NCBI RefSeq assembly: GCF_029223525.1
Contig: NZ_JARHTQ010000022.1
Location: 62,001 to 126,000 of the forward strand
Direction: 5' to 3'
Source of the DNA: Streptantibioticus ferralitis
GTDB lineage: Bacteria > Actinomycetota > Actinomycetes > Streptomycetales > Streptomycetaceae
Length of the DNA: 64,000 nt
In this document: piece by piece, positions 1-64,000 of the stretch
Layout: the number at the start of each line of letters is the position of its first letter
Position numbering within the stretch: position 1 is the stretch's first letter
The notes under the pieces: generated by a model
The model's input: only the letters and a program-made list of their open reading frames with translations
Told to the model about the DNA's origin: nothing
Database searches by the model: none
Translations under genes and position numbers: made by a program

Positions 1-61
1 CGGTCTGCCGGCGTCTGTCCTGCCGTGGAACGACCATACGCCGAAGTTGGGCAAGCGCGCA

Positions 62-73
62 ATACATTTGTAT
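62..73. promoter_or_regulatory. Short palindrome in the promoter region of the first TetR gene
   Basis: ATACA-TT-TGTAT is a perfect 5-bp inverted repeat in an AT-rich patch within otherwise GC-rich DNA. A -10-like TACCCT lies at 110-115, only six bases before the ATG at 122. The palindrome could be the autoregulatory operator of the TetR protein; that role is inference from position only. Confidence 0.35.
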
Positions 74-121
74 AGAACGGATGTGTAGGGCGGTTGCGCC
101 AACCGTGGTTACCCTCCTGGC

Positions 122-748
122 ATGGGAAACCGTGAAGATCTGCTCGCGGGGGCCAAGCGCTGCCTGAGGGAGAAGGGCTATGCGCGCACCACCGTCCGCG
201 ACATCGCCTCCGCCGCCGGTGGCGTCAGCATGGCCGCCATCGGCTACCACTTCGGCTCCCGGGAGGCGCTGCTCAATGCGGCGCTGATCGAGGGGATGGA
301 CGAGTGGGGCACCCAAGTCATGGGCGCCCTGGCCGAAGCCACCGACCCGGACGCCACTCCCGTCGAGCGCTACACGGCGACCTGGGCCGAGATGGTGAAC
401 TCCCTCGCCGGGCAACGCGAGTTGTGGCTCGCCAGCGTTGAGGCGCTGCTGCAGGCCGAACACGCCCCGGAAGTCCGCGCCGGACTGGCGCAGGGCCAGC
501 AGGAGGGCCGCCGCGGTATGGCTGCCTGGATAAAGGGCGTTGAAGAGTCCGCGGTGACCGAAACCGCCGCGCGCACCCTGGGCTCGGTTCAGATGGCCCT
601 GCTTTCCGGCGTCATGATGCAGTGGCTGACCGACCCCGAGCACGCCCCGACCGGCAGCGAAGTCGTGGCAGGCTTGAGGGAGTTGGCGGCCAGGCTGGAC
701 CCCGACCCAGACCCGGAGTGGGGCGTCGGCGAGACGCCGCCCGAGTAG
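122..748 (+). CDS. TetR/AcrR family transcriptional regulator
   Basis: One-component repressor, 208 aa, a normal TetR length. The N-terminal ~50 residues form the helix-turn-helix domain: a first helix around LLAGAKRCLREKGYART, then TTVRDIASAAGGVSMAAIGYHF, the usual TetR recognition region ending in a Y-H-F signature. The rest (about 60-195) is the helical ligand-binding and dimerisation part; its ligand cannot be predicted. No Shine-Dalgarno precedes the ATG, but TACCCT ends six bases upstream, so the mRNA is probably leaderless. It reads toward the methyltransferase 71 bp downstream, which may be a target or simply a neighbour. Confidence 0.88.
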   Translation: MGNREDLLAGAKRCLREKGYARTTVRDIASAAGGVSMAAIGYHFGSREALLNAALIEGMDEWGTQVMGALAEATDPDATPVERYTATWAEMVNSLAGQRELWLASVEALLQAEHAPEVRAGLAQGQQEGRRGMAAWIKGVEESAVTETAARTLGSVQMALLSGVMMQWLTDPEHAPTGSEVVAGLRELAARLDPDPDPEWGVGETPPE

Positions 749-819
749 GGTCGACGGCCCCGTCGCGCGTTCGGCGGTCACTCCTCCCCGAACGCCCGTG
801 CGGGATAGGGTGCGTGGCC

Positions 820-1494
820 GTGACCGAACCAGACTTCCTGCGCGCCACCCGGGCGTCCTATGACTCCATCGCCACCGACTACGCCGAACGCTTCGGCGGT
901 GAGCTGGCGGCGAAGCCGCTGGAGCGGGCGATGCTCGCCGGGTTCGCCGATCTCGTGCGGGCCGCGGGTGCCGGGCCGGTGGCCGACATCGGGTGCGGTA
1001 CCGGCCGTGTGACGGCACATCTGAGCGGCCTCGGGGTGTCCGTGTTCGGGGTCGACCTGTCGCCGGGCATGCTCGAGGTGGCCCGGGAGGCGCACCCCGA
1101 CCTGCGGTTCGAGGTGGGTTCGATGCTGGACCTGGACCTGCCGGACGGTGCTCTGGGCGGGGTCATGGCCTGGTACTCGATCATCCACGTCCCGCAGGAG
1201 CGGCTGCCGGAGGTCTTCGCGGAGTTCTACCGGGTGTTGGCTCCAGGCGGCCATGCGCTGCTCGCGTTCCAGGTCGGCGACGAGCCGCTGCGCCGTACGG
1301 AGGCGTTCGGTCGACCGATCTCGCTGGAGTTCCACCGGCGGCAGCCGGACCGTGTCGCCGAGTTGCTCACCGAGGCCGGACTGGTCATATGTGCCCGGCT
1401 GCTGCGCGAGCGCGACGAGGGCGGCGAGTTCCCGGAGACGACCCCGCAGGGTTTCCTGCTGGCCCGCAAACCGGCCGCCGCTGGCCGGTCATGA
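820..1494 (+). CDS. Class I SAM-dependent methyltransferase
   Basis: 224-aa methyltransferase of the Methyltransf_11/25 type. Motif I is VADIGCGTGRVTAHL near residues 53-67, followed by the acidic strand-2 end FGVDLSPGMLEVA. The GGVMAWYSIIHVP and FYRVLAPGGHALLAF segments are the usual motif III/post-III region of small-molecule methyltransferases. The GTG at 820 is chosen because homology starts right after it (TEPDFLRATRASYDS) and the 66 upstream in-frame codons do not look coding. A -10-like TAGGGT shortly upstream suggests a short leader. The substrate is unknown. The 3' end carries a tandem duplication across the stop codon, listed separately. Confidence 0.85.
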   Translation: MTEPDFLRATRASYDSIATDYAERFGGELAAKPLERAMLAGFADLVRAAGAGPVADIGCGTGRVTAHLSGLGVSVFGVDLSPGMLEVAREAHPDLRFEVGSMLDLDLPDGALGGVMAWYSIIHVPQERLPEVFAEFYRVLAPGGHALLAFQVGDEPLRRTEAFGRPISLEFHRRQPDRVAELLTEAGLVICARLLRERDEGGEFPETTPQGFLLARKPAAAGRS

Positions 1495-1519
1495 CCTGCC
1501 GCTGCTGGCCGGTCATGAT
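1481..1519. repeat. Tandem micro-duplication across a stop codon
   Basis: CTGGCCGGTCATGA at 1481-1494, which contains the methyltransferase stop TGA, is repeated at 1504-1517 with a 23-bp offset. This is one of four such 3'-end duplications in the window. Confidence 0.7.
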
Positions 1520-1665
1520 CTGACAGGGGGCTGACGGTGGACCTGTCGGCTGAGCCGAACGGGATCGCCCTGCCCGGGCCGGGCGTCCCTACCAGGCGGC
1601 TCCGCCGACGACCGGCGTCGGCCCCGGCGGCCGAGCCGACGGTCCGGCCGCCCGCTTGATGGTGA

Positions 1666-1779
1666 TCAGCCAGCGCCGGCCAGCAGGTTCTCGGACAACG
1701 TCCACAGGCGTTCCGCGTCGGCCGGATCACGGACACCCTGCGCGCCCGCCACGATCGACGTGGACATGCCGCGGTATCC
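1666..1779 (-). pseudogene. Possible remnant of a short-chain dehydrogenase C-terminus
   Basis: In the 660-bp gap between 1495 and 2155 I find no intact gene. The only protein-like stretch is on the minus strand, ending with RDPADAERLWTLSENLLAGAG. The pattern D-x-x-x-A-x-R-L-W-x-L-S-E is typical of the last turn of SDR oxidoreductases of the retinol-dehydrogenase-like group. No Rossmann N-terminus is visible upstream in any frame. It is therefore at most a decayed fragment, and a chance match is possible. Confidence 0.3.
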
Positions 1780-2155
1780 CAACCGGACCAGCCACCGGCA
1801 TGGGGAGATCTGCTGCCCCGGAAGGGGGCGTCGGAAGCCCGGCTCAACCACAACGGCCAGGCCGCGGTGGGTCGTTGACGGCGGACAGCGCCGCGGAACG
1901 GTGTCCGGCGCTGTGCGGCACAACCGCGTGTGACTGCTCGCGGATAGTTGGCATGATCCCGTTCGCTGCCTGCATGAGAGTTGGGGAGCTTGCCGCGTGT
2001 CGGGCGAACGCCCCTGCCGCCGAACTGTGATCGGGTCCCCGGCGGGTCAGCTGGTTGTGTCGAACGGTTCGAGGTCGTGGCCGTCGATGAGACGGGCGAG
2101 TAACTCCAACACGGCAGCGTGACAACGGGAGGGTGCGTTGCCGCTCCCGGCACGG

Positions 2156-2749
2156 CTACCCGCTGCGGGCCTGCCGGTCGATCATGGACACCAGGGTCGA
2201 GACGAGTTCCTCGGCCGTGATGTGCCACTTGTCCGCGGACAGGTGCCCACTGACCTCCATATCCGTGATCCCGTGCACGCTGGTCAACAGCAGCGCCGCG
2301 AATTGACGGGTGTGCTGTGCGCCGACCAGATCGCCGACGACGGCGAGGAACTCGTCCTGGGCGCGGTCGGCCGCCTGGACCGCCGCGCGGATCGCGGTCG
2401 GGTCGCCCGCCGGGGAGGCGAACATCAGCCGGTACAGGTGCGGCTGACGGCGGCCGACCGTCATCAGCGAGGACAGGGCACGGTTCAGCTTGTCGGCCGG
2501 GGGCACCCGCGGATCGGCGCGCACGTCCCGCACCTGATCCGCGAGCCGGTCCAAGGCCTCGGCTGCTACCGCGGTCAGCAGGCTGTCCTTGTCGGGGAAG
2601 TGCCGGTACGGCGCCCCGCGGGTGACCCCCGCACGCGCCCCGACCGCGCGCAGCGTCACCGCGTCCGGACCACCGCTGTCCAGCAGGTCGGCGGCCGCAT
2701 CCAGCAGGGCGCGTCGCGTCGCGGCGGCGGATTCCACTCGGCTGACCAT
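2156..2749 (-). CDS. TetR/AcrR family repressor of the divergent SDR gene
   Basis: 197-aa TetR regulator. The HTH domain covers about residues 5-55, with VTLRAVGARAGVTRGAPYRHF as the recognition segment; the C-terminal part is of the TetR_C WHG-like type. Start choice: TATAGT (minus strand, 2762-2757) ends seven bases before the ATG at 2749, which fits a leaderless mRNA; a GTG at 2758 would lie inside the -10 box. It is divergent from the SDR at 2802, and the 50-bp gap contains two near-identical palindromes. It most likely represses both itself and the SDR until an unknown ligand binds. Confidence 0.87.
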   Translation of the reverse strand: MVSRVESAAATRRALLDAAADLLDSGGPDAVTLRAVGARAGVTRGAPYRHFPDKDSLLTAVAAEALDRLADQVRDVRADPRVPPADKLNRALSSLMTVGRRQPHLYRLMFASPAGDPTAIRAAVQAADRAQDEFLAVVGDLVGAQHTRQFAALLLTSVHGITDMEVSGHLSADKWHITAEELVSTLVSMIDRQARSG

Positions 2750-2766
2750 GCCGGTCACTATACAGT

Positions 2767-2813
2767 TGACACTGTCATCTGAGATCTCTACCGTTGTTCA
2801 GGTGACAATGTCA
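2767..2813. promoter_or_regulatory. Twin TetR operators in a divergent promoter
   Basis: Two 11-bp palindromes, TGACACTGTCA at 2767-2777 and TGACAATGTCA at 2803-2813, share all but the central base and are both followed by TCTGA. A plus-strand promoter TTGACA (2766-2771), 17-bp spacer, TACCGT (2789-2794) puts the start near 2801-2802. One operator therefore covers the -35 box and the other the start of the SDR message. The first also lies just upstream of the minus-strand TATAGT of the tetR gene. Confidence 0.75.
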
Positions 2814-3683
2814 TCTGAAGTGTCGGACACCCTGGGCTGCGTCGTCGTGACCGGAGCCTCGACCGGGATCGGCGCGGCGTCCGCCCGCGAGCTGGCCCGC
2901 CGGGGATTCCACGTACTCGCCGGTGTCCGCCGCGACCGGGACGCCGACGCGCTCCGTGCCCCGGGCGTCGAGCCGGTCATCCTCGACATCACCCAGCCCG
3001 ACCACATCGCCGAGCTGGCCGCCCGCGTCGGCTCGCAGACGGGTGCGTTGCGGGCGTTGGTCAACAACGCCGGCATCTCCGTCAACGCCCCGGTCGAGGC
3101 CCTGCCGCTGGACGAGTGGCGCCGGCTGTTCGAGGTCAACCTGTTCGGTCACGTCGCCGTCACCCAGGCCCTGCTGCCCGCCCTGCTGCGCCACTCCGGC
3201 CGGGTGGTCAACATCAGCTCGGTCGGCGGGAAGATCGCCATGGCCACCTACGGCCCCTACGCGAGCACGAAGTTCGCCCTGGAGGCGGTCAGCGACGCGC
3301 TGCGCCGGGAACTGACGCCGCTGGGCGTGCGGCTGGTGGTCGTCGAGCCCGGCGGGATCTCCACAGAGATGGCCGACCGGGGTATCGCCACCACGAGCCG
3401 GCTGGCCGAGACCATGTCACCGGAACAGCGGGATCGCTACGGGCCGCTGGTCCAGGCGGTCACCGCGCAGACCACCGCCTTCACCACAAGCGGTAAGTCC
3501 GCCGACGATGCCGCCCAGGTGATCGCCAAGGCCGTGACCGCGAGGAAGCCTCGCACGCGCTACACCATTGGTCGCGACGCGGCCGTGCTCACCCGCCTGT
3601 CGCGGGTGCTCCCGGACCGGATGCTCGACCGCATCTTCGTGGCCGGCCTCCGTCCGTACTACCCGAAGACCACCACCGCATGA
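2802..3683 (+). CDS. Short-chain dehydrogenase/reductase (classical SDR)
   Basis: NAD(P)-dependent oxidoreductase of about 293 aa. Visible SDR motifs are the TGASTGIG cofactor loop near residue 15, NNAG (LVNNAGIS), the catalytic Ser in NISSVGGKIA, and YxxxK as YASTKFALEA. The C-terminal VVEPGGISTEM region is typical of the retinol-dehydrogenase-like group. The start is taken at GTG 2802 because the promoter predicts a message beginning there; ATG 2808 two codons later is the alternative. There is no Shine-Dalgarno. Divergent TetR control makes it probably inducible. Its substrate cannot be read from sequence. Confidence 0.87.
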   Translation: MTMSSEVSDTLGCVVVTGASTGIGAASARELARRGFHVLAGVRRDRDADALRAPGVEPVILDITQPDHIAELAARVGSQTGALRALVNNAGISVNAPVEALPLDEWRRLFEVNLFGHVAVTQALLPALLRHSGRVVNISSVGGKIAMATYGPYASTKFALEAVSDALRRELTPLGVRLVVVEPGGISTEMADRGIATTSRLAETMSPEQRDRYGPLVQAVTAQTTAFTTSGKSADDAAQVIAKAVTARKPRTRYTIGRDAAVLTRLSRVLPDRMLDRIFVAGLRPYYPKTTTA

Positions 3684-4063
3684 AACCCGCGTTCTAGCGA
3701 GCAGCGGTTGACCACGCCTGGTTCCCGACCGCCACGGGCAGGAGTGAGAGCGGGGCGCTGGAGGTCGAACGGACCGTGGCGAAGGACGGCGGGTGCCGCA
3801 TCGCCGGAGGTACCCGCATGTTCGGCCTCGCCTGAGCCGGCCGCAAGATCACGCTTCGGCTGGATGGGCACTCAGGCACCCCATCGCCGACAACAGCGCC
3901 CTCACCGGCTGGTGCGGGCGGCGCCTCCTCGAAGCGGACCCTGTCGTCCGACGCATCTGCCGCTATGTAGATCGACCGAGACCGCCCTGCCTTGAGCGAC
4001 TCCGGGCGGCGGTGTCATCCATCGCTGCGAGTCACACCGCGTCACACGGCTGAAACGACACTG
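3684..4063. other. Intergenic stretch without recognisable genes
   Basis: I see no ORF with protein-like composition, no strong hairpin and no repeat here. Its 3' end merges into the promoter of the XRE gene. Confidence 0.5.
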
Positions 4064-4084
4064 TTGCAAGCGGTTTGCTTGCAA
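4064..4084. promoter_or_regulatory. Perfect 8-bp inverted repeat before the XRE-hbhA operon
   Basis: Arms TTGCAAGC (4064-4071) and GCTTGCAA (4077-4084) are separated by five bases. It sits about 30 bp before the ATG of the XRE regulator, in the promoter. It is a good candidate operator for that regulator itself (autoregulation), by analogy with other Cro/CI-type proteins; this is inference. Confidence 0.6.
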
Positions 4085-4114
4085 AAGTTAGCGGTGTTGT
4101 GGCACGGTCGAGTC

Positions 4115-4699
4115 ATGGCGTCACTGAATGTCGGAAACCTCGGCGAGTATCTGCGCGAGCAGCGGCGCAGTGCGCAGTTGTCGTTGCGTCAACTGGCCGA
4201 GGCCGCCGGGGTGTCGAACCCGTACCTCAGCCAGATCGAGCGCGGGCTGCGCAAGCCGAGCGCTGAGATCCTGCAGCAGCTCGCCAAGGCGCTGCGGATC
4301 TCCGCCGAGACGCTGTACGTCCAGGCCGGGATCCTCGACGAGCGCGACCAGAACGGCATCGAGGTGCGTACCGCGATCCTCACCGACCCGACGATCAACG
4401 AGAAGCAGAAGCAGGTGCTGCTGCAGATCTACGAGTCGTTCCGCAAGGAGAACGGTCTCGGGGACGGTCCGGCGAGTGACGCCGCCCCGGCCGCCCCGGT
4501 CGAGAAGGCCGCCGCCAAGAAGGCGTCCACCACGACAGCCGCCGCGAAGAAGGCCGCCGCGAAGAAGGCGGCGGCCAAGGTCGCCGACGCCGTCGCGGAG
4601 ACCGTCGCCGCACGGACGCGCGCGCTGAAGCCCGTGCCGGCGAAGGATAAGCAGCACAATCAGGACAAGCGCGGTGGCGACGTCGCCGCCGGAGCCTGA
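4115..4699 (+). CDS. XRE-family regulator with lysine/alanine-rich tail (Rv0474-like)
   Basis: 194 aa. Residues about 10-65 form a Cro/CI HTH: LGEYLREQRRSAQLSLRQLA, then EAAGVSNPYLSQIERGLRKP, the classic recognition-helix pattern. A conserved middle (TAILTDPTINEKQKQVLLQ) follows, then a low-complexity tail rich in AAAKK repeats that may bind nucleic acid non-specifically. It is followed 57 bp later by an hbhA-like gene and then a DUF2516 gene, the same order as mycobacterial Rv0474-hbhA-Rv0476, which supports orthology. The ATG at 4115 is chosen over upstream codons because homology begins there. A perfect inverted repeat lies in its promoter. Confidence 0.85.
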   Translation: MASLNVGNLGEYLREQRRSAQLSLRQLAEAAGVSNPYLSQIERGLRKPSAEILQQLAKALRISAETLYVQAGILDERDQNGIEVRTAILTDPTINEKQKQVLLQIYESFRKENGLGDGPASDAAPAAPVEKAAAKKASTTTAAAKKAAAKKAAAKVADAVAETVAARTRALKPVPAKDKQHNQDKRGGDVAAGA

Positions 4700-4756
4700 T
4701 CGGCGCCCACGAACCACAAAGACGAACACGCCACCATCCCGTACCGGAGGACCCTC

Positions 4757-5302
4757 ATGGCGATCACCGAAAGCGTCCGCAAGGCACTGACCGACCCGGC
4801 CCCCCTGTACGCCGCGGCGGGCGCAGTCGACCTCGCGGCCGAGAAGCTGGGCGAGGTGCCGCCGCTCCTCGACAAGCTGCGCGAGGAGGCGCCGGAGCGG
4901 TTCAACAAGGTGCGCGCCACTGACCCGAAGGTCGTCCAGGAGCGGGTGACCCAGCAGGCCAAGGACGTCCAGGCCAAGATCACTGAGACGCTTGGCACCG
5001 TTGAGCTGGACCTGAAGAAGCTCTCCGACTCCGCCCAGGACTTCGCGCTGCGGCAGGTCGGCTGGGCGGCCGAGGCCGCCGTCAAGGCGGGGGAGACCTA
5101 CAACGGGCTGGTCGACCGAGGCCGTGGCGCGGTCAGGACCTGGCGCGGCCAGGCCGCCGAGGAGGCCGAGGAGCTGGCCGCGGCCATCGAGCCGGAGCCC
5201 AGGCAGGACGCCGAGGGCCAGCCCAGCGCCGCCGCGTCCCGCAAGCCCGCCGCCAAGAAGACCACGGCGCGCAAGACCACGCAGAGCAAGCCCGGCGAGT
5301 GA
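4757..5302 (+). CDS. hbhA: HbhA-like (heparin-binding hemagglutinin type) coiled-coil protein
   Basis: 181 aa. The start MAITESVRKALTDPAPLYAAAG matches the HbhA family N-terminus. A long charged helical region (about 20-140) is probably coiled coil, and the tail is rich in Lys/Ala/Thr (KPAAKKTTARKTT), like the heparin- and DNA-binding tail of mycobacterial HbhA. GGAGG precedes the ATG by seven bases. In mycobacteria the protein is surface-associated; there is no signal peptide here, as in HbhA. Its role in a saprophytic actinomycete is unknown. It ends in a tandem duplication followed by a strong terminator. Confidence 0.8.
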   Translation: MAITESVRKALTDPAPLYAAAGAVDLAAEKLGEVPPLLDKLREEAPERFNKVRATDPKVVQERVTQQAKDVQAKITETLGTVELDLKKLSDSAQDFALRQVGWAAEAAVKAGETYNGLVDRGRGAVRTWRGQAAEEAEELAAAIEPEPRQDAEGQPSAAASRKPAAKKTTARKTTQSKPGE

Positions 5303-5328
5303 CACCGGAGCAAGTCCGGCTAGTGACA
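5284..5328. repeat. 24-bp-offset tandem duplication spanning the hbhA stop
   Basis: GAGCAAGCCCGGCGAGTGACA at 5284-5304, containing the stop TGA, recurs at 5308-5328 with two mismatches (GAGCAAGtCCGGCtAGTGACA). Confidence 0.75.
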
Positions 5329-5336
5329 AGGGCGTG

Positions 5337-5375
5337 ACAACGGGCCGGGCACGGACGAGGTGCCCGGCCCGTTGT
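5337..5375 (+). terminator. Strong 16-bp hairpin after hbhA
   Basis: Perfect arms ACAACGGGCCGGGCAC and GTGCCCGGCCCGTTGT enclose a 7-base loop. There is no long U-run, as is usual in Streptomyces. It separates hbhA from the DUF2516 gene. Confidence 0.8.
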
Positions 5376-5403
5376 ACGAGTACCGTGACGGCGAAGGGGC
5401 TCG

Positions 5404-5763
5404 TTGGCGGACGACAAGGCGGTGGACGGAATGCTGATCCAAGGGTTCAACACGATCTTCAGCTGGGTCTCGACCGGCCTGCTGGTGTTCACGATCGTCG
5501 CGTTCGTCAACGCGGCGATCCATCGGGAGGACGCGTATCGGGCGGCGGACAAGCACACCAAGCCGTTCTGGCTGATCATCCTGGGCATCGCGGCGGTGGT
5601 GATGGGGCTCTTCCCGATCCTGTCGATACTGCCGCTGATCGGCCTCGTCGCCGCGATCGTGTACATGGTCGACGTACGCCCGGCGCTCAAGGAGGTCTCA
5701 GGGCGCGGCCCCCGCAGGCGCGGGAGCAGCAGCGATGGACCGTACGGGCCGTTCAGCCGCTGA
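5404..5763 (+). CDS. DUF2516 small membrane protein (Rv0476-like)
   Basis: About 119 aa if started at TTG 5404; GTG 5422 and ATG 5431 are possible starts, with family homology beginning near MLIQGFNTIFSWVSTG. There are two or three hydrophobic segments: LLVFTIVAFVNAAI (about 28-42), FWLIILGIAAVVMGLFPIL (about 57-75) and LPLIGLVAAIVYMVDVRPAL (about 77-97), ending in a basic tail. The conserved D-V-R-P at the last membrane exit is typical of the family. Function is unknown. It is part of the conserved XRE-hbhA-DUF2516 neighbourhood, though a strong terminator precedes it here, so it may have its own promoter. Confidence 0.78.
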   Translation: MADDKAVDGMLIQGFNTIFSWVSTGLLVFTIVAFVNAAIHREDAYRAADKHTKPFWLIILGIAAVVMGLFPILSILPLIGLVAAIVYMVDVRPALKEVSGRGPRRRGSSSDGPYGPFSR

Positions 5764-5775
5764 GCCTCGGGTCCG

Positions 5776-7107
5776 TCAACCGCGGTCGAGCAGCACCACC
5801 GCGACGTCGTCCGTCAGCTCGCCGCCGTTGAGCTCCCTGACCTCGGCCATCGTCGAGTCCAGCAGTTCCTCACCGCGCAGCCCGGAGCGCACGCGGCGGT
5901 CGACCAGCTCGATCATGCCGTCCTGGCCGAGCCGCGCGGTGCCCTCACCGATCCGGCCCTCGATCAGCCCGTCGGTGTACAGCATCAGGCTCCACGCCTC
6001 GCCGAGCTCCACCGTGCGGCGGTTCCACTCGGCCCGCTCCAGCAGGCCCAGCGCCGGGCCGCCGTGCTCGTACGGCAGTAGTTCCACCGGCCGTCCGCTG
6101 CGGGCCAGTAGCGGCGACGGATGACCGGCGAGGCACAGCCCGGCCCGCAGGCCGTCGGACGCGATGTCGATCGTGCACAGCGTCGCGAACACCTCGTCGT
6201 CCGGGCGCTCGTTCTCCAGCACCTCCTGGAGGGTGCCCAGCAACTCGTCGCCGCTCAGCCCGGCGAGCGTCAGCGCGCGCCAGGCGATGCGCAGCTCGAC
6301 ACCGAGCGCCGCCTCGTCCGGTCCGTGCCCGCACACATCGCCGATCATCGCGTGCACGGTGCCGTCCGGGGTGCGTACGACGTCGTAGAAGTCACCGCCG
6401 AGCAGCGCGCGGCTGCGACCCGGCCGGTAGCGCGCGGCGAACCGGAGATCGTCGGCGCCGCCCAGCAGCGGGGTCGGCAGCAGACCGCGTTCCAGCCGGG
6501 CGTTCTCCTGCGTCAGCAGCCGGGTCTCGGTGAGCTGCCGCTGCGCGAGGTCGGCGCGTTTGCGCTCCACGGCGTAGCGCATCGCGCGGTTGAGCAGGGA
6601 CGCGTCGAACTCGTCCCGGAAGAGGTAGTCCTGCGCACCGACGCGGACCGCCTCGGCGGCCAGCTCGGCGTCCTCCTCACCGGCCGCCAGCGCGAGCACG
6701 GCCGTGGCGGGGGCCATCCGCAGTACCTCGCGCAGGGCGGTGAGGCCACCGGCCTTGGGGTGGTCGGGGACCAGCTCGATGTCCAGGTCGAGCAGGATGC
6801 AGGTCACGTCATCGGTGAGCAGCCGCTGGGCCTCGGTGAGGTTGCGGGCTCGGCGGATACGGACGCGGTGCCCGGCGGCGTCCAGCAGATCGGGCACGGC
6901 GAAGCCGCCGGTGGGGTCATCACCGACGACGAGCAGGGTGAACGGCTGCGGCTGGGACCGCACCGTTTCGCCCGGCTGCTCGATGGGTACGGGCTCGGTC
7001 GCCCGCTGTCGCGGGAGTGTCGCGGCCACCCCTGCCGGACGATGGTCGGACGTCCAGCCGGGGTGCTGGTCATGCTGCCGGTCGGTGGGCCGGCCGGTGG
7101 CGCACAT
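5776..7107 (-). CDS. Response-regulator receiver fused to a PP2C (RsbU/SpoIIE-type) phosphatase
   Basis: 443 aa. A receiver domain occupies about residues 56-175, with a putative phosphoacceptor Asp in CILLDLDIE, then a short helical linker (RADLAQRQLTETRLLTQ). The SpoIIE/PP2C domain (about 215-440) shows the metal-binding LGGDFYDV, MIGDVCGHG and DDVAVV motifs. Such proteins dephosphorylate anti-sigma antagonists to release sigma factors when the receiver is phosphorylated. The ATG at 7107 is chosen because GGAAGGAA lies eight to nine bases upstream; a longer ORF to 7179 exists. No kinase or anti-sigma partner is adjacent. Confidence 0.85.
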   Translation of the reverse strand: MCATGRPTDRQHDQHPGWTSDHRPAGVAATLPRQRATEPVPIEQPGETVRSQPQPFTLLVVGDDPTGGFAVPDLLDAAGHRVRIRRARNLTEAQRLLTDDVTCILLDLDIELVPDHPKAGGLTALREVLRMAPATAVLALAAGEEDAELAAEAVRVGAQDYLFRDEFDASLLNRAMRYAVERKRADLAQRQLTETRLLTQENARLERGLLPTPLLGGADDLRFAARYRPGRSRALLGGDFYDVVRTPDGTVHAMIGDVCGHGPDEAALGVELRIAWRALTLAGLSGDELLGTLQEVLENERPDDEVFATLCTIDIASDGLRAGLCLAGHPSPLLARSGRPVELLPYEHGGPALGLLERAEWNRRTVELGEAWSLMLYTDGLIEGRIGEGTARLGQDGMIELVDRRVRSGLRGEELLDSTMAEVRELNGGELTDDVAVVLLDRG

Positions 7108-7488
7108 GGCGTGATTCCTTCCCTCCCCCGAGGGCGTGGCGGGCGCCGTGGGGGCGCCGCCGTTCCAGGTTCGGACCATGTGGGGTGGTCCGCCGCTGGG
7201 TGTTGCCAGGTGACCTTAGCGGCAGGGCACGTGCCGCGGGAGGGTGTGTGAGGTAACCGCCGGTGGCATATCCCTAGGTCGGACGGGGATTTCGGGCGGG
7301 ACGCCGGAATCTGGGCATGAGATACATCACTGGGGCATTCGGGAACCGGCCACGGCTTTTGAGACAGGGCACGGCCCTCGCGGCCCCGCGCCTTTGGGAA
7401 AGCTGTGACTCCCGGTAACGCTGTGACGGTCCTGCCGCACCGGAGGACCGCAGTGGATCCCGTACCGCCGGCGCGCCCAATCCGCTGC
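7108..7488. other. Intergenic region between PP2C and NlpC/P60 genes
   Basis: This 380-bp gap holds the upstream region of the minus-strand phosphatase. I see no convincing ORF and no riboswitch-like sequence. It contains only ordinary GC-rich sequence and the Shine-Dalgarno of the phosphatase. Confidence 0.5.
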
Positions 7489-8523
7489 TCACCCCGGCCG
7501 GACGGCCCCGAGGATCGGCATGGAACCGGCGCCCGCGATCCCTATCGCCCGCCCGGGGCGCGGGGCCTGGATGATCGCGCCGTCGCCGATGTAGATCGCG
7601 ACATGGCCGGCGTCCGTGAAGTAGATGACCAGATCGCCCGGGCGCAGCTGGTCCAGCGGTATGTGCGGCAGCCGCGCCCACTGCTCCTGCGAGGTCCGCG
7701 GGATCGCCACTCCGGCCGCCGCCCACGCCATCTCGGTGAGGCCCGAGCAGTCGTACGTCGACGGCCCCTGCGCGCCCCATTCATACGCCTTGCCGATCTG
7801 GGCGGACGCGAAGGCCACCGCCCGCGCGCCGAGCGCGCTCGCCGTGCCCGCGGCGCTGCCGAGCTTCGCCCCGGCGCCGTTCCTCAGCCAGCTGAGCTGC
7901 GACTGGTAGGCGGCCTCGTCGTCCAGCCGCCGCAATCGCGTCTGCTGCTGTGCCTGCAGCGTGCCGAGCAGCGCCCGGGCCTGTGCCAGCCGCTGTTCGA
8001 CCTGCCGTTTCGTGTCAGCCTTCTGGCTCTGCTCGTCCATCAGGCTCTGCCAGCCCGCGGTGGCCGCGTTGGCGTAGCCCTCAAGCTCGCTCTTGGTCGT
8101 ACGCAACTCGTTCAACGCGGTGGTGGCGGCGTGCGCGCCCTTCTCGGCGAGGCCCGCGTCGTCCAGGAACGACCCGGGGTCGGAGGAGAGCATGAACTGC
8201 GCGGCGAGCGGCAGGCCGCCACCGCTGCGGTACTGGGCACGGGCCAGCGCGCCCAACCGCTGGGTCAAGGCGGCCTCCTTCGACTGGGCGGCGACGACCG
8301 CGCGCGCGAGGGTGACCAGCTCCTTCTGCTGCTGGTCGATCTTCTCCGTGACGGCGTCGTACGCCTGGGTGGCCGCTTCCGCCTGGCGGTACAGCCGGTT
8401 CACCTCGGCCCTGATCTCGGCCAGTGACTTCGGCCTCGCCGCCTGTGCGTTGCTCGGTACGGCCAGCAGGCCCGCCGCGCAGACCAGCACCGTGGACGCC
8501 ACCGCCGCACCCCGCAACCGCAT
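7489..8523 (-). CDS. Secreted NlpC/P60 peptidoglycan endopeptidase with coiled-coil N-terminus
   Basis: 344 aa. A signal peptide (about residues 1-28, ending NAQAARP) is followed by a long coiled-coil region (about 33-210) like those of RipA-type hydrolases, then a C-terminal NlpC/P60 domain (about 230-344). Catalytic residues are visible: Cys259 in YDCSGLT, His307 in DAGHVAIYIG, and a polar third residue at Gln319. The enzyme should cleave D-Glu/meso-Dap type bonds in the cell wall. The coiled coil may be the autoinhibitory or FtsX-docking part. The upstream gap is only about 90 bp, too short for the c-di-AMP riboswitch that precedes some homologues, and no match to it is seen. Confidence 0.9.
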   Translation of the reverse strand: MRLRGAAVASTVLVCAAGLLAVPSNAQAARPKSLAEIRAEVNRLYRQAEAATQAYDAVTEKIDQQQKELVTLARAVVAAQSKEAALTQRLGALARAQYRSGGGLPLAAQFMLSSDPGSFLDDAGLAEKGAHAATTALNELRTTKSELEGYANAATAGWQSLMDEQSQKADTKRQVEQRLAQARALLGTLQAQQQTRLRRLDDEAAYQSQLSWLRNGAGAKLGSAAGTASALGARAVAFASAQIGKAYEWGAQGPSTYDCSGLTEMAWAAAGVAIPRTSQEQWARLPHIPLDQLRPGDLVIYFTDAGHVAIYIGDGAIIQAPRPGRAIGIAGAGSMPILGAVRPG

Positions 8524-8610
8524 GAGGCCACCTCAAATCTGACGTGCCGTCACTTAGTTGCGGATGGTGCCACAGGGCGTCGTAATGCGACAGAGAAAGA
8601 GGAGTGGGGA

Positions 8611-9510
8611 TCAGCCGCGCGGGGGCGGGGCGCTGCGCTGTGCCGGGATGGCGCGCTCCGCCGCGGCACTGCGCTGGGCCGGGACGGCGCGTCCCGCCGA
8701 GGCGCCGCGTCCCGCCGAGGCGCCGTGCCGCGCCGGGGCCAGGGCGTCCCAGCGCACCGTGACCTCGCCCTGCCGCCAGCGCGTGGGGCCGTCCACGAGC
8801 GGCCAGCCGGCCGCCCGCAGCGTCTGCGCGGAACGGATCCAGCGCTGCCGTGCGCCGAGCGCGCCGAACGGTGCGGCGGCCGCCCATGCGCGGTCGAAAT
8901 CGATGAGGAAAGCGTGCACCGGCTCGCCCGGCACATTGCGGTGTATCAACGCCTTCGGCAACCGCTCGGCCAGATCGGACGGCCGCTCCAGCGAGCCCAG
9001 CCGGGTGGCGAACGTGACCGTACGAGGGCCCTCCGGGCCGAGCGCGACCCACACATGGCGGCGGCCTATCTCGTCACACGTCCCCTCGACCAGCAGCCCG
9101 CCCGGCGCCAGACGATCGCACAGCCGCGCCCAGACTGCGGCGACCTCGTCCTCGTCGTACTGCCGCAGCACGTTCGCCGCCCGTATGAGGGCGGGGCGTC
9201 TTCCCGCGGGCAACGGCACCTCGAACCCGCCGCGTACGAAGCGCAGCCCGTCCCGGGCGTAGGGCGCCGCGGCCGCGACCCGCGCGGGGTCTATCTCCAC
9301 ACCCACGACCTCGGCGTCCATGCGGACGGTACGCAGCCTGGTGAGCAGTTCGACGGCGGTCCACGGCGCCGCGCCGTACCCCAGGTCGACGATCACCGGA
9401 TCGTCGATCCGCCGCAGGGCGCCGCCGTAGGCGGACGCGATCCACCGGTCCATCCGGCGCAGCCGGTTCGGGTTCGTGGTCCCCCGGGTCACGGTGCCGA
9501 TCGGGTTCAT
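8611..9510 (-). CDS. Class I SAM methyltransferase-fold protein with Ala/Arg-rich tail
   Basis: 299 aa. A motif I-like sequence VIVDLGYGAAPWTAVELL lies near residue 40, the acidic end of strand 2 in VVGVEIDPARV, and LCDRLAPGGLLVEGTCDE follows as the motif III region. The motif I glycines are kept as G-Y-G. The last ~40 residues are a low-complexity tail of GASAGR and PAQRS repeats. It is divergent from mshA with a 240-bp gap, a neighbourhood I recall as conserved in streptomycetes. Substrate unknown. Confidence 0.8.
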   Translation of the reverse strand: MNPIGTVTRGTTNPNRLRRMDRWIASAYGGALRRIDDPVIVDLGYGAAPWTAVELLTRLRTVRMDAEVVGVEIDPARVAAAAPYARDGLRFVRGGFEVPLPAGRRPALIRAANVLRQYDEDEVAAVWARLCDRLAPGGLLVEGTCDEIGRRHVWVALGPEGPRTVTFATRLGSLERPSDLAERLPKALIHRNVPGEPVHAFLIDFDRAWAAAAPFGALGARQRWIRSAQTLRAAGWPLVDGPTRWRQGEVTVRWDALAPARHGASAGRGASAGRAVPAQRSAAAERAIPAQRSAPPPRG

Positions 9511-9751
9511 GAGGGGACCTTAGGTGCGGGTGCGGCTGGGGGCTGACGTTCAGGGTAATTGCCCGCTGTTCCACCCGTCACCGGTGCCCGCGGCGCGCTT
9601 CGGTCCCGGTCCGTCCACCCGCTCCGGCACCGGTGCCGCGAAGCACCCCGCGCCCGCACCCCGGGGATAACGACTTGGCAAAGCGGAAATGCCCGCCCCC
9701 ACCGCCGCCGTTACACGACAGACGCATAAGGACCGAGGGAGGCACCGCACG

Positions 9752-11092
9752 GTGAACCACCAGGTGGCCCACGTGCCCCGGCTGGGCGCGCAACGTCTGC
9801 GTGCCCGCTCGCACATGCCCCGGCGCCTGCGCCGCGCGGGCATCCCACGGCGGGTGGCGATGCTCAGCGTCCATACCTCCCCGCTCCACCAGCCCGGCAC
9901 CGGCGACGCGGGCGGTATGAACGTCTACATCGTGGAACTGGCCAGGCGCCTCGCCGACCTCGGCATCGAGGTCGAGGTCTTCACCCGCGCCACCACCGGC
10001 GGCCTGCCGCCGGTGGTCGAGCTGGCGCCCGGCGTCCTCGTGCGGCATGTCGACGCGGGCCCGTACGAAGGGCTCGCCAAGGAGGACCTCCCCGCCCAGC
10101 TGTGCGCCTTCACGCACGGCGTGATGCAGGCGGAGGCCTCGCAGCGGCCCGGCTACTACGACCTGGTCCACTCGCACTACTGGCTCTCCGGGCACGTCGG
10201 CTGGCTCGCCGCCCAGCGTTGGGGCGTGCCGCTGGTGCACGCCATGCACACCATGGCCAAGGTCAAGAACGCCGCGCTCGCCGACGGCGACACCCCCGAG
10301 CCCGCGGCCCGGGTGATCGGCGAGACGCAGATAGTGGAGGCGGCGGACCGGCTGATCGCCAACACGGAAGAGGAAGCCGACGAACTCGTACGGCACTACG
10401 GCGCGGCCCGCGAAAAGGTCGCAGTCGTCCACCCGGGCGTGAACCTCGATCGCTTCCGCCCGGCGGACGGCCGCGCGGCCGCCCGGGTCCGGCTCGGTCT
10501 GCCGCCGCACGCGGTGATCCCGCTGTTCGCCGGGCGAATACAGCCGCTCAAGGCCCCTGACGTGCTGATCCGCGCGGTCGCGGTACTCCTCGACGAGGAC
10601 CCCGCACTCCGTGAGCGCCTGGTGGTCCCCATCGTCGGCGGACCCAGCGGCAGCGGCCTCGCCAAGCCGGAACGACTGCACAAACTGGCCGCCCGCCTCG
10701 GCGTCGCCGATGTCGTACGGTTCCAGCCGCCGGTGGACCAGGACCGGCTGGCCGACTGGTACCGAGCGGCGAACGCGCTGGTCACGCCCTCGTACAGCGA
10801 GTCCTTCGGCCTGGTCGCGATCGAGGCCCAGGCATGCGGCACGCCGGTGGTGGCGGCAGCGGTCGGCGGCCTGCCGGTGGCGGTACAGGACGGGCGCAGC
10901 GGCTTCCTCGTGCCCGGCCACGATCCGGCCGACTACGCGCGGGTGCTGCGCCGCTTCGTCGACCAGCCGCGGCTCACCGAGGACCTGGGCAGCGCCGCCG
11001 CCCACCACGCCCGCGCCTTCGGCTGGGACGCCTCCGCCGCGGCGACCGCAGATGTCTACGCGGGCGCCACCGCCCGCCGCCGCAAGGTGTGA
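9752..11092 (+). CDS. mshA: D-inositol-3-phosphate glycosyltransferase, mycothiol biosynthesis
   Basis: 446 aa GT4-family enzyme that transfers GlcNAc from UDP-GlcNAc to 1L-inositol 3-phosphate, the first step of mycothiol synthesis. Hallmarks are [20 protein letters not shown] followed by [19 protein letters not shown], which is diagnostic for Msh[12 protein letters not shown]; and the C-terminal E-x7-E region [20 protein letters not shown]. The GTG at 9752 is chosen because GGGAGG lies about nine bases upstream; the longer ORF from 9689 adds unrelated residues. The YbjN gene follows 22 bp later, as in mycobacterial Rv0486-Rv0487. A mycothiol-dependent dehydrogenase is encoded near 40 kb. 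Confidence 0.95.
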
Positions 11093-11114
11093 CCGGGTCG
11101 CCTACGATCAAGAC

Positions 11115-11615
11115 ATGAGCGAGCAGGCCGCGGCCCGCGCGACCGTGGAGCAGGCGCTGACGGACGCCGGGCTCGAATGGGACACGCCGGACGGCGCTTC
11201 GGGTACGTACGTGGTGCAACTCCCCGGCACCCGCAAGCTGTCGACCACCTGCTCGCTGGTGGTCGGGCGCCATACGCTCTCCGTCAACGCCTTCGTGGTG
11301 CGCCGCCCCGACGAGAACCACGAGGCGTTCTACCGCTGGTTGCTGGAGCGCAACATCCGCATGTACGGGGTGAGTTACGCGATCGACCGGCTCGGTGACG
11401 TCTACCTGGTCGGGCGGCTGCCGCTGTCCGCGGTGACGGCGGAGCAGATCGACCAGCTGCTCGGCGCGGTGGTGGAGAACGCGGACGGCAGCTTCAACAC
11501 CCTGCTGGAACTGGGCTTCGCCTCCGCGATCCGCAGGGAGTACGCCTGGCGGACCTCACGTGGCGAGTCCACCCGCAATCTGGAGGCGTTCGCCCATCTG
11601 ACCCGGGACGCGTAG
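11115..11615 (+). CDS. YbjN-domain protein (Rv0487-like)
   Basis: 166 aa. The YbjN/DUF1790-type fold, shared with type III secretion chaperones, is recognisable from RKLSTTCSLVVGRHTLSVNAFVV, ENHEAFYRWLLERN and a C-terminal ELGFASAIRREYAWR. ATG at 11115. It lies 22 bp after mshA, so the two are probably co-transcribed, as in Mycobacterium. Function is unsettled; the link to mshA suggests a housekeeping role. A clear terminator follows. Confidence 0.85.
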   Translation: MSEQAAARATVEQALTDAGLEWDTPDGASGTYVVQLPGTRKLSTTCSLVVGRHTLSVNAFVVRRPDENHEAFYRWLLERNIRMYGVSYAIDRLGDVYLVGRLPLSAVTAEQIDQLLGAVVENADGSFNTLLELGFASAIRREYAWRTSRGESTRNLEAFAHLTRDA

Positions 11616-11641
11616 GCCCTTCCGGCGGACTTCTCGGGGTG

Positions 11642-11670
11642 CACGGCGCGGACCACCGGTCCGCGCCGTG
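11642..11670 (+). terminator. Terminator after mshA-ybjN
   Basis: Perfect 13-bp arms CACGGCGCGGACC and GGTCCGCGCCGTG with a 3-base loop. Confidence 0.8.
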
Positions 11671-11672
11671 GA

Positions 11673-11769
11673 GGTTGCTCGCCGCTGCGGCAGGACGATC
11701 TGTCGGGGGCAAGCCCCCGAAACCCCTTTGGCTTCGCCAAGACAAATGCCGCCGCGGCAGCGAGCAACC
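11673..11769. repeat. Nested inverted repeats forming a three-hairpin structure
   Basis: An outer pair starts GGTTGCTCGC (11673-11682) and ends GCGAGCAACC (11760-11769), extended inward with a 3-base bulge. It encloses two hairpins: GGGGGC-AA-GCCCCC (about 11705-11718) and TTGGC-TTC-GCCAA (11728-11740). The element lies between convergent genes, so it may act as a bidirectional terminator. The branched layout is unusual. Confidence 0.55.
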
Positions 11770-11831
11770 CCCATGACGGTGACCGGCGGTCCAAGCCCAC
11801 CGCAACTCAAGAGGAACCCGCCGGAAAGGCT

Positions 11832-13106
11832 CTACTCCAAGGAACCCGCGGGCGCGGCGTCGCCCGTCGGGCGCAGGCTGCTCGCGCTTGTGACGCCGCC
11901 GGGGGCGGTGCGTATCGGCCCCTGGCGCAACAGCAGCCCGAAGCCGATGGCCGCGACCGTGCCGACCACCCCGCACACCGGCCACATCGCCGAACCCCAG
12001 CGGTCCAGCGCCACACCGCCCGCCATCGGTCCGAGGAACGTCGCCGCGGACCACGCCAGCGAGTACATGCCCTGGTAGCGGCCGCGCGCGTGCGTCGGTG
12101 ACAGATCGGCGACCACCGCCATCAAGGTGGGCGCCGCCATGATCTCGCCCAGCGTCCAGATCGCCACCGTCAGCGCGTAGAACGCGGCCGACCCCGCGAA
12201 GACGGTCAGCCCGAAGCCCCAGCCCTGCAGCAGCGTCGCCGTCACCAGCAGTGCGGCCCGGCTGCGGTCGCGCATCAGCCGGGTCATCGGGATCTGCAGC
12301 AGGACGATCAGCAGCCCGTTCAGGCCGATCACCAGACCGTACTGGCTGGTCGTCAGTCCCGCCTTGCCCATCGAGACCGACAAGGTGGTCGAGCCCTGCT
12401 GCAGCACCGTGGCGATCAGGAAGGTCAACCCGACCAGCGCCATGAACCGGCCGTCCCGCACCACTTGGCCGAGTCCGGCGCTCGGTTCGGCAACCGCCGT
12501 GTCCCGTGCCGGCGTTGACGGCCGGGTCTCCGGGATCTTGACGAAGACGACCAGCGCGCACAGCAGCGTCGCCACCGCGTCGCCGAGGAAGAGCAGCAGG
12601 TAGCCGTGTGCGGCGATCAGCCCGGCGGCCGCCGCCGAGACGCCGAACCCGATGTTGATGGCCCAGTAGTTGAGCGAGAAGGCGCGCACCCGGTCCTCGG
12701 CCGGGACCAGATCGGCCATCATCGCCTGCACCGCCGGGCGCGAGGCGTTGCTGGTGACGCCCACCGCGCAGGCGACCGCCGCGATGGCGACCGGATGGGT
12801 GACGAAGCCGAGCACCGCCGTGGTGACCGCCGCGCCGACCTGCGCGAGCAGCATCGTGGTACGGCGGCCGACACGGTCGGTGAGCACCCCGCCGACGATG
12901 GCCGCGACCGCGCCGCCCAGCCCGTACAGCGCGGCGACCAGTCCGGCGTACGAGGCCGAGTAGCCCCGGTCGAGGGTGAGGTACAGGGCGAGGAAGGTGA
13001 CGACGAAGCCGCCCAGCCGGTTGATCAGCGTGCTGGTCCACAGCCACCAGAACGCCCGGGGGAGTCCCGACACCGTCTTGGTGACAGCACGTCTGACGGC
13101 ACGCAT
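11832..13106 (-). CDS. Major facilitator superfamily transporter
   Basis: 424 aa with about 12 hydrophobic segments. N-terminal TM1-2 are [24 protein letters not shown]-like, and loop 2-3 has the MFS motif A-like [16 protein letters not shown] second related region ([20 protein letters not shown]) follows TM8. This layout fits DHA1-type drug/metabolite exporters; the substrate is unknown. Its ATG at 13106 is preceded by AT-rich TGGTAATAGG. It is divergent from gpmA, and the two promoters share the about 90-bp gap. Confidence 0.85.
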
Positions 13107-13199
13107 GACAATCCCCCGATGGTAATAGGCGCTCTTCGCATGCGCAGCTTACGTAGGGCGGAAGGCTGGCACCAGCGGTTTTCTATTAGGCTCACATCC

Positions 13200-13961
13200 A
13201 TGGCTGCTGCTCCGTACAAGCTGATCCTGCTCCGCCACGGCGAGAGTGAGTGGAACGCGAAGAACCTGTTCACCGGCTGGGTGGACGTGAACCTCAACGA
13301 AAAGGGCGAGAAGGAGGCGGTCCGCGGCGGTGAGCTGCTGAAGGAGGCCGGTCTGCTGCCCGACGTCGTGCACACCTCCGTCCAGAAGCGCGCCATCCGC
13401 ACCGCGAACCTCGCGCTGGAGGCCTGCGACCGCCACTGGATCCCGGTGCACCGCTCCTGGCGCCTGAACGAGCGCCACTACGGTGCGCTGCAGGGCAAGG
13501 ACAAGGCGCAGACGCTGGCGGAGTTCGGCGAGGAGCAGTTCATGCTCTGGCGCCGCTCGTACGACACCCCGCCGCCGCCGATCGAGGACGGCTCCGAGTT
13601 CTCGCAGAGCGACGATCCGCGCTACGCGTCGATCCCGAGCGAGCTGCGGCCGCGCACCGAGTGCCTCAAGGACGTCGTCTCCCGCATGCTGCCGTACTGG
13701 TACGACGACATCGTGCCGGACCTGGCCGTCGGCCGCACCGTCCTGGTCGCCGCGCACGGCAACTCGCTGCGCGCCCTGGTCAAGCACCTCGACCGCATCT
13801 CCGACGCCGACATCGCGGGCCTGAACATCCCCACCGGCATCCCGCTCTCCTACGAGCTGGACGACGACTTCCGCCCGATCACCCCGGGCGGCACCTACCT
13901 CGACCCGGAGGCGGCGAAGGCCGCGATCGAGGCCGTGAAGAACCAGGGCAAGAAGAAGTAG
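13200..13961 (+). CDS. gpmA: 2,3-bisphosphoglycerate-dependent phosphoglycerate mutase
   Basis: 253 aa glycolytic enzyme interconverting 3- and 2-phosphoglycerate. Catalytic His13 is in LLRHGESEW; the second His is in [14 protein letters not shown]; the acid residue is in [14 protein letters not shown]. Length and sequence are typical of the histidine phosphatase GpmA family. ATG 13200 has no Shine-Dalgarno; TATTAG (13184-13189) lies ten bases upstream, so the leader is probably nearly absent. The gene order gpmA-phoU-phoR-phoP resembles mycobacterial gpm1-senX3-regX3. Confidence 0.95.
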
Positions 13962-13985
13962 CCTTCCGCCCCGGCGAGTTCATCG

Positions 13986-14037
13986 TTCATGAAAGGTGTG
14001 GCCCCAGCCGGATGGCTGGGGCCACACCTTTCATGAA
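13986..14037. terminator. Very strong 24-bp bidirectional terminator
   Basis: The arms are perfectly complementary over 24 bp (13986-14009 and 14014-14037) around a GGAT loop. The outer end is AT-rich (TTCATGAAAGG / CCTTTCATGAA), giving a U-rich tail in both directions. It can serve both gpmA and the small cysteine-rich gene reading from the opposite side. Confidence 0.9.
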
Positions 14038-14052
14038 GCGTCCCTGCTCGGG

Positions 14053-14136
14053 TCAGCCGCAGGAGCCTCCGCATTGGCACGGGCCGCCCGACTGGCATCC
14101 GCATTGGCACCCGGGACCGCAGCTGCATCCACTCAT
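14053..14136 (-). CDS. Metallothionein-like cysteine-rich miniprotein (27 aa)
   Basis: Reading the minus strand from ATG 14136 gives a 27-residue protein with eight cysteines at positions 4, 6, 10, 12, 14, 20, 22 and 26, in C-x-C pairs (GCSCGPGCQCGCQ then PCQCGGSC). All other residues are Gly, Ser, Gln or Pro; there are no aromatics. GAGGAGGG lies five bases before the ATG, an excellent ribosome site that argues this is a real gene. It ends 16 bp from a bidirectional terminator. Composition and size recall the 25-residue fungal copper metallothionein. Metal binding is inferred, not shown. It lies between gpmA and phoU and is too short for usual gene callers. Confidence 0.75.
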   Translation of the reverse strand: MSGCSCGPGCQCGCQSGGPCQCGGSCG

Positions 14137-14280
14137 CAACACCCTCCTCGGTGTAGCGCCGTAGCTATGCGTCAAACTCACGTGCTAGCGCTCAGTGAAC
14201 GCTCGCAGCCCCCGGCGCATCAAGGGCGCGTGGCGGCGCATCTCCAACGCGCCGCCCGCGCCCTCACGCTGCCAAGGGGT

Positions 14281-14964
14281 TTACGAGCCGTCCGCGGCAG
14301 GAGTGGTGGACGAGGTCAGCTCGTCCGCGTGCTCGCCGGTCACCAGGTACACGACCCGGTTCGCCACCGACACCGCGTGGTCCGCGAAGCGCTCGTAGTA
14401 CCGCCCGCACAGCGTCACGTCGACGGCCGTCTCGATGCCGTGCTGCCAGCGGTCGTCCAGCAGGTGCTGGAAGAGCGTGCGGTGCAGCTCGTCCATGCGG
14501 TCGTCGTCCGCCTCCAGCTGGAGGGCGGCGTCGACGTCCTTGGAGATGATCACCTCGGCGGCCTTCGCCATCAGCCGCTGCGCGAGCTGGCCCATCTCCA
14601 GGACCGTGCTGTGCAGATCCCGCGGCACCGCCGACTGCGGGTAGCGCAGCCGGGCCAGCTTGGCGACGTGCCGGGCGAGGTCTCCGGACCGCTCCAGGTC
14701 CGCGCTCATCCTCAGGGAGGTGACGACGATCCGCAGGTCGGTCGCGACCGGCTGCTGCCGGGCGAGCAGGTCGATCGCCCGGTTCTCCAGTTCCCGCTGG
14801 AGGTCGTCCACCCGCTCGTCGGAGGCGATCACGCTCTCGGCGAGCTTGAGGTCCGCGTCCAGCAGCGCCGTGGTGGCCCGCCCGATCGCCGAGCCGACGA
14901 GCCGGGCCATCTCGACCAGCCCGTCGCCGATCGAGTCCAGCTCCTCGTGGTAGGCGTCCCGCAT
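14281..14964 (-). CDS. phoU: Phosphate signalling protein PhoU
   Basis: 227 aa, the normal length, with two three-helix PhoU repeats. The metal-site motifs are visible as E-R-x-x-D in DLERSGDLARHVAKL and RYYERFADHAVSVANR. Start ATG 14964 has GGAGAGGAAG about six bases upstream; the longer ORF to 15138 is not supported. PhoU mediates inhibition of the PhoR kinase when phosphate is plentiful. It is divergent from phoR-phoP, and three PHO-box repeats lie in the shared promoter, so it is probably PhoP-activated. Confidence 0.95.
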   Translation of the reverse strand: MRDAYHEELDSIGDGLVEMARLVGSAIGRATTALLDADLKLAESVIASDERVDDLQRELENRAIDLLARQQPVATDLRIVVTSLRMSADLERSGDLARHVAKLARLRYPQSAVPRDLHSTVLEMGQLAQRLMAKAAEVIISKDVDAALQLEADDDRMDELHRTLFQHLLDDRWQHGIETAVDVTLCGRYYERFADHAVSVANRVVYLVTGEHADELTSSTTPAADGS

Positions 14965-15054
14965 CAGTCTTCCTCTCCTTGCAGCCGCGCGCCCGTATGG
15001 CGGTACGAGTCTCCGCCACCCACCGTGCTTCGCACACGCGTACCGGCCGGACAT

Positions 15055-15087
15055 CCAGAGTGAACCAGCCCCGACACCACGGTGAAC
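15055..15087 (-). promoter_or_regulatory. PHO box: three 11-bp direct repeat units
   Basis: On the minus strand GTTCACCGTGG, TGTCGGGGCTG and GTTCACTCTGG lie end to end, matching the Streptomyces PhoP direct-repeat unit in units 1 and 3, with a degenerate middle unit. It lies between phoU and phoR, about 90 bp before phoU and 75 bp before phoR, as expected for PhoP autoregulation and phoU activation. Confidence 0.8.
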
Positions 15088-15161
15088 TCTTGGCAACGAG
15101 TGTTCGAGTCTCGCCTCGGAAGGCTGTGGACCAGTCATTCCACCCGCCTAGTCTTGACGAC

Positions 15162-16496
15162 ATGGACGTGAATGCGGCGATCGCCGCTGCCAGCGCGGTC
15201 GGCGGGGTGTGCACCGGCGCCGCCGCCGTGCTCGCCTTCCGCTGGAGCGAGCGCGAGCAGACGCGTCCGACCCGTACCTCCCTGCACACCGACGCGGTGC
15301 TGCCGCCCGGTGTGGACACCGTCCTTTCCGTGCTGCGCTCCTCCGCGGTGGTGCTGGACGAGGGCGACACGGTCGTCAAGGCCAGCTCCGCAGCGTACGC
15401 CCTGGGCCTGGTCAGGGGCGGCCGACTGGCCGTCGACCAGATGCTGCAGATGGCCCGGGAGACCCGAAGGGACGGCGAGATACGGCAGGTCGAGCTGGAC
15501 CTGCCGCGCCGCAGCGGCCGGGGCGAGCCGCTGGCGGTCTCCGCCCGGGTGGCGCCGCTCGGCTCCCGCCTGGTGCTGCTGCTGGTCGAGGACCTGACCG
15601 AGGCCCGGCGGATCGAGGCGGTGCGGCGTGACTTCGTCGCCAACGTCAGCCATGAGCTCAAGACCCCGGTGGGCGCGCTCTCGCTGCTCTCCGAAGCGGT
15701 GATGGACGCGGCCGACGACCCGGAGGCGGTCAACCGCTTCGCCGGCCGGATGCAGGTGGAGGCCACCCGCCTGACCAGCCTGGTCCAGGAGATCATCGAC
15801 CTGTCGCGGGTGCAGAACGACGACCCGCTGGAGGACGCCGAGGCGGTCGCGGTGGACGATCTGGTCGCCGAGGCCATCGACCGCTGCCGCCACCCGGCCA
15901 ACACCAAGCAGATCACCATGGCCACCGGGGGCGCGCCCGACCTGTACGTCTGGGGGCATCGCGGCCAGCTCGCCGCCGCACTCGGCAACCTCGTCGAGAA
16001 CGCGGTCAACTACAGCCCGGCCCGCACCCGCGTGGGCATCGCCGGACGCCGGGTCGCCGCACCGGGCGGCGACCTGATCGAGATCTCCGTGACCGACCAG
16101 GGAATGGGAATCTCCCAGGCCGACCGGGAGCGGATCTTCGAGCGGTTCTACCGCGTCGACCCGGCGCGCTCGCGCGCCACCGGCGGTACCGGTCTCGGCC
16201 TGTCGATCGTCAAGCATGTGGCCGCCTCGCACGGCGGGGAGGTCACCGTGTGGAGTGCCGAAGGACAGGGCTCCACGTTCACCCTGAGGCTGCCGGAGGC
16301 CGGAAGCGCCCGGCCCTCGGACCACCGCGACGCCGATGAACCGGATGACGCGGATACCCCGGATGACGCGGACACAACCGCCGACGCGGTCGACTCCGAC
16401 GCCGCCGAACATCCCGCGCAGGCCGCCGGGCCTTACGCGACCACCTCAACCTCAACCCATGCAACCCCCCATCCTGCCCCGGAGGTCCTTCCGTGA
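15162..16496 (+). CDS. phoR: Phosphate sensor histidine kinase PhoR (SenX3-like)
   Basis: 444 aa. One N-terminal membrane segment (about residues 4-28) is followed by a PAS-like linker (about 60-150). HisKA has the phosphoacceptor His164 in NVSHELKTPVGAL, and the HATPase domain shows NLVENAVNYS, DQGMGI and GGTGLGLSIVKH. An acidic low-complexity tail (DEPDDADTPDDADTT) extends beyond the kinase. TAGTCT (15149-15154) ends seven bases before the ATG, so the mRNA is likely leaderless. The stop overlaps the phoP start by four bases. With PhoP it senses phosphate limitation. Confidence 0.93.
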   Translation: MDVNAAIAAASAVGGVCTGAAAVLAFRWSEREQTRPTRTSLHTDAVLPPGVDTVLSVLRSSAVVLDEGDTVVKASSAAYALGLVRGGRLAVDQMLQMARETRRDGEIRQVELDLPRRSGRGEPLAVSARVAPLGSRLVLLLVEDLTEARRIEAVRRDFVANVSHELKTPVGALSLLSEAVMDAADDPEAVNRFAGRMQVEATRLTSLVQEIIDLSRVQNDDPLEDAEAVAVDDLVAEAIDRCRHPANTKQITMATGGAPDLYVWGHRGQLAAALGNLVENAVNYSPARTRVGIAGRRVAAPGGDLIEISVTDQGMGISQADRERIFERFYRVDPARSRATGGTGLGLSIVKHVAASHGGEVTVWSAEGQGSTFTLRLPEAGSARPSDHRDADEPDDADTPDDADTTADAVDSDAAEHPAQAAGPYATTSTSTHATPHPAPEVLP

Positions 16497-17173
16497 CCCG
16501 AGTGCTCGTTGTCGAGGACGAGGAATCGTTCAGTGACGCGCTGTCGTACATGCTCCGCAAGGAAGGCTTCGAAGTGGCGATCGCGGCCACCGGGCCGGAC
16601 GGTCTTGAGGAGTTCGAGCGCAACGGCGCCGACCTGGTGCTGCTCGACCTGATGCTCCCCGGCCTGCCCGGCACCGAGGTCTGCCGCCAGCTGCGCAACA
16701 GGTCCAATGTGCCGGTGATCATGGTCACCGCCAAGGACAGCGAGATCGACAAGGTCGTCGGCCTGGAGATAGGAGCCGACGACTACGTGACCAAGCCGTT
16801 CTCCTCGCGTGAGCTGGTGGCCCGGATCCGCGCCGTCCTGCGCCGCCAGGGCGAGCCGGAGGAGGTCGCCCCCGCGGCCCTGGAGGCCGGCCCGGTGCGG
16901 ATGGACGTCGACCGGCACGTGGTCACGGTCTCCGGCGGCAAGGTCGACCTTCCGCTCAAGGAGTTCGACCTCCTGGAGATGCTGCTGCGCAACGCCGGCC
17001 GGGTGCTCACCCGTATGCAGCTCATCGACCGCGTCTGGGGCGCCGACTACGTCGGCGACACCAAGACCCTTGATGTGCACGTCAAGCGCCTGCGCGCCAA
17101 GATCGAGCCGGACCCGGGCGCCCCGCGCTACCTGGTGACGGTCCGCGGTCTCGGATACAAGTTCGAGCCGTAA
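16493..17173 (+). CDS. phoP: Response regulator PhoP (RegX3-like, OmpR family)
   Basis: 226 aa. The receiver domain has Asp52 (DLVLLDLMLPG) and Lys in VTKPFS; the C-terminal OmpR winged helix (about 130-224) has DLLEMLLRNAGRVLTRMQLI and TLDVHVKRLRAKIE. It starts with GTG inside the phoR stop (GTGA), so translation is coupled. PhoP binds PHO boxes such as that at 15055-15087 and controls phosphate starvation genes and indirectly secondary metabolism. A strong terminator follows. Confidence 0.95.
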   Translation: MTRVLVVEDEESFSDALSYMLRKEGFEVAIAATGPDGLEEFERNGADLVLLDLMLPGLPGTEVCRQLRNRSNVPVIMVTAKDSEIDKVVGLEIGADDYVTKPFSSRELVARIRAVLRRQGEPEEVAPAALEAGPVRMDVDRHVVTVSGGKVDLPLKEFDLLEMLLRNAGRVLTRMQLIDRVWGADYVGDTKTLDVHVKRLRAKIEPDPGAPRYLVTVRGLGYKFEP

Positions 17174-17210
17174 GCCGCCGAGAACGCCCGCCGGTACGGC
17201 CGGAAAACGT

Positions 17211-17246
17211 GGGAGGGGCGCCCGGAGTGATCCGGGCGCCCCTCCC
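17211..17246. terminator. Terminator after phoR-phoP
   Basis: 16-bp perfect arms GGGAGGGGCGCCCGGA and TCCGGGCGCCCCTCCC with a GTGA loop; it also suits the converging lipoprotein gene. Confidence 0.85.
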
Positions 17247-17251
17247 ATGCT

Positions 17252-17299
17252 CTGGTTCAGCGGGTGGCCGCCACGTTCTGGTTCAGCGGGTGGCCGAGG
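17252..17299. repeat. 28-bp-offset duplication across a stop codon
   Basis: CTGGTTCAGCGGGTGGCCG occurs at 17253-17271 and 17279-17297 or one base either side. The second copy encodes the last residues and stop of the minus-strand lipoprotein gene; the first lies beyond the stop. Confidence 0.7.
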
Positions 17300-17927
17300 C
17301 CGAGACGCTCGGGGCGCCGGACGCCGCACCGCTCGGCGTGGCGGACGTGCCCGGCTTGGCCGAGGCCGAGCCGGACGGGCGCGCCGAGGGCTGACCGGAG
17401 GCGGGGGTCGACGGGGTCACCTCGACCGGGCCGAACGGCTGGAAGAAGTGCGTGGCCGGGGTGACCTGCGGGGCGAGGCTCACCTGGCCGGTGCTGCTGA
17501 AGTTGAGGACGGTGCTTTGGAAGTTGCCGGGGACGACGCCCTGGCTGCTCGCCAGCAGGGCGGTCGGGTTGCCGCTGCCACCGAGGGTGACCGAGCCGTT
17601 CGCCGGGATCGTGATCGGACCCGTCTTGCCGTCCGAGCCGGTCAGCTTCACCTGCTGTGCGGCGCCCTCGACGGTGATCCCGGTGAGCTGCTCCGGGTTG
17701 GTGCCGTTGTTGAAGATACGGGCGGTGACCGTGGCCGGTCCCGTGCCGTTCGGCTCGGTGATGATGTAGGCGTTCTGGACGTTGATGTTGCCGACGGACG
17801 TTGCGACGGAATCCGGCTTGACCTGCAGGGTCTGCGAGTCGGAGCCGGCCCCGCAGGCGGCGGCGAGCGGGGCGATGGAGAGAGCGAGAACGGCGGCGAC
17901 AGCGCCGCGTCGAAGGCTGCGGCTCAC
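17283..17927 (-). CDS. Secreted lipoprotein, DUF461/PCuAC-like
   Basis: 214 aa. A lipoprotein signal ends in the lipobox LAAAC (Cys25). A beta-rich domain (about 45-165), with segments such as VQNAYIITEPNGTGPATVTARIFN, resembles the DUF461/copper chaperone PCuAC fold, but the H-x-x-M copper ligands are not seen. A Pro/Ser/Ala-rich, low-complexity tail (about 175-214) ends the protein. It starts at GTG with AAGGAGA about ten bases upstream. It is convergent with phoP, and its position between phoP and carD is, as I recall, conserved in Streptomyces. Function unknown. Confidence 0.78.
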   Translation of the reverse strand: MSRSLRRGAVAAVLALSIAPLAAACGAGSDSQTLQVKPDSVATSVGNINVQNAYIITEPNGTGPATVTARIFNNGTNPEQLTGITVEGAAQQVKLTGSDGKTGPITIPANGSVTLGGSGNPTALLASSQGVVPGNFQSTVLNFSSTGQVSLAPQVTPATHFFQPFGPVEVTPSTPASGQPSARPSGSASAKPGTSATPSGAASGAPSVSASATR

Positions 17928-18502
17928 GGCGGCGGCATCTCCTTGGACGACTTGGACGAGTTACGGCGGCGAACTTCGGCGGCCGATCGCGGTGCCCGGT
18001 GGCGCCGTGTAAAGCCGCACTAAGGATCTTCCAGCGCGCTTAGGTTACCGAGCCGCCGATGCCGGGCCGCACCCGGCCACCCCTTCGCGGTCCCGCCTCA
18101 CTCGCGCGGCGGTTGAACCGCGCCGCGGGCGGGCTGGGCCGGCGGCTCACCAGTGGCCCGGGAGGGGAATCCGTCCGGCGATTCCGCGGCGCGATTCCGG
18201 CACTTGTCCGGCAGTTGTCCAGCGCTTGTCCGGCACTTGAAGAGCAGTCTGAAGATCAATTCTGTCGGTTGTACCGCTAGGCCGGTTATCGGAATCTGTC
18301 CAAATGTGGATCACTCCCGGGAGCGGTAATTCGTCATTTCGTGCGGGGTGTGTGGTGCGCAAGGTGTGAAGCGATCCTGGAACGGCCCGAACTGGTTCGT
18401 GCATCGGCGTCCGATCTCCGAACGGAGTAGCGGAAGTCCACTCGCGAGGGGGCGGCAAAACGGGATGAAACGCCCTTCGGGCGCGGCTTCTGGAGGTGTA
18501 AC

Positions 18503-18601
18503 GTGCGCGTTTCACCTCGCCCGTACAGCCGCTCCGACCTGCGGATACCTGTCCAGAACCGTTCCCTCCAGCACGATCCGGCCGCACTTGTCAAGCCCTG
18601 A
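18503..18601 (+). CDS. Possible 32-aa leader ORF upstream of carD
   Basis: The 758-bp gap 17928-18685 has no large gene. Within it, GGAGGT lies five bases before a GTG that opens a 32-codon ORF ending at TGA 18601 (starts MRVSPRPYSRSDLRIPV). A small hairpin CGCCC-TTC-GGGCG lies just before the ribosome site. Such short translated leaders are common in actinobacterial 5' UTRs, but there is no conserved motif here, so this is only a candidate. The gap also holds short direct repeats of TTGTCCGGCA near 18200-18240. Confidence 0.3.
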   Translation: MRVSPRPYSRSDLRIPVQNRSLQHDPAALVKP

Positions 18602-18685
18602 GATATGCCCTGACCTGCGAAAACGCCATTCAGATGAGGCCGTTCCCGTGTTACCCTGGATAGCCACGGAAGGGGTACCTGTCAC

Positions 18686-19168
18686 ATGACGTTCAAGGTT
18701 GGCGACACCGTGGTCTATCCCCATCACGGGGCCGCGCTGATCGAGGCCATCGAAACTCGCCAGATCAAAGGCGTGGACAAGACCTACTTGGTGCTCAAGG
18801 TCGCCCAGGGCGACTTGACGGTACGCGTGCCCGCGGACAATGCGGAGTTCGTCGGCGTACGCGACGTGGTCGGTCAGGACGGGCTGGATCGGGTCTTCGA
18901 GGTGCTGCGCGCGCCGTACACCGAAGAACCGACCAACTGGTCCCGTCGCTATAAGGCAAATCTGGAGAAGCTCGCCTCCGGTGATGTCATCAAGGTCGCT
19001 GAAGTCGTGCGCGATCTGTGGCGTCGTGAGCGGGAGCGCGGACTGTCGGCCGGCGAGAAGCGCATGCTGGCCAAGGCCCGCCAGATCCTCGTCAGCGAGC
19101 TCGCGCTGGCCGAGAACACCAACGAGGACAAGGCCGAGGCGCTCCTCGACGAAGTTCTCGCGTCCTGA
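18686..19168 (+). CDS. carD: CarD-type RNA polymerase-binding transcription factor
   Basis: 160 aa. The N-terminal Tudor-like RNAP interaction domain starts [21 protein letters not shown]; the C-terminal helical DNA-binding part has [17 protein letters not shown] and [25 protein letters not shown], nearly identical to mycobacterial CarD. It stabilises open complexes, especially at rRNA promoters. GGAAGGGG precedes the ATG. The downstream order ispD-ispF-cysS is the conserved actinobacterial arrangement. Confidence 0.95.
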
Positions 19169-19278
19169 CACTGGGTCCTGACACTTGGGGCCTGCGGCGC
19201 CAGCCGCTGATATCTCCGCGGCGCCAGCCGCTGATGTCACAGCCCCCGGATAACTCAGTCTGCGATAACTCAGTCTCC
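19163..19278. repeat. Three successive tandem micro-duplications after carD
   Basis: TCCTGACACT recurs at a 13-bp offset (19163, 19176), the first copy containing the carD stop. GCGGCGCCAGCCGCTGAT recurs at 24 bp (19194, 19218). GATAACTCAGTCT recurs at 15 bp (19249, 19264). The remainder of the 19169-19583 gap holds nothing I recognise apart from the ispD ribosome site. Confidence 0.75.
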
Positions 19279-19583
19279 CGCGGTGCCCGGTACTTGTGCC
19301 GGGCGCTGCGGCATGTTTGTCAGGTCCTCCGCCAGCCCGCCACCGAGACGGGCGAGTGCCCGGCGCCCAACGGTGCCGCCCGGCATCCGGCGGTATGGCG
19401 TCCCACGACATCTGGCATGCTGAGCGCGTACGTACGACGCGCGAGTGCGCGCCGTACGTGCCGGGCCCGGGCAGCCTGCCCCGCGTCAGCGGGGGTGTGC
19501 CACTGCGGCTTCACGGAAGGGGTCCGCGGTGACACCGTGCCCGGCACGTTGAGGCGATACCCAACTCGGCCAAGGACGCAAAC

Positions 19584-20348
19584 CTGACTCCCACCCCGCT
19601 GCCCGCGACACCGCCCGCGCCGCGAGCGGTCGCGGCCGTCATCCCCGCCGCCGGACGAGGTGTCCGGCTCGGCCCCGGCGCGCCCAAGGCGCTGCGCACC
19701 CTCGGTGGCATCCCGATCCTGGTGCACGCCGTACGGGCCCTCATCCGTGCCCGCGAGGTCTCCCTCGTCGTGGTGGTCGCCCCGGCGGACGGTGTGGCCG
19801 CGGTCCGCAGCCTCCTCGACAGCCACGGCCTGCCCGAGTCGAAGGAGATAGCGGTTGTCGCGGGCGGCGACACCCGCCAGGACTCCGTACGCCTCGGCCT
19901 GGCAGCGCTCCCCGACGACGTGGACGTCGTCCTCGTGCACGACGCGGCCCGCCCCCTGGTGCCCGTCGAGACGGTGGACGCGGTCGCCGCCGCAGTCCGT
20001 GCCGGCGCCCCGGCCGTGGTTCCCGCGCTACCGCTGGCCGACACCGTCAAGGAGGTCGTGCCCGCGCCCGGTGGCGGCCCGGAACCGGTGGTCGGCACGC
20101 CCGAGCGGGCCCGGCTGCGCGCGGTGCAGACCCCCCAGGGCTTCCGCCGCGACGTACTCGCCGAAGCGCACGAGAAGATCGCGTCCAACGGCGAAGGCGC
20201 CACCGACGACGCCGGAATGGTCGAGCGCCTCGGCGTCGAGGTCGTCGTCGTACCGGGCCATGAGGAGGCCTTCAAGATCACCAGGCCGCTGGACCTGGTG
20301 CTGGCCGAGGCCGTACTCGCCCGCCGGAGGGCCACCGATGTCTTCTGA
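19584..20348 (+). CDS. ispD: 2-C-methyl-D-erythritol 4-phosphate cytidylyltransferase with apparent CTG start
   Basis: 254 aa MEP-pathway enzyme making CDP-ME. The nucleotide-binding signature [20 protein letters not shown] begins about residue 19, with [12 protein letters not shown] and [11 protein letters not shown] further on. The frame is open back to a TGA at 19530, but contains no ATG, GTG or TTG before the essential motif; the first such codon is GTG 19722, too late. AAGGA (19572-19576) sits seven bases before CTG 19584, so CTG is the best start. It overlaps ispF by 11 bases. Confidence 0.88.
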
Positions 20349-20832
20349 CAACCCCGTGATCCCGCGCATCGGCATCGGCACCGACGTACACGCCTTCGAG
20401 CAGGGCGGCGAGCTGTGGGTCGGCGGACTGCGCTGGGACGGCGAGGAGTACGGCCTGGCCGGACACTCCGACGCCGACGTCGCGGCGCATGCCGCCTGTG
20501 ACGCCCTCTTCTCGGCGGCGGGGGTCGGCGACCTCGGCGCGCACTTCGGCACCGACCGCCCGGAATGGGCCGGTGCCTCCGGGGTGACACTGCTGGCCGA
20601 GGCGGCGCGGATCGTCCGCGCTGAGGGCTACGAGATCGGCAACGTCGCCATCCAGGTCATCGGCGTACGCCCGAAGATCGGCAAGCGCCGTGACGAGGCG
20701 CAGCAGACCCTCTCCGCGGCGGTCGGCGCCCCCGTCTCGATCAGCGGTACCACGACCGACGGCCTGGGCCTGACCGGCCGCGCCGAAGGCCTCGCCGCCA
20801 TCGCCACCGCCCTGGTGTTGCCCAGGTCCTGA
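20338..20832 (+). CDS. ispF: 2-C-methyl-D-erythritol 2,4-cyclodiphosphate synthase
   Basis: 164 aa. Metal ligands are visible: D-x-H in GIGTDVHAF near residue 15, and [24 protein letters not shown]-like and [12 protein letters not shown] regions are present, with the C-terminal [19 protein letters not shown]. It catalyses CMP release and cyclisation in the MEP isoprenoid pathway. ATG 20338 lies inside the ispD 3' end with GGAGGG six bases upstream, so it is translationally coupled. Confidence 0.95.
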
Positions 20833-20974
20833 CGTTCCGTCGGCCATGCACCCGTACGGGTGCGGAACGGCGGGTCCGGTGGGCGGGTTGGGTACGGATC
20901 GCTTGTGCCGTACCACCTGGTACCGGCGCGCCGGTGCACAACGGCCCGACGTACCACTCCCGAAGGGGACCGCC

Positions 20975-21379
20975 ATGGCAGCCGCACTCTCCGACGACCT
21001 GAAGAAGCTCCTCGACAGCCCGATCTTCGTCATCCTCGCCACCATCCAGCCGGACGGCAGCCCGCAGGTCTCCCCGGTGTGGTGCAAGCGCGACGGCGAC
21101 GACGTGCTGATCTCGACGACCATCGGGCGCCAGAAGGAGAAGAACACGCGGCGCGACCCACGGGTCTCGGTCCTGGTGCAGCCGCCCGACGCGCCCTACA
21201 CGTACGCCGAGATCCGCGGCAACGCGATGCTGTCCACCGAGGGCGGTCCGGAACTGATCGAGGAACTGTCCCGCAAATACACCGGCAAGCCGTACGCGGA
21301 ATTCAACCCGGCGTCCGTGAACGACGCCCAGCGGGTCGTGGTCCGCGTTACCCCACGCAAGGTCGTCGGAAGCATCTGA
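20975..21379 (+). CDS. PPOX-class flavin/F420-dependent protein
   Basis: 134 aa split beta-barrel protein. The N-terminal LLDSPIFVILATIQPDGSPQVSPVW pattern and KNTRRDPRVSVLVQ, PYTYAEIRGNA are hallmarks of the Rv1155-like branch of pyridoxamine-phosphate-oxidase-fold proteins, many of which bind F420. GAAGGGGA precedes the ATG. It probably reduces or binds a small molecule; the exact role is not predictable. A repeat array begins 15 bp after its stop. Confidence 0.85.
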   Translation: MAAALSDDLKKLLDSPIFVILATIQPDGSPQVSPVWCKRDGDDVLISTTIGRQKEKNTRRDPRVSVLVQPPDAPYTYAEIRGNAMLSTEGGPELIEELSRKYTGKPYAEFNPASVNDAQRVVVRVTPRKVVGSI

Positions 21380-21393
21380 ACTTCCCGGCACGC

Positions 21394-21749
21394 CACAAAC
21401 GCCCGCCCGTCGCCCGCCACCACCCTCGAAGGAGGGCGCTTACGCGCCCACTGTCACGCCCGCCCGTCGCCCACCACCACCCTCAATCGAGGGCGCTTAC
21501 GCGCCCACTGTCACGCCCGCCCGTCGCCCACCACCACCCTCAATCGAGGGCGCTTACGCGCCCACTGTCACGCCCGCCCGTCGCCCGCCACCACCCTCAA
21601 GGGAGGGCGCTTACGCGCCCACTGTCACGCCCGCCCGTCGCCCGCCACCACCCTCAAACGAGGGCGCTTACGCGCCCACTGTCACGCCCGCCCGTCGCCC
21701 GCCACCACCCTCAAACGAGGGCGCTTACGCGCCCACTGTCACGTTTGTG
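21394..21749. repeat. Six tandem 57-bp units bounded by an 8-bp inverted repeat
   Basis: Units begin at 21400, 21457, 21514, 21571, 21628 and 21685, each 57 bp with near-perfect identity. Each contains CCCTC-NNNN-GAGGG overlapping GGGCGC-TTAC-GCGCCC, two hairpins that compete for the same GGG. The four loop bases vary (GAAG, AATC, AATC, AAGG, AAAC, AAAC) while the stems are constant. The array is bounded by CACAAACG (21394-21401) and CGTTTGTG (21742-21749). Because 57 is a multiple of three, one frame stays open as a 19-residue repeat, but it has no ribosome site and is not called as a gene. Confidence 0.9.
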
Positions 21750-21792
21750 TGTCCCTGCGCTGCTCGGTCGCGGGGCACCCTGTTGCGCCCAC

Positions 21793-21798
21793 TACCCT
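21793..21798 (+). promoter_or_regulatory. -10 box for a leaderless cysS message
   Basis: TACCCT ends exactly seven bases before the GTG start codon, so transcription should begin at the start codon itself. No clear -35 box is visible. Confidence 0.5.
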
Positions 21799-21805
21799 TG
21801 TTGCC

Positions 21806-23200
21806 GTGACTATTCGCCTGTACGACACCAACGCCCGCCAGGTCCGTGACTTCACCCCGCTCGTGCCGGGCTGTGTCTCGATCTACCTGTGTGGCGCGAC
21901 CGTGCAGGCCGCCCCGCACATCGGGCACATCAGGTCAGGGCTCAACTTCGACATCATGCAGCGGTGGTTTCGCCACCGTGGCTACGACGTGACGTTCATC
22001 CGCAACGTCACGGACATCGACGACAAGATCCTCGCCAAGGCGGTCGAGCAGGGCCGCCAGTGGTGGGCGATCGGCTACGAGAACGAGCGTGCCTTCAACG
22101 CCGGTTACGACGTGCTCGGCTGCCTGCCGCCCACATACGAGCCGCGCGCGACCGGCCATGTCCCCGAGATGATCGAGATGATGCGCGAGCTCATCGACCG
22201 GGGCCACGCCTACGCCGCCGAGGGCAACGTCTACTTCGACGTCCGTTCCTTTCCCGGCTACCTCAGCCTGTCCAACCAGGAGCTGGAGAACCTGCGGCAG
22301 CCCGAGGGCGAGGGCGAGACAGGCAAGCGCGACCCGCGTGACTTCGCCATGTGGAAGGCGGCCCGTCCCGGCGAGCCGAGCTGGGAGACGCCGTGGGGCC
22401 GCGGCCGCCCAGGCTGGCACCTGGAGTGCTCGGCGATGGCCCACAAGTACCTGGGCTCGGCGTTCGACATCCACGGCGGCGGGATCGACCTGATCTTCCC
22501 GCACCACGAGAACGAGATCGCCCAGGCGGTGGCCTGCGGCGACGAGTTCGCGCGCTACTGGGTGCACAACGCCTGGGTCACCATGAGCGGCGAGAAGATG
22601 AGCAAGTCGCTCGGCAATTCGGTGCTGGTCTCCGAGATGGTCAAGCGCTGGCGGCCCATCGTCCTGCGCTACTACCTGGGCTCCCCGCATTACCGCTCCA
22701 CCATCGAGTACAGCGAGGACGCGCTGCGCGAGGCCGAGTCGGCGTTCGCGCGGATCGAGGGCTTCGTCCAGCGGGTGGTGGAGAAGGCCGGGATGGTGGA
22801 GCCCGCCGCCGAGGTGCCGCCCGCCTTCGCCGAGGCGATGGACGACGACCTGGGCGTCCCGCAGGCGCTGGCGATCGTGCACACCACCGTCCGGCAGGGC
22901 AACGCCGCGCTCACGGCCGATGACAAGGAGTCCGCGGTGGCGCGGCTCGCCGAGGTCCGTGCGATGCTCGGAGTGCTGGGTCTGGACCCGCTCGACCCGC
23001 GGTGGGCCGGTGCCGAGCGCGGCGACGACCTGCACGGGGTCGTTGACTCGCTGGTGAGGCTGGTGCTGGAGCAGCGTGAGGGCGCCCGCGCCCGCAAGGA
23101 CTACGCGACGGCCGACGCCATTCGTGACCAGCTGCAGCAGTCAGGCCTGGAGATCGAGGACACGCCGTCCGGCCCGCGGTGGTCGATCGGCTCACGGTGA
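21806..23200 (+). CDS. cysS: Cysteinyl-tRNA synthetase
   Basis: 464 aa class I synthetase. The zinc Cys is in IYLCGATVQ, the HIGH motif in [10 protein letters not shown] near residue 40, and KMSKS in [24 protein letters not shown] and [10 protein letters not shown] carry further zinc ligands. It charges tRNA-Cys. GTG 21806 is supported by family homology and by the leaderless promoter; no Shine-Dalgarno is present. It differs from MshC, the mycothiol ligase paralogue, in having the full C-terminal anticodon-binding domain. Confidence 0.96.
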
Positions 23201-23214
23201 GCGATCGCCGCACG

Positions 23215-23261
23215 GCGGGCCCAACGGCCCGCAGCGGGGGTTCGGGGGCCACAGGCCCCCG
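23215..23261 (+). terminator. Pair of hairpins after cysS
   Basis: GCGGGCC-CAAC-GGCCCGC (23215-23232) is followed by CGGGGGCC-ACA-GGCCCCCG (23243-23261). Together they probably end or attenuate cysS transcription before the methyltransferase gene. Confidence 0.55.
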
Positions 23262-23312
23262 AGAACCACTCCGCCCATATGTTTTGGCTCGAAGAAGAAG
23301 TGAAGGTGCCCC

Positions 23313-24284
23313 ATGGCCGGGAACAGCCAGCGACGTAACCGCCGCACCACGTCCAAGAAGGGCGCCCAGGTCGGCAGCGGCGGTCAGCGGCGCCGCGGCC
23401 TGGAGGGCAAGGGCCCGACCCCGCCCGCCGAGATGCGCAAGGGCCACGCCAAGCAGCGCGCCGCGCAGGCCAAGGTCAAGCGGTCCGCCGCCGCGCAGCG
23501 GCGCGCCGCAGGCGGCCGGGGCGGCAAGTCCGCGTCCGAACTGGTCGTCGGCCGCAACCCGGTCGTCGAGGCACTGCGCGCGGACATCCCCGCGACGGCG
23601 CTGTACGTCCAGCAGTACATCGACAGCGACGACCGCGTCCGCGAGGCCCTCAAGCTCGCCACCGAGCGCGGCATCCCGCTGATGGAGGCGCCGCGCCCCG
23701 AGCTGGACCGGATGACGAACGGCATCAACCACCAGGGTCTGGCCATGCAGATCCCGCCGTACGAGTACGCCCACCCCGAGGACCTGACGGCCGACGCCTT
23801 CGACCAGGCCCAAGACCCGCTGATCGTCGCCCTCGACGGGGTGACCGACCCGCGCAACCTGGGCGCCGTGGTGCGCTCCGTCGCGGCCTTCGGCGGACAC
23901 GGTGTGGTGGTGCCGGAGCGGCGCGCGGCGGGCATGACCGCGGGCGCGTGGAAGACCTCGGCGGGCACCGCGGCGCGCGTCCCGGTGGCGCGGGCCACCA
24001 ACCTGACGCGCACTTTGGAGGCGTACCAGAAGGCTGGCCTGATCGTGGTCGGCCTGGCCGCCGACGGCGATGTGGAACTGACCGAACTGGAAGCGCTGGA
24101 CGGCCCCGTCGTGGTCGTGGTCGGCAGCGAGGGCAAGGGCCTGTCCCGGCTGGTCGGCGAGACCTGTGACCTGCGGGTGCGCATCCCGATGCCGGGTGGC
24201 GCGGCGGAGTCGCTGAACGCCGGTGTGGCGGCGGGAGTTGTGCTGTACGAGGCGGCCCGCCGCAGGGCCGAGGCGCGCGCGTAG
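23313..24284 (+). CDS. rlmB: 23S rRNA (guanosine-2'-O-)-methyltransferase, SpoU/TrmH family
   Basis: 323 aa. A basic, low-complexity N-terminus (about 1-75, [20 protein letters not shown]) leads into an L7Ae-like substrate domain ([12 protein letters not shown]) and the SPOUT methyltransferase domain. That domain has motif 1 [21 protein letters not shown], motif 2 [14 protein letters not shown] and motif 3 [23 protein letters not shown], the C-terminal trefoil knot. It follows cysS as in mycobacterial Rv3580c-Rv3579c. The precise rRNA target is assigned by family only. Confidence 0.9.
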
Positions 24285-24294
24285 CGCTCGTGGT

Positions 24295-24333
24295 GGTGGG
24301 CGGGCTCCGGATCCGGACCGGAGCCCGCCCACC
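24295..24333 (+). terminator. Terminator after rlmB
   Basis: Perfect 16-bp arms GGTGGGCGGGCTCCGG and CCGGAGCCCGCCCACC with a 7-base loop. Confidence 0.85.
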
Positions 24334-24421
24334 ATGATCCGGTCCTTGACCCGAACTTTGACGGGCCTCGGACACCACGGCGGCCGTCAGGCAGTGTCCA
24401 AACCGGGCGTCACTCGGTTAG

Positions 24422-26128
24422 ATGAGTGTGGATACCAGAACACCCCGCTCATCCACGGGGGGACGGTCGCCCGGGTTCGAAGAGGACGTGCTCAACACGG
24501 TGCGGGTCCCGAGCGATCCGGCCCAGGTCATCGTCAACCACGCCAGTTTCCGGGTGAAACTCGGTACGAGCCCGCCCACGCCGCGCTACGACCCCGCCGA
24601 CGACACCACCCCGATCCCGGTCATCCCGACCTCCGTCCGTTCCGCCGCCGAAGCCCGTATGCCGCGTCGGCGCCGCGCCGCGCCGGTGGTCTGGTCCGGG
24701 CACACCGAGCCCGGCGACCCGGCGGCCACCCAGCTGCTCCAGGCGGTACGGAGCGCGGGCGGCACCCAACTGCTGCCCAGGGTCGGCGAGCAGCTGCGCG
24801 ACGACGACCTCGACGACGGGATGCCGCCGGTGCGGCCCGCGGTCGTGGCGCCCCGGTCGCCGGTCGTGGGCGGCCCGCCGCCGGGTGAACCGCACGGCGG
24901 CGTACGGCCGTCGCGCGATGCCTACGGCGAGGACGCGTACGACACGCCGCCGCACGGTGCCTCGTACGGCGACAGGTACATCGACGAGCGGGACGAGCGG
25001 GACGACTACGAGACGCGGGCGGATCGGCGGGACCGCAGGCGTGGGGAACCGGTTCGGCACGCCTGGTACCCCGGGCGCCGGATGAACCTCGGTGTGGTCC
25101 TGCTGCCGCTGCGGATCTTCCTCGGCTTCATCTCCATCTACGCCGGTCTCGGCAAGCTCTGCGACCCGGTCTACTTCGACGGCGGCGAGCGGGGCTCGAT
25201 GGTCCACTGGCTGCACGCGCTGCACCCGTGGTCGGCCGCCGAGCCGCTGCGCGCGGCGGCGCTCGCACACCCGGTGGGCGCCGGGCTGACGGTGGCCTTC
25301 CTGCAGGTGACCGTCGGCGTACTGACGATCATGGGTCTGTGGCAGCGGATGGCCGCCTCCTTCGGCGCGCTGCTCTCGGTGGCGCTGCTGATGACGGTGA
25401 GCTGGCGGACCGTTCCGGTCTACGACGCGCCGGACATCATCTACCTGGCCGCCTGGAGCCCGCTGGTCATCGCGGGCGCCCCGGTCTACTCGGTGGACGC
25501 CAAGCTCGCGGGCGAGGCCTGGCGGCGGCTCGGCCCGCGCGCCCCGCTGTGGGACCTGCGGCGGTACGTGCTGCGGCGTGGCATCGTTCTGGCGACGTTC
25601 GCGGCGGGCGGCACGTTGGTGTTGGGCGCGGTGCTCGGCAGCGCGGTGCGCGCCTCGCACACCCATATCGTCCAGCCCTCGGTGCCGAGCGATCTGCCCA
25701 CCAACGATCTGCCCGGTTCGCCGCTGCCGCAGGCGCCGGACACCGGCGCTCCCTCGCCGCGCCACTCGCTCGTCCCGGGCGCCGCGCACGGCTCCAAGTC
25801 GCCCTCCGCCGACGCGAGTTCGGCGGCGGCCACGGCGGGTACCCCGGGGGCGTCCGCGACATCGGGAGCGGGCGCCGTGGGCGGGAGGTCGCACCTCGGC
25901 GGCGGTACGGCGGGTCGGCGCCGCCTGCCCAGCCAGGACCAGACGGTCCAGGCCCCGCACGACTCCGCTCCGGCGCCGCGCTCCGAGCCCGCCAACCCGC
26001 CCCCGTCGAGCGGCGGTTCGTCAACCGGCGGCTCACTGGGCGGCCTGCTGGGCAGCAAGCCGCCGACCGGCTGGCTGCTGGGCATGCCGGGCGAGCGCCG
26101 GGCTCCGGCTAGCAACGGGATGGCCTGA
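24422..26128 (+). CDS. DoxX-family membrane protein with long disordered flanks
   Basis: 568 aa. Residues 1-220 are polar and disordered, with an Asp/Arg-rich stretch. A DoxX four-helix membrane core occupies about 222-370 (LGVVLLPLRIFLGFISIYAGLGKL, then AFLQVTVGVLTIMGLW, LLSVALLMTVSW, IIYLAAWSPLVIAGAP). A further TM (about 385-405) is followed by a Ser/Pro/Gly-rich tail. Start ATG 24422 gives the whole frame; no Shine-Dalgarno is obvious. It is located between rlmB and the nucleotidyltransferase, as I recall for S. coelicolor. Its function is not known. Confidence 0.8.
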   Translation: MSVDTRTPRSSTGGRSPGFEEDVLNTVRVPSDPAQVIVNHASFRVKLGTSPPTPRYDPADDTTPIPVIPTSVRSAAEARMPRRRRAAPVVWSGHTEPGDPAATQLLQAVRSAGGTQLLPRVGEQLRDDDLDDGMPPVRPAVVAPRSPVVGGPPPGEPHGGVRPSRDAYGEDAYDTPPHGASYGDRYIDERDERDDYETRADRRDRRRGEPVRHAWYPGRRMNLGVVLLPLRIFLGFISIYAGLGKLCDPVYFDGGERGSMVHWLHALHPWSAAEPLRAAALAHPVGAGLTVAFLQVTVGVLTIMGLWQRMAASFGALLSVALLMTVSWRTVPVYDAPDIIYLAAWSPLVIAGAPVYSVDAKLAGEAWRRLGPRAPLWDLRRYVLRRGIVLATFAAGGTLVLGAVLGSAVRASHTHIVQPSVPSDLPTNDLPGSPLPQAPDTGAPSPRHSLVPGAAHGSKSPSADASSAAATAGTPGASATSGAGAVGGRSHLGGGTAGRRRLPSQDQTVQAPHDSAPAPRSEPANPPPSSGGSSTGGSLGGLLGSKPPTGWLLGMPGERRAPASNGMA

Positions 26129-26138
26129 GCAACGGCAT

Positions 26139-26171
26139 CGGCCGCGCCCCCTTCTCAGGGGTGCGCGGCCG
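26139..26171. terminator. Bidirectional terminator between convergent genes
   Basis: The inverted repeat runs from CGGCCGCGC to GCGCGGCCG around CCCCTTCTCAGGGG, with one mismatch per arm. Confidence 0.75.
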
Positions 26172-26191
26172 TTTGCGTGTCTGCGGGGCTG

Positions 26192-26935
26192 TCAGGCCGT
26201 CGTGGCGCCCGTCTGCGCGAGTTCCCTGGCGGCCTCCGTGAGGTCCTTCGCGGTGTCGATGGCCCGCCAGTAGGAGCCCTGCGGCAGCGGGAATCCGGCG
26301 AGCCGACGCTCCCGGGCGAGCTGCGGGAAGGTGCTCCGCTCGTGGTCGCCGCGCTCCGGCAGCAGCTCGGCGAACTCGGGGGCGAAGACGTACAGCCCCG
26401 CGTTGATCAGGAACGGGGACGGCGGAGACTCGATGAAGTCCAGTACGTGCCCGAACTCGTCGGTCTCAACGGCGCCCCACGGGATGTTCGGCCGGGCCAG
26501 CGCGAGCGTCGCGGTGGCCGCCCGTTCGGCGTGGAAGTCGGCCATCGCGCGCAGCGAGAAGCGCGTCCAGATGTCGCCGTTGGTGGCGTACCAGGGCTGC
26601 TCAGGGCGCGGCAGCGCGGCGGCAGCGTACTTCAACCCGCCGCCGCGGCCCAGCGGTTCACGCTCGACGACCGTGGTCACCTTCAGCGGCAGGTCGGCCG
26701 AGTCCAGCCACCTCTCCAGCACTTCGGCGAGGTGCCCGCAGGAGACGACCACGTCGGTGACGCCCTCGGCGGCGAGCCAGTCGAGCTGGTGGCCGATGAT
26801 CGGGGTCCCGGTACCGGGGATCTCGACCATCGGCTTGGGCCGGTCGTCGGTGTACGGCCGCAGTCGCGAACCCTGGCCGCCGGCCAGGATGACCGCCTGG
26901 GTGACCGGGGCGGTGGAGATGGCACCTGTCGTCAT
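26192..26935 (-). CDS. Sugar-phosphate nucleotidyltransferase
   Basis: 247 aa GT-A-fold NTP transferase. The signature QAVILAGGQGSRLRPYTDDRPKPMVEI is at the N-terminus, with the catalytic G-G-x-G-x-R-L and downstream K; NGDIWTRF is the metal-binding Asp loop and FLINAGLYVFAPEF is typical of glucose/mannose-1-phosphate transferases. It is shorter than ADP-glucose pyrophosphorylase and lacks a beta-helix domain. ATG 26935 (MTTGAIS) is chosen, with an upstream start at 26944 possible. The sugar is unknown. Confidence 0.85.
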   Translation of the reverse strand: MTTGAISTAPVTQAVILAGGQGSRLRPYTDDRPKPMVEIPGTGTPIIGHQLDWLAAEGVTDVVVSCGHLAEVLERWLDSADLPLKVTTVVEREPLGRGGGLKYAAAALPRPEQPWYATNGDIWTRFSLRAMADFHAERAATATLALARPNIPWGAVETDEFGHVLDFIESPPSPFLINAGLYVFAPEFAELLPERGDHERSTFPQLARERRLAGFPLPQGSYWRAIDTAKDLTEAARELAQTGATTA

Positions 26936-27059
26936 GCTGCGCACGATACGGGCTCGGTGTAACGCTGGGCAGGCTTTGCGTTAACACCGGTCGACGGGCA
27001 GGCCCAGGTCGGGGTCGAGGGGGAGGACCAGCCGGAAACCGGTGCCGCCCCGCCGTCTC

Positions 27060-27494
27060 TCACCTGTTGGAGGCGACACCGGAGGCGAACGAGGTGTCGC
27101 ACACCGGCCGCGACCACGCCTGGGCCCGCCGGGAGGCCGACAGGCTGCCGTAGAGCCGGGTGTACTTGGCGACGGCGGCCTGGCCGAGGGCGCGTGCGAT
27201 ACCGGCGCAGTAGCGGGCGAGCGAGGGCTTCCTGGCCGTCTCCGTCTGGAGGTCGGTGAGCGCGACACCCGGGTTCCGCTCCTGCAGCTCGGCGAGGAGG
27301 CGGCGGCGCAGTACGTCCTGCGGGGCCGTAGTGGGCTCCATGGTGCCGCGATGGGAGGAGGCCGTGAGCACCTGCGCCTCCGAGGGCGACGCGGCCCAGG
27401 GGACGCGGGTGACGGCGAGGGTCCCGGAGAGTACGAGGACGACCGGGAGCACGAGTGCGAGAGTCTTGCCGATACGGCGAGCTGCCTGGTTCAC
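27060..27494 (-). CDS. Membrane-anchored or secreted hypothetical protein
   Basis: 144 aa. One hydrophobic segment (about residues 10-28, TLALVLPVVLVLSGTLAV) serves as signal or anchor. The rest is an extracytoplasmic helical region with two cysteines (YCAGIARALG and RPVCDTSF) that may form a disulphide. No family is recognised. It lies between the nucleotidyltransferase and msiK on the same strand; the 5' gap to msiK carries a terminator. Confidence 0.65.
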   Translation of the reverse strand: MNQAARRIGKTLALVLPVVLVLSGTLAVTRVPWAASPSEAQVLTASSHRGTMEPTTAPQDVLRRRLLAELQERNPGVALTDLQTETARKPSLARYCAGIARALGQAAVAKYTRLYGSLSASRRAQAWSRPVCDTSFASGVASNR

Positions 27495-27664
27495 GACCGT
27501 GATGGTAGCGAGGGGTGATGATTTGGCGACATTTAGTCACCCTTACGAGTGATGCAGGTCCCTGGATCGGGGGTTGTCTGTTGACGCGCACCGCTCGAAA
27601 AGGCCGCCGTGCCTGGCTATTTGTCGACAGGGTCGGCAACCGCTTCTACGCCCTGCCGACATGG

Positions 27665-27694
27665 GGCCCGTACGGCCGACCGGCCGTACGGGCC
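27665..27694 (-). terminator. Terminator after msiK
   Basis: 13-bp perfect arms GGCCCGTACGGCC and GGCCGTACGGGCC with a GACC loop, ten bases beyond the msiK stop. Confidence 0.85.
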
Positions 27695-27704
27695 TTCCGG
27701 GACC

Positions 27705-28823
<1,119 letters not shown>

Positions 28824-28875
28824 GGTGCAGTGATCCCTTCACCGGCAGGAACGTGCCGGACGATCCGAGTAAAGG

Positions 28876-28891
28876 AAAGGTCTAGTCCACA
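28876..28891. promoter_or_regulatory. dre-like DasR operator upstream of msiK
   Basis: AAAGGTCTAGTCCACA matches the 16-bp dre consensus ACTGGTCTAGACCACT at 12 positions, with the GGTCTAG core intact. The same core variant GGTCTAGTCCAC occurs at the nagK promoter (57802-57817). Confidence 0.6.
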
Positions 28892-29032
28892 GTCAGTGGA
28901 TTGTCCCGTGACGCTACCCCCCACCGGCCTGCTTGTCAGCAGCCCTGCCCGAGCGTTTTCCTCGTATGGCCAGACGGCCACCCCTTGGTACCCTTCTCAT
29001 GGCCCACCAGCCGCCCACAGCGGCAGGGCCAC

Positions 29033-29106
29033 GCCTCCTTAGCTCAGCTGGCCAGAGCACCGCTCTTGTAAAGCGGGGGTCGTCGGTTCGAACCCGACAG
29101 GGGGCT
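29033..29106 (+). tRNA. tRNA-Thr (anticodon TGT)
   Basis: 74-nt cloverleaf. The acceptor GCCTCCT pairs with AGGGGGC, with discriminator T29106. The D-arm is AGCTCAGCTGG-type, the anticodon stem CCGCT/AGCGG has loop CTTGTAA (TGT at 29067-29069), and the T-arm is GTCGG-TTCGAAC-CCGAC. CCA is not encoded. Confidence 0.95.
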
Positions 29107-29123
29107 CTGTGTCTGACCAGCGA

Positions 29124-29155
29124 AAAGCCCTGGACCGATCTTGGTCCGGGGCTTT
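29124..29155 (+). terminator. Hairpin after tRNA-Thr
   Basis: AAAGCCC.GGACC pairs with GGTCC.GGGCTTT around GATCTT. Part of it, GGTCCGGGGCTTT, recurs near 29483-29495. The 29157-29531 region between the two copies contains no intact gene I can recognise. Confidence 0.65.
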
Positions 29156-29531
29156 GCTCATGCCCGGTGACGTCCGTCGCTGACATCAACGACGGCGGGC
29201 GGGGACAGCTGGCCGCAGTCAACGCGGCGGCTGAGCGGGCGGCCGCGTGATGAGCGGCTCTCCACCGCACGCAGCGCGCCCTCGCCGAGCCGGTCGGTGT
29301 CGTGGCGGGCGGCGATCGGCGCGGCCGCCGTACCGGCACCGGTGATGCTGGTCCCGCGGCTGCGCCTGCCCAAGAGCCCGCGATGCCTGCCCGCTGGCGG
29401 CGCGAGCCGCGCGGCAAGGCGTGGCTCGGAAACGCCTGCGGAGCTGATCGCCGACGGCAGCCCCCGGTGTCCGACCTGGTCCGGTCCGGGGCTTTCGCGT
29501 AGGTAGGACCAAGGCGCCCCATCGGCCGTGG

Positions 29532-30071
29532 TCAGGCCGCGGGCTCCGTTGAGTGGGCCGAGACGGCCGGGTTCGACAGGTCGTGGACGGTGACCGGCTG
29601 GAGGAAGACCCACTTCTTCATGGCCCACCAACGGAAGCCGGTCCCGAGTAGCGTGCCGACGATCAGGCTGCTGATGAAATCGGACACTGCCTGCGTCACC
29701 GCGCTGACGTGCGGAATCCGAAGGTTCAGCAAGTAGTGCGCCACCCAGAGCGGAACGTCGCTGAGCAGGATGCCGAGGCCGCTCACGACCACGAACAGCA
29801 CCGCTTCGCGGCGATGCTGCCCGGTCGACCGGAAGGACCACTGCCGGTTGAGCAGGTAGGAGACGAGCGTCGCGACGATGTTCGCGACGGTGAACGCCGA
29901 GATCGGGCTGCCCCTGAACACGGTGAACTTGAGGCCGTAGTTGACCGCGGTGGTCAGCAGCAGGCATGCGCCGCCGACGACGAGGAACTTCACCAGCTCT
30001 CGGTGCTGCACCAGGAAGGGACGCATGCGCGGCGGGACCCGACGCAGCGCTGTCTGGGTGGGTGACGGCAT
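29532..30071 (-). CDS. GtrA-family membrane protein
   Basis: 179 aa with four hydrophobic segments: FLVVGGACLLLTTAVNYGL (about 29-47), ISAFTVANIVATLVSYLLN (about 56-74), AVLFVVVSGLGILLSDVPLW (about 87-106) and FISSLIVGTLLGTGFRWWA (about 131-150). This is the GtrA layout, with the conserved SYLLNRQWSF loop. GtrA proteins are thought to flip or transfer polyprenyl-linked sugars across the membrane. ATG 30071 is chosen because homology starts there. There is no polysaccharide gene next to it. The 340-bp gap 30072-30412 holds nothing clear. Confidence 0.85.
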   Translation of the reverse strand: MPSPTQTALRRVPPRMRPFLVQHRELVKFLVVGGACLLLTTAVNYGLKFTVFRGSPISAFTVANIVATLVSYLLNRQWSFRSTGQHRREAVLFVVVSGLGILLSDVPLWVAHYLLNLRIPHVSAVTQAVSDFISSLIVGTLLGTGFRWWAMKKWVFLQPVTVHDLSNPAVSAHSTEPAA

Positions 30072-30412
30072 TGGCCCAGTGTGGCACGGCAGGTTGATGA
30101 CCACCCGGCGCCTCCGGAACCAGCACCGGGCCGACCGGCAACGCCCGCTCCCCTGTTGCTGGTTCGGGGGGAACCATCCGCTGACGGTCGTGCGCAAGTC
30201 TCCGTTGGGTACTGCCAGTTGGGCGGGGTGTGGTGGGCCGGACCCTCACCACGCAACACGCACGCACCAGTGGTGCATCTCTTCGGCGACAGGCACACGC
30301 CCGCCGGGCGCCCTACTTCTGTACACCGGTGACTGACGGAGAGATCTTCAATACTGTCGGTTATTAATGAGGCGCGCACAGGAGCCTCCCTCGACGGACA
30401 GAAGGAATTGCC

Positions 30413-30700
30413 ATGCGGCGCATCGCCACAACACTCGGAGCAGTCGTCGCTGCCGCGACGATGGCGCTCGCCCTTCCCGGATCCGCCTTCGCGGCCACGG
30501 GCAACCTCGTCATCAACGGTATCGGGCACAAGGATCCCGGCGGCTGCTACTCGACCGGACCCCTTGTCTCGATCATCGTCAACCAGACTGACCGCCTCGC
30601 CTACATCTACTCCGATGCCGACTGTTTCGGAGAGGTGCAAGCGATTGTCCAACCCGGCCTGGCCACCCTTAGTTTCGGCTCCAGCGTCTTCATCAGATGA
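30413..30700 (+). CDS. Small secreted protein with signal peptide and two cysteines
   Basis: 95 aa. A typical Sec signal (MRRIATTLGAVVAAATMALA, cleavage after SAFA) leaves a mature part of about 67 residues starting ATGNLVINGIGHKDPGG, with Cys at CYSTGP and DADCFGE likely paired in a disulphide. GAAGGA lies six bases before the ATG. It resembles a streptomycete family of tiny secreted beta-rich proteins of unknown function. It is isolated, followed by an amidase pseudogene on the other strand. Confidence 0.75.
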   Translation: MRRIATTLGAVVAAATMALALPGSAFAATGNLVINGIGHKDPGGCYSTGPLVSIIVNQTDRLAYIYSDADCFGEVQAIVQPGLATLSFGSSVFIR

Positions 30701-30731
30701 ATCGACGGGTGACCGCAGCGTGCGGGTGTGC

Positions 30732-31830
30732 TCAGCGGGTGTGCTCGTAGGCATGCGCCGCCCGGTGGACGGTGGCCTCGTCGAAGTGCCGTCCGACGAG
30801 CATCAGGCCGATGGGAAGGCCGTCGGATTCTCCGCAGGGCAGGCTGAGGGCCGGGTGGTGCGTCACGTTGAACGGGGAGGTGTTGGCGAACATCCCCGTT
30901 GCCCTCGTGCACCATTGCGCGACCGAAGCATGGCCGGGCGGCAACGGCTGCGCTTTCTGCGGGGTTGTCGGCATGAGGAGCAGGTCCACGTCCGCCAGCG
31001 CGGCGTCGTAGGCGGCACGTAGTCGGCGGACGCCGTTGGCCGCGCGGCCGTAGTACGTCTGTCCGTACCGTTGGTTGACGTATTCGGCCAGGATCGCGCA
31101 CAGCTTGATGTTCGGCGGCAGTTCGTCGACGCGGTGCCGTCGCGCGAACAGGTGATCCATCATGCTGGTCGGGTAACAGTTGTCGCGGCCGATGCCGAAG
31201 CCCTGACCGTCGACCACGGTTCGGGCCAGGCCGTGCTTGACGATCGGCGTCCACAGGGCGGGGGCGACCGTGTGCATCGGCACGGAGACCCGCACGACGT
31301 CCGCGCCCAGCTTGCCGAGGTCAACGGCGGCCTGCCGTACGGCCGCGTCGACATCGGCCTCACCGCCGGCCTGGCCGAAGCCCTCGTCGACCGCAGAATG
31401 ACGCGGGCACCCGGATCGACCCGGCCTGGTCGGCTCCCAGTGCCATGTCGGCCTCGCCGGTGACGACGACCACCGCGCTGCCGCTGGACGATCCGCCCGC
31501 GGAGTACCCGCGCCGGTGCGGGTTGTGCGTTGGTCCATGCCGCCCGCTGTGGCTGCCGCCCGACAGGCAGAAGTACTCGCAGTTCGTCCTGCCTACGATT
31601 TCGCCACCGGCTTCGAGAACGCGGTGGACGTCGGTCGCGTCGGCTGGCGCAACGAAGCCGTCCAGCAGACCGGAACCGTTCATCATCGGAATTCCGGCGA
31701 CCGTGATGCGGTCCTTGACCGCGATCGTCCTGCCCGCGAGCGGCCCCGAGGCGGCGCCCTTGATGCCGGTCTTCACGTACCAGGCGTTGTGCGGGTCCTC
31801 GTCCGCGCCGGGGACGTCATGGTGGATAGT
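30732..31830 (-). pseudogene. Amidase-signature enzyme, broken by internal deletion and frameshift
   Basis: The 5' part (31830 to about 31400) encodes the catalytic Lys (GRTIAVKDRI), the cis-Ser loop (GYSAGGSSSGSA) and the nucleophile region (AGSIRVPASFCG) of the amidase signature family. The next part (about 31395 to 30732) continues in another frame from VDEGFGQAGGEADVDAAVRQ to the normal C-terminus LPIGLMLVGRHFDEATVHRA. The roughly 100 residues that should separate them are missing, so a deletion with frameshift at about 31390-31400 is clear. The N-terminal ~60 residues of the family are also absent. The gene cannot make an active amidase. Confidence 0.85.
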
Positions 31831-32107
31831 TCGTGCATCGCCGGGTGCTTCCGGGCGCGGTGGCGAGGACCCGCCGGGGCGGCAGTAGTCGGCGCGCCAC
31901 GGGCAGTGCCGTGCCGAGGACGGTGGCGGTGCGAGGGGAACGAGGGCCGCGCAATCGCAGCCGAACTCGCCTTTCGCAGCAGACCGGTTGAACCTTCGCG
32001 TCGTGACGCACATCACGCCATCCGGTTACAACCGCCGCTTCCCAGCCCGCGTTTGGAAGGGGTGCGGTGGCCGTCGTTCCCCCCACAGGCGGCCAGGGAG
32101 GAGCGGT

Positions 32108-32668
32108 GTGCGCCGTAGCGAGAGGGAAATCCGGTTCGAGGAGTTCGTGGTGGCGCGGTCCGCGGCGTTGCTTCGCCTGTGCTACCTGCTCACGAACGAC
32201 CGCGGCCTTGCGGAGGACCTGCTGCAGACCGCGTTGGCCAACTGCTTCCGGCACTGGGATCGGGCGCTGTCCCAGGGACGGGAGGAGGCGTATGTGCGGA
32301 CCGCGATCATCAACTCGCACGTCAGCCGGGGGCGTCGGCGCAGGGTGCAGGAGATCCTGACCCTGCACCTGCCGGAGACCGGGGGCGAGGAGGCGACGGA
32401 CGCGGTCAACGACCGCGATGTGCTGCGCCGGGCGCTGGCCAACCTGGCGCCGCGCACCCGGGCGGTGGTGGTGCTGCGGCACTACATGGGACTGACCGAA
32501 CAGGAGGCCGCGCAAACGCTCGGTTGTTCGGTGGGAAACGTCAAGCGGTTGGCGAACCGTGGTCTGAAACAACTCCGCCTCGCCCTGGGCAGTCAGGAGA
32601 CGGCGGCACCGGCGGACTGCCCCGTCCAGGACCGGTCCCGGCAGCTCGCCCAGGGGAGGGCGCGATGA
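32108..32668 (+). CDS. SigE-family ECF RNA polymerase sigma factor
   Basis: 186 aa. Sigma region 2 (about 10-75) shows RSAALLRLCYLLTNDRGLAEDLLQT and AYVRTAIINSHVSRGRRRR; sigma region 4 (about 100-160) shows ALANLAPRTRAVVVLRHYMG and EQEAAQTLGCSVGNVKRLANRGLKQLR. This is the SigE-like ECF group abundant in Streptomyces. GTG 32108 has GGGAGGAG six bases upstream. The stop overlaps the next gene by ATGA, the usual layout with a cognate membrane regulator. Confidence 0.88.
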   Translation: MRRSEREIRFEEFVVARSAALLRLCYLLTNDRGLAEDLLQTALANCFRHWDRALSQGREEAYVRTAIINSHVSRGRRRRVQEILTLHLPETGGEEATDAVNDRDVLRRALANLAPRTRAVVVLRHYMGLTEQEAAQTLGCSVGNVKRLANRGLKQLRLALGSQETAAPADCPVQDRSRQLAQGRAR

Positions 32669-33519
32669 AGGCAGAATCCGAGCGGTTCGCGGAGGAGTTG
32701 CGGTACGGGCTGGTCGAGTTGGCCGCCGGGTCCGGTCCGCCACCGGCGGACCTCCAGGCCCGGGTGCGGGCAAGAGTGGTGGCGTCCCGGCGCCGCCGTA
32801 CCGGGGTGCTCGCCGGCTGCGCCGCCGTATGCGTCGGCGCGGCGCTGACGTTCGGGGTGACCCGGGGCGGAGGGACGGGTTCCGGCCAGCAGGCGCAGCC
32901 CGCGGCGCAGGCGCCGCCAGCCCCCGCCGTGACCGGTGCGCCCGCGGCCCCGGCACCAGCCGGCCCGCCATCCGCCAGCCCCGCCGGAGAGCTCCCGGAC
33001 TCCCTTGCACAGCTGTGGAACCTGGCGGCCGGCACCACCCACACCGATGTGCGCGTACTGCACCGGGACACGCTGGACGGCAGGTCGATCCTCCTGGTCC
33101 AGGGGCGCCAGCCGGACGGCCAGACTCGTGTGGCCCTGCTGAGTGCCGCTCTCAACCAGGGCAACCGACCGACCGGCGCGGGGACTTACGTCCTCCTGGA
33201 CCGCGCGGCACGGGGTGGGCCGTCGGTGCCCGTGGCGGTGACGTTCCTCGCCAAGCCGACCGGCACGCGCACCATCGTGGTGCTGCCGACGGGCTGCACC
33301 GGTCAACTGCGGCTCACCCAGCAGCCCGGCGGTGAACGGATCGACTGGAAGACGGACTTCACGGGCGAGCTGGTGCTCAACGCGCCGGTCCTGTCGTCGG
33401 GGCAGGCGGTGGCGGTCAGCTGCGAGGCGGCGTCCGGCGCCTCGACCTCGGTGCTGAGGTTCACCGGTTCCGCGCGGACGGGCGAGGGCAGCATGGTCAG
33501 TCTGCTCACCGGCGACTGA
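32665..33519 (+). CDS. Membrane-anchored partner of the ECF sigma factor (putative anti-sigma)
   Basis: 284 aa. A cytoplasmic N-terminus of about 45 residues (ERFAEELRYGLVELAAGSGP, RVVASRRRRT) is followed by one TM (GVLAGCAAVCVGAALTFGV, about 47-65), a Pro/Ala-rich linker and an extracellular domain (about 110-284) with two cysteines. Start ATG overlaps the sigma stop. Position and topology suggest an anti-sigma factor, but the cytoplasmic part is short and no zinc-type HxxxCxxC anti-sigma motif is seen. It could instead be a sigma-associated lipoprotein-like sensor. Confidence 0.7.
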   Translation: MKAESERFAEELRYGLVELAAGSGPPPADLQARVRARVVASRRRRTGVLAGCAAVCVGAALTFGVTRGGGTGSGQQAQPAAQAPPAPAVTGAPAAPAPAGPPSASPAGELPDSLAQLWNLAAGTTHTDVRVLHRDTLDGRSILLVQGRQPDGQTRVALLSAALNQGNRPTGAGTYVLLDRAARGGPSVPVAVTFLAKPTGTRTIVVLPTGCTGQLRLTQQPGGERIDWKTDFTGELVLNAPVLSSGQAVAVSCEAASGASTSVLRFTGSARTGEGSMVSLLTGD

Positions 33520-33564
33520 CCATGTCGCGCCTGCGCCGCCGCGCGCCGGTCCCGTGGGACCGGC

Positions 33565-35565
33565 CTAGAGGCGCAGCGCCGCCAGGAAGGCCGTCCTGGC
33601 CTGCGCGGGCAGCCCGTCGCCCGTGATGGTCCGGCGGCCCGCGACCCCGGCCAGCGAACGGGACTTCGGATCGGGTTTGAGGTCCGGTCCGTCGCGGAAG
33701 ACGGCGATCGCCGTGGCCAGTTGCTCGCTGGCGCCTACGGACCAGGCGGAGTCGTCGGACAGCGACTCGCCGGTGGCGCCGCACTCCCCGGGAGCGCCGA
33801 ACGCCAACGGGCCGGACGCGTGATCGGGGGCGGGACGGGCCGCCACCTTGCACAGCAGGGCGTTGGTCTGTGCGGCCGCCCCCTCGTCCAGGGCGCGCGT
33901 CGAGTGGTTCCGCGGACGGTACAGGGCCGTACCGTGCCCGTCCGACACCTCGGCCAGCAGGTGCGGGGCGGTCCGTACCCCGTGGGCGGCCAACGTGGCG
34001 TACGCGTCGACGATGTCCAGCACATGGGGGGAGACGTCGCCGGTGAGCAGCCCGTCGGTGGACGACAGCCCCAGGGTCCTGTCGGGTATGCCGAGCCGGA
34101 CCACCGCCGCCCTTATCGCCTGGGCCCCGGCCCGGTGGGTGCCGGTGTCCAACGCAGTGCTGTCCGGTGAGAGGGCCCCGTCCGCCAGTCCTCCGGTGAG
34201 CGGCTCACCGTCCGCGGCCAGGATCCCGGCCGCGACCAATGGTTTGAAGACCCGGCCCGCCGGGACCGCCGACTGGGTCACGTCGTTGAACTCGCGGCGG
34301 TTGAAGTCCCGGCCGCCGTACAGCGCGATGATGGCACCGTCCGAAGGCCGTACCGCGGCGAAGCCCACCCGTACGTCGGCGTCCACGGGCCGGCCGGACG
34401 AGAGCTGGGAGAGGATCTTCTCCCGCACCGCCTTGACCGCCGCCTCCTCGGCCGGGCGCTGCACCGTGGTACGCACCCGCAGGCCACCGGTGGCGACCTG
34501 CTGCTCGGATATGCCGTTCGCGTTCAACTCGCCTGTCGCCAGCGCCATGAGATAGGGCGCCTGGTCCCCCGACGGATGCTGCCGTACGGGCTGCAATCGC
34601 GGGAAGGCCAGCCGCCGCGCCCGGTCGGCGGGGAGCCAGCCGGAGGAGACCATGCCGTTGACGACGTATCGCCAGCGGTCCTTGACCACTGGAAGCAGCT
34701 CGGGGCGGGCCACCGGGTCGTAGGAGCTCGGCGCCTGGATGATCGCGCCCAGGTAGGCGGCCTGGCTCTCGTCCAGCGCGTTCACGTCCCGGCCGAAGTA
34801 CGCCTGGGCGGCCGCCTCGATGCCGTAGGCGCCTCGCCCGAAGTAGATGGAGTTCAGGTAGTCCTGCAGGATCTGGTCCTTGCTCCGCTCGTTGTCCAGT
34901 TTCATGGAGATGAAGAGTTCGTCCAGCTTGCGGGTCATGGTCCTGGAACTGCTCAGGAACGCGTTCTTGACGTACTGCTGGGTGATGGTGGAGCCGCCCT
35001 GCAGGGCTTTCCCCTGGACGTCGGCGATGAGGGCCCGGGCGATGCCCTGCGGGGAGACGCCCGACTCGTTGTAGAACTCCCGGTCCTCGGCGGCGAGTAC
35101 GGCGTGCCGTACGGACAACGGAACCTGGGCGAGCGGCACATCGCGCCGGCTGGTCACTCCCACCGTGCCCATGACCGACCCGTCGGCGTAGGTCACCACG
35201 GTCGCCTGCCGGGTGACGTCCTGGTCGGGGTCAGGGATCCGTACGTTGAGGTACACCACGACGCAGACCCCGGCCAGCAGCAACAGGGGGCCGAGGACGA
35301 GTCCGGTGAGGAGCCGCGGCGAGGGGATCCAGCGGCGGAAGCCGTGCTTGCCCGCTCGTGGGTAGTCGATCAGCCGACGCCGCCGGGCGGGGAGACGTCG
35401 TCGGCCTCGGGTCCGGTCCGGCGGTGGGGGCGCCGTGTCGGTGGCGGTGCCCTCCTGGGTCGGCACTGCGGCTGCTGGGCTGCGGCGTCCGCGAACGGAC
35501 TGAACGGACCGCGGTTTGTGGGGCATACGTATGGCCGTTTCCGTTGTGCGGGCTCTGTGGCCCAC
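33565..35565 (-). CDS. Class A penicillin-binding protein with intact glycosyltransferase and degenerate transpeptidase
   Basis: 666 aa. A TM near 85-110 is followed by a GT51 domain with catalytic Glu in LAAEDREFYNESG, GGSTITQQYVKN, RKLDELFISMKL and QDYLNSIYFGRGAYGIEAAA, all intact. In the C-terminal transpeptidase-like domain the three active-site motifs are lost: SxxK is R-V-F-K (PAGRVFKPLV), SxN is replaced (AGAQAIRAAVVRLG), and KTG is A-T-G (CGATGES). It should polymerise glycan but not cross-link. GTG 35565 has AGGAGG eight bases upstream. It is convergent with the sigma operon. Confidence 0.85.
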   Translation of the reverse strand: MGHRARTTETAIRMPHKPRSVQSVRGRRSPAAAVPTQEGTATDTAPPPPDRTRGRRRLPARRRRLIDYPRAGKHGFRRWIPSPRLLTGLVLGPLLLLAGVCVVVYLNVRIPDPDQDVTRQATVVTYADGSVMGTVGVTSRRDVPLAQVPLSVRHAVLAAEDREFYNESGVSPQGIARALIADVQGKALQGGSTITQQYVKNAFLSSSRTMTRKLDELFISMKLDNERSKDQILQDYLNSIYFGRGAYGIEAAAQAYFGRDVNALDESQAAYLGAIIQAPSSYDPVARPELLPVVKDRWRYVVNGMVSSGWLPADRARRLAFPRLQPVRQHPSGDQAPYLMALATGELNANGISEQQVATGGLRVRTTVQRPAEEAAVKAVREKILSQLSSGRPVDADVRVGFAAVRPSDGAIIALYGGRDFNRREFNDVTQSAVPAGRVFKPLVAAGILAADGEPLTGGLADGALSPDSTALDTGTHRAGAQAIRAAVVRLGIPDRTLGLSSTDGLLTGDVSPHVLDIVDAYATLAAHGVRTAPHLLAEVSDGHGTALYRPRNHSTRALDEGAAAQTNALLCKVAARPAPDHASGPLAFGAPGECGATGESLSDDSAWSVGASEQLATAIAVFRDGPDLKPDPKSRSLAGVAGRRTITGDGLPAQARTAFLAALRL

Positions 35566-35782
35566 TGCTGTCACCTCCTAAGAACGCGGTGCGTCCGGTC
35601 GTGCGGGACATCGGCGCGGAAATTGACCGGAGGATTCCGAGGTGCCGGGAGCGGAGGGATCCCGCCGTCCGCACCTGCGTCGGTTTACGGGCGCGCGGCT
35701 GACGGGCGCGCGGCGACGACCGCGTCGACGCCGGGCCGGGCCTAGCATCGGCCGGGACTGGATCCGCTGATGGGAGGTCGTG

Positions 35783-36169
35783 ATGGACGCGGGGTTCGAC
35801 GCGCTCAAGACGTGGGAGGCGGTGCGCGAGTTCGCGCTGTCGTTGCCGGAGACGCGGGAGGAGTTCCCCTGGGGTGAGTCGGTCGCCAAGGTGAACAAGA
35901 AGGTGTTCGTCTTCCTGGGCTCCGGCGACGGTGGCCGTGCGCCCGGCTTCACCGTCAAGCTCACGGACGAGGACGTACATGCCGATGCCCTCGCCGCCCC
36001 CGGTGCCGAGCCCGCCGGATACGGGCTGGGCAGGTCCGGCTGGGTGACGGTGCCCCTCCGGGAGGGGACCCCGGCGGTGGAGGTGCTCTGCGACTGGATC
36101 GCGGACAGCTACCGGGCGGTTGCCCCCAAGCGCCTCGCGGCCCGGCTGGATGGGTCGCGCCCCGAGTAG
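35783..36169 (+). CDS. MmcQ/YjbR-family protein
   Basis: 128 aa, a normal length for this CyaY-like DNA-binding-fold family. Visible features: FALSLPETREEFPWGESVAKVNKKVFVFL at the N-terminus, PGFTVKLTDED, and a C-terminal YGLGRSGWVTVPL and SYRAVAPKRLAARL. GGGAGG is five bases before the ATG at 35783. Function unknown. It stands alone between the PBP-like gene and the SDR remnant. Confidence 0.82.
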   Translation: MDAGFDALKTWEAVREFALSLPETREEFPWGESVAKVNKKVFVFLGSGDGGRAPGFTVKLTDEDVHADALAAPGAEPAGYGLGRSGWVTVPLREGTPAVEVLCDWIADSYRAVAPKRLAARLDGSRPE

Positions 36170-36282
36170 GCCCCGGCCAGATCCGGCTGGTTCTCCGCTG
36201 CCGTCATGCGGTGCGGGTGGAGATCCGATTCCGGAGACGAATTCCGTAGTGTTCGCTAAAGAAATGGGGTACGCTGATTCTG

Positions 36283-36297
36283 TAGCGATCACTAGCG
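36283..36297. promoter_or_regulatory. TetR-type operator of a truncated SDR gene
   Basis: TAGCGATCACTA is palindromic except for one base pair, and TAGCG repeats at 36283 and 36293. A -10-like TACGCT lies just upstream at 36270-36275. The layout is like that of TetR-controlled SDR genes, but no tetR gene is next to it. Confidence 0.4.
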
Positions 36298-36315
36298 AGG
36301 GGGAGGGGTGCGGTC

Positions 36316-36405
36316 ATGGGTGCGTCTACGAGTGCGCTTATGGGGAAGGCGGCACTGGTCACCGGCGACGGCAGGGGGATCGGGCGGGCTGTTGCGGAGC
36401 GGCTC
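36316..36405 (+). pseudogene. Truncated SDR (FabG-like) N-terminus
   Basis: ATG 36316 opens a frame with KAALVTGDGRGIGRAVAERL, the TGxxxGIG cofactor motif of short-chain dehydrogenases, with GGGGAGGGG upstream. Homology stops after about 30 residues (TRD), and the frame then runs into unrelated sequence opposite the end of the Mg-operon membrane gene. The rest of the enzyme has been deleted. Confidence 0.7.
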
Positions 36406-36507
36406 ACACGAGACCAGGCGCGGGAGCGGACGCCCTTGGCGTCCGGCGGTGGATCCGGCGACGGGCGGCCGCAACTGCCGGTCAACTGGCCGCGGTGGCA
36501 CCTCCGT

Positions 36508-36975
36508 TCACCGGTGGTCGCGTGCCGCGTCCTCCAACATCCTTGCCACCGAAAGCCGCAGATCGAAGTGGCGAGCGATCCAGGGCGCGTCGTAGCCCTG
36601 CGTGGCGAACACCCAGGCGACATGCAGGCGGTTGAGACTCGGCGCGTCGGGGCCGCAGAGCGTGGCGTCCAGGGCGTCCGCGGGGAAGCCGGTCAGTGTC
36701 GTGGCGGGGAACCATGACTCCTCTGCCGTGGCCAGGACCGGTTGCAGTACACGGGCCGTGGCGCGCCGACGCCGTCGTACGGCGCCGAACACGGCGACGG
36801 CGGCGATGACCGCGCCCGCCACGGCGGCGACGGCGAACACCCCGCCGAGCGAAAGCCCTTCCGGGCGTGGAAGGAAGGCCTGCGCCATCAGTGTCATTCC
36901 GGCCACCACCATCCCGGCCCGCGACGCCGTCACCAAGGTGATGCCCGGCATGGCGCGACTCTCACGCGCGTTCAT
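36508..36975 (-). CDS. Membrane protein with C-terminal QGYDAxW module
   Basis: 155 aa, last gene of the M-box operon. Two TM segments, AGMVVAGMTLMAQAFL (about 20-35) and GGVFAVAAVAGAVIAAVAVFGAV (about 44-66), are followed by RRRRR and a soluble tail. The last ~40 residues (RLHVAWVFATQGYDAPWIAR then HFDLRLSVARMLEDAA) align with the C-terminus of the 84-aa protein at 37986-38240. The ATG overlaps the stop of the upstream wHTH gene (ATGA), so the two are coupled. No named family recognised. Confidence 0.75.
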   Translation of the reverse strand: MNARESRAMPGITLVTASRAGMVVAGMTLMAQAFLPRPEGLSLGGVFAVAAVAGAVIAAVAVFGAVRRRRRATARVLQPVLATAEESWFPATTLTGFPADALDATLCGPDAPSLNRLHVAWVFATQGYDAPWIARHFDLRLSVARMLEDAARDHR

Positions 36976-37430
36976 CGCCGTTCATCACCGGTCGGGGGAA
37001 CGGTGGCGGGGGTGAAGCTGTAACCGACCTGGCGAACCGTGGAGATCAACTGCCGGTGGTCCGAGCCGAGTTTGCGCCGGAGGCGAGCGATATGCACATC
37101 GACGGTACGGGTGTCGCCGACCGTGGGCTGGTTCCATACGGCGGCGATCAGCTGGGCGCGGCTGTGCACCCGGCGGGGGTGCGCGACCAGATGCGCGAGG
37201 AGTTCGAATTCCAGATACGTGAGTTTGAGTACCCGGCCGCTGATCGACGCCACACGGCGCTCACTGTCGACGCTCAGGCCAGGGGCTGAGGACACCTCGG
37301 GAACGGTGGAACTCTCCACGAGGCAAGCTGACTTGGGTACCGGCCGGGGCGCTTCGGGCGCTGGGACGGCCCGGAAGGGGGGTATGAGAACGGCGCGGCG
37401 GCGGTGGGCTCGGGGGTAGCGGACGGGCAT
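36972..37430 (-). CDS. Stand-alone OmpR/PhoB-type winged-helix DNA-binding protein
   Basis: 152 aa. Only the effector domain is present (about 55-140): RVLKLTYLEFELLAHLVAHP, RVHSRAQLIAAVWNQP, TRTVDVHIARLRRKLG and STVRQVGYSFTP match the OmpR C-terminal fold, including the recognition helix. No receiver domain precedes it; the N-terminal ~50 residues are Pro/Arg-rich. AAGGAG lies five bases before ATG 37430. As third gene of the M-box operon it could be the operon's own regulator or link Mg2+ status to other genes; inference. Confidence 0.85.
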   Translation of the reverse strand: MPVRYPRAHRRRAVLIPPFRAVPAPEAPRPVPKSACLVESSTVPEVSSAPGLSVDSERRVASISGRVLKLTYLEFELLAHLVAHPRRVHSRAQLIAAVWNQPTVGDTRTVDVHIARLRRKLGSDHRQLISTVRQVGYSFTPATVPPTGDERR

Positions 37431-37468
37431 CTGTGCTCCTTGGGCGCCCTTGGGACTGGCGGGACGGT

Positions 37469-37936
37469 TCAGCCGGCTACGGCACGGGACCGGGGCGGGG
37501 ACGGAGGATCCACGTCCGCCGCGCTCCAGCGCACATCGTGGACGCCCGGCTGCAGGAAGAGCCGGGAGACCAGGGGCTCGACGGCCGGAGCGGGCGCCCC
37601 GTGCACGGTGACCGCGGCCCGGAACTCGACGGTGCCATCGACGTGCCGCGCACGCAGCCCTTCGTAACGCAGGCCAGAGGTGGCCAGGACATCGCTCAGC
37701 AGCGCGCGGACCCGGACCTCCTGGCGCACGTCGCACACCAAGTGCACGGTGACGGCGCTACGTTCGCATGCGCCGTGCGGCAGGGACGCGGTGCGCGCGG
37801 CCGGCCGCAGCGCGGTGACGACCGGGCTGTGCAGCGGCGAGTCGGCGATCCGGTTGAACGCGTCGGCGAAGAAGCGCCGTAGCCGGGCGGCCGTCGCGGT
37901 ACGCAGGAAGCGGGCAGTGGTGATCGTCACGGTCAT
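37469..37936 (-). CDS. Free-standing domain resembling the MgtC C-terminal (ACT-like) domain
   Basis: 155 aa, soluble. After ~60 residues, a beta-alpha pattern runs AVTVHLVCDVRQEVRVRALL, SDVLATSGLRYEGLRARHVD, GTVEFRAAVTVHG, AVEPLVSRLFLQPGVHDVRW. The ending L-x-L-x-P-G-V-x-x-V-x-W is the signature end of MgtC-family C-terminal domains. The MgtC membrane part is absent. GGGAGGTG lies just before ATG 37936 (MTVTITTARF). Its location under an Mg2+ riboswitch strongly supports a link with magnesium limitation, where MgtC proteins act on ATP synthase or phosphate uptake; the specific role here is unknown. Confidence 0.65.
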   Translation of the reverse strand: MTVTITTARFLRTATAARLRRFFADAFNRIADSPLHSPVVTALRPAARTASLPHGACERSAVTVHLVCDVRQEVRVRALLSDVLATSGLRYEGLRARHVDGTVEFRAAVTVHGAPAPAVEPLVSRLFLQPGVHDVRWSAADVDPPSPPRSRAVAG

Positions 37937-37985
37937 GCTGATGACACCTCCCGAAGAGTTCGGAGAGATCAAAGGAGGAAAAAGG

Positions 37986-38240
37986 TCAGTGGGAAGCGCG
38001 CGCTGCCGCTTCGGTGATGCGACGGGCAGCCGTCGACGGCAGTTCGGCGAACCGCGTCAGCCAGTGCGCGTCGTACCCCTGGCGGGCGAGGACGTACGCG
38101 GCGTGCACGAGCCGGTCGTAGACCGGGCCGCCGAACCCCGTGGCCGTCGAGGGTGGCGTGTCGAGCAGGTAGTCACGCTCAACACCGTCGAACAGCGCGA
38201 GGCGGACGGTGGGCGTACGGCGAAGGGTCAGTACGGTCAT
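37986..38240 (-). CDS. 84-aa protein with QGYDAxW module, first gene of the M-box operon
   Basis: Start ATG 38240 (MTVLTLRRTPTVRLALFDGV) is chosen because GGAGGTGA lies about eight bases upstream; an upstream ATG at 38303 has no such site. A basic N-terminus leads to a C-terminal helical module (RLVHAAYVLARQGYDAHWLT then RFAELPSTAARRITEAA) shared with the last gene of the operon. The module has a helix-turn-helix-like rhythm but no family is recognised. It lies 49 bp from the MgtC-like gene and about 110 bp after the leader ORF. Confidence 0.75.
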   Translation of the reverse strand: MTVLTLRRTPTVRLALFDGVERDYLLDTPPSTATGFGGPVYDRLVHAAYVLARQGYDAHWLTRFAELPSTAARRITEAAARASH

Positions 38241-38350
38241 GGAGGTCACCTCCAGGAAGGGGGACGCGAGGGCATGACGGAGCCCCCGCAGCGCGCGGGA
38301 CATCGGTCAACTGCGGTGCGAACCGAGCCGTGACCGGAAGCCGACGTCGG

Positions 38351-38473
38351 CTAACGGAATGTGGAAGGGCGCGCGGAACGCGGCGCCGGACACGGTGGGT
38401 ACGAACGCGGAGCGGGCCAGGGGCGGGGCCGACTATGGCCCGGACTACTCGGCGTAGTGCTACTGCGATCCAT
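38351..38473 (-). CDS. Proline-rich 40-aa leader peptide between M-box and operon
   Basis: ATG 38473 has GGAAGGAGG eight bases upstream, the best ribosome site in the operon. The 40-codon ORF ends at TAG 38351 and contains 11 prolines (for example SRPRPWPAPRSYPPCPAPRS), with P-P and P-x-P clusters. There is no signal peptide or conserved domain. Its position right after the riboswitch and before the first structural gene is that of a regulatory uORF. Proline-rich leader peptides are known in enterobacterial Mg2+ genes (mgtL), where proline translation or ribosome destabilisation controls expression; a similar role here is inference. Confidence 0.7.
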   Translation of the reverse strand: MDRSSTTPSSPGHSRPRPWPAPRSYPPCPAPRSARPSTFR

Positions 38474-38570
38474 GTCTGTCGCCTCCTTCCGGCCGGGGCC
38501 GCGCGTCATGCGCGTCATCATCGACTCGGCAAGGAGCGGACCGGCCCGTCGACCGACCGGCTCACCCCAA

Positions 38571-38724
38571 CTCGTCAGAGCTTTGGCACTTCACGGCGTA
38601 ATCCCCCGGCAGGGGCAGCCACTTGGGGTCACCCCTTAGGCCGGGGAGACCTGTCCTGATCCGGAGCGTCTCTCGACGGGTGGGATCAGTGGCCTGTGTC
38701 CGTGAAGACGCCTCACCGAACGAG
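38571..38724 (-). ncRNA. M-box (ykoK) Mg2+-sensing riboswitch
   Basis: Read on the minus strand, P1 forms from CUCGU (38724-38720) and ACGAG (38575-38571). Between them lie the conserved M-box blocks in order: CGUUCGGUGAGGC, GUCGAGAGACGC, GAUCAGGACAG, CCUAAGG, AGUGGCUGCC and GUGCCAAAGCUCUGACGAG. They match the ykoK leader blocks GUUAGGUGAGGC, GUCCAAAGACGC, GGGUCAACAG, AUAAGG, GCAGCUGG and GUGCUAAAGCUCUACGA. In other bacteria Mg2+ binding compacts this RNA and switches off transport genes. The expression platform is not obvious; a GC-rich imperfect hairpin follows at about 38535-38566. Confidence 0.9.
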
Positions 38725-38747
38725 GTGCCTCCTGTGGAACCACCCGC

Positions 38748-38782
38748 AGTATAAGCAGCTACTTGCGTATCGACGCAAGTAG
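38748..38782 (-). promoter_or_regulatory. Promoter and 24-bp palindrome upstream of the M-box
   Basis: TATACT (minus strand, 38753-38748) is a good -10 box about 24 bp before the aptamer. Just upstream lies a perfect palindrome with 10-bp arms, CTACTTGCGT (38759-38768) and ACGCAAGTAG (38773-38782), covering the -35 area. It lies two bases beyond the stop of the serine hydrolase gene, so it could be that operon's terminator, an operator for the M-box operon, or both. Confidence 0.6.
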
Positions 38783-38784
38783 CG

Positions 38785-39837
38785 TCAGGAGCGCGTCAAT
38801 GCCCGCACCATGTGGTCGTTCCAGACCGGCGTGCTGACCAGCGACCGCCGCTGGGCCGCGTCAAGCTCCTTGAGGAAGACCGCCATCACCGCCGGCGCGC
38901 CGCCCGCGGGAGGCCGCACGGCGTAGACCTGAGTCAGCGTCCCCGGTAGCGAACCGCCCTTGGCCAGGACGTCCTGGTACACCTCCGCGTTGCCCGGAAC
39001 ATCGCGCATCGGCCAGCTCAGAACGGCTCGGGCGAACGACAGCGGGGCGCCCTCGGCCGGGCTGTCCACCACGGCCTGGAACAGCCCCACCCACTCCCGC
39101 GGCGTACCGGCGCAGGTACGGCGCAGCGCCCGTGGCCCCAGCCCACCGGAGGGCAGGAACGGCAGCAGCCGGTGCCAGCGCCGCGGGCGCTCACCGATCC
39201 GGTCGTAGTACCCGGCCAACTCGTCGGCCGGACAGCGCACCGCGCGGAGAGCGAAGGGCACGGAGGTGGCGACGAACTCCCCGTACCCGGAGGGGACCGG
39301 GTCCTGCGCGGTCATCGCGTGGCGGCGTGCCAGCGCCGCTGTCGCCGAGCCGCCGCCGACCTGGCGCCACAGGTACTCGGTGGAGGCGTTGCACGACGCG
39401 CTGATCATCGCGTCGGCGCATTCGCGCACGCTGATCAGCGCGTCCGATGGCGTGCGGCCGTAGGCCCTGCGATACGCGCCGCCGTCCGTCCCCGGCAGCC
39501 GGTACCGGCGGACGGCGGCGAGCGGAACGCGTTCCTCGGGGTCGATCCGGCCCTCGTGCACCGCCTCCGACAGCGTGCACAGCACCAGCACCTTGCGGAC
39601 CGAGGCCAGCGGGAACTTCGCGTCCGCGTTGCGTTCCTCCTCGACGGTCCACCGGCCGTCGCTGTCCCTGCGGCTGAGGAAGACCCCCGCGTGCTCGCCC
39701 CGTTCCCGCAGGAAGGCGCCGAAGTCCGCCGTGTCATCGGTGCCGGCACGTCCGGACCGCCCACGCCACCACCGGGCCGCGTTGAGCGCCAGTACGGCGA
39801 ACCCGAGCGCGGTCAGCCACGGTATGCGCGGTCTCAC
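38785..39837 (-). CDS. Class A beta-lactamase-like serine hydrolase
   Basis: 350 aa. An N-terminal membrane anchor ([19 protein letters not shown]) is followed by a beta-lactamase-fold domain with SxxK as Ser79-V-R-Lys82 ([12 protein letters not shown]), SxN in [12 protein letters not shown] and a KTG equivalent K-G-G in [12 protein letters not shown]. This resembles the serine-hydrolase family related to class A enzymes; a true Omega-loop Glu is not obvious, so hydrolysis of antibiotics is doubtful. The GTG start overlaps the dehydrogenase stop by four bases, so they form an operon. Confidence 0.82.
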
Positions 39838-40919
39838 AACAGCACGACCGAGCGCAGCACTTCGCCCTTCGCCATCTTGTCGAACGCCGCCTCGACACCG
39901 TCCAGCGTGATGGTCTCCGAGACGAACGCGTCGAGGTCCAGCCGCCCCTGGAGATAGAGGTCGATCAGCATCGGGAAGTCGCGGGACGGCAGACAGTCCC
40001 CGTACCAGGAGGACTTGAGCGCTCCACCGCGTCCGAACACATCCAGCAGCGGCAGTTCCAGCTTCATCTGCGGGGTGGGCACCCCGACCAGGACGACCGT
40101 GCCCGCCAGGTCCCGGGCGTAGAAGGCCTGCTTGTAGGTCTCCGGGCGGCCGACTGCCTCGATCACCACATCGGCGCCGTTGCCATCGGTCAGCTCACGG
40201 ATCGCCTCGACCGGGTCCTGCGCACGGGAGTTGACGGTGTGCGTGGCGCCCAGCCGGCGCGCGGTGGCGAGCTTGTTGTCGTCGATGTCGACGGCGATCA
40301 CCTTGGCCGCACCGGCGAGCCGGGCGCCCATCACGGCCGCGTTGCCGACGCCGCCGCAGCCGATCACGGCCACCGAGTCGCCACGGGTGACCCCTCCGGT
40401 GTTGATGGCCGCGCCGAATCCGGCCATCACCCCGCAGCCGAGCAGCCCGGCGGCGCCAGGGGAGGCGGCCGGGTCGACCTTCGTGCACTGCCCGGCCGCC
40501 ACCAGCGTCTTGTCGGCGAAGGCCCCGATGCCGAGCGCGGGGGACAGCTCGGTGCCGTCCTCCAGGGTCATCTTCTGCCGTGCGTTGTGCGTGTTGAAGC
40601 AGTACCAGGGGCGGCCGCGCCGACAGGCACGGCACTGGCCGCACACCGCACGCCAGTTGAGGATCACGAAGTCCCCGGGCGCGACCTCGGTGACGCCCTC
40701 GCCCACCGACTCCACGACGCCCGACGCCTCATGGCCGAGCAGGAACGGGAACTCGTCGTTGATGCCGCCCTCGCGGTAGTGCAGGTCGGTGTGGCAGACG
40801 CCGCACGCCTGAACCCGTACCACCGCCTCACCGGGGCCAGGGTCCGGCACGACGATCGTCTCGATCCGCACCGGCTCACCCTTGCCGGGGGCGATCACAC
40901 CACGTACCCGCTGTGCCAT
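39834..40919 (-). CDS. mscR: S-(hydroxymethyl)mycothiol dehydrogenase (mycothiol-dependent formaldehyde dehydrogenase)
   Basis: 361 aa zinc-dependent medium-chain dehydrogenase. Catalytic zinc ligands are in [11 protein letters not shown] and LGHEASG; structural zinc Cys93, 96, 99 and 107 are in [15 protein letters not shown]. The NAD-binding loop is [15 protein letters not shown]. Regions such as [18 protein letters not shown] and STFG-like [19 protein letters not shown] are those of MscR/AdhE2 rather than generic alcohol dehydrogenases. It oxidises the formaldehyde-mycothiol adduct, fitting with mshA in this window. AAGGGGA precedes ATG 40919. A beta-lactamase-like gene follows where a metallo-hydrolase often does. 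Confidence 0.88.
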
Positions 40920-40957
40920 GGGGTTCCCCTTACCCTGCCCGTCGGTTGTCTCCCCCG

Positions 40958-42239
40958 TCAGCGTACGTAATCGATCACGGGGAATCGCGCGGACGGGCCG
41001 TTGAACAAGCCATCGCCGGTGCCGCCGCGCAGCCACTCGTCGAAGAACGCGGTGGTGTAGGCCTCTTGGGCGGCCACCGCCTGGCCGGGGTCGACGGTGC
41101 CGATGTTGTCCCGCACGGTGCTCGCGGGCAGCTGGAGCCGGCGGCCGATCTGCGGCAGCAGCGACTCGGCGTCGGTGAACGAGGCGTGCTGGCCGCCGCG
41201 CAGCGTGAGGTCGCGGTGCCAGCCGGGGCTGTGGCGCCACAGCAGGCCCCAGGACGGCACGGTGTGGCGGTCGTTGCCCTGCATGCCCATGAGCAGGAAC
41301 GGCTGCTTCAGCCCGGCCTGGGCGACCGGGAAGGGGTTGCCGGGGGTGTGGTCGCCCTGCTCGTAGGCGAGCACCCCGTCCAGGTCCGCGCCCGCCTTGA
41401 GGCGCGGGTCCTCATGCATCGTCTCCAGCGCCGCCATGCCGCCGGAGGACTGGCCGAACATGCCGATGCGATGCGCGTCGAGGGCGCCCGCCAGGCCGGC
41501 CGGCAGCGCACGGTGCTCGGCGTCCGGGTTGCGCCCGGCGGCCAGCGCGTCAACCTGGTCCAGTACGAAACGGGTGTCGGCGACGTTCACCGCGACCACC
41601 TTCTTCAACAGGTCGGTGATCGCGCCCTGGTCGCCCTTCGTCCCGGCGAACTCCTGCGGCAGTACGGACCGCTCGACCTGGCCACCGGGGAACTGCACGG
41701 CGGATGCGTCATGGGTGTGGTCGACGGTGATCACGATGAAGCCGCGCGAGGCGAGATCGTCGGCGAGGGTGGTGCCCAGCGAACGCGGGTCCAGGACTCC
41801 GGGCTCGTAGAGGACCACCGGCAGCGGGCCGCCGCGCCGGTCCACCGGAGCGCCTTCGTGCGCGTGGGAGCGGGTGGCCGCCCAGTCGACCCGGCCCTTG
41901 GGGATGCCGCTGAAGTTGTTCAGCGCGTCGAACCCGGCCGCCTCGCCCGGCAGCATCTGCGGCGCGAGCGGGTACCGGTCCCCGTCCCGTGCGGGGTAGC
42001 GGACGCCCACCATCAGTTCGCGGTGCGGCTGCGAGGCGACCCAGGGTCGTGCCGTGACCGGTCGACCAGGTGCAGGGACACGGTGCCGACCTGGTGGGGC
42101 CGGTGGGTTCGGGCAGTACCACCTGGTCACCGGCGGCGGTTGCCGGGGGCGCGGCGAGGGCGGTGACCGCCAGCGCGGCGCCGAGCAGCAGTCCGGCGCG
42201 CCGTCCGCGTGGCCTGGGGAGGGTGGTGGAAGCGTTCAT
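40958..42239 (-). pseudogene. Secreted alpha/beta hydrolase (PAF-acetylhydrolase-like) with two frameshifts
   Basis: ATG 42239 opens a clear signal peptide (GRRAGLLLGAALAVTALAAP, then PATAAGDQVVLPEPTGP). The frame then changes: HQVGTVSLHLVDRSRHD is in a second frame and the body (PWVASQPHRELMVGVRYPA to the stop at 40958) in a third. Each shift is explained by one missing C in a C-run, near 42096-42099 and near 42044-42046. The body is otherwise intact, with the nucleophile elbow GQSSGG, downstream Asp in DLDGVL and a His in GGQHASF. Either a recent pseudogene or two sequencing errors. Confidence 0.75.
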
Positions 42240-42394
42240 GGGGACCCCCTGGTGCGGTGCGAAGACGTGATCAGGATTTCCGGTCTCCGCGCGCCGGACC
42301 ATGGGGCAGCCAGGCAGGGTTGGGGTGGGGCTTTCCTCACCGGGGCATCCCCTGGGGGCGGGCCGTCACCCCGAACGCCCGCCCCCGCGCACCG

Positions 42395-43420
42395 TCAGCG
42401 GACCGGGTCGAAGGCCATCGGCCGTACCCGTCCCTCCAGCATGGCCCCCAATCCCCGTACCGCGCAGCCGTCAGGGTTGTCCGCGACGCTGACCGGCATC
42501 CCCGTGGCCGCCCGCAGCATGGAGTCGAGGCCCGGCATCAGCGCGCTGCCGCCGGTGAGCGTGATGCCCCGGTCGGCCAGGTCGGCGACCAGGTCCGGCG
42601 GGCAGCGGTGCAGTACCGAGCGAAGGCCGTCCAGCACCGCGTTCAGCGGGGTGCGGACCGCCAGCCGTACGCTCTCGGAGTCGATGAGCACCGAGCGCGC
42701 CATCCCGCTGGCCGCGTCCCGGCCGTGCACCTCGGTGCTGCGGATGGCCGTGCCGTCGGCGCCCAGCATCTGGTGCAGCGGATGCACTTCCTGGCTCGGG
42801 ATCATCAACGCGTGGTGGTTGCGCAGGTGTTGGATGACGGCGCGGTCCATGACGTCGCGGCCCACCGGGATCGTCTCGGCGGCGACGATCGAGCCCAGTG
42901 ACAGGACCGCGACCTGTGTGGTCGCGGCACCGGACATCACGATCATCGTCGCCTCGGGCTTCTCGACCGGCAGCCCGCACCCGACGGCGGCGGCGATCAG
43001 GGAGTCGACCAGTTCGACCCGGCGGGCCCCCAGCCCGGCGAGCGTCTCGATGGTGGCGCGCTGGGCGAGCGGTTCACTGCCGTGCGGTACGCAGACGGCG
43101 GCGCGCAGCACCGGCTTGAAGCGCCATGCCTTGCTGAGCTTGTCGCCGATGAGCGCCCGCAGCATGCGCTGGGCCATGTCGATGTTGACGATGATGCCGC
43201 CGGTGATGGGCCGCACGACCCGGATGTGCTCGGGGGTGCGGCCCGTCATGTGCTCGGCGTCGGTTCCCACGGCGACGAGCGAACCGGTGCGGCAGTCCAC
43301 GGCGGCCACACTGGGCTCGTCGACGATCAGGCCGGTGTTCTTCAGATAGACCCTGGCCTTGGACGCGCCGAGGTCCACGGCGACGGTACAGCGGCGCAAC
43401 TGGTCGAGGCTGACGGTCAT
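42395..43420 (-). CDS. MreB/Mbl-like actin-fold protein
   Basis: 341 aa. Actin/Hsp70 fold: phosphate-1 loop TVAVDLGASKARVYLKNTG, then VVRPITGGIIVNIDMAQRML (typical of MreB), phosphate-2-like SGAATTQVAVLSLGSIVAAE, and adenosine loop ITLTGGSALMPGLDSML. It matches the MreB family but is more divergent than canonical MreB and is not near mreCD, so it is probably an Mbl-like paralogue acting in cell-wall or spore-wall processes. ATG 43420 has GGGGAGGAAG about six bases upstream; the longer ORF to 43891 is not supported. Confidence 0.82.
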   Translation of the reverse strand: MTVSLDQLRRCTVAVDLGASKARVYLKNTGLIVDEPSVAAVDCRTGSLVAVGTDAEHMTGRTPEHIRVVRPITGGIIVNIDMAQRMLRALIGDKLSKAWRFKPVLRAAVCVPHGSEPLAQRATIETLAGLGARRVELVDSLIAAAVGCGLPVEKPEATMIVMSGAATTQVAVLSLGSIVAAETIPVGRDVMDRAVIQHLRNHHALMIPSQEVHPLHQMLGADGTAIRSTEVHGRDAASGMARSVLIDSESVRLAVRTPLNAVLDGLRSVLHRCPPDLVADLADRGITLTGGSALMPGLDSMLRAATGMPVSVADNPDGCAVRGLGAMLEGRVRPMAFDPVR

Positions 43421-43595
43421 GGGCGCTTCCTCCCCTGGCTGGCTGATACGCCAGATATGTACCCAGATAATCAGCTCATCCGGGGTCAGGTGTGCCGTGT
43501 CGTACACCGGTTGGCGGAGGCTGCTCGGAGGGATCCGCCCAGATGGCCCGTCGGCCCTTCGGCCATCGGTTGCCCGAGGTGCCGCTGACGGCAGA

Positions 43596-43961
43596 TCAGG
43601 CAGCCGGGACCTTGTCCAGGAAGCCGTGCACCGTCTGGATCCTGCCGTCCGCCGAGACCGCCGCCACATCGAAGCCGACGACCAGGGCCTCGCCGTCCGC
43701 CGGGCCCAACTCCCAGGTGAAACGGGCCAGATGGTGATGGGCGTCAATCGCTCCGCCGAGCCGGAAGACCAGACCGGGGAACTGGGCCTGGACCGCGCCG
43801 ATGGTGGCGTCGAACGCCTCGCGCCCCTCGGCGACCGCCAGCGGGTCCACATAGCTGCCGTCCTCCGCCCACAGCGCGTCCAGCTGCGCACGGCGAGCGG
43901 CCGGGTCGGTCTCGTTCCAGACGGCGATGTAGCGCTCGACGAGGTCGCGGATGTCGCTCAT
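43596..43961 (-). CDS. SnoaL-like/NTF2-fold protein
   Basis: 121 aa. The cone-shaped alpha+beta fold is recognised from DLVERYIAVWNETDPAARRAQL, LWAEDGSYVDPLAVAEGREAF and a C-terminal GRIQTVHGFLDK. These domains bind or isomerise small molecules; the substrate is unknown. ATG 43961 is chosen with AGGAGGAG upstream. It is divergent from the large LuxR-type regulator, about 135 bp away, and may be its target. Confidence 0.8.
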   Translation of the reverse strand: MSDIRDLVERYIAVWNETDPAARRAQLDALWAEDGSYVDPLAVAEGREAFDATIGAVQAQFPGLVFRLGGAIDAHHHLARFTWELGPADGEALVVGFDVAAVSADGRIQTVHGFLDKVPAA

Positions 43962-44095
43962 GGTCATCTCCTCCTGATGGGTGGCGGTGTGTTTCCGCTG
44001 GTCAAAACGGTACGGAGGGCGGTCGGCGGAGGAATCCGTCATCGTTAGGTACTTCCGGTATTCGCACGGGTGTTGGGATCAGTAAGCTTCCGTCC

Positions 44096-46918
44096 ATGCC
44101 GGGAACGCTGTACGGGAGGGAGCGCGAGCAAGCGGCCCTCGACCGCCTCCTCGGCGCGGCCAGGGACGGTACGAGCGGCGTCCTGGCGCTGCGCGGCGAA
44201 CCCGGGATCGGCAAGACGGCGCTGCTCGACCATGCGATGGCCACGGCCGCCGCCCAGGGCATGCGGGTGATCCGTGCCGCAGGCGTCGAGTACGAGGCCG
44301 AGCTGCCGTACGCCGCACTCCATCTGCTGCTCGCCGCGGGCCTCGACCGGCTGCCCGCGCTGCCGCAGCCGCAACGCCAGGCGCTCGAATGCGCGTTCGG
44401 CCTGGCGGCGCCCGCCACCACGGACCGGTTGCTGACCGGGTTGGCCGTGCTGTCGCTGCTCTGCGAACTCGCCGAGGAACGGCCGCTGCTGTGCGTGGTC
44501 GACGACGCCCAGTGGCTGGACCACGCGTCCGCCGACGCACTGCTGCTCGCCGCCCGCCGACTCCAGGCCGAACCGGTCGCGCTGATCCTCGCCGCCCGCG
44601 AGGGCGAGGGCGGCTTCACCGCGTACGGCCTGCCCGAACTGCGGCTGACCGGACTCGCCGAAGAGGCGTCGGCGAAGCTCCTCGACGGGTACGCGGGCGA
44701 GCTCGCCGCCCCGGTGCGCCACCGCGTGCTCACCGAGGCACGGGGCAATCCGCTGGCGCTCACCGAACTGCCCGCCGCGCTGGCCGCCGAACCCGTCGGC
44801 GCGCCCGACGTGCCCGGCGCGATCCCACTCACCGACCGGCTCCAGGTGGCCTTCCACGGCCAGGTCAGCAGGCTGCCCGCGGCCACCCAGACCCTGCTCC
44901 TGGTGGCCGCCGCGGAACAGACCGGCGATCTGGACGTGCTGCGCCGCGCCGCCGAGACGCTCGGCGCCGGGCTGCCGGACCTGCGCCCGGCCGAGGACGC
45001 CGGCCTGGTCCGCACCGCCTTGACCCAGGACGCGGCGCCGCGGTCCCTCACCTTCCGCCATCCGCTGCTGCGGGCCGCCGTCTACCGGCGGGCGCCGCTC
45101 GACCAGCGGCTGGCGGTGCACCGAGCGCTGGCGGACGCCCTCGCCGGAGCGATGGACGACGAGGCCGCCGACCGCCGCGCCTGGCACCTGGCACTCGCCG
45201 CCCCAGCCCCCGACGAGGCGATCGCCGCCGCACTGGAACAGGCCGCCGTCCGGGCACACGGCCGCGGCGGCCACGCGGCGGCCGCCGCCGCGATCGAACG
45301 CGCCGCGCGCCTCACCCCGGACCCCGACACCGCGACCCGCCGTCTCACGCTGTCCGCGGAAGCGGCCATCGAGGCAGCGGAGTTGGCGCGCGCCGAAGCC
45401 CTCGCGGAACGTGCCGCCGCACGCCTCACCGAGCCGCTGCACGACGTCGCGGTGCTGCCGGGCGAACCGCGACTGCGCGATGTGCTGGGCCACGTACGGG
45501 CCACCGCGCGCTTCCTGCAGGGCGACTTCCCCGCCGCGTACCGCCTGCTCGTCGACGGCGCCGACCAGGCGGCCGGGCGCGACCCCCGGCAGGCCGCCCG
45601 GATGCTGATGCAGGCCTTCCACGTTGCCTGGTACCTCGGCGATCGCGAGCTCGGCGAGGTGGTCGACCGGCTGCAGCGGCTGGAGCACCCCGCGGACGAC
45701 CCGGTCACGCCGTTGGTCGGCTACCTCGTCGCAGCCACCGCGCCGGTCCTCGGCCGCCGCGCCGAGCCCCTGCCGCCGCTCGCCGAGACGGTGGCCGCCG
45801 CGCAGGCCAACAGCGCGCGGGTGCCCTGGGACGTGGTCCAGGTGTGCGGGGCGTCGCTCATCCACGGGCGGGACGCGGAAACGTACCGGCTCGCCGCCTC
45901 GCTCGCCGCCGACTCCCGCTCGCGCGGCGGCTTCGGACAGCTGCCCACCGTGCTGTTCTTCCTCGCCGAGGCCGAACTCTTCCACGGGCGGCACCGCGAC
46001 GCGCTGGCCAGCGCCACCGAGGCGCTGCGCATCGCCCGGGACACCGGACAGCGGCAGTGGACCAGCCAACTGACCGGCTTCCTGGCCTACTTCGCGGCCA
46101 TCGAGGGAGACGCCGACACCTGCCGCCGCTTCGGTGACGACTCCCTCACCGACACCGGTGCGGCCCCCGGCGCACAGGTCTTCATGGCCCCGGGTGCGCC
46201 GTGGACGCACTGGGCGTTCGGCCTGCTCGACCTGGGCGCCGGGCGTGCGCAGGAGGCGCTGAACCGGCTGGAGCCCCTGGTCGGCGGACCGATGCGGCAT
46301 CATGTCTCGGCCACCCGGGCCGTTCCCGACCTCGTCGAGGCGGCGGTGCGACTCGGCCGTCCGGAGCGGGCCAGGCAGCCCGCCGAGCGGTTCGCCCGCT
46401 GGACCGCGCTCACCGGGCAGCCCTGGGCCGAGGCGCTGGACCTGCGCTGCCGGGCGCTGCTCGCCGACGACGCCGCCGACCAGGAGGCCTGGTACACCGC
46501 CGCGCTCGCGGCGCACGAGGACCCCGGCGGCCCGGCCCGCCCATTGGAGCAAGCGCGCACCGCCCTGCTGTACGGGGAGTGGCTGCGCCGCGGTCGGCGT
46601 AAGGCGGAGGCCAGGCCGTGGCTGCGTACCGCCGTCGAGACCTTCGAGCGGCTCGGCGCCGAGCCGTGGGCGGACCGGGCCCGAACCGAGCTCGGTGCCA
46701 CCGGCGAGTCCGCGCCGCGCACCCGGGGGCCCGGGGTGCTGGCCGCGCTCACCCCCCAGGAGCTGCAGATCGTCCGGTTGGCCGCACGGGGCCTGTCCAA
46801 TCGCGATATCGCCGCGCAGCTCTTTCTCAGCCCACGCACTGTCGGGTACCACCTCTACAAGGCCTACCCCAAACTCGGCGTCAGCTCGCGCGGCGAGCTC
46901 TCGGCCCTGGAAGACTGA
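44096..46918 (+). CDS. LuxR-family ATPase regulator (LAL type)
   Basis: 940 aa. The N-terminal AAA/STAND ATPase has Walker A GEPGIGKTAL at 34-43 and Walker B LLCVVDDAQWLDH. A long helical TPR-like middle (about 350-860) follows. The C-terminal LuxR HTH (about 880-935) has LTPQELQIVRLAARGLSNRD and LFLSPRTVGYHLYKAYPKLG, the usual E-x-x-V/I-x-x-L-x-x-G-x-S-N-x-x-I-A pattern. Such regulators activate pathway genes on binding a small inducer. The divergent SnoaL-like gene is a possible target. TTA codons (bldA dependence) are not seen. Confidence 0.9.
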   Translation: MPGTLYGREREQAALDRLLGAARDGTSGVLALRGEPGIGKTALLDHAMATAAAQGMRVIRAAGVEYEAELPYAALHLLLAAGLDRLPALPQPQRQALECAFGLAAPATTDRLLTGLAVLSLLCELAEERPLLCVVDDAQWLDHASADALLLAARRLQAEPVALILAAREGEGGFTAYGLPELRLTGLAEEASAKLLDGYAGELAAPVRHRVLTEARGNPLALTELPAALAAEPVGAPDVPGAIPLTDRLQVAFHGQVSRLPAATQTLLLVAAAEQTGDLDVLRRAAETLGAGLPDLRPAEDAGLVRTALTQDAAPRSLTFRHPLLRAAVYRRAPLDQRLAVHRALADALAGAMDDEAADRRAWHLALAAPAPDEAIAAALEQAAVRAHGRGGHAAAAAAIERAARLTPDPDTATRRLTLSAEAAIEAAELARAEALAERAAARLTEPLHDVAVLPGEPRLRDVLGHVRATARFLQGDFPAAYRLLVDGADQAAGRDPRQAARMLMQAFHVAWYLGDRELGEVVDRLQRLEHPADDPVTPLVGYLVAATAPVLGRRAEPLPPLAETVAAAQANSARVPWDVVQVCGASLIHGRDAETYRLAASLAADSRSRGGFGQLPTVLFFLAEAELFHGRHRDALASATEALRIARDTGQRQWTSQLTGFLAYFAAIEGDADTCRRFGDDSLTDTGAAPGAQVFMAPGAPWTHWAFGLLDLGAGRAQEALNRLEPLVGGPMRHHVSATRAVPDLVEAAVRLGRPERARQPAERFARWTALTGQPWAEALDLRCRALLADDAADQEAWYTAALAAHEDPGGPARPLEQARTALLYGEWLRRGRRKAEARPWLRTAVETFERLGAEPWADRARTELGATGESAPRTRGPGVLAALTPQELQIVRLAARGLSNRDIAAQLFLSPRTVGYHLYKAYPKLGVSSRGELSALED

Positions 46919-46923
46919 TCAGA

Positions 46924-46983
46924 TGTCACCCTGTTGTCACGGACGGTGACGGATTGGGAGCTGTCACCTGGCTATCACCCCCC
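46924..46983. repeat. 11-bp-spaced TGTCAC repeats before the esterase gene
   Basis: TGTCACCCTGT and TGTCACGGACG are adjacent at 46924-46945, and TGTCACCTGGC and TATCACCCCCC at 46962-46983. The 11-bp spacing resembles PHO-box geometry but the units lack the GTTCA start. Regulator binding is a possibility only. Confidence 0.35.
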
Positions 46984-47122
46984 TGTTTGTCGGCTGTTAC
47001 GAACCTATGACGTAATTCATGGAGGAGGACGGGATCCGTACGGGCGTTTTCTGCATCTCACAAAGGGCAAACGACCGGCCCATGGACCCGTTAGGAAGCA
47101 CGATTCGGTGGAGCGACCCTTG

Positions 47123-48124
47123 ATGAAACGTTGGCTGACCGCGGCTGTAGCCCTGATATCCCTGGGCCTGGTCGCCGGCTGCAGCGACGAAGGCGACCCG
47201 GTGTCGTTCGGCAACGCGAACCCGAGTGCCGCGGGCTCCGCGGCGCCGAAGCCGGACAATCCGAACTCTCTGGCCCTGATGCCCACCGGTCCCGCCGCGG
47301 ACTTCAAGGTGCAGCGGACCGTTGAGGCCGCGGACAACACCAAGATAGGTGTGACCACGTACCACGGTGCGAAGTCCGGCTTCACCGGCAAGGTGTGGGT
47401 CTGGGCGCCGCCGGCGTACTTCCAGAAGGAGAACGCCAACAAGGGCTTCCCGGTGATCATCGCCCTCCCGGGTGGTGAGGGCTGGCCGACCAACTACTGG
47501 TTCGGCGCCGACCTGAAGCTTCAGGAAGACTTCTACAAGTGGTCCCAGGAGAACAAGGCGCTGCCCTTCATCCTGGTGATGCCGGTGATCAACCCGGACA
47601 AGCGGTACCACGACTGCAGTGACATACCCGGTTCCGAGAAGATGGGCACCTGGCTCACCCAGGACGTGCCGGACCTGGTGAAGCAGAACTTCCGCACTCT
47701 CAAGACCCGCGACGGCTGGGGCTTCATGGGCTCGTCCTCCGGCGGCTTCTGCGGGCTGAAGAGCGTGCTGCAGTACCCGAACACCTTCAAGGCCGCGATA
47801 CCCAGCGGACCGGACATAGTCCCGGACTCGCCGCTGTGGCACGGCGACCAGGCCGCGATGCAGGCCAACAACCCCCAGTACCTGGCCAAGCAGCTCGCCA
47901 AGAAGGGCGGCCCGGACGTTTACCTGGGCTTCCAGGTCGGCACCACCGAGAAGGCCGACATGGTGAAGGTGAAGCAGTTCATCGAGCAGTACGGGCACGG
48001 TCCGGTCCACACCCGCCTTCAGGTCATCGACGGCGGCGAGCACAACGCACGCAGCTACACCCGGGGCATGGACGAGGGCACGATCGAGTGGATCAGCCAG
48101 CACATGCAGGGTCCGAGCGCGTGA
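47123..48124 (+). CDS. Lipoprotein esterase (antigen 85/feruloyl esterase-like alpha/beta hydrolase)
   Basis: 333 aa from ATG 47123; GTG 47108 is also possible, with GGAAG upstream. Lipoprotein signal: MKRWLTAAVALISLGLVAGC with Cys20. The mature part has an esterase fold: GFPVIIALPGGEGWPTNYWF, the nucleophile Ser in GFMGSSSGGFCGLK, and the His near VIDGGEHNARSY. The family (putative esterase/Esterase D, antigen 85-like) acts on acyl or feruloyl esters outside the cell; the substrate is unknown. A strong terminator follows. Confidence 0.85.
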   Translation: MKRWLTAAVALISLGLVAGCSDEGDPVSFGNANPSAAGSAAPKPDNPNSLALMPTGPAADFKVQRTVEAADNTKIGVTTYHGAKSGFTGKVWVWAPPAYFQKENANKGFPVIIALPGGEGWPTNYWFGADLKLQEDFYKWSQENKALPFILVMPVINPDKRYHDCSDIPGSEKMGTWLTQDVPDLVKQNFRTLKTRDGWGFMGSSSGGFCGLKSVLQYPNTFKAAIPSGPDIVPDSPLWHGDQAAMQANNPQYLAKQLAKKGGPDVYLGFQVGTTEKADMVKVKQFIEQYGHGPVHTRLQVIDGGEHNARSYTRGMDEGTIEWISQHMQGPSA

Positions 48125-48142
48125 TCGGCTGACCGCTCCGCT

Positions 48143-48178
48143 CACGGCGCCCCGGGGACTCGCTCCCGGGGCGCCGTG
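48143..48178 (+). terminator. Terminator after the esterase gene
   Basis: 14-bp arms CACGGCGCCCCGGG and CCCGGGGCGCCGTG with an 8-base loop. Confidence 0.85.
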
Positions 48179-48248
48179 CCGTTCGCCGCCGTCGAACAAG
48201 TGTGTTACCGTGGGCGGCGTTGCAGTTGTGGTTCCCATGAATGATGCG

Positions 48249-48283
48249 TGCGCCTGCTGGATAGCGGGCGCATTTCTTGTTTT
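48249..48283 (+). promoter_or_regulatory. Hairpin plus U-tract inside the cold-shock mRNA leader
   Basis: TGCGCCTGCT (48249-48258) pairs with AGCGGGCGCA (48263-48272), one G-U pair, loop GGAT, followed by TTTCTTGTTTT. It looks like a canonical intrinsic terminator, rare in this genome, about 85 bp before the csp start codon and after the esterase terminator. It may be a temperature- or CspA-responsive attenuator, or the terminator of an unseen upstream small RNA. Confidence 0.6.
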
Positions 48284-48367
48284 ACCGGGCTTTCCCCGGC
48301 GGGGTGATCATCACGGCGACGTGGGTCCGCGAGGTGCGGATCCGGTACTGCCCCGAAGGAGACAGAC

Positions 48368-48571
48368 ATGGCCACCGGAACCGTGAAGTGGTTCAACAGC
48401 GAAAAGGGCTTCGGCTTCATCGAGCAGGACGGCGGCGGCGCCGACGTCTTCGCCCACTACTCGAACATCGCCGCCCAGGGCTTCCGCGAGCTGCTTGAGG
48501 GCCAGAAGGTCGAGTTCGACGTCACGCAGGGCCAGAAGGGCCCGCAGGCGGAGAACATCCGCGTCATCTGA
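48368..48571 (+). CDS. Cold shock domain protein
   Basis: 67 aa single-domain [23 protein letters not shown] carries RNP1 (KGFGFI), and DVFAHYSNI carries RNP2 (VFAHY). It binds single-stranded RNA/DNA and melts RNA structure. GAAGGAGA lies about six bases before the ATG. The long leader of at least 100 bases is typical for csp genes. Streptomycetes have several paralogues; this one lies near the nag/ots/thrC region, as I recall for a scoF-type gene. Confidence 0.95.
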
Positions 48572-48608
48572 GCCCCGTCCGGCACCCGCCGGAACAGGCG
48601 CCAGCGCA

Positions 48609-48648
48609 ACAGCAGGGCCCGCACCGTCCACGGTGCGGGCCCTGCTGT
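48609..48648. terminator. Terminator between csp and the lytic transglycosylase gene
   Basis: 19-bp perfect arms ACAGCAGGGCCCGCACCGT and ACGGTGCGGGCCCTGCTGT with a two-base loop; suits both convergent genes. Confidence 0.9.
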
Positions 48649-48662
48649 CGTGCTACGTGCCG

Positions 48663-49271
48663 TCAGCTCTTCGGCGACGGGCTTGACGACGCCCCGATCT
48701 GCTTCGCGTAGGTCTGCGTGTACTTCGGGATCAGCGCCTCGATGCGGTTGACGTAGTTCTGCGTCTCGGGGATCTGCGGGATGCCCCCGGCCTTGAGCAC
48801 CGCTCCGGGGCCCGCGTTGTACGCGGCCAGCGCCAGCTGCGCGGGGTCGCCGGGTATGCCCTTGACCTCCTTGAACAGATGGCACATGTAGGCGCCCTGC
48901 GCCGGGATGGCGTCGGCCGGGTTCCACACGTCGGCCTTGCCGTCGCCCGTGTAGTCCTTGCCCCACTCCGCCCAGGTGGACGGGTAGAACTGCGCGATGC
49001 CCTGTGCCTGGCCGGAGTCCGCCTGAGGGTTCCAGTGGCTTTCCGCGTCGAGTTGCGCGGCCAGCATCGGAACGCTGAGCTCCGGGCAGGACCTGGCCGC
49101 GGACTGAACGGTCGCCAGATACTGGTTGGGGATGGTGGGCAGCGCGGGTGGCCGGGTCAGCCACCAGATGATGCCGAGGGCGGCTCCGACGACGAGCACC
49201 GCCGCGAGGGCCAGTCCCACCAGACAGCCTCGGCGACTCGCCCTGCCGGAGCGCCTGGTTTGTATCTCCAT
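48663..49271 (-). CDS. Membrane-anchored lytic transglycosylase (SLT domain)
   Basis: 202 aa. One TM (about 16-38, CLVGLALAAVLVVGAALGII) is followed by an SLT/goose-lysozyme-like domain with catalytic Glu77 in LAAQLDAESHWNPQA, then SGQAQGIAQFYPSTWAEWG and LALAAYNAGPGAV, the standard SLT motifs. It cleaves glycan strands to anhydromuramic ends. A short Ser/Pro tail ends the protein. GGTGGA precedes the ATG. Confidence 0.9.
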   Translation of the reverse strand: MEIQTRRSGRASRRGCLVGLALAAVLVVGAALGIIWWLTRPPALPTIPNQYLATVQSAARSCPELSVPMLAAQLDAESHWNPQADSGQAQGIAQFYPSTWAEWGKDYTGDGKADVWNPADAIPAQGAYMCHLFKEVKGIPGDPAQLALAAYNAGPGAVLKAGGIPQIPETQNYVNRIEALIPKYTQTYAKQIGASSSPSPKS

Positions 49272-49307
49272 GTAATTCCACCGTAACGGGAGGTTCGTGC
49301 TTCCCCT

Positions 49308-49796
49308 CTATACACGGGGAAATCGGGCCCGCAGGTTCCACACGGCGGGGTTGTCGGCGAGGCCGTCGTGCATGTCTACCAGGTCCGCCAGCACATCGTG
49401 CAGGAAGTCCCTTGCTTCGCGGCGCAGATCACTGTGCCGTACCGAGAGGGGCGGCTCGTCCTCCAACCAGTCCGCGGTGATGTCCACCCAGCCGAAGCGC
49501 CGCTCGAAGCGCAGCCGCTCGGTCGACTGGGTGAAGTCCAGCTCGGCCCGCTGCGGACGGGCGGCCCGGCTCCCCATCGGATCGCGGTCGAGCTGTTCCG
49601 TGATGTCGCACAGCGCCCAGGCGAAGTCCAGCACCGGCACCCATCCCCAGGCTGTGGACAGCTCCCGGTCGCCCTCCGCCAGGTAGACGTCGCCGCAGAA
49701 CAGGTCGTGCCGCAGCGTGTACACGTCAGCGGTCCGGTAGTCGGTCTGCGGCGGGTCGGGGAACCGGCGCGAGAGGGCGTATCCGAGGTCGATCAC
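49308..49796 (-). CDS. Conserved hypothetical protein, likely DUF7878-type
   Basis: 162 aa, soluble. Features: TADVYTLRHDLFCGDVYLAE, GWGWVPVLDFAWALCDITEQ, FTQSTERLRFERRFGWVDIT, SDLRREARDFLHDVLADLVD. I recall this as a widespread streptomycete protein of unknown function, perhaps toxin-immunity or phage-related, but nothing here decides it. It lies on the minus strand between the transglycosylase and arfB. Confidence 0.65.
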   Translation of the reverse strand: MIDLGYALSRRFPDPPQTDYRTADVYTLRHDLFCGDVYLAEGDRELSTAWGWVPVLDFAWALCDITEQLDRDPMGSRAARPQRAELDFTQSTERLRFERRFGWVDITADWLEDEPPLSVRHSDLRREARDFLHDVLADLVDMHDGLADNPAVWNLRARFPRV

Positions 49797-50021
49797 CCCG
49801 GAATCCTAGGCGCCGTCGGAGGGGACCCGGACTCCGCCCGCGGTCTGCCTTCGGTACGGAGCTGGCCGTGCATCGGTGCAGGGGTTCGGTGCTCGTTGGT
49901 GACGCGACGGTTGTCGTATCGGTCTCGGTCCCGCGCCCCGCACGGGAGGGTGGTGCCGGGGCCTGCCGTGGGCAGCGTAAAACGGCGTGACGGAACCGCC
50001 GTTACCGGGGACCATGGAGTC

Positions 50022-50450
50022 ATGTCCGGGCCACTTGTCATCCGCGGTTCGGTCTCCGTGCCGGAGGCCGAGCTGATGTGGCGTTTCTCGCGCTCCTCGG
50101 GACCCGGCGGGCAGCACGTCAACACCAGTGACAGCCAGGTGGAGTTGCGCTTCGACCTGGCGGGCACCCAGTCGCTGCCCGCGGTGTGGAAGGAACGCGC
50201 GCTGGAGCGGCTCGCGGGCCGCCTGGTGGACGGCGTAGTGGTGGTACGGGCCAGTGAGCACCGCTCGCAGTGGCGCAACCGGGAGACCGCCGCGGTACGG
50301 CTCGCGGCGCTGCTGGCGCAGGCCGCCGCGCCGCCGCCCAAGCCGCGCCGTCCGACGAAGATCCCGCGCGGGATCAACGAGCGCCGGTTGCGCGGCAAGC
50401 GCGAGCGCGGCGAGCTGAAGCGCGGCCGCAGCGAGCGCGGCTGGGATTGA
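50022..50450 (+). CDS. arfB: Alternative ribosome rescue factor ArfB/peptidyl-tRNA hydrolase
   Basis: 142 aa. GGQ at residues 29-31 in RSSGPGGQHVNTSDSQVEL, the release-factor catalytic loop, and a basic C-terminal tail (PRRPTKIPRGINERRLRGKR) that inserts into the mRNA channel of stalled ribosomes. It hydrolyses peptidyl-tRNA on non-stop complexes. The domain size (no codon-recognition part) separates it from RF1/RF2. ATG 50022 is chosen by homology. Confidence 0.93.
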   Translation: MSGPLVIRGSVSVPEAELMWRFSRSSGPGGQHVNTSDSQVELRFDLAGTQSLPAVWKERALERLAGRLVDGVVVVRASEHRSQWRNRETAAVRLAALLAQAAAPPPKPRRPTKIPRGINERRLRGKRERGELKRGRSERGWD

Positions 50451-50468
50451 CGCCGGGCCCGACCGAGG

Positions 50469-51098
50469 TCAGCCCAACTGGTGGTAGCGGCCGCGGAAGT
50501 ACGTCAGCGGCCGGCCGTCCGCGCTCGGTGTGCGGGCGGTGAGCACCTCGGCTATGACCAGGGTGTGGTCCCCCGCGGGCACGCGCTGGGTCGTCCGGCA
50601 CTCCAGGACCGACAGCGCGCCGCCGATCAGCAGGGCTCCCGAGGCGCCGCCACGGGTGTACGGGATGTCGTCGAACAGCAGGCGGTCGCTGATGCGGCCG
50701 CGCATCGCGAAGCGGCCCGCGACATGCCGCTGGCTCTCGCTGAGCACCGAGACCGCCCAGTAGGGCTGGCGTTCCAGCAGGTCGTCCATTCGCGAGTCCA
50801 CCCGCACGCTGACCAGCACCAGCGGCGGTTCCAGCGAGACCGACAGGAACGCGGTCGCGGTCATGCCGACGTCCTCGCCCTGCACCCCGTCCTCCGGGTC
50901 GTGCGCGGTGATCAGCGTCACGCCCGACACGAGCCGTGACATCGCGGCACGGAACTCGTCGGCGGTCGCCCGCGGATCACCGGAGCGCGGCTCGGCCGGG
51001 CTCACACGCTCGTCGGGGTTCGGCACGCCTCCAGCATGAGGGATGTCCGCGGCCGGGGGGATGGCTGTCACGGTCTGCTCGGGGGATTCCTGGAACAC
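50469..51098 (-). CDS. Flavin reductase-like FMN-binding protein
   Basis: 209 aa. The flavin reductase split barrel spans about residues 55-205: EFRAAMSRLVSGVTLITAHD, VGMTATAFLSVSLEPPLVLV, FAMRGRISDRLLFDDIPYTR. It supplies reduced flavin to a monooxygenase or is a flavoprotein itself. The GTG at 51098 is chosen because TACCGT ends seven bases upstream, suggesting a leaderless mRNA; the longer ORF to 51134 adds little. No monooxygenase is adjacent. Confidence 0.85.
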   Translation of the reverse strand: MFQESPEQTVTAIPPAADIPHAGGVPNPDERVSPAEPRSGDPRATADEFRAAMSRLVSGVTLITAHDPEDGVQGEDVGMTATAFLSVSLEPPLVLVSVRVDSRMDDLLERQPYWAVSVLSESQRHVAGRFAMRGRISDRLLFDDIPYTRGGASGALLIGGALSVLECRTTQRVPAGDHTLVIAEVLTARTPSADGRPLTYFRGRYHQLG

Positions 51099-51298
51099 GT
51101 ACCAAACGGTAACCGGGGGTTGCGGTCCGCACATCGGGCGAGCGGACCATCTGCGATCCGAGTAAGGACCTAGGTCTTCGGTGGTCTGGTGTCGTACGCT
51201 CCGGACACAGTTTCCGGCCGGCCGTCCGGTATGTAGCGTTCCGACCCCAAAGTCTTGCGCACGAAACCACTTACCGTGCCCAACTTTTGACAGAGGGC

Positions 51299-51314
51299 TG
51301 TGACCTCAGTCACA
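51299..51314. promoter_or_regulatory. TGTGAC-CTCA-GTCACA inverted repeat upstream of cdgB
   Basis: A 6-bp perfect inverted repeat is followed by AAGGAGG. S. coelicolor cdgB is a BldD target, but the BldD box has a 5-bp spacer and this one has four, so the assignment is uncertain. The 51099-51474 gap otherwise shows no gene with confidence. Confidence 0.4.
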
Positions 51315-51474
51315 AGGAGGGGGAATTGTTGACCCTGTGTACCTGCTGGGCTGCTCGCTGTGATTCAGTTGCGGTGGCAATCGGACGATAAGAAATCGCG
51401 AACAGACCAAGGGATTAACAACCGAGGAACGCAAGAAGTACGAAGTGGAACTCGTCGAGGCTCGGGGGAGAGAC

Positions 51475-53103
51475 ATGGACACGGAGTCGGAGCCGTACGT
51501 CCGCCTCGCGACTCTGCGCCAGCTGCACCAGGTGGTCGCCGACCTGAACACGGCCCGCAGTCTGGCCGACACCCTGCAGGCCGTCGCCGACGGTGTGGTC
51601 GGTGGGCTGGGGTACGAGCTGTGCGCCGTGAACCTGGTGCGTCCCGATGGTGATCTGGTCGTCGCCGCGGTAGCCGGAAGCGCGGGCGCCGAGGCGCTGA
51701 TGGCGGGCCGGGTCGGCTCCCGGGCGTCCTGGGAGCGGCGGCTGGCGATGGGCCACCGCTGGGGCTCGCTGCGCTTCATCCCGTACGACGAGGGCTGGGT
51801 GCTGGACGGCGACGACGTACCGAGCTGGCACCGCGAGAGCGGCCCCGCGCCGCGCTTTCCCGACGAGTGGCACCCGCAGGACCGTCTGCTCGCCCCGATG
51901 TACGCCACTCCGGCGGGCGGCGGCGAGTTGATCGGCGTGATCTCGGTGGACCGGCCGCGTGGCGGCCGACGTCCCGGCGCCTGGGCCCGTGAGGCCCTCC
52001 AGACGTACACCTTCCAGGCGGGCATCGCGATCAGCAACGCCCGGCTGCGCGCCAACATGCAGCGCGCCCTGGTCCGCCTGGAGCGGGAGCAGCAGGCGCT
52101 GCGGGCCAGCGAGGAGAGCTTCCGGCAGGCCTTCGAGTACGCCCCAAGCGGAATGGCCATCGCCGAAATGGGCGGTGACGAGCACGGCAAGCTGCTGCGG
52201 GCCAATGACGCGCTGTGCCGGATGCTCGGCCGTCCGGCGAACCAGATGCGGCGCTACTCCTTCTCCGACCTGGTGCACCCCGAGGACATCGGGACGCTGC
52301 TGCGCACCTCCGCCGAGGGCGGCCGGGCCGAGCTGCGGCTGGGCCGCCGGGACGGTACGTATCTGTGGGTGTCGCTGCGGAACTCGGTGGTGGCCGACAC
52401 CACCGACGGCCCGCGCTTCCTGCTCACCCACGTCGAGGACATCGAGGAGCGCAAGCGGCACGAACTCGCCCTCGCGCACCGCGCCAGCCACGATTCCCTC
52501 ACCGGCCTGCCGAACAGCGCCGAACTCCGGGCCCGGCTCAGCTCCCGGCTGTGCTCGCGGCCGTTCGCCGCCGAGGGGCACACCGCCAGTGCCGAGGACC
52601 TGGACGAGTTCGGGTACAGCTTTCCGGCGCCGCCCGCGCACCCCTACGACCATCATGTACACGCCATCGAGCCAGATGAGAGCGGCTCGGACGGCGAGGG
52701 CGGCGGCAAGGGCCTCGCGGTCCTGTTCTGCGACCTGGACGGCTTCAAGTCGATCAACGACAGGTTCGGGCACCACACCGGCGACGCGGTACTGATCGAG
52801 GTCGCCAGGCGGCTGTCCAGCGTGGTGCGGGACGGGGACACTGTCGCCCGGCTCGGCGGCGACGAGTTCGTGGTCCTCGCCGACGGCCTGGACCGCGACG
52901 GCGCGCAGGACCTCGCCGTCCGGTTGCGCAACGCGATCATCCCGCCGATCCGGGTCGACGGCCGGGCGGTACGGGTCGGCGCCAGCTTCGGCATCGGCTG
53001 GGCGGGGTGCGGGATGACGGTGGAGGAAGTGCTGCACTCCGCCGACCAGCGGATGTACGTGGAGAAGCGCTCGCGCGCCAAGGCGCAGCGCCGGGCGGGT
53101 TAG
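51475..53103 (+). CDS. cdgB: GAF-PAS-GGDEF diguanylate cyclase (CdgB-like)
   Basis: 542 aa. A GAF domain (about 20-190) and a PAS/PAC (about 210-335, FRQAFEYAPSGMAIAEMG, HVEDIEERKRHE) are followed by a GGDEF domain (about 345-535) with the active-site GGDEF at 461-465 and an inhibitory RxxD five residues before (RDGDTVARLGGDEF). It makes c-di-GMP, which through BldD holds off development. GGGAGAG lies five bases before ATG 51475. The GGDEF domain contains an unusual polar insert (about 370-415) between its first helix and the substrate-binding strand. Confidence 0.9.
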   Translation: MDTESEPYVRLATLRQLHQVVADLNTARSLADTLQAVADGVVGGLGYELCAVNLVRPDGDLVVAAVAGSAGAEALMAGRVGSRASWERRLAMGHRWGSLRFIPYDEGWVLDGDDVPSWHRESGPAPRFPDEWHPQDRLLAPMYATPAGGGELIGVISVDRPRGGRRPGAWAREALQTYTFQAGIAISNARLRANMQRALVRLEREQQALRASEESFRQAFEYAPSGMAIAEMGGDEHGKLLRANDALCRMLGRPANQMRRYSFSDLVHPEDIGTLLRTSAEGGRAELRLGRRDGTYLWVSLRNSVVADTTDGPRFLLTHVEDIEERKRHELALAHRASHDSLTGLPNSAELRARLSSRLCSRPFAAEGHTASAEDLDEFGYSFPAPPAHPYDHHVHAIEPDESGSDGEGGGKGLAVLFCDLDGFKSINDRFGHHTGDAVLIEVARRLSSVVRDGDTVARLGGDEFVVLADGLDRDGAQDLAVRLRNAIIPPIRVDGRAVRVGASFGIGWAGCGMTVEEVLHSADQRMYVEKRSRAKAQRRAG

Positions 53104-53213
53104 CGGTTGCTGTATGCGAGGACACGCGTTCAGCGACCGGATCGGGGTAGGCTCGCGCGGGTCCAGCAATATCCGGTCCGCGGTGGCCGGACGCAGTGGG
53201 AAGTGAGCAGCGG

Positions 53214-54098
53214 ATGACGGCCGGCGGTAACGGCACGCCAGAACCCGAGAACGACGACCCGTTCGCGTACCTGTACCGCGGGGAGGGCGACGAGGCCGCC
53301 ACACAGGCGGATCGGCGCGGCGTCCCGCGTACCTCGTACCACCAGGTCACCCGGGTCGGCGAGCGGCGCCAGGCGCCGCAGCAGGGCGGCTACGGCTATC
53401 CGCCGCCGCAGCAGCAGGCGTACGGCCAGCCGCAGACCCAGCAGCAGCCGCCGCAGTACGCGCCGGCGGAGCCTTCGTCGCACCGCGCCGGCGGTCATGG
53501 CGGTGGTAGTCGGGGCACCAACCGGCGCGGCCTGATGCTCGCGGCGATCGCGGTGGTCGTGGTGGTCGCCATCGGTATCGGCATCGTCGCCCTCACCGGC
53601 AGCGACAAGAAGGACACCGCGTCGGGCGCCAACAGCAGCCCCGCGCCGAGCACTTCACAGTCGCAGGCCCCGTCGCCGTCCGCGAGCGCCAAGCTGCCAG
53701 AGCAGTTCGCTGCCACCATGACCCTCGGCGGCAAAGCGGCGGTCGGCAGCAAGGATCCTGGCGCAACAGGCCCCAATGGCTCGTATGTCACCATGAGCTC
53801 AGTCGGTGACTCCGCTACGTGGACTGTGAATGTCTCCCATGCGGGTGCCTACTCGCTTTACCTTGGTTATGGCAATGCGGGCGCCCCTGCCACGGCGACG
53901 CTGGCTGTTAATGGAAGCGTCCAGTCGAGGCCTATAAACCTCGATAACTTCACCAAGCAGAGCGACCCGGCGCATGCGTGGACGCACACGTACGCGTACA
54001 TCGATCTCAATAAGGGTGCGAACACCGTTCAGATCTCATGCGGCCAAGGGAATCAGTGCGCATTCGACCTCGACAAGGTCTGGCTGGAAAGTCATTGA
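53214..54098 (+). CDS. Membrane-anchored protein with C-terminal CBM35-like domain
   Basis: 294 aa. A cytoplasmic Gln/Pro/Tyr-rich N-terminus (about 1-105) leads to one TM (LMLAAIAVVVVVAIGIGIVAL, about 107-127), a Ser/Pro linker, and a beta-sandwich (about 165-294) with FAATMTLGGKAAVGSKDPGA, YSLYLGYGNAGAPATATLAV and DLNKGANTVQISCG, typical of carbohydrate-binding module 6/35. The 3' part from about 53760 uses AT-richer codons (TAT, CTT, GTT) than its N-terminus, hinting at a recombined domain. Located after cdgB. Confidence 0.75.
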   Translation: MTAGGNGTPEPENDDPFAYLYRGEGDEAATQADRRGVPRTSYHQVTRVGERRQAPQQGGYGYPPPQQQAYGQPQTQQQPPQYAPAEPSSHRAGGHGGGSRGTNRRGLMLAAIAVVVVVAIGIGIVALTGSDKKDTASGANSSPAPSTSQSQAPSPSASAKLPEQFAATMTLGGKAAVGSKDPGATGPNGSYVTMSSVGDSATWTVNVSHAGAYSLYLGYGNAGAPATATLAVNGSVQSRPINLDNFTKQSDPAHAWTHTYAYIDLNKGANTVQISCGQGNQCAFDLDKVWLESH

Positions 54099-54133
54099 CA
54101 GCGATCGGTGAAACAGGGTTCTGAAGAATCTGA

Positions 54134-54170
54134 TGGGGCCGCTCGCCGGAGAGATCGGCGAACGGCCCCA
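54134..54170. terminator. Terminator after the CBM protein gene
   Basis: GGGGCCGcTCGCCG pairs with CGGCGAaCGGCCCC around a 7-base loop, with one mismatch. Confidence 0.7.
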
Positions 54171-54518
54171 CTGAGCGTGGTCGAACTTCTCGCTCCGGGG
54201 ATCGCCCCCTGCCCCAGAGCTACGCATCTGGTTGCCACCCAGAGGGCCTTACCTCTGTAGTTGACGGCGGTCCGGCACATGACCCTACCGCCGGCCGAGA
54301 TGGCGGTGACTACGCTGTCGCCGGTCGACGCGCCATTCCGCAGGATTGCGGAATGTCCCCAGACGTTGGCTCCCCATGGATTATCGCCGAAAACGCCGCC
54401 GCCAACGTAGACATGCCCCCCATGTGCTCTGGTTGGTGGCCGCCGACGCGGAAGACGCGCCGGCGGTCAATCCCAATACGGCTACCAGGGCGGTGGCAGC
54501 CAGTGACTTTATTCGCAG
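54171..54518 (-). pseudogene. Decayed small secreted-protein gene
   Basis: On the minus strand from 54518 a signal peptide is clear (RIKSLAATALVAVLGLTAGA ending SSASAATNQSTWG), but its start is CTG without a good ribosome site. At the six-C run 54416-54421 (minus-strand G6) the coherent protein jumps frame to HVYVGGGVFGDNPWGANVWG, HSAILRNGASTGDSVVTAIS, MCRTAVNYRGKALWVATRCV, then runs on without a proper stop toward the terminator. One extra G explains the shift. Two or more lesions suggest a dead gene. The rest of 54099-54637 has no other gene. Confidence 0.6.
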
Positions 54519-54637
54519 TAGCCACTGTCCGCGCGCCGTGCCTGCTGGGATCGCGCCATCAGCTCACTGCGGTCGGGCGGCACGATGTCACCAACTGGCC
54601 GGGCCCCTGGAGAGATTGACGGTAGCGCTGCTTCCGC

Positions 54638-55555
54638 CTACCCCGTGACCTCGACTTGCTCCAGCAGCGCCGCGTACTGCCGAAGGTCGAACTCGCCCGC
54701 CGTGGGCGCCAGTACGGTTGCCGCGGACACGGCGACCGCGCGGGCCAGGCGCTGGGGCCAGGGCAGGCCCTCGACGACGGCCGACAGCAGTCCGGCCACC
54801 GCGGAGTCGCCCGCGCCCGTCGGATTGCCGGACAGCCGCCTGGGCGGCGCGGCCCGCCAGACACCCCGCTCGGTCACCGCGAGCATCCCCTCGGCGCCGG
54901 CCGAGGCGACCACCGCCCGCGCTCCGCGCCGCCGAGCCTCCTGCGCGCCCCGCAACGGCTCGGTGAGGCCGGTGAGTTGGGTCAGCTCGCCGGAGTTCGG
55001 CTTGACCGCGTCGGGTCGGGCGGCGATGCCCCGGCGTAGCGCCTCACCGCTGGTGTCGAGCAGCACGTACACCCCCGCCGCCCGTGCGGTACGGACCAGT
55101 TCGGCGTACGAGCCGACCGGCAGCCCCGGTGGCAGGCTGCCGCACAGCGCCACCGCCCGTGCGTCGGCCAGCAGTTCGCGGTAGACGCCGGTGAAGGCCG
55201 CCCACTCCTCGGAGCTGATGACCGGCCCCGGCTCGTTGAACATCGTGGTGTCGCCGTCGGCACCGTCCACCACGGCGACGGTGCGGCGGGTGTCGCCCGC
55301 CACCGTGACCAGCGCGTCGGCCACACCGGGGGCGGCGGCCCGCAGCAGGGCGCGCAGCGCGTCGCCCGTACGGCCGCCGACCAGGCCGGTGACGGTCGTG
55401 TCGTGGCCGAGTGCGGCCAGCACCCGCGCGACATTGAGGCCCTTGCCGCCAGGCCGCTCGACGATCTCGCGCACTCGGTGCGTGGTGTGCGGTTCCAGCC
55501 GTGGCACCCGGTATGTCACGTCGAGGGCGGCGTTGAGCGTGACCGTCAGGATCAT
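54638..55555 (-). CDS. PfkB-family sugar kinase (1-phosphofructokinase/tagatose-6-phosphate kinase type)
   Basis: 305 aa. N-terminal MILTVTLNAALDVTYRVPRL; PfkB signature 1 GGKGLNVARVLAALGHDTTV; signature 2 with catalytic Asp in GNPTGAGDSAVAGLLSAVV. The TLNAALD start is typical of the FruK/LacC branch that phosphorylates sugar phosphates. It lies in the nag region but is separated from nagA by a terminator. The exact sugar phosphate is not certain. Confidence 0.88.
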   Translation of the reverse strand: MILTVTLNAALDVTYRVPRLEPHTTHRVREIVERPGGKGLNVARVLAALGHDTTVTGLVGGRTGDALRALLRAAAPGVADALVTVAGDTRRTVAVVDGADGDTTMFNEPGPVISSEEWAAFTGVYRELLADARAVALCGSLPPGLPVGSYAELVRTARAAGVYVLLDTSGEALRRGIAARPDAVKPNSGELTQLTGLTEPLRGAQEARRRGARAVVASAGAEGMLAVTERGVWRAAPPRRLSGNPTGAGDSAVAGLLSAVVEGLPWPQRLARAVAVSAATVLAPTAGEFDLRQYAALLEQVEVTG

Positions 55556-55629
55556 CGCGCCAGCACCCCTGTCTCGATAGGACTCGCCCAGTCTCCGAAG
55601 CCGGTTCGCGAGCGATCATGCCAAAAGAA

Positions 55630-55661
55630 CGGCGGTCGGCCCAGAGTCGGGCCGACCGCCG
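55630..55661 (-). terminator. Terminator after nagK-nagA
   Basis: 13-bp perfect arms CGGCGGTCGGCCC and GGGCCGACCGCCG with a 6-base loop, just beyond the nagA stop. Confidence 0.88.
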
Positions 55662-55684
55662 GTCGTCTTCGCCGTGCGAATGCG

Positions 55685-56842
55685 TCACCTGTCCGTGGGT
55701 CGCACCACCCACTCGCCCTTGCGCATCACGCCCGCCAGAGCGAAGTCGTCGTCGAGGACCACGAGGTCGGCATCCTTGCCGGGCTCCAACGAGCCGATCG
55801 AGTCGTAAAGCCCGAGCAGCTTGGCCGGGTTGCCGGAAATGGCCTGGACGACCTGCTCGACGGGCAGCTTGTCGATGGTGACCGCCCGGCGGAACGCGGT
55901 GTCCAGCGTCAGCGTGGAGCCCGCGATGGAGCCGCCCTCGACCAGCCGGGCCACCCCGTCCTTGACCTCGACCTGCAGCGGGCCGAGCGGGTAGCGGCCG
56001 TCGCTCATTCCGGCCGCGCCCATCGCGTCGGTGATGAACGCCACCCGCCCGGCGCCCGCGGTGCGGAACGCCAACTCCAGGACGGCGGGGTGCAGATGCG
56101 TACCGTCGTTGATCAACTCCACCGTCACCCGCTCGTCCCCGAGCAGTGCGGCGACCGGGCCGGGGGCGCGGTGGGCGAGCCCCGGCATGGCGTTGAACAG
56201 ATGCGTGGCGACGGTGGCGCCCGCGTCGATCGCCTCCAGCGTCGCGTCGTAACCGCCGTCGGTGTGGCCGACCGCGGCGATGACACCGTGCCCGGCGAGC
56301 AACCGCACCGACTCCAGGCCGCCGGGCAGTTCGGGGGCGAGCGTCATCATCCGGGCGGCGCCTCGTGCCGCGTCGACCAACTTCCGTACGTCCGCCGGGT
56401 CCGGGTCGCGCAGCAGCGTCGGCTCGTGCGCACCGCAGCGGTGCGGGGAGATGAACGGGCCTTCGAAGTGGATTCCGGCCAGCTCGCCCTGCTCCACCAG
56501 TTCGGACAGCACGGCGGCCTGGCGGGCCAGATCGTCCAGGTCTCCGGTGACGGTGGAGGCGAGCATGGTGGTGGTGCCGTGCGCGCGGTGTGTGCCGACG
56601 GCGGTCAGCGCCTCCTCGGCCGTGCCCGCGGAGAACGAGGCTCCGCCGCCGCCGTGCACATGGATGTCGACGAAGCCGGGCACGATCCAGTGGCCGGTGA
56701 GGTCGGTGCCGCCCCGCTCGTCGTACCGGTTGGCGGCGATCCTGCCGCCCTCGACCGTCAGGCTGTCCCGGACGACGCCTGACGGCAGTACCAGCCGTGC
56801 CCCGGTCAGGACTTCACGGTGATCGGTGTGCTGTGCGGCCAT
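55685..56842 (-). CDS. nagA: N-acetylglucosamine-6-phosphate deacetylase
   Basis: 385 aa amidohydrolase converting GlcNAc-6-P to GlcN-6-P. Metal-site motifs: VPGFVDIHVHGGGG, HFEGPFISPHRCGAH, VGHTDGGYD, THLFNAMPGL, ELINDGTHLHP and FITDAMGAAG with the catalytic Asp. It starts at ATG 56842, overlapping the nagK stop by one base (TGATG), so the two are translationally coupled. The operon is controlled by a dre site at 57802. Confidence 0.95.
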   Translation of the reverse strand: MAAQHTDHREVLTGARLVLPSGVVRDSLTVEGGRIAANRYDERGGTDLTGHWIVPGFVDIHVHGGGGASFSAGTAEEALTAVGTHRAHGTTTMLASTVTGDLDDLARQAAVLSELVEQGELAGIHFEGPFISPHRCGAHEPTLLRDPDPADVRKLVDAARGAARMMTLAPELPGGLESVRLLAGHGVIAAVGHTDGGYDATLEAIDAGATVATHLFNAMPGLAHRAPGPVAALLGDERVTVELINDGTHLHPAVLELAFRTAGAGRVAFITDAMGAAGMSDGRYPLGPLQVEVKDGVARLVEGGSIAGSTLTLDTAFRRAVTIDKLPVEQVVQAISGNPAKLLGLYDSIGSLEPGKDADLVVLDDDFALAGVMRKGEWVVRPTDR

Positions 56843-57774
56843 CAGGCGGTTACCTCCACGGAGAGTCGGTCCCAGGCGAGCAGACCCGCGCCCAGGCAGC
56901 CGGCAGCGTCCCCGAGGGCCGCCGGAACGATGAGGGGGAGCCGCTGGAACGTGACGCGCTCCGTGACGGCCGTACGCAGCGGCCCGAGGAGTGTTTCCCC
57001 CGCCTCGGCGAGCCCGCCGCCGACGATCAGCACCCGTGGGTCCAGCAGGGTGAGCCCGGTCACCAGACCGTCCGCCAGCGCGCTGATAGCGCTCTGCCAG
57101 ACGGCCACGGCGCGCGGGTCGTGCTTCTCGACGGCCTGCGCGCAGTCGGCAGCGGTGGCTGCCGGGTCACCGCTCGCCTCGGCCCAGTCGCGGGCCACCG
57201 CGGCGGCCGACGCCTCGGTCTCCAGGCAGCCGGTCTGCCCGCAGGGGCAGCGGCGGCCGCCGGGGCGCACCACGATGTGGCCGATCTCGCCCGCGCAGCC
57301 ATGGGCGCCCGCCTCGATCCGGCCGTCGATGCCGATGGCGGCGGCGATGCCGGTGCCCAGCGCCAGGAACAGGAACCGGTCCTGGCCGCGCCCGGCGCCG
57401 AGTCGGCCCTCGGCGAGCCCGCCGCAGCGCAGATCGTGGCCGACGGCCGTCGGGATCCCGTCCAGGCGCTCGGCGAGCAGCGTGCGCATCGGTACGTCCC
57501 GCCAGCCGATGTTGGACGAGTAGACGGCGGCGCCGTGCTCGTCGTCGACCACCCCGGGTACCGCGACGCCCGCCGCGGCGGCGGGCTCGCCGAGCTCGCG
57601 CATGCCGAGGACCCGCAGGTCCGCGGCGAAGTCCAGGATGGCGGCGATCACGGCCTCGGGGCCGCGCTCCCGGTTCGTGGGCCGACGCGCCTCGTACAGG
57701 AGCGTGCCGTCCACTCCGACCAGGGCGGCCTTCATCCCGGTGCCGCCGACGTCCAGGGCGATGACGTGTTCCAC
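56842..57774 (-). CDS. nagK: ROK-family N-acetylglucosamine kinase
   Basis: 310 aa. ATP-binding VIALDVGGTGMKAALV at the N-terminus; ROK signature with GHDLRCGGLAEGRLG and LALGTGIAAAIGIDG; zinc motif in GEIGHIVVRPGGRRCPCGQT followed by GCLE, i.e. the C-x-C-G-x2-G-C-x-E site of ROK kinases. It has no HTH, so it is a kinase rather than a repressor. It phosphorylates GlcNAc (or a related hexosamine) from turnover of chitin or cell wall. Start 28 bp after the dre operator. Confidence 0.9.
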   Translation of the reverse strand: MEHVIALDVGGTGMKAALVGVDGTLLYEARRPTNRERGPEAVIAAILDFAADLRVLGMRELGEPAAAAGVAVPGVVDDEHGAAVYSSNIGWRDVPMRTLLAERLDGIPTAVGHDLRCGGLAEGRLGAGRGQDRFLFLALGTGIAAAIGIDGRIEAGAHGCAGEIGHIVVRPGGRRCPCGQTGCLETEASAAAVARDWAEASGDPAATAADCAQAVEKHDPRAVAVWQSAISALADGLVTGLTLLDPRVLIVGGGLAEAGETLLGPLRTAVTERVTFQRLPLIVPAALGDAAGCLGAGLLAWDRLSVEVTA

Positions 57775-57801
57775 GGGGACCAGTCTGGCTCCTTGCGCCG
57801 G

Positions 57802-57817
57802 ACTGGTCTAGTCCACC
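57802..57817. promoter_or_regulatory. dre operator (DasR) upstream of nagK-nagA
   Basis: ACTGGTCTAGTCCACC matches the dre consensus ACTGGTCTAGACCACT at 14 of 16 positions. It lies 28 bp before the nagK start and also within the shared upstream region of the divergent sugar-binding gene at 58042. Confidence 0.85.
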
Positions 57818-58041
57818 CGGGTGTCCGGGTGTGTTTCCCGCCTGCCCACCCGACCACCGTCGGCCTTCGCGTGCCGTTGCGCACGGCCGTCGCTGGGCCG
57901 GGGGTGGGCCGGGGGTGGGACGCGAAGTCGGCGGCGGTGTCGGGCGGGTGGCGGGTGGTTACCCCAGAGGCAAGCGCGAGCGTGCCCGCACCGTATATTT
58001 GGCGATTCCGACGGGACAGCGATGAAGGTGGTAGGTACACG

Positions 58042-59331
58042 GTGGAGCGGCGACGATTCCTTGGGCTCGCTTCGGGCTTCGGCCTCGCGGGAGCGATGTC
58101 GTCGCTCACGGGATGCGCCGGTGGCGCCGCGGGCGGCGGCACCAAGCTCACCATGGTCGCGGCCGACTACGGCAACAACTCCGCCAACACCTCGCAGACG
58201 TACTGGGACGACGTGGCCCGCCAGTTCCAGCAGAAGAACTCCGGCATCACGGTCGACGTCAAGGTCTACAGCTGGGACGTCGTCGACAAGAAGGTCGCCG
58301 AGATGGTGGCCGCCGGCAACGCCCCCGACATCGCGCAGTGCGGCGCATACGCCGACTACGCCGCCAAGAGCCTGCTCTACAGCGTGGACGAGCTGCTCTC
58401 CATACCCGCCCAGGCCGACTTCATCGGCTCCATGTCGGACGCGGGCAGCGTCAACCGGACCCAGTACGGCATGCCGTTCGTCTCCAGCGCGCGCATGTTG
58501 TTCTACAACAAGACGCTGTTCAAGAGGGCCGGGATCGTCAAGGCGGACGGCAGCGCGAATCCGCCGCAGTCCTGGGACGACCTCAAGACCGCCGCGCAGA
58601 AGCTCAAGGCGGCCGGTGTGAAGGTCCCGTTCGGTCTGCCGTTCGGGCCGGAGGAACCGGCCGCGGAGACGCTGATATGGATGCTCGGCAACGGCGGCAA
58701 CTACACCGACGACGTCGGCAGCTACACCATCAACTCGGCACAGAACCTTGAGGCCTTCCAGTGGATCAAGACCAATCTGTCCGACACCGGGCTGTCCGGC
58801 CGTAATCCGGCCACCACCAACCGCCAGGACGTCTTCAACGCGTTCGCCAGCGGCGACTGCGGCTTCCTCAACGGCCATCCCACGCTGATCCAGTTGGCCG
58901 CCAAGAACCACGTCGACTACGGCATCGCCAAGATCCCCGGCAAGGGCGGCCAGCTCTCGGCGACGGTCGGCGTCGCCGACTGGATGATGGCGTTCAAGAA
59001 GAACGGCAACCGGCAGCAGATCGGCAAGTTCCTGGAGTTCGCATACAGCCGGCAGAACACGCTGAAGTTCCTGCGCGCCTACGACCTGCAACCGGTGACG
59101 GTGTCAGCGTCCAACGCGATGCTCGCCGACTCCTCCCTGAAGGAGGTCTGGCCGTTCCTCCAGGAGCTGCCGAACGCCCGGTTCTACCCGGACAACAAGA
59201 CCTCCTGGGGTCCGGTCAACGCCAAGCTCAAGCAGGTCGTCGGCAAGGCGGCGACCCAGGACCCGATGGGCGTGCTCGGTGACCTCCAGCGCACCGCGGA
59301 GGCGGCGGACAACAGCGCCGCCGCGAAGTAG
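58042..59331 (+). CDS. Sugar ABC transporter substrate-binding lipoprotein
   Basis: 429 aa. Tat-type lipoprotein signal: VERRRFLGLASGFGLAGAMS followed by the lipobox SLTGC. The body is a type 1 extracellular solute-binding protein (TYWDDVARQFQQKNSGITVD, VAEMVAAGNAPDIAQ, GMPFVSSARMLFYNKTLFKR). GTG 58042 is the in-frame start before the twin arginines. No permease genes are adjacent, so it must work with permeases elsewhere and probably MsiK. It is divergent from nagK and shares its dre-bearing promoter region, suggesting an amino-sugar ligand; inference. Confidence 0.88.
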   Translation: MERRRFLGLASGFGLAGAMSSLTGCAGGAAGGGTKLTMVAADYGNNSANTSQTYWDDVARQFQQKNSGITVDVKVYSWDVVDKKVAEMVAAGNAPDIAQCGAYADYAAKSLLYSVDELLSIPAQADFIGSMSDAGSVNRTQYGMPFVSSARMLFYNKTLFKRAGIVKADGSANPPQSWDDLKTAAQKLKAAGVKVPFGLPFGPEEPAAETLIWMLGNGGNYTDDVGSYTINSAQNLEAFQWIKTNLSDTGLSGRNPATTNRQDVFNAFASGDCGFLNGHPTLIQLAAKNHVDYGIAKIPGKGGQLSATVGVADWMMAFKKNGNRQQIGKFLEFAYSRQNTLKFLRAYDLQPVTVSASNAMLADSSLKEVWPFLQELPNARFYPDNKTSWGPVNAKLKQVVGKAATQDPMGVLGDLQRTAEAADNSAAAK

Positions 59332-59364
59332 CGTTGACGGCGTAGGGCGAGTGGAGGAGGTGCC

Positions 59365-59613
59365 GTGGTGACCGAGCGGACGGGCCAGGACGACCTCTCC
59401 GAGCGTGAGCGCGCCATCCTCGCCGTCGCCGGGCGCAGCTGGCCGACGGTGGGCGCCAAGGAGCGTGCCATCAGGGAGCAGTTGGGCATCTCGCCCCACC
59501 TGTACTACCAACTGCTCAACGCCCTGCTGGACGACCCCCGCGCCCTCGCCCACGCCCCGGCCACCGTCAACCGCCTGCGCCGCCTGCGCGAGGCGCGCCG
59601 CGCGAACCGCTAG
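59365..59613 (+). CDS. DUF3263 protein
   Basis: 82 aa. The motif LSERERAILAVAGRSWPTVG, KERAIREQLGISPHLYYQLL and NALLDDPRALAHAPATVNRL is the DUF3263 family, which has an HTH-like fold and is widespread in actinobacteria. GGAGGAGG lies before GTG 59365. Probably a DNA-binding or structural regulator; no experimental role is known to me. It lies 33 bp after the binding-protein gene, so may share its message. Confidence 0.85.
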   Translation: MVTERTGQDDLSERERAILAVAGRSWPTVGAKERAIREQLGISPHLYYQLLNALLDDPRALAHAPATVNRLRRLREARRANR

Positions 59614-59678
59614 GGCCTGACCTCATCGACGGGGGGAAACGGCCGCCCATCCGCACGTCCTGCCGGTAGGGTCGTGCC

Positions 59679-60536
59679 ATGGGCAGCCACCCCCTTCCCA
59701 CCCCCGTCACGCCCGCTGGCAAGGCCGGACTGGCCGAACTGCTCAGCGAGCCGAAACGGGCCGTCGTGGCACTGGACTTCGACGGCACACTGGCCCCGAT
59801 CGTTCCCGACCCGGATCAAGCCCGCGCGCATCCCCGTGCGGTGTCGGTGCTCTCCCGGCTCGCCCCGCGAGTCGGCTCCGTCGTGGTGATCACCGGCCGC
59901 CCGGCCGGGGTCGCGGTGCGCTACGGAGGCTTCGCGGGGGTGCCCGGCCTGGAGCACCTGGTGGTCCTCGGGCACTACGGCGCCGAGCGCTGGGACGCCG
60001 TTTCCGGCGAGGTGCACGGTCCCGGCGACGACCCGGGCGTGCTGGCGGTACGGGCCGAGCTGCCCGGCTTCCTGGAGCGCCTCGGCGCCTGGCGCGAAAC
60101 CTGGGTGGAGACGGTGCACATCGAGCACAAGGACGGGCGCGCCGTCGCCGTACACACCCGCAGGACCGACGATCCGCAGGCCGCCCTCGACGCGCTGCGC
60201 GGACCGCTCACCGAACTCGCGCACCGGCACGGTCTGATCGTCGAGCCGGGCCGCATGGTGCTGGAGCTGCGGCCGCCGGGCATGGACAAGGGCGTCGCCC
60301 TGGCCTCGTACGTACGGGAGAACGGAGCGAGCGCGGCGCTCTACGCCGGGGACGACCTCGGTGATCTGGCCGCCTTCGACGCCGTGGAGAACCTGAGGGC
60401 GGAGGGCGTTCCCGGCGTCCTGGTGTGCAGCGGCAGCAACGAGGTGGCCGAACTCGCCGCCCGCGCCGACATCGTGGTCGACGGTCCGGAGGGGGTCGTG
60501 GGGCTGCTGGGGGCGCTGGCCGACGCGTTGGCCTGA
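59679..60536 (+). CDS. otsB: Trehalose-6-phosphate phosphatase
   Basis: 285 aa HAD phosphatase. Motif I is VVALDFDGTLAPIV; VVITGRPAG is motif II; KGVALASYVRENG and LYAGDDLGDLAAFDAV carry motifs III and IV. It makes trehalose from trehalose-6-P produced by OtsA, encoded convergently next door. TAGGGT ends six bases before the ATG, so the message may be leaderless. Confidence 0.93.
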   Translation: MGSHPLPTPVTPAGKAGLAELLSEPKRAVVALDFDGTLAPIVPDPDQARAHPRAVSVLSRLAPRVGSVVVITGRPAGVAVRYGGFAGVPGLEHLVVLGHYGAERWDAVSGEVHGPGDDPGVLAVRAELPGFLERLGAWRETWVETVHIEHKDGRAVAVHTRRTDDPQAALDALRGPLTELAHRHGLIVEPGRMVLELRPPGMDKGVALASYVRENGASAALYAGDDLGDLAAFDAVENLRAEGVPGVLVCSGSNEVAELAARADIVVDGPEGVVGLLGALADALA

Positions 60537-60555
60537 ACGGGCGGACGGAGGCGGA

Positions 60556-62007
60556 CTACCCGCCGAGCGCGGCCAGTTGGTCGAGGAACCACCGCTGCGG
60601 CGGAAGCGCCGTCGCCGCGGCGGCCAGCCGCTTGCTGCGCATCGCCCGCTCACCGTCCGGCATGGTCAGCCCCTCGTGCAGCGCCCTCGCGGTGGCCTCA
60701 ACGTCGTACGGGTTCACCGTGATCGAGTCGTCGCCCAGCTCCGCGAAGGCCCCAGCCTCCCGCGACAGCACCAGTGCGCAGCCGCCGTCGGAGACCACCG
60801 GGACCTCCTTGGCGACCAGGTTCATACCGTCCCGGATCGGGTTGACCAGCGCCACGTCCGCCAGCCGGTACGCGGCGAGGGAGCGCGCGAAGTCATCCCT
60901 GACGTGCAGGATGAGTGGCTGCCAATCCACGGTCCCGTAACGGGAGTTGACCTCCTCGGCCAGCCGCTGGACGGTGGCCGTGTAGTCGCGGTAGACGGCC
61001 AGATCGTGCCGCGAGGGGTACGCGAAGGCGACGTGCACCACGCGGCCGTGCCACTCGGGGTGGGTGGCCAGCAGCCGCTCGTACGCCATCAGTCCGCGCA
61101 CGATGTTCTTCGACAGCTCGGTCCTGTCCACCCGGACGATGACCTTGCGGTCCCGGCCGATCTGCTCGCGCAGTGCGGCCAGCCGTTCGTTCACATCCGG
61201 GCGGTGCGCGCGCTCCCGGAGGAACTCGGCGTCGGCGCCGAGGCCGTGCACACCGATCCGTGTCGTCCGGCCGTCGTGGCGGACCGCCGATTCGGCGCCG
61301 TCCGTGGTGACTTCGGCGCCCAGCAGATCGGCGCAGCATGCCGTGAAGGCGTCCGCCCAGCGGCGGGTGAGGAACGCGGCGCGGTCCGCGCCGAGGATCC
61401 CGAGCAGCACCTCGGCGGCGACGTCGTCGGGCAGCAGCCGGAAGTAGTCCGGCGGGGCCCACGGGGTGTGCGAGAAGTGCCCGATCCGCAGATCCGGTCG
61501 CCGCTCGCGCAGCAGCCGGGGTGTCAGTGTCAGGTGGTAGTCCTGTACCAGGACGGCCGAGCCCTCGGCGGCCTCTTCGGCGAGGGCGTCGGCGAACGCC
61601 GCGTTGTAGCTCTCGTACGACGCCCACTGGGCGCGGAAGTCCTGGTTGAAGACGGGTTCCAGCGGGGTCGCGTAGAGGAGGTGGTGGACGAACCACAGCA
61701 CGGAATTGGCGATGCCGTTGTAGGCCCCGGCGAAGACCGCCGGATCGATGTCCAGCATCCGCACCGACTGGCCGCCGGTGTCGGCCGGGTCCAGCCGTCC
61801 GCCCGCGGCCTCCGCCGCCGCCCGGTCGTCGTCGGAGAGCGCCGCGCACACCCACACGGAGCCCGCGTCGGCCCCGATGGCGCTCAGTCCGGAGACGAGT
61901 CCTCCACCGCCGCGTCGTGCGGTGAGCGAGCCGTCCTCGGCACGGGCGTACGACACCGGTCCGCGGTTGGACGCGACCAGGACCTGGGCTGCGCGCGTAG
62001 CGACCAT
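60556..62007 (-). CDS. otsA: Alpha,alpha-trehalose-phosphate synthase
   Basis: 483 aa GT20 enzyme joining glucose from UDP/GDP-glucose to glucose-6-phosphate. VLVASNRGPVSY at the start, VLVQDYHLTLTPRLLRER, FSHTPWAPPDYFRLLP, KVIVRVDRTELSKNIVRGL, and SLAAYRLADVALVNPIRDGM are family landmarks. It is convergent with otsB with only 19 bp between stops, and upstream of gpgS on the same strand, forming a compatible-solute neighbourhood. Confidence 0.95.
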   Translation of the reverse strand: MVATRAAQVLVASNRGPVSYARAEDGSLTARRGGGGLVSGLSAIGADAGSVWVCAALSDDDRAAAEAAGGRLDPADTGGQSVRMLDIDPAVFAGAYNGIANSVLWFVHHLLYATPLEPVFNQDFRAQWASYESYNAAFADALAEEAAEGSAVLVQDYHLTLTPRLLRERRPDLRIGHFSHTPWAPPDYFRLLPDDVAAEVLLGILGADRAAFLTRRWADAFTACCADLLGAEVTTDGAESAVRHDGRTTRIGVHGLGADAEFLRERAHRPDVNERLAALREQIGRDRKVIVRVDRTELSKNIVRGLMAYERLLATHPEWHGRVVHVAFAYPSRHDLAVYRDYTATVQRLAEEVNSRYGTVDWQPLILHVRDDFARSLAAYRLADVALVNPIRDGMNLVAKEVPVVSDGGCALVLSREAGAFAELGDDSITVNPYDVEATARALHEGLTMPDGERAMRSKRLAAAATALPPQRWFLDQLAALGG

Positions 62008-62161
62008 GCGGCCAGCCTACGGTGCCTTCCGCCTGACGTGGGCACTTTTCCGTCCGGGATGGCTCGACGTGGACCAGGGGAATTTCCGGGGCGGGGCGGC
62101 CGGCCCACAGGACGGCGCGCATCGCCGCCCGAAGGCGGCGGCGAGCGGGCGGCAGGCGAAC

Positions 62162-63130
62162 CTATGCGGCACGCCGTGCCGCGTACTCCGGCACGGTGAT
62201 CATCGGTGGCCGCTCCTCGGCCACCACCTCGTGCACGCGTGGCTCGAAACCGCCCTGCGGGCCGCGGTCGAACTGCGTGAGCACCGGCCGTACCAACGTC
62301 GTGCGAGCCAGCCGCACTTGGGCGGTGCGGTAGATCGTCGCGGCCATTCGGCCGAGGGCCTGACAGTCCTGGTGCCGGTGGTGCCGTACGCCGACGTCCA
62401 CCTGGGCGAGCGCGTCGAGTCCGGCGCAGGCCAGTGCGTCGACCAGCATGGCCAGCTCCACCCCGTACCCCACCGGGAACGGCAGCCGCTCCAGCAGCGA
62501 GCGCCGTCCCGCGTACTCGCCGCCGAGCGGCTGTACGAACCCGGCGAGCTGCGGCCAGTGCAGGTTGAGCAGTGGCCGGGCGACGAGCTCGGTGACCCGC
62601 CCGCCACCCGCCGGGACGACGGCCGCGCCGGTCTCCAGCGGCCGGTCGTACATCGCCTTGACCAGTTGCACCTCGGGGTCGGTCAGCAGCGGCCCGACGA
62701 TTCCGTACACGAAGCTGGCGTCGAAGTCCCGCAGGTCGGCGTCGACGAAGCAGATGATCTCGCCGCTGGTGGCCAGCAGCGAACGCCACAGGACCTCGCC
62801 CTTGCCGGGCACGGCCGGGATCCGGGGCAGCACCTCGTCCCGGTGCACCACCCGGGCCCCGGCGCGCGCCGCCACCTCGGCGGTCCGGTCGGTGGAGCCG
62901 GAGTCCATCACGATCAGCTCGTCCACCAGCGGCGCGGTCTCGCACATCAGCTCCCGTCGGATCTCCCCGACGATCGCCCCGACGGTGGCCTCCTCGTTGA
63001 GGGCCGGGAGCACCACGCTCACGGTGCCGGCGGCGCCTGCCGTGCGTTTGGCGGCGAGCAGCCGGTCGAGCGGCCGGTCGGCAACAGACCAGGACCGCCG
63101 CTCCAGCCAGCGCTGCACCTCTTCCAGCAC
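62162..63130 (-). CDS. Glucosyl-3-phosphoglycerate synthase (GpgS-like)
   Basis: 322 aa GT81/GT2-type transferase. SVVLPALNEEATVGAIVGEI, VDELIVMDSGSTDRTAEVAA, and the metal motif DADLRDF are visible; later EYAGRRSLLERLPFPVGYGV and LDALAQVDVGVRHHRHQDCQ match GpgS. It makes glucosyl-3-phosphoglycerate, precursor of glucosylglycerate and, in mycobacteria, of methylglucose lipopolysaccharide. It lies upstream of otsA with a 150-bp gap. Confidence 0.88.
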   Translation of the reverse strand: MLEEVQRWLERRSWSVADRPLDRLLAAKRTAGAAGTVSVVLPALNEEATVGAIVGEIRRELMCETAPLVDELIVMDSGSTDRTAEVAARAGARVVHRDEVLPRIPAVPGKGEVLWRSLLATSGEIICFVDADLRDFDASFVYGIVGPLLTDPEVQLVKAMYDRPLETGAAVVPAGGGRVTELVARPLLNLHWPQLAGFVQPLGGEYAGRRSLLERLPFPVGYGVELAMLVDALACAGLDALAQVDVGVRHHRHQDCQALGRMAATIYRTAQVRLARTTLVRPVLTQFDRGPQGGFEPRVHEVVAEERPPMITVPEYAARRAA

Positions 63131-63338
63131 CTGCGCGTCTCCCTGGCAGCAGAACCATGCATGTGATCCATCTCGCGGTTCGGACGACTATCTCGACTGT
63201 CCGACCCTTCGGTTACAGTCTTGAGCAACGCGCGTGACGACCGCATGCCGGGGGTCAGCGCGCAAAAAACGCACTGGCCACGGCTGGCCGTCCGGGGGTT
63301 ACCTCCCGGGAATCGCAGCAGCACCCAGTGCCATAGAG

Positions 63339-63473
63339 CTCATCCAGAGGGACTGAGGGAACGGCCCGTTGACGTCCCGGCAACCCTCCTACCGGCCCGA
63401 CCTGCGAGACGAGGCCACGGTGGGGAAGGTGCCAATTCCGGCCCGCGGCGAGACGCGCCGTGGGGAAGATGAG
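63339..63473 (+). ncRNA. SAM-I (S-box) riboswitch controlling thrC
   Basis: P1 is CUCAUC (63339-63344) with GAUGAG (63468-63473). Between them lie the S-box blocks AUCCAGAGGGACUGAGGGAA, CGGCCCGUUGACGUCCCGGC followed by AACC, GGUGCCAAUUCC and a variable P4 arm. They match the canonical motif (AGAG, GGAGGGA, GCCC, GCAACC, GGUGCUAAUUCC). The 3' strand of P1 overlaps the thrC Shine-Dalgarno GAGGAG, so SAM binding should hide the ribosome site. Confidence 0.93.
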
Positions 63474-63488
63474 GAGAGGCCTCGCCAT

Positions 63489-64000
63489 ATGGCTGTCGAA
63501 ACCGTCGAACCCGCCGCCAGCACCTCCACCGACTTCGGACCGGCCGTCGCCCTGTCCTGTCGCGAGTGCGGCGAGCGTTTCCCGCTGGGCCCGATCTTCG
63601 CCTGCGAGGCCTGTTTCGGCCCACTTGAGGTCGCCTACGAGTTCCCCAGCGGTGACCCGGAAGGCCTGCGCAAGCGGATCGAAGCGGGCCCGCACAACAT
63701 CTGGCGGTACGCCCCGCTGCTGCCCGTCCCCGCCGACGTGACGTCCAAGCCGAACCTCAACCCCGGCTTCACCAAGCTCGTCAAGGCCGACCGGCTCGCT
63801 CGCGAACTGGGCGTCACCGGCGGTCTGCACATCAAGGACGACTCGGGGAACCCCACCCACTCCTTCAAGGACCGGGTGGTGGCGATCGCCGTCGAGGCGG
63901 CCCGCAACTTCGGCCTGACCACGCTGTCCTGCTCCTCCACCGGCAACCTGGCCGGTGCCGTCGGTGCCGCCGCCGTACGGGCGGGCTTCCGCTCGTGCGT
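63489..64000 (+). CDS. thrC: Threonine synthase (3' end beyond the window)
   Basis: First ~170 codons of a PLP enzyme converting O-phosphohomoserine to threonine. An N-terminal zinc-ribbon-like CRECGERFPLGPIFACEACF with four Cys is followed by NPGFTKLVKADRLARELG and the PLP-lysine motif NPTHSFKDRVV, then SCSSTGNLAGAVGAAAVRAG (phosphate-binding region). ATG 63489 follows GGAGAGG by nine bases. It is preceded by a SAM riboswitch, which ties threonine branch flux to methionine/SAM status. The window ends mid-gene. Confidence 0.94.
   Translation, partial: MAVETVEPAASTSTDFGPAVALSCRECGERFPLGPIFACEACFGPLEVAYEFPSGDPEGLRKRIEAGPHNIWRYAPLLPVPADVTSKPNLNPGFTKLVKADRLARELGVTGGLHIKDDSGNPTHSFKDRVVAIAVEAARNFGLTTLSCSSTGNLAGAVGAAAVRAGFRSC

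Follow-up and report, generated by a model that had tools for sequence, protein, structure and literature searches.

A conserved short leader ORF follows M-box riboswitches in Streptantibioticus ferralitis and other actinomycetes

What does a short open reading frame (ORF) do when it lies between a Mg2+ riboswitch and the operon that follows it? The question is raised by the window, i.e., the whole stretch of 64,000 nucleotides of Streptantibioticus ferralitis DNA analysed here, in which the first-pass annotation had described a proline-rich leader ORF and suggested two-layer Mg2+ sensing through its proline codons. The ORF is present as described (38473-38351, minus strand, as are all the features below unless indicated; MDRSSTTPSSPGHSRPRPWPAPRSYPPCPAPRSARPSTFR): it has 40 codons, 11 of them for proline, and its own Shine-Dalgarno sequence (SD; AAGGAGG, 38482..38488, 8 nt before the ATG), and it lies between a riboswitch and gene 1. 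The riboswitch is an M-box: cmscan places the RF00380 aptamer at 38731-38559 with 132.2 bits (E 1.7e-29), above the gathering cut-off of 44. The ORF starts 86 nt after the end of the aptamer, and 110 nt separate its stop codon from the ATG of gene 1 (38240), matching the distance of about 110 bp first given. Two details had been overstated: the ORF contains a single Pro-Pro pair rather than several, and its SD is not the strongest of the operon by match length (7 nt, versus 8 nt for GGAGGTGA of gene 1). On the 5' side of the M-box, a perfect 9-bp inverted repeat, CTACTTGCG-N6-CGCAAGTAG (38782-38759), is followed by TATACT (38753-38748). By eye they form a promoter-like region (38748..38782), where a consensus promoter scan found no match. 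A similar palindrome occurs in 6 of the 65 leaders compared from the window's family and in none of the 46 from the rest of the class, and the repeat is a possible operator. The window also contains a SAM riboswitch (63337-63475, plus strand, 76.9 bits) and an msiK RNA (28830-28885, 49.2 bits).

The operon has four genes. Gene 1 (84 aa, 37986..38240) matches no Pfam family at E 0.1. Gene 2 (155 aa, 37469..37936) has the MgtC/SapB C-terminal domain as its sole Pfam match (PF21770, E 3.3e-13), with no match to the membrane part. Gene 3 (152 aa, 36972..37430) encodes a winged-helix Trans_reg_C domain (PF00486, E 3e-25), and gene 4 (155 aa, 36508..36975), whose start overlaps the end of gene 3, has no Pfam match over the cut-off. 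Read by eye, genes 1 and 4 have a common GYDA(H/P)W(L/I) stretch near the C-terminus. A hairpin, GGAGG-UGA-CCUCC (38241..38253), identical in the window-type leaders L003, L007 and L008 (numbers with L denote loci), would hide the SD of gene 1; it folds at -9.2 kcal/mol (z -1.48), and 17 of 200 shuffles fold equally well. The genome contains three M-boxes, one of which precedes an Nramp gene (PF01566), and all three are followed by a short ORF with an SD: MDRSSTTPSSPGHSRP... in the window, MDCSSSSPGHSRPRIRLSSLTSGTR in L002 and MSPRPSPEPDPGQHPPFPSDRGFRAR in L001.

The arrangement extends well beyond this genome. Searches for RF00380 gave matches in all 3 genomes of the genus, in 43 of the 121 family genomes and in 26 of the 394 from the class (each figure includes the window's own genome), and 111 distinct leaders were compared, 65 from the window's family and 46 from the rest of the class (the aptamer of L094, missed by nhmmer, was positioned from the class-wide RF00380 search). 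Under a rule specifying an SD, a start and 15-80 codons at 35-175 nt after the aptamer, an ORF was called in 105 of the 111 leaders (shuffles, 15.9%; antisense strands, 10.8%); tightening the rule left 104, versus 2.5% of shuffles. Among the six leaders outside the automatic call, L011 and L032 have weak, G-rich SDs, and their ORFs were set by hand and included in the count, while L098, L103, L111 and L117 were counted as lacking a standard start. Loss of the frame among related leaders had been named beforehand as a result that would speak against the ORF; every one of the 65 family leaders has an ORF at this place (63 called by rule, 2 set by hand), as do 42 of the 46 others, with starts 43-156 nt 3' of the aptamer (median 86). 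L007 and L008 contain direct in-frame orthologues of the window ORF. The ORF is real and conserved, the combination of SD and ORF being far above chance, and it is most likely translated and gated by the M-box. In L111 and L117, mycobacterial by content, ATT replaces the ATG of the ORF, and the SD and core codons are kept.

A core near the start of the ORF recurs in these leaders. It corresponds to codons 9-16 in the window (SSPGHSRP, 38426..38449), and its pattern is found in 59 of the 65 family leaders and, in a looser form, in 35 of the 46 others; mycobacterial leaders have SPGDSPYP where the window has SSPGHSRP ("mycobacterial" denotes genus g20 of family f4, taken as Mycobacterium from its PE/PPE-like genes and peptides). 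Besides the window's family, the core pattern occurs in two further non-mycobacterial family groups (f17 and f18), and the named hosts of the leader-ORF family include Streptomyces, Kitasatospora, Streptacidiphilus, Streptantibioticus and Amycolatopsis. Within the window's genus, one genome shares an ORF with Streptomyces sp. RPT161, and two ORFs of another encode the same peptides as their counterparts in Streptantibioticus rubrisoli. The genes downstream of core-bearing leaders are of the Nramp, MgtE_N/CBS and mgtC types. The mycobacterial-type motif was found in 0 of 293 genomes of the window's order, most of them from one genus. Eight loci searched for other Rfam elements contained none but the M-box, apart from one sub-threshold nhaA-II match in L002.

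To measure the constraint on the ORF, we computed pN/pS on leaders found through the M-box only, which avoids ascertainment by the core pattern (earlier core ratios of 0.10 and 0.38 came from sets that included loci found by a pattern containing the core). The N-terminal ratio is 0.13 in 9 mgtE-type leaders, 0.42 in 37 mntH-type leaders, and 0.24 and 0.18 in sets of 8 and 13 chosen mycobacterial leaders compared codon by codon without alignment (leaving out L079 for its length difference, and L078, L081, L082, L099, L100 and L105 as near-duplicate or start-divergent). By genus, the mntH-type ratio is 0.22 in g3 (L047 omitted) and 0.75 in g14. The tail ratios are 0.89 (mgtE-type), 1.47 (mntH-type), 1.23 (g3), 1.58 (g14), and 1.69 and 1.08 (the two mycobacterial sets). 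In the earlier sets, frame-shifted controls gave tail ratios of 0.75 and 1.04 (mgtE-type), 0.81 and 0.98 (mntH-type), and 0.62 and 1.89 (window-type). The three window-type orthologues, which differ by few changes, have ratios of 0.57 (core) and 0.82 (tail). The choice of serine codons is also skewed: among codons 2-14, AGT accounts for 161 of 214 serines in family leaders and 89 of 165 in the others, versus 2 of 189 and 4 of 100 at later positions, and 4% in 33 long ORFs of the window. Taken together, the low N-terminal ratios and the AGT bias indicate, as far as sequence comparison goes, that both peptide and nucleotides are constrained at the start of the ORF. A hairpin inside the core (GGGCC-AUAGUC-GGCCC, 38426..38441) is possible and has partial support. 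Over 32 distinct cores, 87.5% of its cells are paired (slid controls, 27-68%), and the pair between two codon-third positions is C-G in 16, U-A in 4, U-G in 3, G-U in 2, G-C in 1 and unpaired in 6. Against a synonymous-codon null the signal is weak (median rank 0.09 over 56 leaders), and in L007 the folding of the core hairpin does not surpass that of recoded controls (rank 0.65).

The remainder of the ORF (38354..38425 in the window) is C-rich and G-poor, and in the window also rich in proline. C minus G over +30..+120 averages 0.221 in 96 leaders and is 0.222 in the window, versus 0.023 across 1140 control windows, whose 95th percentile is exceeded by 59 of the 96 leaders. This composition begins at codon 11 of the leader ORFs. 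Rho loading sites are C-rich, G-poor RNA, and the tail is rut-like in this respect; we found no intrinsic terminator pattern in the leader. Upstream of the ORF, a pyrimidine box (CTCCTTGCCG, 38527..38536) is a candidate anti-SD: a box able to cover the SD is present in 51 of the 65 family leaders and pairs with the SD region of the ORF in group consensus folds. Its contiguous pairing does not exceed that of shuffles (mean run 5.97 versus 5.57), and runs of at least 7 occur in 29 of 107 leaders, versus 21.9% of shuffles. The reading of the anti-SD as a strong helix was dropped, since it looks good in group folds but its run length is not above that of shuffles, and the box stays a candidate.

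Copies of the ORF also occur apart from any neighbouring M-box. A pattern combining SD and core matched 38 of the 121 family genomes (0 for the reversed-pattern control); G108:C5 and G089:C1 were judged by eye to be chance coding matches, leaving likely true matches in 37 of 121. Nine core loci away from the listed M-boxes had no M-box at E 0.1 or better, one of them, L126, ending just upstream. The scan of named genomes returned 57 stretches in Streptomyces, Kitasatospora, Streptacidiphilus, Streptantibioticus and one Amycolatopsis. By nhmmer, 39 of these have a full aptamer beside the ORF, 12 have none, 4 have a partial one, and 2 are cut; L136 and L139, where the locus stops short, were left aside. 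Running cmscan on the 16 loci without a full aptamer gave an M-box over the cut-off only in L158 (shortened, 44.9 bits) and L169 (about 1.1 kb upstream). Read by eye, L158, L162, L164, L166 and L180 retain different parts of the aptamer, suggesting that the M-box was likely lost several separate times. The 12 M-box-less loci comprise 10 that precede an MgtE_N-type gene (identified by motif), L152, which precedes an unrelated gene, and L180, whose ORF runs to the cut end of the locus. Pfam recognised MgtE_N and CBS domains in the five genes tested (L131, L132, L155, L183 and L184), none of which has a transporter domain match. An initial reading by eye of the downstream gene as an mgtE transporter gene was given up on this result; the MgtE_N/CBS protein could be a soluble regulator that binds Mg2+, not a channel. 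The order in L169 (Streptomyces tateyamensis) runs M-box, first ORF copy, mgtC, second ORF copy and MgtE_N-type gene. L184 has the same order, but no M-box was found there, and its genome has no RF00380 match in the family search. Pfam confirmed mgtC in both loci (PF02308 and PF21770) and the MgtE_N gene of L184, while that of L169 was identified by sequence resemblance. In L125/L152, the ORF copy follows an M-box-less promoter, and the gene 3' of it is unrelated, glyoxalase-like by eye. The identity of the core is kept in M-box-less leaders, although these loci were found by a pattern containing the core and are biased in its favour.

The mntH-type leaders have a feature of their own at the end of the ORF, which is mostly GGC ACG CGG TAA or GGC ATG CGG TAA. 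Among 57 ORFs with this ending, 48 have a recognised Nramp-type gene downstream, and 33 have an exact 7-nt downstream partner of the ORF end, versus 9.1% of shuffles. These partners covary (23 GGCACGC/GCGTGCC and 10 GGCATGC/GCATGCC). When G-U pairs are allowed, 43 of the 57 have at least 7 contiguous pairs, a count that has no shuffled control. The end of the ORF thus seems tied to a helix near the start of mntH in the mntH-type class, and this long-range helix is possibly a second attenuator. The helix between the ORF end and the region before mntH, in its ACG/CGT and ATG/CAT forms, was noted in L002, L010, L013 and other mntH-type leaders. A separate class of M-box leaders (L001, L004, L005, L006 and L069) has ORFs of the form MSPxxSPEPxxG..., with EPDP in L001. 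Their block before the ORF, which reads GACACC..GTGTCC-TGGCCG-(T/C)GAGGAGGTGAG in several, closely resembles mycobacterial leaders.

We favour, with a probability of roughly 0.58, the reading in which the ORF is the direct target of the M-box: its translation would shield the transcript from Rho, and the core would add an effect in cis on the ribosome. The conservation, the contrast between core and tail, the C-rich tail and the M-box-less copies are observed; for this organism we infer the following steps. At high Mg2+, the folded aptamer would let the pyrimidine box cover the SD of the ORF, which would then be silent, and with the C-rich tail naked, Rho would stop transcription ahead of the mgtC-type operon. 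With Mg2+ low, the SD would open, ribosomes would translate the ORF and cover the tail, and the operon would be transcribed. The core, selected as amino acids and also kept as nucleotides, would most likely bring in a second layer of control, acting in cis on the ribosome that translates it, because copies persist without an M-box before MgtE_N/CBS genes, twice between mgtC and such a gene. A bolder version makes the SPG(H/D)SxP core an autonomous second sensor, acting in cis within the first 10-16 codons at the level of the nascent chain or of the codons, combined with the M-box and still controlling MgtE_N/CBS genes alone after M-box loss; we regard this as possible but tentative. The core could instead be a small protein that acts in trans, e.g., on a transporter or on Mg2+ uptake, with the M-box simply controlling it as the operon's first gene. 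Selection at the amino-acid level and the existence of copies without an M-box are compatible with this, and a regulatory or structural peptide is what the authors of PMC12810186 suggest. We nevertheless consider a trans-acting peptide rather unlikely: only about 8-10 residues are constrained and the rest of the chain varies, the choice of serine codons is constrained as well, and each of the three M-boxes of this genome is followed by a copy, while two genomes have a second copy inside one operon, a multiplicity that a peptide acting in trans would not need. If, on the contrary, the ORF were a mere translated spacer for Rho control, with no effect of the peptide or on the ribosome, a C-rich tail that is free to vary in sequence is what one would see. 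Several families, however, show amino-acid constraint on the N-terminal part (0.13-0.42), and leaders without an M-box retain the core (with the bias noted above), which makes a pure spacer improbable.

The proline codons themselves suggest a further explanation, an mgtL-type sensor in which they slow ribosomes at low Mg2+ and prevent termination. The window ORF is indeed 27.5% proline, one of the two highest values among 107 ORFs, and 2 of the window's 181 ORFs 30-60 aa long reach its density. L001, the third M-box of this genome, is likewise followed by a proline-rich ORF, which contains EPDP (MSPRPSPEPDPGQHPPFPSDRGFRAR); PMC11552253 names proline together with acidic residues as the elements of mgtL. 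Yet neither proline density nor Pro-Pro is conserved: the median proline content is 13% in the family and 12% in the others, 7 of 65 and 3 of 42 ORFs, respectively, contain Pro-Pro, and the direct orthologues in L007 and L008 have 8 and 6 prolines in 43 codons and no Pro-Pro. The excess is marginal for the base composition of the ORF: at least 11 prolines occur in 4.8% of base shuffles of the window ORF (p 0.048), and in 16% when the tail alone is considered. The tail has 36 C in 72 nt, a C-rich, G-poor composition that results in many CCN codons, and it shows no clear constraint on amino acids, tail pN/pS ratios being about 1 across the sets. Proline richness is thus an incidental by-product of the C-rich tail, and proline as a conserved feature was ruled out by the family counts, the shuffles and the tail ratios. 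Since the polarity expected here is, moreover, opposite to that of mgtL, coupling through proline codons, as the first-pass annotation had proposed, is not supported, and we hold an mgtL-type sensor to be very improbable. Its broader idea of two-layer Mg2+ sensing loses the proline codons as second layer but stays plausible with the N-terminal core and the Rho-sensitive tail in that place. The conserved core, not proline, is the part that needs explanation.

The mycobacterial study (PMC12810186) left the role of the M-box leader peptide open; the present comparison adds a wider family and the residues under constraint. The Streptomyces relatives offer natural M-box-deleted and ORF-duplicated forms, and thereby a direct test of a riboswitch and a leader peptide acting in series.

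Among the known systems, the M-box of Bacillus subtilis ykoK shares the aptamer family RF00380 with the leader studied here but, according to PMC12810186, works through an intrinsic terminator, a pattern we did not find in this leader. In the mgtL-type leaders of enterobacteria, too, a short ORF precedes a Mg2+ gene and Rho is involved. They differ in that efficient translation of mgtL leads to repression of mgtA, according to PMC11552253, whereas translation is expected to permit expression here, where the sensor is a separate M-box and proline is not conserved. PMC8092293 describes Salmonella mgtQ, located between mgtC and mgtB, as a short ORF that has Asp2 and frees the ribosome-binding site of mgtB. 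The likeness lies in Asp2 (54 of the 65 family leaders; most mycobacterial leaders have Ser2), in the place between mgtC and a Mg2+-related gene, and in the overlap with possible stem-loops. We claim no sequence relation. The window ORF has no acidic residue at position 5 (in mgtQ-type ORFs, acidic residues at 2 and 5 destabilise the ribosome), and the gene 3' of the copies here is MgtE_N/CBS, not a transporter ATPase.

The closest counterpart is Rv1805A/uORF2 of the M. tuberculosis pe20 leader. D'Halluin et al. (2026; PMC12810186) describe an M-box that controls a conserved upstream ORF (uORF) with a translational platform and Rho-dependent termination, report its expression in lacZ fusions and a homologue without an M-box, and in their model translation of the uORF goes with an active operon. 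According to the same source, the main termination site precedes the uORF, and Rho termination may therefore be independent of uORF translation; the peptide is stated to be specific to mycobacteria, from nine representative mycobacterial genomes. Our comparison uses the pattern of the mycobacterial leaders, Rv1805A itself not being in the set by name; the window's SPGHSRP fits the pattern S-P-G-x-S-x-P, in peptides too short for homology to be proved by score. Among open-licence PMC papers, we found no report of a leader ORF of this kind outside mycobacteria. The two share an M-box aptamer followed by a short ORF with an SD, a conserved N-terminus with Pro7, a homologue outside the M-box context and mgtC in the operon. 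The family described here differs in extending beyond mycobacteria, in having its constraint confined to the N-terminal part, and in including M-box-less copies before MgtE_N/CBS genes.
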